Notes under the pieces: generated by a model
What the model saw: the letters and a program-made list of their open reading frames with translations, nothing else
The model's database searches: none
What the model was told of the DNA's origin: nothing
In this document: one piece after another, positions 1-24,321 of the stretch
Position numbering within the stretch: the stretch's first letter is position 1
Layout of the letters: each line of letters begins with the position of its first letter
Source of the DNA: a virus
DNA: 24,321 nt
IMG/VR virus record: IMGVR_UViG_3300019880_000009
Coordinates: 1 to 24,321 of that record
Reading direction: 5' to 3' (one strand)
Position numbers and translations under genes: made by a program

Positions 1-1415
1 AGCGCGCGAAGGCCCACCAGGGCCCGCACGGGAGAGTCAGGGTTGATCTGCTGCATCATCGAGGAATAGGCCTGATCGGACCCGGCGGCGAGTGCAAGGC
101 CGGTGTACAGGCTCATCGCCTCTTCGGGCTTCATTTTCTCCATGCCGCTCACGAGCATCGAGGTTTCATCCTTGGACAGAAGCGGAGTTGCTATGCCGAC
201 CCTTTGGCTGACGAGTCCTTGGGTGTTGGCGCGGGTGCGGATTTCCTGCGTGAAAGCGTTCTGATCCTGGAAATTGAGCGGATGCCAGCCCAGGCCATTC
301 TCCACGGCAAAGCCGGCCGGGTCTTTCACTCGCGTTTCTATCGACGCCCTCGCCGCCTGATCCATCACATCCTGCCGTTGCAGCTGTTCGGCGGCTCCGA
401 ACCCGCCCTGCGTCACGGCGTACCCTTTGCGAGAGGCGGCGATCTGCTCGGGTGTCATCTGGTTGAACTGGCGGATCTGCGAGCCCATCTGCTGATCGCG
501 CTGGAGGTTCAGCCAGATCCGATCGACATCCTTCCGGTCTGGTGCCACTGCGGCGATCTCGTTGTAGTTCGGAGCGTTGGGCACGGGGAGCCCACGCTGA
601 TAGGCCGCGCTCGTGTCAGCGATCCGAGAGGACATCGCCCCCCAAGCCTCGGCCTGTCCCTGCCTGGCTTCTGTTTCGCGCCGGCGAATCTCGGCCTCCG
701 CTTCATTGCGTAGCGCCTCCCGATCCTTGAAATCGAGCGCGTTGACGGCCGGATTAGTGCTCTTTTCGTTATTCAGTTCGGTAAGCGCTTCGGTCGGGTC
801 AGATCGGATCATGCCGCGCACGGCCGCATCGGCAAGGGTGGCGTGCGCTGTGATTTCGTGGGCCTGCTTCAATTCCGAAGACAAACCCGACTCGCTGATC
901 GCCTTGTGTTGCTCGCCATAGAGGGTCGGGAAATCCCCGGGGCGGAATTCAGCGGCCGTTCTCGCCGCATCCAATCCGGTGCTGAGCTTCGCGTTCTTAT
1001 CCTGGACCTGGGCATGGCCCTCGAAGGTCACAGCGTCCTGGTACAGGCCCAGACGCACTTCGTTCAACTGGCTCTTGAGATAATTTCTCGCCTTCTGGGT
1101 CTGCGCGCGCTTCAATCGATCGGCCGTGTCCTCATCGAATTGCTTCAACAGATCGGGCGTGAAATTGGGCGCGCCGGGCTGAGCGGCATCGCGCTGTGCG
1201 ACGAATTGCTCAGCCCAGTGCTTTCGAGCCTGCTGCAGCTCATCGTTCGCCGCGACCGCGGCCTGTTCATCCTGAATCCGGGTGAGGCTCCCGCCAAGAT
1301 CGGACAGACCGGCAGCGAATCCTTCTGGCCCGCGGATATTCCAATCACTCGGACCCGGCCCAAGATCGGACCCGCCGAGCCGGGTTTGTTGTTCGTAGAG
1401 TGGAATCTCAGGCAC
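1..1415 (-). CDS. Large internal virion (core) protein, C-terminus cut by window edge
   Basis: 471 codons are visible and the frame is still open at position 1, so the C-terminus lies outside the window. I chose the GTG at 1415 because AAGGAA lies 5 nt upstream and the protein then starts V/M-PEIPLYEQQTRLGG, the kind of N-terminus seen on large podophage internal virion proteins. The sequence is helix-rich, full of Q, A, E and R, with no signal peptide or membrane segment. Its place, last after the tail tubular genes and a gp14-like protein, corresponds to T7 gp15/gp16, the ejection proteins that form the internal core and the DNA-translocation channel. No lytic transglycosylase motif is seen in the visible part. 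The role is inferred from position and composition; no catalytic residue supports it. Confidence 0.7.
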   Translation of the reverse strand, partial: MPEIPLYEQQTRLGGSDLGPGPSDWNIRGPEGFAAGLSDLGGSLTRIQDEQAAVAANDELQQARKHWAEQFVAQRDAAQPGAPNFTPDLLKQFDEDTADRLKRAQTQKARNYLKSQLNEVRLGLYQDAVTFEGHAQVQDKNAKLSTGLDAARTAAEFRPGDFPTLYGEQHKAISESGLSSELKQAHEITAHATLADAAVRGMIRSDPTEALTELNNEKSTNPAVNALDFKDREALRNEAEAEIRRRETEARQGQAEAWGAMSSRIADTSAAYQRGLPVPNAPNYNEIAAVAPDRKDVDRIWLNLQRDQQMGSQIRQFNQMTPEQIAASRKGYAVTQGGFGAAEQLQRQDVMDQAARASIETRVKDPAGFAVENGLGWHPLNFQDQNAFTQEIRTRANTQGLVSQRVGIATPLLSKDETSMLVSGMEKMKPEEAMSLYTGLALAAGSDQAYSSMMQQINPDSPVRALVGLRA

Positions 1416-1424
1416 ACGCTTTCC

Positions 1425-1853
1425 TTAAGTTTTCGCGCTGGCGCGGGCGCTGGCGAAAGATCCGACCGCAGAGAGCAACTGACCACCCGCGAGCAACTGA
1501 CTGCCCCTCTGTGTCGCATCGCCTTCGGCGAGCAATCCTCTTGATCGCATCACCGACCTATAGCGAATGTTCAGCGCATCGATCTCGGCGGCCGCAGCCG
1601 ATCCCTTCATGTAAAGGGCGGTCGTGCCCCCATATCCGCCGCCAGCTTGAGCAGCAGCGGCGGCCTGCTTGCCGAGCAGGAGCGTCGCCTCGCGGCGCTG
1701 AGTCGCCTCATCGGCATAGCCTTGAGAGAGAGTTGTTGCCGCCTGATCGCGCAATAAACCGGCATTCTCAGCGCCCCCTTGCGCGGTACCCACGGCGCCG
1801 ATCGCTCCGGCGCCGGCTGATAAATAGGGAGCAAGAAGTGCAAACCAAGCCAT
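1425..1853 (-). CDS. Internal virion protein, T7 gp14-like
   Basis: 142 residues. The N-terminus is hydrophobic and small-residue rich (MAWFALLAPYLSAGAGAIGAVG), followed by an Ala/Gln/Arg-rich helical region and the string DALNIRYRS (about residues 90-98). This layout, a glycine/alanine hydrophobic lead, a long amphipathic helix and an 'ALNIRY' segment, is typical of the gp14-type ejection proteins of podophages, which insert in the outer membrane of the host during infection. T7 gp14 is about 196 residues, so this one is short. It starts 1 nt after the stop of the gp13-like gene and is followed 9 nt later by the large internal virion protein. The stop is TAA, one of about seven UAA-terminated genes in the leftward block. 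Confidence 0.6.
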   Translation of the reverse strand: MAWFALLAPYLSAGAGAIGAVGTAQGGAENAGLLRDQAATTLSQGYADEATQRREATLLLGKQAAAAAQAGGGYGGTTALYMKGSAAAAEIDALNIRYRSVMRSRGLLAEGDATQRGSQLLAGGQLLSAVGSFASARASAKT

Positions 1854-1854
1854 G

Positions 1855-2268
1855 TCATTGCCTCACGTAGAAGTCGTGATCTTCGCCCGAGAAGCCCATG
1901 CCAGGGAGTTTTTGGCACCATTGAAACCCCAGCATCAGAAGGAGCCTGCAGCCGGGCTCGAACCCGCACACCGAAGTGGCTATCACGGGCGAGCGGGCAA
2001 TGCTGATAAGACGCTGTGCGCCACGGTAGATCGCCAGCATGTGGGGGCCAGAGTGGCGCGAGAGAAAGCACCACAGGTGCGAGACATGGGGCAGTTCCAA
2101 GAGCCCTGCACAACACAACACCCGGCCCTGCTCGTCCTTCATGGTGGCGGCAGGCCCGCCGCTGTGGAGAATCTCCAGATAGGGCATATCCACTAAAGCC
2201 GCATCGCTCTGGGCGGACTGTAGCTCGATCTGTCGCGCGTGCTCAGGCTTAAAGCGTTCAACGATCAT
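1855..2268 (-). CDS. gp13-like / GNAT-fold small virion-assembly protein
   Basis: 137 residues from ATG 2268 (MIVERFKPEHARQIELQ). This start overlaps the tail tubular B stop by 11 bp and has a GAGG 10 nt upstream. A longer version from TTG 2298 is possible but runs further into the upstream gene. The content and size resemble the short acetyltransferase-like proteins found between tail tubular protein B and gp14 in T7-like phages (gp13, DUF2833 as I recall). Features are LEILHSGGPAATMKDEQGRVLCCAGL, then a helix HMLAIYRGAQRL, then a C-terminal aromatic and glycine segment (GFQWCQKLPGMGFSGEDHDFYVRQ). It has six cysteines. Family assignment rests on position plus general fold pattern; enzymatic activity is not implied. 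Confidence 0.6.
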   Translation of the reverse strand: MIVERFKPEHARQIELQSAQSDAALVDMPYLEILHSGGPAATMKDEQGRVLCCAGLLELPHVSHLWCFLSRHSGPHMLAIYRGAQRLISIARSPVIATSVCGFEPGCRLLLMLGFQWCQKLPGMGFSGEDHDFYVRQ

Positions 2269-4657
2269 TGACGTGAAGCCTCGGGAAAATGGCCGCAATG
2301 GTCATCGGGAGCGGCGTGTCGGCCAGCACCTCAACTCTCTTTTCGAGCTCCCAGTCCCCGGGGAACACCACGTCGATGATTCCGGTGAGGATCGGCGGGG
2401 CGAGATTCATCGGATCATCGGGCACGCGGAAGTCAATCTCATCGAGCGTGCTGGGCTCACTCAGATCCTCCTCGGGCTTGCCGATCTTGCCGCCCAAGGT
2501 ATCGATGAAGCGCACCGCGGCCCGATAGATTCTCGCGGGCTTGCCCTGGCTGGTGCCAGCAGCGTTCGCGGCAGCTTCCAGATCGGCGGTGACCATGCGC
2601 GCCGGGCAAGCAAGTCCGACCTGCACCACGCTCGCAGCCCCATCGAGTGTGATCGCGCCGCCCGAGACGGTGCGATTCGGGTGCGTGGCGCCATCGGCGA
2701 GAATCTGCACGACTTGCCCTTCGAGGTGCGAGAGCCCGCTGATCACGGTGGCCGGCGCCCCATCGTAGGTCACGCCCGCGTCCACGTAGAAGGCATCGAC
2801 CTGATCATCGCCCGCCGAACCGTCATTGTCCGCGCCTTCCCAGGGCCGGGCCATGTATTCGACGTAGCGCTTGCTCGCTCCGTTGATCGTGCGCCGAACG
2901 ATCAGCCAGAGTTCATCGCCTTGACCGTCGGGCGCTGGGATGCAGGAGACCGATTCCACGATTCCGCTGCCTCCGATCGGCTCGCGGTGCCAGCCCGACA
3001 CGTCCTGATCAGCATCATAGGTAAACCCGCGCAGTGCCCCGCTCGTCAGCACGCACCAGATGATCGAATAGGGCTCGGCCTGGTAGGCCATCGCGATGAT
3101 GCCCGAACGCGTGAGGCGCTCGGCAAGGACTGCCAGATCGGTGGAGGCGAAATTATCGCGCGCCAGATCGTAGGCCATCGAGAGGAGCTTTCTACCGGCG
3201 CGCTGGACGTACACCAGGTTCGAGCCGATCGCCACGGGCTGCACGGCGCGGGTCCGATGCTTGCTTTGGCGCACGGTCTTGAAGTTCGAGGGTCCGAGCG
3301 GATCGGTGGTGGTGATCTCCGTCCCGATGAACTCCCCGCCAGGCGTGCCGATGATCAATCTCACGTCCCCGCTCATCCACAGGATGTCGTTCACGTCCTC
3401 GGCCTGCAGTTGCCACCAGATCGCATTGTCGAACCCAGTGAGCCCGAAGAAATCGCCGGCCATGTTCTCGAAGTCGTTTGGGACAGAGCCCCAAATGCGC
3501 TGCCTTCCACCCCACCACAGTCGATCTCCGAAGAAGGTCACGGTCGCTGGGTATTCGATCGTTGCCGACCAAGCCCCGAGTTGCCAACGGCTCGTGAGAT
3601 AGGTGACGGTGACCACGTGAAACGGGAATTGCACCAAGCCGTTGATCGGATCGTTGACCACGCTCGCGGTGACAGAGGTCGAGGAGCTGAAGGCCGTGAT
3701 CCGAGCGATGCCATAACCGGAGTCCTGGAATTGCCAGTTCACGCCCGTCAAGCCATCGTAAGCCGTGCCGTGCTCATGCACCGGGGGAGCGGTGCCCGAA
3801 GTCGCGTTGTTCGTGGCCTTGTAGGTGACGCCGTTGAACTTGGCCAGGTCATTGGCGACATAAGCCTTGTTGGTCTCCCAGGGCTTGACGACGATGTTCT
3901 CGACCTCAAGCCGAACCAATCGACCGACATCGGTTGCGGCAAAGAGCGCGGCTGAAGCGGTGAGCGTGACTGAGCCGGTCTGAGCCGAGGCGTAGATCGT
4001 GATCGGGCCGCTGTTGAGTTCGAGGAACGGCCCTTGGTTGGGCTGATAGGTGGAAAATTGCCAGTTCGTGTTCCCGAAGCGCGTGAGCTTCCGGGGGGCG
4101 TAGGTGCGCTTCTGATTGGCGATATAGAGCACATCGCCCGATTGCACGATGTTGAGGGCAAACGTCCCATCGGTATTGCTCAGGTCCGCCACCGCGTAGG
4201 GGGAAGGCACCTCGTAGATCACACCGGTCAGCGGATACCAATAAGTCACGTTCGGCGGGGCGTTGCCGGTGGTGGCCAAAATACAGTAGTAGTTCACGCC
4301 AGCCTGCACGACCAGATCACCGAGCACGTAGGCTGTAGCGCCCGAATAGGCGGCAACTCCTGAGACGATGACCTGGCCGTGATTGGTGTAGAAGCGCACG
4401 TACAGATCGCCGAACTCAACCTGCCATGCTTGGGTCGCCGAATACTCGAAGCGCACGAGCCAGGTGCGATTCGCGTTCGCCTTCACCTCCGTCACGTAAT
4501 GCGTCCCGCCACGCCGGCGGATGGGCCCTTGAATGAGGGGCAGGAAGTTCTCGAGCAGCTTGCAGGCGTTGGCGTATTTGGCCAGATCCGACCGACCCGA
4601 CATGCTCGGGGAGAATTCCCCGGCATTGAGATGCGTGATAGCTGGGGAGGCTTTCAT
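2258..4657 (-). CDS. Tail tubular protein B-like (tail nozzle)
   Basis: 799 residues from ATG 4657, which forms an ATGA overlap with the upstream tail tubular A gene; the start could be read further upstream, but only into that gene. The N-terminus (about residues 5-55, THLNAGEFSPSMSGRSDLAKYANACKLLENF followed by LIQGPIRRRGGTHYV) is the hallmark of podophage tail-nozzle proteins: an 'N-AGE-SP...R-DL-KY...C..LEN' stretch, then a G-P-RRR-GT-YV motif. T7 gp12 is 794 residues, nearly the same length. The protein forms the distal tail tube through which DNA leaves. The remainder is beta-rich with many aromatic residues, as expected. The gene pair A then B, in this order and coupled, matches T7 gp11-gp12. 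Confidence 0.88.
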   Translation of the reverse strand: MKASPAITHLNAGEFSPSMSGRSDLAKYANACKLLENFLPLIQGPIRRRGGTHYVTEVKANANRTWLVRFEYSATQAWQVEFGDLYVRFYTNHGQVIVSGVAAYSGATAYVLGDLVVQAGVNYYCILATTGNAPPNVTYWYPLTGVIYEVPSPYAVADLSNTDGTFALNIVQSGDVLYIANQKRTYAPRKLTRFGNTNWQFSTYQPNQGPFLELNSGPITIYASAQTGSVTLTASAALFAATDVGRLVRLEVENIVVKPWETNKAYVANDLAKFNGVTYKATNNATSGTAPPVHEHGTAYDGLTGVNWQFQDSGYGIARITAFSSSTSVTASVVNDPINGLVQFPFHVVTVTYLTSRWQLGAWSATIEYPATVTFFGDRLWWGGRQRIWGSVPNDFENMAGDFFGLTGFDNAIWWQLQAEDVNDILWMSGDVRLIIGTPGGEFIGTEITTTDPLGPSNFKTVRQSKHRTRAVQPVAIGSNLVYVQRAGRKLLSMAYDLARDNFASTDLAVLAERLTRSGIIAMAYQAEPYSIIWCVLTSGALRGFTYDADQDVSGWHREPIGGSGIVESVSCIPAPDGQGDELWLIVRRTINGASKRYVEYMARPWEGADNDGSAGDDQVDAFYVDAGVTYDGAPATVISGLSHLEGQVVQILADGATHPNRTVSGGAITLDGAASVVQVGLACPARMVTADLEAAANAAGTSQGKPARIYRAAVRFIDTLGGKIGKPEEDLSEPSTLDEIDFRVPDDPMNLAPPILTGIIDVVFPGDWELEKRVEVLADTPLPMTIAAIFPRLHVNDR

Positions 4658-5259
4658 TGGGCGCGCGCGGTGACCCACTCGGAATCGGCGCTGGATTCCG
4701 CAGCCACTTCAAGCGCGTTGGCGCGCGTCGCCTCGCGGATTGATGTCCGGTAGTCCTGCGCTAGATCAGCCCGCTTGGTGGTCGATTCCGTGATGCGCTC
4801 CACGGACTCAAGGGCGAGGCGAGCGGCGAAGGATTCCACGAAACACGAATCGAAGAGCGAAGCGTCCGTGATGTCGGCGATGTAGCGGATCGGCAGGGGC
4901 GCGCCGATGTTGGTGAGGATCTTGCCGCCCTCCACCGAGTAAAGCGCGGTCGAACTCGCCCTAAAATCGGTGAGGTCGGCCATGTTGGTGAGCGCCCCGC
5001 CTTCGATGAGGCGCAGGAAATCGTTGGGCAGCTGGTATTGAAAGCTGTAATCCGAATCGGGCGCGGCGGCGAGTGCAGCAAGGCTCGCGCGCTTGATGGA
5101 AAAGCGCCAGCGATGGCGCCGGAGCTCGGCTCGACGCACTGGCTCGAAGGCGACGTTCATCACCCGAGCTTTTTCCTTGTTTTCGCTCAAGGACGTGATC
5201 GTCCCAGCTCCGAGCTTGTGAAGGGCGCGGTTGCAGATCGCTACGTCAGATGTGCTCAT
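4654..5259 (-). CDS. Tail tubular protein A-like (head-tail adaptor)
   Basis: 201 residues, close to T7 gp11 (196). The N-terminus, STSDVAICNRALHKLGAGTITSL followed by RRAELRRHRWRFSIKRASLA (about residues 40-60) and QYQLPNDFLRLIEGG (about 74-88), is the standard signature of the gp11 family: 'ICN.AL..LG...I.SL', an arginine-rich 'R...LR.H.W.FA..R' helix and a 'Y.LP.D.LR' strand. It joins the portal to the tail nozzle. The ATG at 5259 has AGGG 8 nt upstream. Its stop overlaps the nozzle gene start by 4 bp, implying coupled translation of two subunits of one structure. Confidence 0.9.
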   Translation of the reverse strand: MSTSDVAICNRALHKLGAGTITSLSENKEKARVMNVAFEPVRRAELRRHRWRFSIKRASLAALAAAPDSDYSFQYQLPNDFLRLIEGGALTNMADLTDFRASSTALYSVEGGKILTNIGAPLPIRYIADITDASLFDSCFVESFAARLALESVERITESTTKRADLAQDYRTSIREATRANALEVAAESSADSEWVTARAQ

Positions 5260-5283
5260 GGGCGCGCCCTTTGCAGCTTGGCG

Positions 5284-6381
5284 TTAGAACAATGGGAAAA
5301 GTTCCGTCCTGAAGAAATCGACACCCACCCAGTCCGTCGCCGTGGCGAGCTGCACCTGGCCGGCGATGTCCTGGGCGAGCGCCGTGTCCTTCGCAAGATG
5401 TTGAGTAGCGCCCGCAGCGACGCCCGTGCCCGTGAGGCCATTGGCGGCGGTGGTCTGCACGTTCGATGCTCCGCTGTTGTAAATCTCGCGCACCGTGCTG
5501 GTGCTCTGGTTCGCGGTGGCCGAGGTGCTCAAGGTCTGAGTGCCACCAAACTTGGTCGTGAAGGTCTTGGCGCCAGCGCTGTTATTGTTCTGGTACAGCG
5601 CGGTGATCTTCACCGAGCCGCGTGGGCCCATGGCGTTTGCAGGCACGGGCGAGGTGAACATCGAAAGCAATGCGGCCGTGGTCTGCGTGAAAGCACCCGG
5701 GCCCGTGCATACGAAAGGCACGAGAGTCGGAGGGACACTCGGGGAGCCCGAGGTGTAGGTGTTGTTGTAGAACTGGATGAGCGTCGTGCTCGACATCTGG
5801 CCCAGATACTGACCAGCCAGAGAGCCTGCAAAGAGCGCTCCGGCGGGCAGGTACAGGTAGCAATTGGCGAATGCATTATCGAAGGGGACAGAGAAGCCCG
5901 AGGTGTTCGCGGTGGCAGGTGGAGAGCCACTCAGCCAGATCGTGTTGTTGGCGAAGGGGCCAAGGCCAGAGAGTGTTCCAGTGAGTGTGACGGTGGCGAC
6001 CGTGGTGCTGCTCTGCGCGGTGATGACCGCGTACTTGTAGGTCGTGTCCAGGATCGTGAGCACGCGGCCGACATCGGCGGCGGTGCCCAGCAGTGTCGCG
6101 GCGCTCATCGTCATAGTCACGCCAGCACCGCTGGTAGCACTGAAGCTCGCCGTGGCCGCGCCGCTCGGCGCCTGGCCGATGACCATCACGCCGTTGTTGG
6201 CCATGAAGCCCGAAGGCGGCAAATACAGTGGGATCGCGCCCTGATCGATCGTTCGAGGAAGGATGCCGGTGGTGCTTCCATCCGGCTTCACGAGCCCTAC
6301 GGCGTTGTCATCGGCCCAGGCGATCGGGTAAGTGCGCTGCCCGGATGGATTGTTGACGGTGTCTCTGACGACTCCAACCAT
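5284..6381 (-). CDS. Putative virion surface/structural protein, Ser/Thr/Ala-rich
   Basis: 365 residues; the ATG at 6381 is preceded by GGAG at 7 nt. I do not recognise a named family. The first 60 residues (MVGVVRDTVNNPSGQRTYPIAW, then GILPRTIDQGAIPLYLPPSGFMANNGVMVIG) look like a capping or attachment domain. The rest is low in charge and very rich in S, T, A, G and N, beta-rich, with a jelly-roll-like composition (SSTTLIQFYNNTYTSGSP, KITALYQNNNSAGAKTFTTKFGGTQTLSTSA). The last residues are FFRTELFPLF. Such composition and the neighbourhood, between capsid-associated genes and tail tubular A, suit a head fibre, decoration or receptor-contacting protein. The function is inferred from composition only. 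The stop is TAA. A 66-bp gap separates it from the acidic protein gene upstream. Confidence 0.55.
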   Translation of the reverse strand: MVGVVRDTVNNPSGQRTYPIAWADDNAVGLVKPDGSTTGILPRTIDQGAIPLYLPPSGFMANNGVMVIGQAPSGAATASFSATSGAGVTMTMSAATLLGTAADVGRVLTILDTTYKYAVITAQSSTTVATVTLTGTLSGLGPFANNTIWLSGSPPATANTSGFSVPFDNAFANCYLYLPAGALFAGSLAGQYLGQMSSTTLIQFYNNTYTSGSPSVPPTLVPFVCTGPGAFTQTTAALLSMFTSPVPANAMGPRGSVKITALYQNNNSAGAKTFTTKFGGTQTLSTSATANQSTSTVREIYNSGASNVQTTAANGLTGTGVAAGATQHLAKDTALAQDIAGQVQLATATDWVGVDFFRTELFPLF

Positions 6382-6447
6382 TTCAGTTCTCCAGCGAGCT
6401 TGGAACGCAGGTTTGCCGAGCGAGGCTGGCGAATCCGAGCGGCACTA

Positions 6448-7062
6448 TCAACGGCGCATGCGCCGGCGCGTGCGGATCAACCAATAGTCTGTGCCCGGCA
6501 CAAAGAGCGGCGCGTCCTCGAGAAGGCCTGTTTCGAACCATCCGCCCTGATCCTCTTCGAATGCCAAGCGCTCGCGTTCCCCGTCCTCGTGATCGTCGAG
6601 ATCCTGAAAGGCCGGCAGATATTCGATGCTCGGCGCCAGCGCCTCATCGATCGTGCCGAACCAGAAGGACTCGGCTGTCTCCTCCTCCTCTTCGGCTTCG
6701 AGGGTGAACGTGATGGTGAGATCGGCGATGTAGAGCGCGTCGTCCGGGTAGGCAAAGAACGCGTTGTCGGGCTCTTCCTCGGCCTCTTCGGCATCGGCCA
6801 GGGTGCCTGGGACGGTGAGCTCATCATCGGGCTGGAAACTGACCGTGTAGCTAAGCTCGATCTCATCGCCTGGCTCGATCTCCTCGATCTCAGCCAGCAC
6901 GAAGGCGATGACATCCTGCGCGATCGCTTCAAGCGCGATCGGATCGGTGTGGAAGGATTCTTCAGTCTCCTCGTTGAGCAGCGCCTCGAGCGCTTCAGCG
7001 AACTCACCGACGATGAGATCATCTGGAGGTGTGCCGCCGAGGAGGGCCAGCAACAGGGACAT
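6448..7062 (-). CDS. Strongly acidic hypothetical protein
   Basis: 204 residues and very acidic in the middle (DAEEAEEEPDNAFF, TLEAEEEEETAESF), but the last eight residues are basic (RTRRRMRR). There are no cysteines, no membrane segment and no signal peptide. Two short beta-like repeats are seen: IELSYTVSFQPDDELTV and LYIADLTITFTLEAEEEEE. The gene sits 3 nt after the stop of the upstream structural gene with no clear ribosome site, so translation is probably coupled. I do not recognise the family. The acidic body and basic tail would fit a virion-associated or DNA-mimicking protein, but this is speculation. Confidence 0.55.
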   Translation of the reverse strand: MSLLLALLGGTPPDDLIVGEFAEALEALLNEETEESFHTDPIALEAIAQDVIAFVLAEIEEIEPGDEIELSYTVSFQPDDELTVPGTLADAEEAEEEPDNAFFAYPDDALYIADLTITFTLEAEEEEETAESFWFGTIDEALAPSIEYLPAFQDLDDHEDGERERLAFEEDQGGWFETGLLEDAPLFVPGTDYWLIRTRRRMRR

Positions 7063-7065
7063 GGT

Positions 7066-8133
7066 TTAAGCTAGGCGCTGGACGTACTGCGCGGTGATGT
7101 TGAGCGCATTAGCTGCAGTTTGAGCAAACGTCCAGGCGCTGTTTGCCGTGCCCTGTTGAAGCGGAGGGTTGAAGTTCAGGATCAAGGGAGCATTGGGAAC
7201 AGCAGCTTGGTTGGGGTAATTGATGATCCACGGCGTTCCGCCCGCCGTCACATCACGGATCGTGATGGCGCTCGCTAGAGCTGCCGCCGTCGTAATGATC
7301 AGCATGATCAAGTCATTAAAGACGCTCGCCCCGCCTGCGGTGATGAAAGTCGTTTCCGCTGTGGCCGCAGACGCCAGCGCCTGAGTCTTGATCAACGTGC
7401 GATAGGCGTGGAGGGTGACGATGAGGCGCCCGCCCAGGTCCGCGGCAAGGTTGACCAACTGACCATTGGTAACGGCGGTCGGGTTCGCATTCTGAGCGCG
7501 GGCCCCATCGGCAAGCGCCCCTGCGGGCACCGCAGCGCCCGTGGCGCCATCGAAAATCGCCGCCGAGCCTGCGTTGCCGACGATCCCGACCTTCTGGATG
7601 CCAGCCGACGCTGCAACTGCAACCGTCGTACCGATGAAAGCAGAGGAATTGACACTCTCAGCGACCACTGCACCAGGGGTCGTGCCGAAGTTCGTCGGGG
7701 TGCCCAGCGCCGTGCCCGCGACGCTGATCAGATCCGTGCGCGCGTTGCCGGTCGCTGAGGTTGAGCCGAAGACACTCGCACCCTGAGAAGCGATGACGCT
7801 GGCGACCACCGAACCGGAGGTGTACGCCGAGACTCGGACCCGGAAGCCAAAGCACCCGGCCACATCGCAGGTCCACTGCCCGTTTGCCGTGGTGGTCGTG
7901 ACGCCGGCGCCCCCGCCAAAGGGGATCGCCACCACCGCGAACCAGTTCACATTGTCAACCGTGGCCTCGAAAGCGGCCGTGAGGGAGCCGATCGAAGTCA
8001 ACTGGACTGAGGCGGTGGCCTGGCCGCGCAACTGCAGGGTGCTGGCAGCATTCAAGGCGCCCAGGTTCACACCCTGGGCGACCACATCGGTCAGGAATGC
8101 ATTGCCGTTGACGTCGACGAGTTGCGTGGCCAT
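7066..8133 (-). CDS. Phage structural protein, Ala/Thr/Val-rich
   Basis: 355 residues from ATG 8133, 1 nt after the upstream stop. Composition is A, T, V, G and N with few charges. The N-terminal part (MATQLVDVNGNAFLTDVVAQGVNLGALNAASTLQLRG, then AAFEATVDNVNWFAVVAI) resembles carbohydrate-binding-like or Ig-like modules of phage decoration proteins, where a 'G..T..FEGT.DG..W..V' strand pattern is common. The C-terminus (LILNFNPPLQQGTANSAWTFA) is the type of strand found at the end of many small virion proteins. It is probably displayed on the head or tail. The exact role is unknown. The stop is TAA. Confidence 0.6.
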   Translation of the reverse strand: MATQLVDVNGNAFLTDVVAQGVNLGALNAASTLQLRGQATASVQLTSIGSLTAAFEATVDNVNWFAVVAIPFGGGAGVTTTTANGQWTCDVAGCFGFRVRVSAYTSGSVVASVIASQGASVFGSTSATGNARTDLISVAGTALGTPTNFGTTPGAVVAESVNSSAFIGTTVAVAASAGIQKVGIVGNAGSAAIFDGATGAAVPAGALADGARAQNANPTAVTNGQLVNLAADLGGRLIVTLHAYRTLIKTQALASAATAETTFITAGGASVFNDLIMLIITTAAALASAITIRDVTAGGTPWIINYPNQAAVPNAPLILNFNPPLQQGTANSAWTFAQTAANALNITAQYVQRLA

Positions 8134-8134
8134 G

Positions 8135-8410
8135 TCAGTTCCAGACCCAGTTCATGTTGTACAACCCAAAGGCCTTGCCAACCAGGGCGCGGGCGTAGAC
8201 CGTGAAACCGGTGCCGGCAATGATGTCCCCGGCGCTCACCTGAAATTCTTCTTCCTTGGCGCTGTCGACCGGATTGTTCGCCGTGGCGGTGAGCGCGGGC
8301 CATGCCTCGACCAGACTGTTCGAGAGAATGCCGCCCTGGCCGGTGACGGCGATGGAGGCCTCCAGCGCACCGGCCCCAAAATCGATGATCGCCGTGCCCG
8401 AGGCGGACAC
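8135..8410 (-). CDS. Small conserved phage protein (ends NMNWVWN)
   Basis: 91 residues. The start is GTG 8410 with GAGGA 7 nt upstream; the ribosome site lies inside the last codons of the upstream gene. MSASGTAIIDFGAGALEASIAVTGQGGILSNSLVEAW, then VSAGDIIAGTGFTVYA and LYNMNWVWN, is a pattern I recognise as a widespread small phage protein of unknown function found among virion genes ('G.A..DFG......S..V.GQ..I...S..EAW ... AG....GTGF..YA ... Y.V.WVW'). Beta-rich, no membrane segment. Probably a minor virion or decoration protein. Confidence 0.7.
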   Translation of the reverse strand: MSASGTAIIDFGAGALEASIAVTGQGGILSNSLVEAWPALTATANNPVDSAKEEEFQVSAGDIIAGTGFTVYARALVGKAFGLYNMNWVWN

Positions 8411-8413
8411 CGA

Positions 8414-8860
8414 TCAATCCTCTTCGACGAGTGCCGCTACAGAGCAAGCCTGCCAGGTGATGCCCGAGGCGGCGCGGAGCGAAATCACTTCCCCATTGCG
8501 TGCCTCAAGCAACGTGCCCTTTGGAGGATTCCATACGATGGGCCCCCCCAGCGCGTTGAAGCCGATCGGGATCTGATTGGCATCGAGCGTGGGCTGAGCA
8601 GCGTAAGTGGTGGGCGCCGTGAATACAGCGTTCGGCTCCTCGGTGTGATCCGCCTTGCCCGGCGTGATGTTGCCGCCTGGGGTGGTGCCCGCGGCAGCAC
8701 GGCCGATGGTGAAGCCCTGGGCGGCACTCGTGGCGCCCCTACCGTGAGCGACGACCTGGAGCACGCGCAGGCGCCGGTTGGCCGCTGAAATGAGACTGAA
8801 GACATCGTTCCCAGCCGTGGGGGTGACGGCGAGCTGGGCGACGATATAGCGATTGCCCAT
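8414..8860 (-). CDS. Small phage structural protein
   Basis: 148 residues from ATG 8860, 3 nt after the stop of the coiled-coil gene. It begins MGNRYIVAQLAVTPTAGNDVFSLISAANRRLRVLQVVAHGRGATSAAQGFTIGRA when read with its gaps; this 'NRRLRVLQV...GRGATSAAQGF' layout and a late LRAASGITWQACSVAALVEED resemble small beta-sandwich proteins encoded among tailed-phage head genes. Few charges, no membrane segment. The function is unknown; a head decoration role is possible. Its last codons (GAA GAG GAT TGA) supply the ribosome site of the next gene. Confidence 0.6.
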   Translation of the reverse strand: MGNRYIVAQLAVTPTAGNDVFSLISAANRRLRVLQVVAHGRGATSAAQGFTIGRAAAGTTPGGNITPGKADHTEEPNAVFTAPTTYAAQPTLDANQIPIGFNALGGPIVWNPPKGTLLEARNGEVISLRAASGITWQACSVAALVEED

Positions 8861-8863
8861 GGC

Positions 8864-9328
8864 TTAGGCCGCGTTGAGCACATCGGCGATACGCTGGGCT
8901 CTGGTGGTCTGCGATTGCAGCTCGAGCAGGTGCTTGCTGGCATCAGCGATCTGCGCATCCAGCCCTGAAATATCGGCCATGCGCTGTTTTCGAAGCGCTG
9001 CGGCGGCATTTGCCTCGGCCTCAGTGGCGGCGAATAGATCGCGCGCCTTCTCCTTTGCCTGCGCAATGATGTCTGCGGCATCGCGGCGCGCGCTCTGGAT
9101 CAGCTGCTCGGCATCCAGCCGGAGCTTCTCCAGTTCATCACGTTTGCCCACGAGTTGCTGCTCGGCGGCTTCGACCTCGCGCTTGAGCCCTTCGAGCGCA
9201 GCGGTACGCTCTGAAACCGCCCCCTCCAGGGATGCGGCCGAATCTGCAGCCTCAATCAGTTCCAGCAGCGATTGAGCCAGGCGCCGGTGCTTGGCGAGCT
9301 GGTTGGCCGCGTCCCTCATGGTGCTCAT
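8864..9328 (-). CDS. Coiled-coil protein
   Basis: 154 residues, almost entirely predicted helix: L, A, E, K, Q and R with heptad-like spacing from about residue 15 to 150 (for example LEGLKREVEAAEQQLVGKRDEL and ISGLDAQIADASKHLLELQ). No cysteines, no hydrophobic segment. The ATG at 9328 overlaps the previous stop by 4 bp (ATGA). The stop is TAA. Its place among small capsid-associated genes suggests a spacer, chaperone or fibre-stalk role, but no family is recognised. Confidence 0.6.
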   Translation of the reverse strand: MSTMRDAANQLAKHRRLAQSLLELIEAADSAASLEGAVSERTAALEGLKREVEAAEQQLVGKRDELEKLRLDAEQLIQSARRDAADIIAQAKEKARDLFAATEAEANAAAALRKQRMADISGLDAQIADASKHLLELQSQTTRAQRIADVLNAA

Positions 9329-9696
9329 CGGTTGCGCCTCGCCAGGAGCTTGACCGTCAAGGCAGTGGTGCCATCGCCGGCGGTGACATTAGGGCGAATC
9401 AGGAGCGGGCCCTCTTCGAACACTTCCATCGCCGCGGCGCTCTTCGTGACCGCGTTGCCTTGTGGGTCGCTCAGGATCGCGTATGTCGGAGATTCGCTGG
9501 TCTTGTCGAGGCTGCCTTCCAGGTTGATCGAGCCACCTGCGCCGAAGGTGCCGTAGATCTGAACGGTGCGATCCGCCCAGTCGCCGATCTCAACCGGAGC
9601 GCCCGTGTCGCCATTGAGCAATCCCGTCCATGTTGCGCGCACCAGGTTGACGTTCCCGTCGATCTGATACTCCATGACGGGGGTACGAATCGGCAT
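9325..9696 (-). CDS. Small beta-rich virion-associated protein
   Basis: 123 residues from ATG 9696. The central part (residues about 40-75, DWADRTVQIYGTFGAGGSINLEGSLD followed by TYAILSDPQGNAVT) has the strand pattern 'D.TVQ..GTFG.GGS...EGS.D...', which I recognise from small phage proteins that resemble decoration modules. The final segment is PLLIRPNVTAGDGTTALTVKLLARRNR. It overlaps the coiled-coil gene by 4 bp and starts 3 nt after the stop of the 64-residue gene. Function unknown; minor capsid or decoration protein is the best guess. Confidence 0.6.
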   Translation of the reverse strand: MPIRTPVMEYQIDGNVNLVRATWTGLLNGDTGAPVEIGDWADRTVQIYGTFGAGGSINLEGSLDKTSESPTYAILSDPQGNAVTKSAAAMEVFEEGPLLIRPNVTAGDGTTALTVKLLARRNR

Positions 9697-9699
9697 GGG

Positions 9700-9894
9700 T
9701 TAAGCGATCGGGTTCGTTTCGGTCGTCTGGATGTAGTTCTTGATCGCCTCGATCAGCTGCACGGCCTGCAATTTGTCCGTGCACTTGGTCAGATCGATCG
9801 CGAGTTCGACGGCCATTGTGTTGGTCGCGGCCGCCTCGGTCACATCCTTTGGATTCATCGCCCCGACGTTCACACCGTAAAACCTTGAAGCCAT
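9700..9894 (-). CDS. Small conserved phage protein (64 aa)
   Basis: 64 residues from ATG 9894, chosen because AGGAG lies 8 nt upstream and because the frame further upstream only shadows the neighbouring gene. MASRFYGVNVGAMNPKDVTEAAATNTMAVELAIDL then a helix DKLQAVQLIEAIKNYIQTTE is a pattern seen in many tailed phages: 'M.SKFYGVN.G....DVT...ATTST.VEV.VDL' plus a C-terminal helix. It lies between two head-associated genes. Function unknown. The stop is TAA. Confidence 0.7.
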   Translation of the reverse strand: MASRFYGVNVGAMNPKDVTEAAATNTMAVELAIDLTKCTDKLQAVQLIEAIKNYIQTTETNPIA

Positions 9895-9935
9895 TGCATC
9901 TACTCCTGAGCGACACCACAGCCAGAATCGACGCA

Positions 9936-10457
9936 TCACTCGCCGTACTGCACTGAAAGCGAGACGGTGCCCGCGGCCGTGGTCGCGGCGGTGAGGGTCA
10001 TCGCCACGTCGTACTGCACCTTCGGATCGGCGGCGAGATTCAGCACCTGCCACAGGGGCTTTTCCACATCGGCGAGACCGAAATCGTCTGCGTTGCCGTC
10101 GGTCGGGTCCGCCTCGTGCGTCACATCGGTCGGCACCGAAAGAGCCGAGGCGATGGAGACCGCGGAGGCAAAAGCGGCGGCCTTGACTACCGCGCCGCCA
10201 TCGCCCGTGGTCCGATAGATCCCGATGTCTGCGGCGCCGGAGGTGATCGCATCGCACTTGTAGCGCACCGCGCTGATGCGAGCGTTGCTGGGCACCTGGC
10301 AGAAGATGTACTTCGAGCCGATGTTGTCGCCGTTGTTCGCCTCGATCGTGCCGACCGCCTCTTTGAGGTTGGTGCGCGCCACGGAGGCGTTGGAGAAGGT
10401 ACGGGGCGAAGCATCGCGCTGGGTGATCGGGCCCGACTTCAGTGTAACGACAGCCAT
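9936..10457 (-). CDS. Head-associated structural protein
   Basis: 173 residues; the ATG at 10457 follows AGGAG at 7 nt. Directly downstream of the major capsid gene (22 nt gap). The sequence MAVVTLKSGPITQRDASPRT, then GSKYIFCQVPSNARISAVRYKCDAI and AADIGIYRTTGDGGAVV, is typical of a small phage protein often found next to podophage capsid genes ('V.QVPSNARI..V......ITSGAADIGLY.T'). Beta-rich. A head decoration or head fibre role is plausible. The last residues are VSLSVQYGE. Confidence 0.65.
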   Translation of the reverse strand: MAVVTLKSGPITQRDASPRTFSNASVARTNLKEAVGTIEANNGDNIGSKYIFCQVPSNARISAVRYKCDAITSGAADIGIYRTTGDGGAVVKAAAFASAVSIASALSVPTDVTHEADPTDGNADDFGLADVEKPLWQVLNLAADPKVQYDVAMTLTAATTAAGTVSLSVQYGE

Positions 10458-10479
10458 TGCAAGTCTCCTGTGTTAGAAC

Positions 10480-11385
10480 TCAGCGGGCCCAAATCTTCAC
10501 GACGCGCTTCTCTTCCAGGCGCGTCGCATTCGCGCTCATCTTGGTGTAGGCCTGCCACGGGCGAGACTGAATGTCCGCGCGCACATCGATAGCCGTTTCA
10601 ATGTCGTTCCAGATGCCAAGGTGCATACCGCTCTTGACCCACATCGGCAACTGGCGGGACTGGCCGGCCGCGTCATCCGTGGCGGTCGTGGTGATCCACG
10701 AGCGCTCCGAGTGGATGAAGTTGAACCCGCGCCACTGCTTGATAATCCCGTTGTTGTCGTAGGCGACCTCACGATTGAAGTCCATGGAGATCACCTGGAT
10801 CTCGTTCAGGAGCGATTCGTGATCGATCGCGGTGATGCCCACATAGATCGGCTCATCTTCGAGCGCGACTTCGTTGGACAGCAAAATGCGCCGGCCGCGC
10901 TCGAGCTTGGCGACATTCAATCCTGAAGTCGTACCGCCCACGCTCACGCCGACGACCTGGTTGGTCGTATCGAAGGCGGTGGAAGTGGCGCCGGCAACGC
11001 CAGTCTGAGCCGCAGCGAAGAAGGCGGCACCGATTCGATCATCGAATTTGCGGTTCGCTGCCGCCACCGCGTTGGTGACGTAGATGCCGTTCGGGTCGGT
11101 GAGGATCTTGAGCTTGTCGAAGGTGTCGATCAGCTGCGGCAGGTCCGCATCAATCGGGGCCACCCAGCGCCGATCGGTCGGCGCATCCACCCGTCCCATC
11201 GGGGAGAAGCGCGAGATCACGTCCTGCATTTCCACCAGACCGATCTGATCGACCGGGGAAGCCTGCTGGCCGACATAGTTGCCGGTGCCGACCGCGGAGC
11301 GGAAGCGCGTTACCTTCTGCTGCACGAGCTGGACGATGTTGCGGTTGTACTGGTTGACGTACCAGTTCGGGATATTCAGGGACAT
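10480..11385 (-). CDS. Major capsid protein
   Basis: 301 residues. It begins MSLNIPNWYVNQYNRNIVQLVQQ, then RFRSAVGTGNYVGQQASPVDQIG. Later segments include DRRWVAPIDADLPQLIDTFDKLK, ANRKFDDRIGAAFFAAAQTG, a helix GRRILLSNEVAL and the C-terminal WVKSGMHLGIWNDIETAIDVRAD. This order is characteristic of a phage capsid family found in many podophages (Phage_capsid_2 type, as I recall), presumed HK97-fold. It follows the scaffold gene, as expected for a capsid. The ATG at 11385 is preceded by GAGGA about 7 nt away. Upstream lies a 273-bp untranslated leader with hairpins, unusual for this tightly packed block and probably used to set the high expression of the capsid gene. Confidence 0.85.
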   Translation of the reverse strand: MSLNIPNWYVNQYNRNIVQLVQQKVTRFRSAVGTGNYVGQQASPVDQIGLVEMQDVISRFSPMGRVDAPTDRRWVAPIDADLPQLIDTFDKLKILTDPNGIYVTNAVAAANRKFDDRIGAAFFAAAQTGVAGATSTAFDTTNQVVGVSVGGTTSGLNVAKLERGRRILLSNEVALEDEPIYVGITAIDHESLLNEIQVISMDFNREVAYDNNGIIKQWRGFNFIHSERSWITTTATDDAAGQSRQLPMWVKSGMHLGIWNDIETAIDVRADIQSRPWQAYTKMSANATRLEEKRVVKIWAR

Positions 11386-11399
11386 GGTAAGTCCTCACT

Positions 11400-11449
11400 C
11401 GAAAACACATCGACCGCGCTGGTGCAGCGCACGGTGGGAGCTGTTTTCG
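11400..11449 (-). promoter_or_regulatory. Nested hairpin in capsid mRNA leader
   Basis: An 8-bp outer stem (CGAAAACA at 11400-11407 with TGTTTTCG at 11442-11449) encloses a perfect 6-bp stem with a 3-nt loop (GCGCTG 11416-11421, CAGCGC 11425-11430). The structure ends just before the GAGG ribosome site and 14 nt before the capsid ATG at 11385. It would place a stable hairpin directly 5' of the ribosome site, a layout known to protect highly translated phage mRNAs. Sequence-based inference only. Confidence 0.45.
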
Positions 11450-11565
11450 GTGGGGCTTATCCTTATCGGGGCCGCCAGCCTCGCCTGGTACGCCCAGGTT
11501 TAAGCGGATCACTTTCGATCGGTCAGTGGGGCAAAGAGCCTTTGCTTGTCCACCTTCGTCCCCAG

Positions 11566-11597
11566 AAAACCGGCCCTTGAGATTAATCGCAGGCCGG
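11566..11597 (-). terminator. Possible leaky intrinsic terminator between scaffold and capsid
   Basis: On the minus strand CCGGCC (11597-11592) and GGCCGG (11575-11570) form a perfect 6-bp GC stem with a 16-nt loop followed by TTTT (11569-11566). The long loop and short T-run make it weak. It lies in the 273-bp gap (11386-11658) between scaffold and capsid. Besides this hairpin and the capsid leader hairpin I see no gene and no clear sigma-70 promoter in the gap; a GCAAAG-AGC-CTTTGC hairpin lies at 11531-11545. Confidence 0.3.
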
Positions 11598-11658
11598 GGA
11601 CCTTTCAGGGAGAGGGTTCAGTGTCGGATGAGAATCCTTTGCGTCTTGAGCGGCACAG

Positions 11659-12459
11659 TCAAGCGGCCGCATCCAGAAGCGGGCCGAGTCGCTGCATTTC
11701 GTTGTGGAAGGTCTTCTCATCGACCTGATTGGCCAGGCGCTTTTGCCGCAGTTCATCGATCTGCGCCTCGATGGCCTTCTTGCTGTTGGCAAAGCCAGTC
11801 CCACCGCTCTCACCAGCCGCAAATCCGTGCTCGGCGACCGATGAGCCCACGGCGGCGAAGAGCTTCATCACTGGCGCGCTCTTTTCCACGGCAGCCAGGA
11901 GCGAGTCCAGGTTGGCCTTGTCGAGCTTCGCGACGCTCCCAAACTGCGTGAGCGCGCGCTTGGCGAGCTCGGCATTACCGGCGAACTTATCGCCCCACTC
12001 GGTCTTAAGCCCGTTCATCTGCTCGGTCTGCACCCGGCTCTCCTCGGCCTGAGTCGCAGTGACGATGCCATCGATGTGCTTATTCCACTCCTCCACGAAC
12101 GTTCGAGCCTGGGCGGCTGGCGTGCCGAGCCTGTGGAACACGCCCGAGGCCCACTCCGCGAGCTTTGGATCCTGCCCCTCGGGCACGGGGAGCTTGTAGT
12201 CTGCAGCGTTTTCGGGCACGCCCATCTTGGCGCGGAAGACCTTGGTGCCCTCGATGTCCTTCTCATCTTTGGGCAGCACGATCGTGCGCCCCGCCTTCTC
12301 CGCGCCCACCAGCTTCTCGAGATTGACGTAACTGTCGAGCGCCTCGGCTGGGCTCTTCCAGCCCTTGCCGGTCACGAATTCCTTCATCGGCTCTGGATAC
12401 CAGGACGTCTCGCCGCCTCCAGCGCCACCGCTACTCTGTTGCTGACTCTGCTCTGTCAT
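11659..12459 (-). CDS. Scaffolding protein
   Basis: 266 residues; its gene lies immediately upstream of the capsid gene and downstream of portal and Bbp19-like. The N-terminus is Gln/Ser/Gly rich and disordered (MTEQSQQQSSGGAGGGETSWYPEPMKEFV). A conserved block follows, GKGWKSPAEALDSYVNLEKLVGAEKAGRTIVLP read in parts, then GVPENAADYKLPVPEG, the usual sequence of podophage scaffold/assembly proteins ('..KGWK....A..SY.NLEKL.GA......P......G.P..A..Y......'). The C-terminal third is helical and charged (IDELRQKRLANQVDEKTFHNEMQRLGPLLDAA), as in scaffolds that bind capsid subunits by a C-terminal helix. It acts inside the prohead and leaves before packaging. The start overlaps the Bbp19-like gene by 29 bp. 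Confidence 0.85.
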   Translation of the reverse strand: MTEQSQQQSSGGAGGGETSWYPEPMKEFVTGKGWKSPAEALDSYVNLEKLVGAEKAGRTIVLPKDEKDIEGTKVFRAKMGVPENAADYKLPVPEGQDPKLAEWASGVFHRLGTPAAQARTFVEEWNKHIDGIVTATQAEESRVQTEQMNGLKTEWGDKFAGNAELAKRALTQFGSVAKLDKANLDSLLAAVEKSAPVMKLFAAVGSSVAEHGFAAGESGGTGFANSKKAIEAQIDELRQKRLANQVDEKTFHNEMQRLGPLLDAAA

Positions 12460-12730
12460 TGCCCCTCTCCATGTTGTCGGCCTCTTCGAGGTCCAGAAAT
12501 TTCATGATCCGCAAAAACATATCCCGCTGCCCCGCCCGGTACACGCTCGCGTGGCTGTCGACCATGCGGCTGATGGGACTGACGACGATGCCGCCCCGGT
12601 TGATCCCTGCGACGCGTTTCAAGTCCGCCAGTACCACGATTGCCTCGGGGTTGGGTCTCCCATCGGGCCCGAGGAACACGCGCTGGTAGGCAAGCCTCTT
12701 GCGGTGGATGAACTGCAGGAATGTGTTCAT
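12431..12730 (-). CDS. Bbp19-like phage protein
   Basis: 99 residues. KRLAYQRVFLGPDGRPNPEAIVVLADLKRVAG and then DSHASVYRAGQRDMFLRIMKFLDLEEAD (given in two parts) match the pattern of the Bbp19-like family: 'Y.R.F..P.G..VL.DL..F......D....A...GQR.V.LRI...L.L', found between portal and scaffold genes in podophages. Exact role unknown; part of the head morphogenesis set. The ATG at 12730 makes a 4-bp ATGA overlap with the portal stop. It ends in TAG. Confidence 0.75.
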   Translation of the reverse strand: MNTFLQFIHRKRLAYQRVFLGPDGRPNPEAIVVLADLKRVAGINRGGIVVSPISRMVDSHASVYRAGQRDMFLRIMKFLDLEEADNMERGNDRAESATE

Positions 12731-14364
12731 GCACCCGCACGAAGCTGCTCAGCCTTGGCCGCATTGAGCGCTGCGGTACTCATCCCCGGGGCGGCCGCGG
12801 CAACCTGTGCCAGCTGATCCGCCTGCTGCTTCTGAGCGGAGAGCTGCGCGACCATCTTCACATCGCGCACCAGTTTGGCCGGCACGCCGTTGATCTCCGC
12901 AAGCTCCCGGAGCGAGCCAGGCACATCGATCACGAAGGCGCAGTTCGGATCGACCTGGAGCGCCTCGGGCAGCACTTCGAGCGTGCGCTGGATGGCAACA
13001 CCGTCCTGCGCTCGCATGGCACGCGCCAGGGGCGAGCGGTATTCGATCTTGAAGCGCCCGCCAGCCTCTCTCAGCTCATCAGGCATGTCCTGGCTGATCC
13101 ACGGGTAGCGTGAGTCGCGCGCCAGCAAATCGATCTCCCGCTCGATCAACGGGCCCAAGTCCTCGGACTGCTGCCGGCCCATCATGGGCGCGAGGAGCGT
13201 GGCCTTCTGCTGCGCAATCTCCAGCACCTGAGTGGCGGTCATTTGCGGGTGCTCGGCGAGGATCTGGAAAATCTTGACCAGGAACGCATCGTCGATCTCA
13301 TCGTTCTCAAGCGTCATGAGTTCGAGGCCCAGCGGGATATTCGCCCCGGTGTGCAAGACCTCCACGAGCCGCGTCCCATCCTCGCTCATCATGCCGTGAT
13401 TGAGGGCCCCGGGGCGCGTGTTGAAAGGCTCAAGCGCCCCGTCCTCACCCAAGAGCAATGGCGGGTCGACCTCCTTCTGCCCGGCCCGAAGAATAGTTTT
13501 CTTTTCCTCGTTCAGCGTGAGGATCGCCCCCCAGCACCCGGCCGCCGGACCTCGCCCGTAGGTCTCGTTGGCGGCGATCACATAGCGCCCGATCGCGTAG
13601 GGCCAGGAGTTGTACCCCCCGACCGAGACGATCTGCCGATCCTGAAGCGCGATGTAGTGAGAACTCCACGGCATCCCCTTCGCGCCGGCCTTGCCGTAGG
13701 CCCGCTCGGCGTTGGGGTGTACGCAGTGCAGGAACTCGAAGGTATCGAAAGGCTTGTCGGTGGCCGCCTGCGCTATCTTCGCCGGGAGCTGCCAGCCCTC
13801 CTCCTTCGCGCGCTGTGCGGCCTGACGCGCCTGAAGGTCAAAGCGCCGGTAGAGCGTATCGATCTGGCCCTGGTGGTTCTCGGCCCAGAAGAGCTCGCGC
13901 AGCGGCGTGTTGCGGTATCGAATCCCCTCCCCGACCTTCTCATCGATGTACATGGCCGAATTGCCGAACGCCCCGACCGACATATAGCCCTGGTGCTTCT
14001 GGCTGGCGAAGTTCGCCCTCGGTCGGTAGCGCGTGGTGAAGAGGAGCTTATTTAAACGCTCCAGATAGATCTTCGTCTCCTGGGAGTCGGCCAGATCCTC
14101 ATCCTCAGGAGCCAGGCTGTGCCAGAACTGGGAGCGCGGCGTCAAGAGCTCATCCAGCACCGCAGCGAAGCGCTCGTTGGCAATGACCGCCTTGCCCGAG
14201 AACACCCGTTCGCTCCGGCGCTGCCCTTCATCTGTGACGACGGTGAACTGAGCCTCTGCGGGCATCACTCGGAGCGCGATCTGCTGCCACCAGTTCTCGA
14301 AATTGCTGCGCTTCGTGGCAAGCGTGGCCTGCGCCTTGATCAGGCTATCGGCATCATCGCTCAC
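12727..14364 (-). CDS. Portal protein (T7 gp8-like head-tail connector)
   Basis: 545 residues; T7 gp8 is 536. Signature regions are the N-terminal helix KRSNFENWWQQIALRVMPAE (about 18-37), FSGKAVIANERFAAVLDELLTPRSQFWHSL in two parts (about 55-84), ASQKHQGYMSVGAFGNSAMYIDE (about 119-141) and a charged C-terminal Ala/Gln tail (LSAQKQQADQLAQVAAAAPG). This is the head-tail connector family of T7-like phages: a dodecameric ring at the capsid vertex through which DNA enters and exits. GTG 14364 is the likely start, overlapping the upstream 96-residue gene by 4 bp (GTGA), with no strong ribosome site, so translation is coupled. It ends in an ATGA overlap with the Bbp19-like gene. Confidence 0.88.
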   Translation of the reverse strand: MSDDADSLIKAQATLATKRSNFENWWQQIALRVMPAEAQFTVVTDEGQRRSERVFSGKAVIANERFAAVLDELLTPRSQFWHSLAPEDEDLADSQETKIYLERLNKLLFTTRYRPRANFASQKHQGYMSVGAFGNSAMYIDEKVGEGIRYRNTPLRELFWAENHQGQIDTLYRRFDLQARQAAQRAKEEGWQLPAKIAQAATDKPFDTFEFLHCVHPNAERAYGKAGAKGMPWSSHYIALQDRQIVSVGGYNSWPYAIGRYVIAANETYGRGPAAGCWGAILTLNEEKKTILRAGQKEVDPPLLLGEDGALEPFNTRPGALNHGMMSEDGTRLVEVLHTGANIPLGLELMTLENDEIDDAFLVKIFQILAEHPQMTATQVLEIAQQKATLLAPMMGRQQSEDLGPLIEREIDLLARDSRYPWISQDMPDELREAGGRFKIEYRSPLARAMRAQDGVAIQRTLEVLPEALQVDPNCAFVIDVPGSLRELAEINGVPAKLVRDVKMVAQLSAQKQQADQLAQVAAAAPGMSTAALNAAKAEQLRAGA

Positions 14365-14651
14365 GAGCCGAGCAGCTGAGGGGTGGCGATAGCCGGCGCG
14401 CTGTTGCTCTGTCCGCCGTACAAGTTGGCGAGCACGCCGCGCCGGCGCTTGATCCGATCGAGCTGCTGACGGTTGCGCGCGGCCTCATCGATCTGAGGAA
14501 CACCCTGCGTCTGGACCGGCCCCGCCTCGCCGTAATAGTTTGTGCCCGGAGCGGGCCTCCCCAGTACGAAATTCTGCACGGCCCGATCTACCGGGTCGTA
14601 CTTGTTGATCTTGCGTCCTAAATTGGCAATGTTGTTGATTAGGTGGCTCAC
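14361..14651 (-). CDS. Hypothetical protein between terminase and portal
   Basis: 96 residues from GTG 14651, preferred because GGAGAG lies 5 nt upstream; a longer reading from GTG 14702 has no ribosome site. MSHLINNIANLGRKINKYDPVDRAVQNFV, then proline/glycine-rich GRPAPGTNYYGEAGPVQ and a basic helix RNRQQLDRIKRRRGVLANLYGG. No family recognised with certainty. Small basic proteins at this point, between large terminase and portal, are common in T7-like podophages. Possible packaging or connector accessory, unproven. Confidence 0.55.
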   Translation of the reverse strand: MSHLINNIANLGRKINKYDPVDRAVQNFVLGRPAPGTNYYGEAGPVQTQGVPQIDEAARNRQQLDRIKRRRGVLANLYGGQSNSAPAIATPQLLGS

Positions 14652-14702
14652 GCGCACTCTCCAGCTGCGAGAGCCGGAATCTGCGCGATGCGGGCGGCAC
14701 AC

Positions 14703-16061
14703 TCAAGTGAGCGCATATTTCTGTCGCGGCTTGCCCGCGATCCCGCGCTGCTCCTCGGTGACTCGAAGCCCCTGAGCGGCGTAGCGAAAGGCATCGGCCG
14801 CGTGGCTCGTCCAATCGTGGAGCGGTTTGAGCGAGAAGGTGCGGAGCTGATCATCCCATTCCTTCTGGTACTGGCGAAGCGCATCGAGCCCGCGCTCGCA
14901 CTTCACTGCATCGAAGTGACAGCGGGCGAGCAGCACGCGCACCGCGTTGATCCCATCATCCACGGACGCGCGCGGCAGGATCCGGTGCGGCTTGATCCCG
15001 AGGGACTTCAGCACATCGCGCCGACTTGAGGCGTTGTTGCCCCACTCTCGATCGTTCGCATCGTGCGGCAGGATATGCACATCGTAAAGATACCCGCGCT
15101 CCTTGAGCACCCGAGCGTAGTGATCGGCGCCCACGCCGGAGGCCTCGTAGAAATCGATCACATGTACGCCGAACTTGGTCTGCTGCAGGAACCAGATCGC
15201 GGTCGAATCCCCGACGCCAATATCCCAGGCACTCGTCACCGGGTAGCGCGGATCGTGCGGCACCTCACAGATCCGCCCCTCCGCCTCGGCGCGCGCGACG
15301 ATCCGCCCGTAATAGGAGCCTGGAACTGCGGCATCGAAGCTACAGAAGTATTCCTGGTTGATGATGTTCTCGGCCTCATCGTCCCCGCGCTCGGCGGCGA
15401 GCTCGCGACGCTCCTGCGCAATGCGCTCCTCCGAGATCGCGCCTGTGTCCCGAATCGTCAAGGTCTGAGAGAACCAGTGCGGGTCGGTCTTCGCGAACTC
15501 GTTCATGCGGAAGAGATGATTGCGACCCCGAGGAGTGCTGATGAAAAGCGCCCAGCCATTGTTCTCGGCGAGGATCGGTCGAATGAAGGCCCAGGCATTC
15601 GGGTCGGCCAGCGCGTACTCGGAGAAGACGACGCCCACGGGAGGGGCACCCACCAGGGCGTTGTAGTTATCGGACCCCACCACCTGCCAGGTCGAATTGT
15701 TCCCAAAGCGGATCATCATGTCCTGCTCACGCGTGGTGGAGCGGATTACGGGCGGGAAGGCGCCCTCGATGCGTCGGGCGAGCGTGCCCGGATCGACCGC
15801 ATCCCAGATGGCTTTACGCGCTTGGTTGGCCTGCGGGAGCATGTGCCAATAGGCACCCACTCGAAGCATCGCCGCAGTAGCGGCCCAGTGCAGCGCGACA
15901 TCATCCTTGCCTGAGCGCCGATGCCAGACGGCGACTGCGCGTTTGCCTCCGTGCGCGAGATAGCGCCACAACGCGTGCTGGTAAGGCCGCGTGCTCCAGT
16001 CGTGCGGCAAGTCAAGACTTGTGGCGAGTTGGATCAACGATGCGAACCTCGAAAGGAGCAC
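14703..16061 (-). CDS. Terminase large subunit
   Basis: Up to 452 residues. Walker A is RRSGKD (48-53 when counted from GTG 16061) in the context AVAVWHRRSGKDDVALH. Walker B is VVFSEYA (144-150), followed by the coupling motif STPRG (175-179). The RNase H-like nuclease begins at SAWDIGVGDSTAIW (about 277-290) and ends at HDWTSHAADAFRY near residue 417. All are standard in podophage packaging ATPases, which pump DNA into the prohead and cut it. The start is uncertain: GTG 16061 overlaps the small subunit by 50 bp with no ribosome site; TTG 16037 has GAGG 9 nt upstream; TTG 16010, 1 nt after the small subunit stop, gives PHDWSTRPYQ, close to the usual family N-terminus. Confidence 0.92.
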   Translation of the reverse strand: MLLSRFASLIQLATSLDLPHDWSTRPYQHALWRYLAHGGKRAVAVWHRRSGKDDVALHWAATAAMLRVGAYWHMLPQANQARKAIWDAVDPGTLARRIEGAFPPVIRSTTREQDMMIRFGNNSTWQVVGSDNYNALVGAPPVGVVFSEYALADPNAWAFIRPILAENNGWALFISTPRGRNHLFRMNEFAKTDPHWFSQTLTIRDTGAISEERIAQERRELAAERGDDEAENIINQEYFCSFDAAVPGSYYGRIVARAEAEGRICEVPHDPRYPVTSAWDIGVGDSTAIWFLQQTKFGVHVIDFYEASGVGADHYARVLKERGYLYDVHILPHDANDREWGNNASSRRDVLKSLGIKPHRILPRASVDDGINAVRVLLARCHFDAVKCERGLDALRQYQKEWDDQLRTFSLKPLHDWTSHAADAFRYAAQGLRVTEEQRGIAGKPRQKYALT

Positions 16062-16299
16062 CGCCGGCGCCAGTCACTTCGGCTCGTGAGAGCTTCGGAA
16101 CGTGATACTCGAGCAGTTGGGAGAATACGCGCGCGGCGCCCAGAGGGTCGCTCGTCGCTCCTCGATCGAGCCAGCCCTGCACCTTCGTGATGTTGCCTTC
16201 GGCGAGCATGGCCACGGCAGCGCGCACGTCGGCCGTCGCCCTATTCACAGAGCCCACCTTTCTGCCGCCGTACCGCTTGTGTCCCTTGGGTGCTGCCAT
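16012..16299 (-). CDS. Terminase small subunit (putative)
   Basis: 95 residues. MAAPKGHKRYGGRKVGSVNRATADVR followed by a helix is the common start of small DNA-packaging proteins in podophages ('PKG.K..GGRK.GS.N..T.....'). The C-terminal half (LGAARVFSQLLEYHVPKLSRAE) is helical and the end FEVRIVDP is beta-like. It would recognise phage DNA and recruit the large subunit, whose gene overlaps its 3' end. No Shine-Dalgarno is seen; instead the 20 bp upstream are AT-rich (TAATTAAAGTAGTTTTATCT on the coding strand) in an otherwise GC-rich block, so a promoter with a very short leader may lie here. Confidence 0.7.
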   Translation of the reverse strand: MAAPKGHKRYGGRKVGSVNRATADVRAAVAMLAEGNITKVQGWLDRGATSDPLGAARVFSQLLEYHVPKLSRAEVTGAGGAPFEVRIVDPTRHKS

Positions 16300-16319
16300 A
16301 CAAGATAAAACTACTTTAA

Positions 16320-16586
16320 TTACGCGAACCTACGAGCGGCCTTGCCCGCCTGGCTGCGCTTGTGCGCGCTCTCCGCGCTCGCTGACAAGGCGGTGTCGTG
16401 CCCGAGGTGCCCGAGCGTGTTCTCGACCAGCACGGCGAGGAGTTCCTGGCCCGATGTCCCACGGAGGCGTTCGACGGCATCATTGTTCCCATCGATCGTG
16501 GAGAGCCACACCCGCAGACGCGTGAGCTCATTTGCCCAGCCCGAGGTCGCGCGCCTTCTGACCAGCTCGACTTGCTTCAAGGACAT
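16320..16586 (-). CDS. Hypothetical phage protein
   Basis: 88 residues; the ATG at 16586 is supported by GAGGAG 7 nt upstream. MSLKQVELVRRRATSGWANELTRLRVWLSTIDGN, then VERLRGTSGQELLAVLVENTLGHLG, then a basic tail SAESAHKRSQAGKAARRFA. Mostly helical; no cysteines, no membrane segment. No family recognised. It sits between RusA (68-bp gap) and the small terminase (20-bp gap), a site where phages often keep a packaging or regulatory accessory. The stop is TAA. Confidence 0.55.
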   Translation of the reverse strand: MSLKQVELVRRRATSGWANELTRLRVWLSTIDGNNDAVERLRGTSGQELLAVLVENTLGHLGHDTALSASAESAHKRSQAGKAARRFA

Positions 16587-16654
16587 GTCTTCGCTCCTCG
16601 CATCCGTTGAACGTAATACGATCCTGGACGGCGCGCTGATACTTCGCTCACGCC

Positions 16655-17065
16655 TTACGCATCGAACAGCGCCGCGCTCTCCGTCGCCTCGCCCGGGATC
16701 TCACAGATGTGCACCTCAATCTCCCCGTTGCGGACCACAAGCCCGCGGCGGATCCGCAGGTCATCGATCTCCCCGTCATCGTCGATAACCGCGGCGTGCT
16801 GCAGAGCATCGAGTATGCCCTTGAGCAGATTATCAAGGTCGCGCTTGCGTCGATCCGGCGGTCTGGCAATGAGCGAGAGGGCGAGCTTGCCCTTCAGTTC
16901 ATGGCGTACGACGCGTTGTAGCGTCACCTGATCGTTCACTGCCTTGCGATAGGCCCTGCCCTCGCCACTCAGCATCGTGCGCCCCGCCAGCGGCCCCTTG
17001 TTCGGCGTGCGCCACATGGCATTGACGCTTGGGGGGAATGGCAGCCTAAGGGTGATGACTTTCAC
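16655..17065 (-). CDS. rusA: RusA-family Holliday junction resolvase
   Basis: 136 residues. The N-terminal LRLPFPPSVNAMWRTP (6-21) is the family entry motif. RDLDNLLKGILDAL (75-88) holds the two catalytic aspartates (D76, D78) and the lysine (K82) corresponding to D70, D72 and K76 of E. coli RusA, and DDDGEIDDLRI (95-105) supplies the further acidic residue. The enzyme is a dimer that resolves four-way junctions formed in phage recombination and replication, preparing DNA for packaging. I chose GTG 17065, with GGAGAGAG about 5 nt upstream, inside the 3' end of the GIY-YIG gene (20-bp overlap). The stop is TAA. Confidence 0.9.
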   Translation of the reverse strand: MKVITLRLPFPPSVNAMWRTPNKGPLAGRTMLSGEGRAYRKAVNDQVTLQRVVRHELKGKLALSLIARPPDRRKRDLDNLLKGILDALQHAAVIDDDGEIDDLRIRRGLVVRNGEIEVHICEIPGEATESAALFDA

Positions 17066-17738
17066 GATAACTCTCTCCGGCCACGATCCGCCGAGCTGTA
17101 GCTCTTACGATCCCAAGGCGCTTAGCAGCCGTGAATACCGGCATTCCCTCCGCTACCATGCTGCGCAGTGAATGCACCTGGTCCGCTGAGTACCGACGCC
17201 AACGCGCTAGCATTTCTGAAGAATGTCGAGGCCCTGGTCTACCGCGTCCGGCGGCGCCGATCTTCGCGCGATGCGCCAAAGTTAACGGGCGTCCGATCTT
17301 TGCTGCGCGCATCTTCGCGCGGGCCTCCAGAGAGGGGGATTTACCCCTTACTGCCGCACCGATCTTTCGCTTCGTCTCCTCGCTTCGCGGCTGGCCCTTA
17401 GGAGATCCAGCTATCGGCAGTACGTTCATGCATTGACGATTCGACCCTACGCCTGCAGCAGTCAGTTCCAACTGCTCTGCCTCAATTAATTGCTCCCTGG
17501 AAGCACTCGGCATCGCTCGCAACAGCTCGATCCGAAGCCGATCCGCGCCGCTGTTCCAGATCGCTTGCAATATGGGATTGGCATGGGTCAGTTTCTCCAA
17601 GCGGTATTGATGCTGCATGGCGCGGCGGCGAACGTTGACACTGCTTCCGATGTAGAACTTGCCACTGACCCGATCTGTGATGACGTACAGGCCGGCAACC
17701 GAGGGCGGCCAAGGAAGCAGCAGGCGGGCGGATCTCAT
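17046..17738 (-). CDS. GIY-YIG homing endonuclease with RusA-like N-terminal tag
   Basis: 230 residues. GIY-YIG domain: GLYVI (16-20), FYIGSS (28-33), arginines 37-39, and a likely catalytic Glu in LIEAEQLEL (E86 or E88). A NUMOD3-type DNA-binding repeat region follows (about 111-170: PRSEETKRKIGAAVRGKSPS, then LEARAKMRAAKIGRPLTLAH), then a C-terminal helix-turn-helix (about 197-222, AAKRLGIVRATARRIVAG). It is a mobile endonuclease, not a phage housekeeping gene. Residues 5-14, RLLLPWPPSV, precede the GIY-YIG fold and match the first residues of RusA (TLRLPFPPSV at the same numbers in the next gene). The ATG at 17738 forms an ATGA overlap with the upstream gene. It ends in TAG, rare in this window. 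Confidence 0.88.
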   Translation of the reverse strand: MRSARLLLPWPPSVAGLYVITDRVSGKFYIGSSVNVRRRAMQHQYRLEKLTHANPILQAIWNSGADRLRIELLRAMPSASREQLIEAEQLELTAAGVGSNRQCMNVLPIAGSPKGQPRSEETKRKIGAAVRGKSPSLEARAKMRAAKIGRPLTLAHRAKIGAAGRGRPGPRHSSEMLARWRRYSADQVHSLRSMVAEGMPVFTAAKRLGIVRATARRIVAGESYRESHHP

Positions 17739-18259
17739 GCGAATTCATCGCGAGGGAGTAAATCTCTTAGCCTCGTTGGCCCTGAAAGCGCCTTGTGCTG
17801 CGGAGGACCGGCTATCGTCGGCACCGCTTCACGCACGTCCTCGGCATCCTGCATCGTCTCGAAGTGCTCAGCGAATCGTTTCCCCAAAAAGTGCAGCTTA
17901 TCCTCCTCACACATGGCGATTGCGATGTAACCACCAATGGCTCGAACACATCGATCGATCAGCGGTTCCCCCAATGGCCCATTTCGATAGGCGCTCGAGG
18001 CCGCATGGTCTATGGCTTTGGCGAATGCTTCACCTGCGGTAGGCCTGCCTGCTTTTCTCAGCTCGTGGAAATCCGCCGGACGCGGCATGAATTTCGAGGT
18101 CTGCATCAGGTGCGCGGCAGCGGACTCGAACTCCGACATCGACCATTTGCCCAGGGCGAGCCAATAGGCATCCAAGATCAGCGCGTCAGGCTCCTGGCCG
18201 AACATGCGCCCCATGCCACGGATCAGGTCACGGAAGCGCTTGCCGTCAGCCGCCTGCAT
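17735..18259 (-). CDS. Phage replication accessory (helicase loader/organiser-like)
   Basis: 174 residues from ATG 18259, chosen for GGAG 7 nt upstream; it overlaps the upstream initiator-like gene by 14 bp. The first 80 residues (FRDLIRGMGRMFGQEPDALILDAYWLALGKWSM, then FESAAAHLMQTSKFMPRPADFHELRKAG) have the pattern of phage helicase-loader or replisome proteins: 'L...FG......L..YW..L.......F..A...........PRPADF.EL'. The C-terminus is poorly ordered. With the gene upstream it makes an O-P-like replication pair, as in lambdoid phages. Identity inferred from pattern and position. Confidence 0.6.
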   Translation of the reverse strand: MQAADGKRFRDLIRGMGRMFGQEPDALILDAYWLALGKWSMSEFESAAAHLMQTSKFMPRPADFHELRKAGRPTAGEAFAKAIDHAASSAYRNGPLGEPLIDRCVRAIGGYIAIAMCEEDKLHFLGKRFAEHFETMQDAEDVREAVPTIAGPPQHKALSGPTRLRDLLPRDEFA

Positions 18260-19142
18260 GGCGCATCTCCGGCGGGGTCCAGTTCTCCGTCGTTGAGATA
18301 ATCCGGCGTGTCTGCGCCGACAGATCGCTCCTCGGAGGTTCGGCGTGGAATCGGCGTCCGGCATCGATGTGCTGTGCGTCACGAAGCATCAGCTCGAGGG
18401 CGTCGTAGACCGTCCCAGTCTCGTTCTGGCCCATGTGGTGCGGGGAATTCAGGTATCCACTGATCGCCTCGCAGAGTTCTGGCTCCCCGTAATTTTTCAG
18501 GGCCGAGCGGATAACCTTCCGGCGTTTATCGTCGAGCCTAGCTTGCGGATGGCGGTGAACCTCTCGCCAGTGTTGGAAGACTCGATCGATGGGGCCAGCA
18601 TCAATCGCAGGCGCAGCCTGCGCTACGGGTTTCAATGCGGGCGGTGGCTTGACAGTTCTTGGTTCTTCTTCTGGTCTTGTCTTGTCTAGTCTTGTCTTGT
18701 CTGGTAACTCAGAAGCGTTACACACGTCAGCGCGTGCGTTACTCTCTTGCGTTACATTCCTAATCCGATGGCGGGCGACCCGTTTGGCGGTCAATGCCTT
18801 TTTCTTAGCATCGGTGCCGTTATGTGTATGAAATTCCGGAAGTTTTACGCAGTTCGCGTCGAGGATCTCAATCCAATCAAGGGGCATGAGTTGAACGAAA
18901 CCCTCGATCCCGATGAGCTCGTTTATTTCGTCGGGGCCAAGGTCGAGTGTGTCATCCTCGCGGACGTGCGTATCGGCGTACATCCAGAGCTGCGCAAGGC
19001 CACCTAACAGCAGCGTTACAGCGCAGGGGCGACTGATACGCTCCTGCGTTACATTCTGCGCGGCGCATAGCGTGCGAACCATGCGCAGAAACCGCGGGTC
19101 ATCGCGGAGTGACTTTTCGAGCTTGACCCAGCCACCCATCAT
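18246..19142 (-). CDS. Replication initiator-like protein (phage O-type)
   Basis: 298 residues from ATG 19142, which overlaps the 46-residue gene by 4 bp. The N-terminal domain (about 1-130: WVKLEKSLRDDPRFLRM, LLLGGLAQLWMYADTHV, LGPDEINELIGIEGFVQLM, then KLPEFHTHNGTDAKKKALTAKR) is of the winged-helix type seen in phage replisome organisers, where 'P.F..HNG...K.R......R' ends the DNA-binding domain. A linker follows with two copies of DKTR encoded by pentanucleotide repeats. The C-terminal domain (about 200-290) carries RRKVIRSALKNYGEPELCEAISGYLNSPHH in two parts. It would bind the origin and recruit helicase through the next gene. The origin itself is not identified; lambda-type origins lie inside such genes. 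Confidence 0.7.
   Translation of the reverse strand: MMGGWVKLEKSLRDDPRFLRMVRTLCAAQNVTQERISRPCAVTLLLGGLAQLWMYADTHVREDDTLDLGPDEINELIGIEGFVQLMPLDWIEILDANCVKLPEFHTHNGTDAKKKALTAKRVARHRIRNVTQESNARADVCNASELPDKTRLDKTRPEEEPRTVKPPPALKPVAQAAPAIDAGPIDRVFQHWREVHRHPQARLDDKRRKVIRSALKNYGEPELCEAISGYLNSPHHMGQNETGTVYDALELMLRDAQHIDAGRRFHAEPPRSDLSAQTRRIISTTENWTPPEMRHAGG
18671..18705 (-). repeat. Pentanucleotide repeat tract inside the initiator gene
   Basis: Seven consecutive 5-bp units of the form CTNGT on the plus strand (CTGGT, CTTGT, CTTGT, CTAGT, CTTGT, CTTGT, CTGGT). On the coding strand this is a 15-bp period repeated twice and encodes DKTRLDKTRP. Gain or loss of one 5-bp unit would shift the reading frame in the linker. 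Confidence 0.8.
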
Positions 19143-19279
19143 TGCCCCGCCCTCGCCTTCCTGAGCTTGACCAGCCGCCGGGCGCGTGAGATCCGAAGCT
19201 CCATGGTCGGAGCCGTGACCATGGCCCACCAAGCGCGGTCCAGTTCGAGGAGCTCGTCGCTGCGCGCCGCCCCGCTCAT
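19139..19279 (-). CDS. Small hypothetical protein (46 aa)
   Basis: 46 codons from ATG 19279: MSGAARSDELLELDRAWWAMV, then TAPTMELRISRARRLVKLRKARAGQ. The stop TGA overlaps the start of the initiator-like gene (ATGA at 19142-19139), the junction type used throughout this operon, which supports it as a real gene. The protein is helical with an acidic start and a basic end. It lies between the Cro-like repressor and the initiator, where many lambdoid phages keep a very small regulator. No family recognised, and the ribosome site is weak. Confidence 0.5.
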   Translation of the reverse strand: MSGAARSDELLELDRAWWAMVTAPTMELRISRARRLVKLRKARAGQ

Positions 19280-19350
19280 GGGCCGATCACAGAGCACCCC
19301 TGGGGGTGGTAGCGGGTAGGGACCGATCGCCGCCCTGGCGCTGCCTGGCG

Positions 19351-19365
19351 GGGCGCCAAGCGCCC
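19351..19365. promoter_or_regulatory. GC hairpin in the gap after the repressor gene
   Basis: A perfect 6-bp stem (GGGCGC, CAA loop, GCGCCC) lies in the 100-bp gap between the Cro-like gene and the 46-residue gene. No T-run follows on either strand, so it is not a standard terminator. It may stabilise or separate the repressor message from the replication genes. Confidence 0.25.
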
Positions 19366-19379
19366 TACGCGGCCACAGG

Positions 19380-19586
19380 TCAAGGTGATTCGCCTAGGTG
19401 AAATTCGATCAGCACATCCGTCGCCGGGATGCCCAGCGCCTGGGCTACGCGGTGGATGTTGTCTCCCTCGGGCTTTTTGGAACCAGAAGCCCATGCGTGC
19501 ACAGTAGGCTGCGAAACACCTATTTGATCCGCGAATTCCTGCTGGGAAACCTTGTTGCGCTCAAGGTAGGCGGCAATTGAATTCAT
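19380..19586 (-). CDS. Cro/XRE-family transcriptional repressor
   Basis: 68 residues: MNSIAAYLERNKVSQQEFADQ, then IGVSQPTVHAWASGSKKPEGDNIHRVAQALGI. The helix-turn-helix runs from about Q15 to S34, with the turn at GVS and the recognition helix QPTVHAWAS. Cro-size, with no C-terminal protease or dimerisation domain, so it is not a full-length CI-type repressor. The promoter just upstream carries a 15-bp inverted repeat overlapping its -10 box, so autoregulation is likely. The -10 box ends 8 nt before the ATG, so the message would be leaderless or nearly so. First gene of the leftward operon. An IS is inserted 53 bp upstream of its start. Confidence 0.85.
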   Translation of the reverse strand: MNSIAAYLERNKVSQQEFADQIGVSQPTVHAWASGSKKPEGDNIHRVAQALGIPATDVLIEFHLGESP

Positions 19587-19594
19587 ACTCGGTG

Positions 19595-19622
19595 AGAATA
19601 CCCTCTAGATATGTTTTGTCAA
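19595..19622 (-). promoter_or_regulatory. Leftward early promoter (for the Cro-like gene)
   Basis: On the minus strand TTGACA (19622-19617), 16-bp spacer, TATTCT (19600-19595). A perfect -35 and a good -10. The predicted start falls 1-2 nt before the ATG at 19586, implying an almost leaderless mRNA. Confidence 0.7.
19598..19612. promoter_or_regulatory. Left operator candidate (15-bp inverted repeat)
   Basis: ATACCCTCTAGATAT on the plus strand, an imperfect inverted repeat. It matches the right-hand site at 20989-21003 in 12 of 15 positions (consensus ATANCCTNTAGNTAT) and overlaps three bases of the leftward -10 box. It fits binding of a small XRE dimer, presumably the adjacent Cro-like protein. 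Confidence 0.6.
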
Positions 19623-19631
19623 TAAGAAAAT

Positions 19632-19639
19632 AATCTCCC
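19632..19639. repeat. Target-site duplication, left copy
   Basis: AATCTCCC directly before the left terminal repeat, repeated exactly at 20963-20970 after the right one. An 8-bp duplication fits IS1-family elements, which usually make 8-10 bp. Confidence 0.85.
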
Positions 19640-19656
19640 GGTAGTGTCTCAGTTTG
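19640..19656. repeat. IS left terminal inverted repeat
   Basis: GGTAGTGTCTCAGTTTG, perfectly complementary in reverse to 20946-20962. Confidence 0.92.
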
Positions 19657-19659
19657 AAT

Positions 19660-19688
19660 TTGACATGCTTGAGCGCTCAAGCGAGCAT
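19660..19688 (+). promoter_or_regulatory. Possible passenger promoter with palindromic spacer
   Basis: A perfect -35 TTGACA (19660-19665) is followed by exactly 17 bp and a poor -10 (GAGCAT, 19683-19688). The 17-bp spacer contains the perfect 16-bp palindrome GCTTGAGCGCTCAAGC (19667-19682). It would drive the small passenger ORF at 19696 and possibly the tRNA. The palindrome may be a regulator site. The weak -10 keeps confidence low. Confidence 0.35.
19667..19682. repeat. Perfect 16-bp palindrome in IS passenger segment
   Basis: GCTTGAGCGCTCAAGC, symmetrical over all 16 bases, just inside the left end of the IS and between candidate -35 and -10 boxes. Candidate operator. Confidence 0.7.
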
Positions 19689-19817
19689 CGGGGGCATGGA
19701 AAAGCCGAAAAGACCCCGTGACGCTAATCAGCTCGCCAAATTCGTCGTTGACCTGGCTACGGGCGACCAGCCGGAACCCAAGCCAGTGGACGACGGCAAA
19801 GACCCGGCGGCCGTTAA

Positions 19818-19866
19818 GGGGGAAGACGAGAGGGTAAGCCCTAGTAAAGCATCTCTCGTCTCCCCC
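19818..19866 (+). repeat. 14-bp hairpin with one bulge
   Basis: The left arm 19818-19832 (five G, a bulged A, then AGACGAGAG) pairs with the right arm 19853-19866 (CTCTCGTCT, then five C): 14 pairs, one bulged A, 20-nt loop. Only 3 bp further the 10-bp palindrome GGGATATCCC occurs (19870-19879). The hairpin marks the point where the passenger ORF stops resembling its family and lies 31 bp upstream of the tRNA. No T-run follows. It could be a processing signal, a recombination scar or an attenuator. Confidence 0.6.
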
Positions 19867-19897
19867 ACCGGGATATCCCAGAAGGATGATCAACTTC

Positions 19898-19980
19898 GCG
19901 CAGGTGGCGAAATGGTAGCCGCAATGGTCTTTAAAACCATGGTCCTAGACGACGTGCGGGTTCGAATCCCGTCCTGCGCA
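19898..19980 (+). tRNA. Class II (Leu-type) tRNA with anticodon UUA: candidate ochre suppressor
   Basis: 83 nt. The 7-bp acceptor stem GCGCAGG/CCTGCGC is perfect, with U8, a 3-bp D stem (GCG/CGC) and a D loop containing GG at the usual place. The 5-bp anticodon stem ATGGT/ACCAT is perfect and encloses a 7-nt loop CTTTAAA. The variable arm is long (15 nt, 3-bp stem GTC/GAC). The T stem GCGGG/CCCGT with loop TTCGAAT is regular, and the discriminator is A. Loop positions 34-36 are T-T-A, so the anticodon is UUA and pairs with codon UAA. A73 and the long arm favour leucine over serine (serine tRNAs usually have G73). CCA is not encoded. TTTTT follows at 19982-19986. The stem register is fixed both by pairing and by distance from the D stem; shifting by one to read Leu UAA would break the stem. 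Confidence 0.85.
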
Positions 19981-20026
19981 CTTTTTAGCTTATCCGTAAG
20001 TGACTGATCTTACAAAGGTCCGCTGC

Positions 20027-20083
20027 ATGGATTCGCAGCTGGAATGTAAGCCATTGATGTTAAATGGTATTAAAATGAATTAA
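20027..20083 (+). other. Short upstream ORF in frame with transposase, ended by UAA
   Basis: ATG 20027 with AAAGG 8 nt upstream begins an 18-codon ORF (MDSQLECKPLMLNGIKMN) that ends in TAA at 20081-20083. The next codon is ATG, in the same frame as the transposase (20123), with no other stop between. Suppression of the single UAA would give a 308-residue N-terminally extended transposase. Nothing in the peptide looks like a domain, so its coding status is uncertain. Confidence 0.3.
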
Positions 20084-20087
20084 ATGC

Positions 20088-20116
20088 TTGACCGCTCTAG
20101 CATAGAGAGTTATGCT
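20088..20116 (+). promoter_or_regulatory. Transposase promoter
   Basis: TTGACC (20088-20093), 17-bp spacer, TATGCT (20111-20116). The ATG at 20123 begins 7 nt after the -10 box, so the transcript would start at or next to the start codon, giving a leaderless message. An 8-bp inverted repeat covers the -10. Confidence 0.55.
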
Positions 20117-20118
20117 AG
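20097..20118. repeat. Inverted repeat over the transposase -10 box
   Basis: CTAGCATA (20097-20104), 6-nt loop GAGAGT, TATGCTAG (20111-20118). Perfect 8-bp arms ending 4 nt before the transposase ATG. In DNA it could be a repressor site. In read-through RNA from outside promoters it would form a hairpin against the start codon, a known way for insertion sequences to avoid activation by neighbouring transcription. Confidence 0.6.
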
Positions 20119-20122
20119 TCCC

Positions 20123-20953
20123 ATGAACAAGCTACCCATCGCAAAGCGCGCTCAGATCCTTGGCCTATTGGTCGAGGGCAACAGTCTCCGCGCCACCAGC
20201 CGCCTTGCGGATTGCAGCATCAACACGGTCACCAAGCTGCTGGTTGACGTCGGTTTCGCCTGCGCTCGGTTTCAAGATAAATCGTTACGGAACCTGTCCT
20301 GCAAGCGCATCCAGTGCGACGAAATTTGGGCCTTCGTGTACGCCAAGGCCAAGAACGCGTCGGCTGAAATGAAGGATGCCGGGGAAGCGGGTGACGTTTG
20401 GACTTGGACAGCAATTGACGCTGATTCCAAGCTCGTTGCGTCCTGGATGGTCGGAGATCGGGGCGGTGCGACGGCTAAGGTCTTTATAGCTGATCTGGCT
20501 GGACGCCTTGCCAACAGGGTGCAACTGACCACGGACGGTCACAGTGTCTACCTGAATGCGGTAGAGCGGTCCTTCGGCGCAGGCATCGATTACTCGGTGC
20601 TAGTGAAGCTCTACGGCGACGTCAAAGGCTCAAATCCGGACCGCCGGTACAGTGCCGCAGAGTGCTGCGGGACGATCAAAGGCACGGTCTGCGGCAACCC
20701 AGACGACAAACACGTCTCTACGAGTTTCGTGGAGCGCCAGAACCTCACCATGCGCATGAGCATGCGCCGGTTCACCCGGCTGACGAACGCCTTTTCAAAG
20801 AAAGTCGAAAACCACGCCCATGCGGTCGCCCTGCACTTTATGTATTACAATTTTGGGCGCATCCATAAGACCCTGCGGGTAACCCCGGCTATGGCTGCGG
20901 GCGTGTCGGACCATGTGTGGTCGATTGAGGAAATCGCCGGGTTGGCAAACTGA
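20123..20953 (+). CDS. IS1-family transposase
   Basis: 276 residues from ATG 20123 (MNKLPIAKRAQILGLLVEG); the frame is open further upstream, but this start matches the family. N-terminal helix-turn-helix (about 18-40, NSLRATSRLADCSINTVTKLL). DDE-type catalytic residues: D66 in QCDEIWAF, D138 in LTTDGH and E204 in FVERQNLTMRM. The following MRRFTRLTNAFSKKVENHAHAVALHFMYYNF (two parts) is the usual IS1-type tail. No frameshift is needed, unlike IS1 itself; it belongs to the single-ORF branch common in proteobacteria. All catalytic residues are present, so it is probably active. The stop is TGA and lies inside the right terminal repeat. Confidence 0.95.
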   Translation: MNKLPIAKRAQILGLLVEGNSLRATSRLADCSINTVTKLLVDVGFACARFQDKSLRNLSCKRIQCDEIWAFVYAKAKNASAEMKDAGEAGDVWTWTAIDADSKLVASWMVGDRGGATAKVFIADLAGRLANRVQLTTDGHSVYLNAVERSFGAGIDYSVLVKLYGDVKGSNPDRRYSAAECCGTIKGTVCGNPDDKHVSTSFVERQNLTMRMSMRRFTRLTNAFSKKVENHAHAVALHFMYYNFGRIHKTLRVTPAMAAGVSDHVWSIEEIAGLAN

Positions 20954-20962
20954 GACACTACC
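20946..20962. repeat. IS right terminal inverted repeat
   Basis: CAAACTGAGACACTACC, the exact reverse complement of the left end. It contains the last codons of the transposase. Confidence 0.92.
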
Positions 20963-20970
20963 AATCTCCC
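20963..20970. repeat. Target-site duplication, right copy
   Basis: AATCTCCC, identical to 19632-19639. Confidence 0.85.
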
Positions 20971-20977
20971 ATGGCTA

Positions 20978-21006
20978 TTGACACACGGATAACCTTTAGT
21001 TATTGT
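20978..21006 (+). promoter_or_regulatory. Rightward early promoter
   Basis: TTGACA (20978-20983), 17-bp spacer, TATTGT (21001-21006), a near-consensus sigma-70 promoter. It would start at about 21013 and drive the whole rightward operon. Its -35 region TATTGACA mirrors the leftward TGTCAATA (19617-19624). Confidence 0.75.
20989..21003. promoter_or_regulatory. Right operator candidate (15-bp inverted repeat)
   Basis: ATAACCTTTAGTTAT, with perfect 5-bp arms, inside the rightward promoter and overlapping three bases of the -10 box. It matches the left operator in 12 of 15 positions, and the two sites hold the same position relative to their promoters. Confidence 0.65.
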
Positions 21007-21035
21007 CTGACCCATGTCACCGGGCGGAGAGAATA

Positions 21036-21533
21036 GTGGACCTTCAGTACAGTGAGCAGATCAGAGAGGCAGCAACCGCGCTCTTTTGGTCTTTCGTTTC
21101 AAAAGGCGCCCCAAACGAATGCTGGCTTTGGACTGGGCCGCGCTATTCGCGCGACGCCTACCCGAGATTCAGGTTCCACCAGACAGAGACTGGGGCCCAC
21201 CGATTTTCATACGAAATTCACAATAGCCCAATCCCTGTATTGCTCCACGTTTGCCATCACTGTGACGTTCCTCTGTGCGTGAATCCTAGCCACCTTTTTT
21301 TGGGCAGTCATAAAGACAATATGGTTGATAAGGGGCAGAAAGAAAGGCTGCGACAATCCCTCGGGTATCCGCCGTCAAGCAAATCCAGAGGAAAGCTTCA
21401 CGTAAATGCTGTGCGAGCAATCAGGTCAAATCCAAACATCAGTTTGAACTCATACGCTGAAGAATTTGGCGTAACTCAGAACACGATTTACCAAGTTCGG
21501 AAACACATCACCTACCGATGGGTGCAGCCATGA
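21036..21533 (+). CDS. HNH homing endonuclease 1
   Basis: 165 residues from GTG 21036, preferred because GGAGAG lies 4-5 nt upstream; a TTG at 21003 lies inside the promoter -10 box. N-terminal half: ECWLWTG (28-34) and GAHRFSYEIHNSPIP (53-67). HNH region: LLHVCHHCDVPLCVNP, then SHLFLGSHKDN (69-95), with H75, N83 and H86 and paired cysteines C73/C76/C81. C-terminal helix-turn-helix (about 145-165, YAEEFGVTQNTIYQVRKH). Mobile endonucleases of this type cut a specific intron-less or endonuclease-less site. It is the first gene after the rightward promoter. It ends in an ATGA overlap with the next gene. More A/T-rich than its neighbour, suggesting recent arrival. Confidence 0.88.
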   Translation: MDLQYSEQIREAATALFWSFVSKGAPNECWLWTGPRYSRDAYPRFRFHQTETGAHRFSYEIHNSPIPVLLHVCHHCDVPLCVNPSHLFLGSHKDNMVDKGQKERLRQSLGYPPSSKSRGKLHVNAVRAIRSNPNISLNSYAEEFGVTQNTIYQVRKHITYRWVQP

Positions 21534-21805
21534 CCACCGCCCTCGAATCCCTCGGGCACATCCCGCGCACGACGCCCAAGTACGGCGCCTACAGCATCTT
21601 CCTCGACATCGACGGCTTCGAGCTTGAGGTCACCTACGACCTCGACGGACGCGACCTTCCGGCCGAGCGCGAATTCCCCGCCGAGCGCGCCGACGTGCTC
21701 GTGGTGAGCGTGCAGATCGGTGAACACGAAGTCTTTGGGGACGAGGCTGACGCGTGGAACGACCGCTTGTCGCTGTGGGAAAAGATCCAGGAGACACGAG
21801 AATGA
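21530..21805 (+). CDS. Hypothetical phage protein (91 aa)
   Basis: 91 residues from ATG 21530, in 4-bp overlap with the HNH gene before it and with the HNH gene after it. It reads TTPKYGAYSIFLDIDGFELEVTYDLDGRDLPAE, then ADVLVVSVQIGEHEV, then a C-terminal helix SLWEKIQETRE. Acidic, two beta hairpins and a helix, no cysteines. I do not recognise a family. Markedly GC-rich, like the virion genes and unlike the two endonuclease genes around it, so it is probably the original resident of this stretch. Confidence 0.65.
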   Translation: MTTALESLGHIPRTTPKYGAYSIFLDIDGFELEVTYDLDGRDLPAEREFPAERADVLVVSVQIGEHEVFGDEADAWNDRLSLWEKIQETRE

Positions 21806-22299
21806 GTCCTGCAGAGCGAGCCCATATTGACGCACAGCGCTTTTGGAAGAAAGTCAGAAAAAGCAGTGGGTGCTGGGAATGGCAGGGGCATCTATCAAAC
21901 GGCTACGGAATATTTGGTCACGACACAAAGGCACATCGCGCGTCTTGGCAGTTGTCGGTCGGGGCAATCCCAGTTGGCCTCTGTGTTCTGCATCGCTGTG
22001 ATAACAGAGCTTGCGTGCGTCCAGATCATCTTTTCATCGGCACGGTTGGCGACAATAACAAAGATCGTGCTGCCAAGGGGCGCAGCAAAGGGACATTCCC
22101 AAGCGGCGATGCACACCCAGCTAAACAGAGATTGGGCGGCAAGCATTGGTGCGCAAAGCTCTCTGGCGTTGACGTGCTCAACATCCGTAACAAGAGTGAA
22201 TCTGGAGAAACGCAGACTGCTATCGCGCGGCACTTCAATGTGCATCCGGCAACCATCAGCAGAATAGTGCGCCGCGAGTGGCGCGGGGAAGTCGTATGA
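21802..22299 (+). CDS. HNH homing endonuclease 2
   Basis: 165 residues from ATG 21802 (4-bp overlap with the previous stop), the same length as HNH 1. RFWKKVRKSSGCWEWQG (13-29), GYGIFGHDTKAHRASW (34-49), then the HNH core VGLCVLHRCDNRACVRPDHLF (58-78, two cysteines C66 and C71, with H64 and H76) and DNNKD. The C-terminal part has a helix-turn-helix (about 138-160, QTAIARHFNVHPATISRIVRRE). The order of motifs is the same as in HNH 1 but with clear sequence divergence, so the two are related, not recent copies. Function: site-specific mobile DNA endonuclease. Confidence 0.88.
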   Translation: MSPAERAHIDAQRFWKKVRKSSGCWEWQGHLSNGYGIFGHDTKAHRASWQLSVGAIPVGLCVLHRCDNRACVRPDHLFIGTVGDNNKDRAAKGRSKGTFPSGDAHPAKQRLGGKHWCAKLSGVDVLNIRNKSESGETQTAIARHFNVHPATISRIVRREWRGEVV

Positions 22300-23189
22300 C
22301 CATTGTTCAAGAAAGACTTGCGCAGTTAAGCGAACTGCACTTGCTTGAGGGCGCACACAAATCCTTTGAGGAAGGCGCTTGCGCTATGGAATTGGTGAGT
22401 TGGGTCGCAGGGGAGAAGTGGAGCGACGCGCCTAAATGCGCGTGCCCCGTCATCAGCGCGTTCATGCGCAATTGGAACGACTCGCTGCGTTCGGATGATG
22501 AGCGCGATCGGTTGCTCAAGCCCTTAATTCCTAAATTGGTCGGCACGAAGTCCACCAAGCAAATCGAATCGCGCCGCGCTTTCATGGCGTTGGACTGGCT
22601 GATCCGCGTCCACACGCCCGCTTGGTTGGATTGCGTCGAATCATTGAAACCTCACGCCCTCGCCCTTCGCAGCCTTGAGGAAATCGCGGATACCGCAGGT
22701 CTTGTGGCTGCCGGAAAGCTCTTAAAACCAGCGCGAGCGGATGCGAGCGCAGCGTGGGACGCAGCGAGGGCCGCAGCGTGGGACGCAGCGAGGGCCGCAG
22801 CGGGGGCCGCAGCGTGGGCCGCAGCGGGGGCCGCAGCGAGGGACGCAGCGAGGGCCGCAGCGTGGGACGCAGCGTGGGACGCAGCGAGGGACGCAGCGAG
22901 GGCCGCAGCGGGGGCCGCAGCGGGGGCCGCAGCGTGGGACGCAGCGAGGGACGCAGCGAGGGACGCAGCGAGGGCCGCAGCGGGGGCCGCAGCGGGGGCC
23001 GCAGCGGGGGCCGCAGCGTGGGACGCAGCGAGGGACGCAGCGAGGGCCGCAGCGGGGGCCGCAGCGGGGGCCGCAGCGTGGGACGCAGCGTGGGCCGCAG
23101 CGGGGGACGCACTCAAACCGACAACTGGATGGCTCCAGACCAGCGCCGTCAATCTTGTAGAGCGCATGTGCGCATTGGAGGCCAAATGA
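22296..23189 (+). CDS. Phage/actinobacterial-type protein with Ala-rich 4-residue repeats
   Basis: 297 residues from ATG 22296 (ATGA overlap). The N-terminal domain (about 1-145) has the segments [27 protein letters not shown], then [51 protein letters not shown]. This matches a family I have seen in phages and actinobacteria ('L..GSH.....G.C.ME.VA.LAG.....CP....F.R..ND.......R..L......LVGT......R......WL.R...P.WL...GL'), function unknown. Residues about 152-271 are 30 tetrapeptides of the form A-A-[W/R/G]-[D/A], which should form one long helix. A short C-terminal domain ([11 protein letters not shown]) follows. Membership of the family is by pattern only. Confidence 0.75.
22749..23108 (+). 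repeat. Thirty-unit 12-bp minisatellite
   Basis: Exactly 30 tandem copies of GCAGCG[T/A/G]GGG[A/C]C with no other variation: only positions 7 and 11 change. All six possible units occur. The units encode [20 protein letters not shown] and A-A-G-D. A longer order W-D, R-D, (R-D), R-A, G-A, G-A recurs at units 11-15, 16-21 and 23-27, showing growth by block duplication. No frame on either strand contains a stop codon in the tract. Confidence 0.95.
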
Positions 23190-23383
23190 CCCAGGAACAA
23201 ATCACCGAGCGCTGCTCTAACGCTGCCGGCGCCCTCATCGCGCAGGGGCCTGCTGAGCCCGGCCCGATCAGCACTCGCTACATCGTCGAACTGGTGACCC
23301 GAGCGGTGCGCATGGGCGTGGACATCGGGCTCGACCTCGCAGATGAGGCGGCGCTGGAGCAGCAGATCGGGAGCGGGGCGTGA
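23186..23383 (+). CDS. Hypothetical phage protein (65 aa)
   Basis: 65 residues; ATG 23186 overlaps the previous stop by 4 bp. [20 protein letters not shown], then STRYIVELVTRAVRMGVDIGLDLADEA and EQQIGSGA. Helical, with a hydrophobic face, no membrane segment. No family recognised. The stop overlaps the next gene's GTG (GTGA). Confidence 0.55.
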   Translation: MTQEQITERCSNAAGALIAQGPAEPGPISTRYIVELVTRAVRMGVDIGLDLADEAALEQQIGSGA

Positions 23384-23694
23384 AGGCTCACGGCTGGCAG
23401 GAACTTCAGCCCATGCATTTACCAGACATTCCCGATGCGGTGCGCTCCTTCTCCAAAGGAGATTGTCGTGTGCTCTTGGGCAACGAGGATCGGCAACGCA
23501 ATGGCGTAAAGCGACTGCATCTGTCGATCTCTTGCCACGCACGCTATCCGCACTGGGACGAAATCAAAGACGCGCGCTATGCGCTTCTCCCACTCGGCGT
23601 GACCTTTGCAATGTTGCTACCTCCGCCGGGCGAATACGTGAACGTGCATAAGAATTGCTTCCACTTGTGGGAATTACCGAAGGAATGCGCATGA
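23380..23694 (+). CDS. Conserved phage protein (DUF7694-like)
   Basis: 104 residues from GTG 23380 (GTGA overlap). LHLSISCHARYPHWDEIKDARYALLPLGVTFAMLLPP in two parts, then GEYVNVHKNCFHLWELP. I recognise this as a phage protein of about 100 residues whose core is 'HLS.S...R.P.WDE.K.ARY...P......LLP....YVN.H..C.HLWE'; I recall it being catalogued as DUF7694 but am not certain of the number. The function is unknown. The conserved Trp, His and Cys near the end could bind a ligand or metal. It ends in an ATGA overlap with the next gene. Confidence 0.7.
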   Translation: MKAHGWQELQPMHLPDIPDAVRSFSKGDCRVLLGNEDRQRNGVKRLHLSISCHARYPHWDEIKDARYALLPLGVTFAMLLPPPGEYVNVHKNCFHLWELPKECA

Positions 23695-23882
23695 CTAACA
23701 CACACCTGATTACCCCGTGCCCGGTTTGCGGGATGGTGGACGAATGCCCGCACACGCCGGTTCGGTGTCAGCACCGCTGGAATTATGACGGATTGCCGGT
23801 GACCGAGGAAACGCAGCGCGAATGCGAATATTGCGGGCGCATCGAGAAAGCACGGATGGGATGGGACACGGTGAAGCCATGA
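23691..23882 (+). CDS. Small CxxC zinc-ribbon-like protein
   Basis: 63 residues from ATG 23691 (ATGA overlap). MTNTHLITPCPVCGMVDECP holds CPVC and a third cysteine, followed by CQHRWNYDGLPVTEETQRE and a second pair CEYCGRIE. The two CxxC pairs plus nearby histidines suggest a bound zinc. Many phages encode similar 50-70 residue ribbon proteins of unknown role, possibly nucleic-acid binding. No specific family named. Confidence 0.65.
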   Translation: MTNTHLITPCPVCGMVDECPHTPVRCQHRWNYDGLPVTEETQRECEYCGRIEKARMGWDTVKP

Positions 23883-24097
23883 CCGAGCCGCTCATCAGCT
23901 ACGCCGCCCTGTACTGGGCCGCGAAGTGGATCTTCGGGTTCTTTATCGCATCCGGGGTCCTGGCGCTGCTGATCGGCCCGATGCTCAAGGGGCGCAGCAA
24001 GGGCATGTACATCGATGCCGAGCCCTTCAAGGACTCGCGCGACTCGCAGCGGCGGGACGAAGAATTTCGGAAGCAGAATCCATCGAGGTTCACGTGA
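23879..24097 (+). CDS. Small single-TM protein
   Basis: 72 residues from ATG 23879 (ATGA overlap). One clear membrane helix (about 12-35, YWAAKWIFGFFIASGVLALL), then a charged tail (KGRSKGMYIDAEPFKDSRDSQ). Probably in the inner membrane with the charged tail in the cytoplasm. Too short and lacking partners for a confident holin call; no endolysin or spanin gene is seen next to it. Unknown phage membrane protein. Confidence 0.6.
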   Translation: MTEPLISYAALYWAAKWIFGFFIASGVLALLIGPMLKGRSKGMYIDAEPFKDSRDSQRRDEEFRKQNPSRFT

Positions 24098-24300
24098 GCG
24101 ATTTTCTAGAAGAAGTACGCGGCGCGATCAACAGGGCTTGCGTAGAGAATGATTCCAACACACCAGACTACATTCTGGCGCAATACATGGAAGATTGCTT
24201 GAAAGCATATGAGAAAGCCTGCAAAGAGCGAGAGCGCTGGTACGGCTATTTCATGCGACCTGCGATGCCAATCGTGATCTACCAGGTTAAAAAGCCATGA
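24094..24300 (+). CDS. Conserved small phage protein (68 aa)
   Basis: 68 residues from GTG 24094 (GTGA overlap, GAGG 5 nt upstream). SDFLEEVRGAINRACVENDSN, then TPDYILAQYMEDCLKAYEKACKERERWYG. I recognise the pattern 'FL..VR.AIN....EN.S.TPD.ILA.YL..CL.A......R..WYG' from small proteins common in phages and prophages, often among early genes; function unknown. Helical. The longer frame upstream is a shadow of the membrane-protein gene. Confidence 0.7.
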   Translation: MSDFLEEVRGAINRACVENDSNTPDYILAQYMEDCLKAYEKACKERERWYGYFMRPAMPIVIYQVKKP

Positions 24301-24321
24301 GCGAGATTGCGCTGGGTGAAT
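24297..24321 (+). CDS. Start of next gene, cut by window edge
   Basis: ATG 24297 overlaps the previous stop by 4 bp (ATGA) and opens MSEIALGE before the window ends. The overlap matches every other junction in this operon, which is the only support. Confidence 0.4.

What the first reader, a model, noticed from the sequence alone, without database searches (positions are those of the whole stretch)
17046..17738. GIY-YIG endonuclease begins with the first 14 residues of a RusA protein and lies directly before rusA
Residues 5-14 of the endonuclease (RLLLPWPPSV) align number for number with residues 5-14 of the RusA next door (TLRLPFPPSV), and LPWPPSVN is the normal RusA opening motif. GIY-YIG proteins do not normally have it. 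The fusion point is after V14, where RusA continues with N and the endonuclease with A-G-L-Y-V-I. The ATGA overlap that would have served rusA now serves the endonuclease, and rusA restarts at a GTG with its own ribosome site inside the endonuclease tail. The codons of the two copies differ, so this is not a fresh duplication. Inference: the endonuclease invaded a rusA gene at codon 14-15, kept the old start as its own and was followed by a rebuilt rusA 5' end.
Basis: partly seen in the sequence, partly recalled or inferred. Interest (0 to 1): 0.62.

Follow-up and report, generated by a model that had tools for sequence, protein, structure and literature searches.

The report
Phage endonuclease that stole rusA's start
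A selfish DNA-cutting gene in a phage has inserted itself into the very beginning of another gene, rusA, taken over that gene's start as its own front end and left rusA with a second, differently spelled beginning; the same trick, once with an uninvaded relative for comparison and once in mirror image, turns up in unrelated phages.

Summary
The GIY-YIG endonuclease (17738-17046, minus strand) must start at its ATG (no alternative start before the catalytic domain), so its first 14 residues are translated. Residues 5-14 score 26.6 bits against a RusA opening profile; the best of 7,854 non-RusA frames scores 14.9. rusA overlaps the endonuclease's end by 20 bases. No other viral contig in IMG/VR matched the RusA-tag/GIY-YIG pattern in frame except an identical sister contig.

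The invasion reading is supported, mainly by analogy. In an unrelated phage (L023) a GIY-YIG endonuclease begins with MSLDYQLAWP and is followed by a gene beginning VSLDYQLAWP. A relative without the endonuclease (L235) runs the same upstream DNA straight into that gene. In L013 the mirror image occurs: the endonuclease ends with a primase gene's severed 3' end, and the primase carries a second one (uninvaded: L323). L037 is a fourth, less complete case.

Best explanation: a homing endonuclease gene inserted in frame near a gene's end, keeping the severed end as its own terminus; a diverged copy restores the gene. This resembles fungal mitochondrial mobile ORFs with duplicated C-termini, but with 5' capture and in phages. 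Cleavage, homing and immunity were not tested. The exact empty rusA site was not found.

The parts
17697..17738 (-). captured rusA 5' end: start codon plus 13 codons (MRSARLLLPWPPSV), now the endonuclease N-terminus
   Evidence: Sequence; RusA profile 26.6 bits vs max 14.9 in 7,854 frames; low-confidence leader in the model, pLDDT 57 for residues 1-10
17046..17696 (-). body of the GIY-YIG homing endonuclease
   Evidence: Pfam GIY-YIG 5.3e-05 and NUMOD3 4.4e-07; PHROG homing endonuclease 7e-13; I-TevI-type catalytic residues kept Y18 Y29 R39 H43 H52 E88 N105; I-TevI best PDB match 1mk0 E 0.004
17469..17696 (-). GIY-YIG catalytic domain (residues 15-90)
   Evidence: pLDDT above 90
17328..17396 (-). 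NUMOD3 DNA-binding motif
17082..17159 (-). probable C-terminal helix-turn-helix
   Evidence: Weak Pfam HTH matches E 0.01-0.03, below cut-off
16655..17065 (-). rusA, complete, Holliday-junction resolvase
   Evidence: Pfam RusA 6.6e-13, PDB RusA 1q8r 2.9e-14 with the RDLDN motif kept
17024..17065 (-). second (restored) rusA 5' end, GTG start, overlapping the endonuclease tail by 20 bases
   Evidence: Sequence
17073..17078 (-). GGAGAG, likely ribosome site of rusA inside the endonuclease tail
   Evidence: Sequence; inferred
17735..18259 (-). upstream gene, replication-P / DUF6475-like; its stop overlaps the endonuclease start (ATGA 17738-17735)
   Evidence: relatives without the endonuclease: L083, L155-L160, L219

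Best explanation
A free-standing GIY-YIG (I-TevI-like) homing endonuclease gene inserted in frame at codon 14-15 of rusA. It replaced its own start codon by rusA's start plus 13 codons, so it is translated from rusA's old signals by coupling to the upstream gene. Next to it lies a rusA whose 5' end is a second, diverged copy with its own GTG and ribosome site in the endonuclease tail, so RusA is still made. Shown here: the anatomy, the family membership of the tag, the kept catalytic residues, and the same history in L023 (5' end) and L013 (3' end) with endonuclease-free relatives. Inferred: that the enzyme cuts rusA of phages lacking it at the captured sequence; that the restored copy is immune because it is spelled differently; that repair of the cut copies endonuclease and restored 5' end together, so the recipient also keeps RusA (a natural cut-and-rescue arrangement).
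For: Tag is a RusA opening far beyond chance and must be translated. Endonucleases of this family normally begin 2-9 residues before GIY, so the tag replaces the normal start. The tag region is outside the predicted fold. L023: endonuclease MSLDYQLAWP|HDL..., next gene (V)SLDYQLAWPCPHL..., GTGA overlap; L235 (89% identical target gene, no endonuclease) has the same upstream DNA and ribosome site running straight into MSLDYQLAWPCPHL; the tag matches that empty site better than the restored copy does, and the restored stretch has 2 of 8 synonymous codons in common with the empty site against 206 of 308 in the rest of the gene (Fisher P = 0.021). L013: endonuclease C-terminus NHLSNQEAIREMAKG corresponds to the native 3' end of the primase gene in L323, followed by a similarly starting downstream gene, while the primase ends NHLSNEDAIRELSKR. 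L037: HNH gene and a leftover 3' end flank the endonuclease, 14 of 25 residues but 2 of 14 codons shared. L037, L013 and L023 exceed all 408 mismatched-pair controls. Endonuclease-free order upstream gene to rusA, 6 bases apart, in L219. No Rfam match (so no sign of a group I intron) around the locus.
Against: No exact empty rusA site was found: the closest RusA (L085, 78%) has an unrelated upstream gene, and the closest relative of the upstream region (L083) has no rusA there. The window's restored rusA 5' end is not clearly more diverged from L085 than the rest (4 of 9 versus 54 of 91 identical codons) and resembles L085 (TLRLP) more than the tag does (RLLLP). Cleavage, homing and immunity are untested; the L023 P value is modest and rests on 8 codons.
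Confidence: 0.8

Rival explanations
1. Tandem rusA genes existed first (duplication or acquisition of a second rusA) and the endonuclease replaced most of the first copy; no rescue piece was ever carried by the element.
For: rusA genes are swapped often in phages; tag and rusA differ at 3 of 10 aligned residues and in all shared codons.
Against: In L023 only the first 10 codons look foreign while the remainder is ordinary orthologous divergence from the single-copy relative L235; L013 and L037 show the same at the 3' end, which would need four such double events.
Confidence: 0.12
2. The tag was acquired elsewhere: the endonuclease invaded the rusA of another phage, and the finished endonuclease-rusA block later moved here by ordinary mosaic recombination. 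(A variant of the best explanation: it changes the place, not the nature, of the event.)
For: Tag (RLLLPWPPSV) is less like the window's rusA and its 78% relative L085 (TLRLP.PPSV) than those are to each other; the upstream gene's relatives are followed by varied genes.
Against: The tag no longer has RusA function and could have drifted; the upstream-gene-to-rusA order exists without the endonuclease (L219, L194).
Confidence: 0.25
3. The N-terminal resemblance is chance or convergence, for example a general leader peptide of GIY-YIG proteins.
For: The generic flank score for this locus alone is reached by 8 of 408 controls.
Against: RusA profile score far above all 7,854 other frames; the aligned homologues have no such leader; same position number; the adjacent gene is rusA.
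Confidence: 0.02
4. Assembly artefact joining two genomes.
For: Metagenomic contigs.
Against: A second contig (IMGVR_UViG_3300019882_000013) is 100% identical over 12.4 kb through the junction, the joint falls exactly on codon and ORF boundaries, and L023 is carried by two contigs.
Confidence: 0.01

Closest known systems
Fungal mitochondrial mobile ORFs (mORFs) with duplicated C-termini: Allomyces atp6; Glomus atp6, atp9, cox2, nad3 (PMC3630166)
   Same: Endonuclease gene inserted in a coding gene; a short terminal piece of the target exists twice, one native, one diverged in DNA but conserved in protein, so the gene still works
   Different: There it is the 3' end and the severed native piece lies after the element; here the 5' end with start codon is taken and kept as the endonuclease's own N-terminus, in a phage; L013 fuses the 3' piece to the endonuclease C-terminus
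I-TevI / Seg-type GIY-YIG homing endonucleases of T4-like phages (review PMC2988022)
   Same: Catalytic domain and residues, NUMOD3 linker, DNA-binding C-terminus, free-standing next to a conserved gene
   Different: Known ones are described in introns or between genes; a text search of the review found no mention of duplication of target-gene ends or of start-codon capture
Split nrdA with MobE in Aeromonas phage Aeh1 (from memory; not read here)
   Same: Endonuclease inserted inside a phage gene
   Different: There the gene is left in two pieces that work together; here the gene is whole because the severed end is duplicated

Membership tests
GIY-YIG homing endonuclease (I-TevI/Seg-like) | GIY and YIG motifs with catalytic Arg and Glu | tested here: met
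   G16 Y18, Y29 G31, R39, E88 invariant in alignment; Pfam above cut-off
GIY-YIG homing endonuclease (I-TevI/Seg-like) | Separate DNA-binding part (NUMOD3 / HTH) | tested here: met
   NUMOD3 4.4e-07; HTH only weak
GIY-YIG homing endonuclease (I-TevI/Seg-like) | Optional gene, absent at the same place in relatives | tested here: met
   Absent in L083, L155-L160, L219 after the homologous upstream gene
GIY-YIG homing endonuclease (I-TevI/Seg-like) | Cuts the endonuclease-free allele and is copied into it | not testable with these tools
   Needs enzyme and phage crosses
mORF with duplicated target-gene end (Allomyces/Glomus type) | Endonuclease ORF inserted in a coding gene whose terminal piece is duplicated | tested here: met
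   Tag and rusA 5' end; same in L023, L013, L037
mORF with duplicated target-gene end (Allomyces/Glomus type) | Severed native piece matches endonuclease-free relatives better than the restored piece | tested here: inconclusive
   Met in L023 (tag 4/8, restored 2/8 codons) and L013 (32/42 vs 26/42 bases); no empty site for the window itself
mORF with duplicated target-gene end (Allomyces/Glomus type) | Duplicated piece at the 3' end of the target | tested here: not met
   5' end here and in L023; met in L013 and L037. So the window's element works like an mORF but is not filed as one
Group I intron or intein carrying an endonuclease | Self-splicing RNA or protein around the endonuclease | tested here: not met
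   No Rfam match at E 0.5 in 16000-19000; rusA is complete with its own start

The most novel reading that the evidence does not exclude
Phage homing endonucleases include a general class that inserts in frame into the ends of working genes, keeps the severed start or stop as its own terminus, and spreads together with a differently spelled, cut-resistant copy of that end: a natural cut-and-rescue gene drive, needing neither intron nor intein.
Probability: 0.5. Interest if true: 0.75.

Novelty: new variant of a known kind. Interest (0 to 1): 0.62.

Why it matters
Selfish endonucleases that sit inside working phage genes are usually described as needing an intron or intein, or as landing between genes. 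Four phage loci here show another way: take the end of the gene and leave a second copy of it. The captured end marks the old insertion point to the codon, so the natural cutting site can be predicted from sequence and tested directly, which is usually the hard step for free-standing homing endonucleases. It also warns annotators: such endonucleases carry a false family signature at one end.

Tried and rejected
Other GIY-YIG proteins with a RusA tag: pattern scan of IMG/VR gave only the sister contig plus three chance out-of-frame matches. An exact empty rusA site: RusA relatives in IMG/VR and in bacterial genomes, and relatives of the upstream gene, were searched; gene order without the endonuclease was found (L219, L194, L156-L158), the exact site was not. 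L070, L024, L056, L003 looked like further cases but lie within or near the controls. Named phage GIY-YIG loci (CP1, Valrath, RaNi, PhiXhv-5, hairong, phiN3, XapPhi3, SPbetaL5) gave no capture above the controls. The codon difference between tag and rusA was considered as proof of selected recoding and dropped (P = 0.066). A shared TGGCC at both 5' insertion points was noted and not pursued. Genome search for NUMOD3 gave nothing usable. A nearby HNH gene of the window shows no flank repeat.

Full report
WHAT IS THERE. On the minus strand of the window the order is: a replication-P/DUF6475-like gene (18259-17735), a GIY-YIG endonuclease (17738-17046) whose ATG overlaps the stop of the former (ATGA), rusA (17065-16655, GTG start) overlapping the endonuclease end by 20 bases, then small genes and the terminase large subunit. 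The endonuclease frame is closed two codons before the ATG and has no further start before the GIY motif, so its first 14 residues, MRSARLLLPWPPSV, are part of the protein. The remaining protein is an ordinary homing endonuclease: GIY-YIG and NUMOD3, PHROG homing endonuclease, I-TevI as best solved match, and counterparts of the I-TevI active-site residues (Y18, Y29, R39, H43, H52, E88, N105; residue roles from general knowledge) conserved in an alignment of ten. In a model the GIY-YIG domain is confident and the first ten residues are not.

IS THE TAG REALLY RusA. An 11-column profile was made from 31 distinct RusA openings of other loci. The tag scores 26.6 bits; the best of 7,854 non-RusA frames scores 14.9. 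The homologous endonucleases begin with only a few residues before GIY (MKSGIY, MNVSGIY, MSDCGVY), so the tag replaces the normal start. A pattern for WPPS followed by GIY-YIG, scanned over IMG/VR, found in frame only a sister contig identical over 12.4 kb. rusA itself is complete.

A SECOND, INDEPENDENT CASE WITH ITS EMPTY SITE. I compared the region before the GIY motif with the region around the endonuclease stop in 51 distinct GIY-YIG loci, with mismatched pairs as controls. Three loci exceed all 408 controls. L023: the endonuclease starts MSLDYQLAWP-HDLPRQGIYSI; the next gene (weakly baseplate/sheath-initiator-like) starts with GTG in a GTGA overlap and reads (V)SLDYQLAWPCPHLTVEE. L235, 89% identical in that gene and without endonuclease, has the same upstream DNA, including the ribosome site GAGGAG, running straight into ATG TCT CTT GAC TAC CAA CTG GCG TGG CCT TGT CCC CAC. 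L236 (66%) is likewise free. So the endonuclease entered after codon 10, took the native start, and the gene has a second 5' end. The captured codons agree with the empty site in 4 of 8, the second copy in 2 of 8, whereas codons 11-370 agree in 206 of 308 (Fisher P = 0.021).

THE MIRROR IMAGE. L013: a prim-pol/CHC2 primase gene ends NHLSNEDAIRELSKR and overlaps an endonuclease by ATGA; the endonuclease ends NHLSNQEAIREMAKG. In L323, 76% identical and without endonuclease, the primase ends NHLSNHEAIIIMSMKG with AATCACCTGAGCAAT, exactly the bases of the endonuclease tail (the primase in L013 has AATCATTTGAGCAAT), and a downstream gene beginning ATGGC(C/G)GAT follows in both. Tail and native agree in 32 of 42 bases, restored and native in 26. 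L037: an HNH gene with its 3' end present again after the endonuclease, 14 of 25 residues but only 2 of 14 codons shared. No empty relative was sought for L037.

THE WINDOW AGAIN. No exact empty site was found. But among relatives of the upstream gene, rusA follows without any GIY-YIG in L219 (DUF6475 gene, stop, 6 bases, rusA), and at 0.25-0.7 kb in L194, L156, L157/L158. In L083, the nearest relative of the upstream gene (57%), a different small gene starts in the same ATGA overlap and rusA is absent. The closest RusA, L085 (78%), lies in another setting. The restored rusA start is not clearly more diverged from L085 than the rest, and all seven shared residues having other codons is not significant alone (P = 0.066). 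It is therefore open whether the event happened in this phage line or arrived as a finished block.

HOW IT LIKELY WORKS. Shown: insertion with capture of a gene end and presence of a second, differently spelled end, in phages, at both ends of genes. Inferred: the enzyme recognises the target around the insertion point in phages lacking it; insertion splits that site; the restored copy escapes because its DNA differs; break repair from the donor brings the endonuclease together with the restored end, so the recipient keeps a working gene. The captured start gives the endonuclease ready-made expression. In Glomus mitochondria the restored piece was attributed to a foreign donor, with low DNA identity to the native piece but high protein identity (PMC3630166); either such an origin or local re-spelling under selection would fit here.

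WHAT IS KNOWN. Duplicated C-termini beside endonuclease ORFs are known from Allomyces and Glomus mitochondria (PMC3630166). Text searches of the T4 mobile-element review (PMC2988022), a 2023 phage nuclease study (PMC10448857) and a 2025 Skunavirus HNH study (PMC12724721) showed no description of captured starts or duplicated gene ends. The library holds only open papers, so prior description elsewhere cannot be excluded. I call it a new variant of a known kind.

Noticed in passing
window 20084-20953 (+): IS1-type transposase gene (Pfam DDE_Tnp_IS1 4.5e-09), directly before an HNH endonuclease gene.
   Followed up: partly
window 21003-21533 (+), 21754-22299 (+): Two HNH-endonuclease-like genes close together on the plus strand (first: PHROG 2e-27; second by sequence similarity, CWEWQG motif). 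No captured gene end was found around the first.
   Followed up: partly
L013 3165-4543: GIY-YIG endonuclease whose C-terminus is the native 3' end of a prim-pol/CHC2 primase gene, with the primase carrying a second 3' end; empty relative L323.
   Followed up: yes
L023 3983-5874: GIY-YIG endonuclease carrying the N-terminus of the following baseplate-type gene; empty relatives L235 and L236.
   Followed up: yes
L037 3409-4880: HNH gene with a duplicated 3' end flanking a GIY-YIG endonuclease, one nuclease gene apparently invaded by another; a very long protein further downstream (5439 onward) looks as if it might contain an intein-like insert.
   Followed up: partly
window 17697-17738 and L023 3983-4012: Both 5' capture sites contain TGGCC just before the joint; the restored window rusA has TTC (Phe) where most RusA genes have TGG. 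Might be part of a shared recognition element or chance.
   Followed up: no
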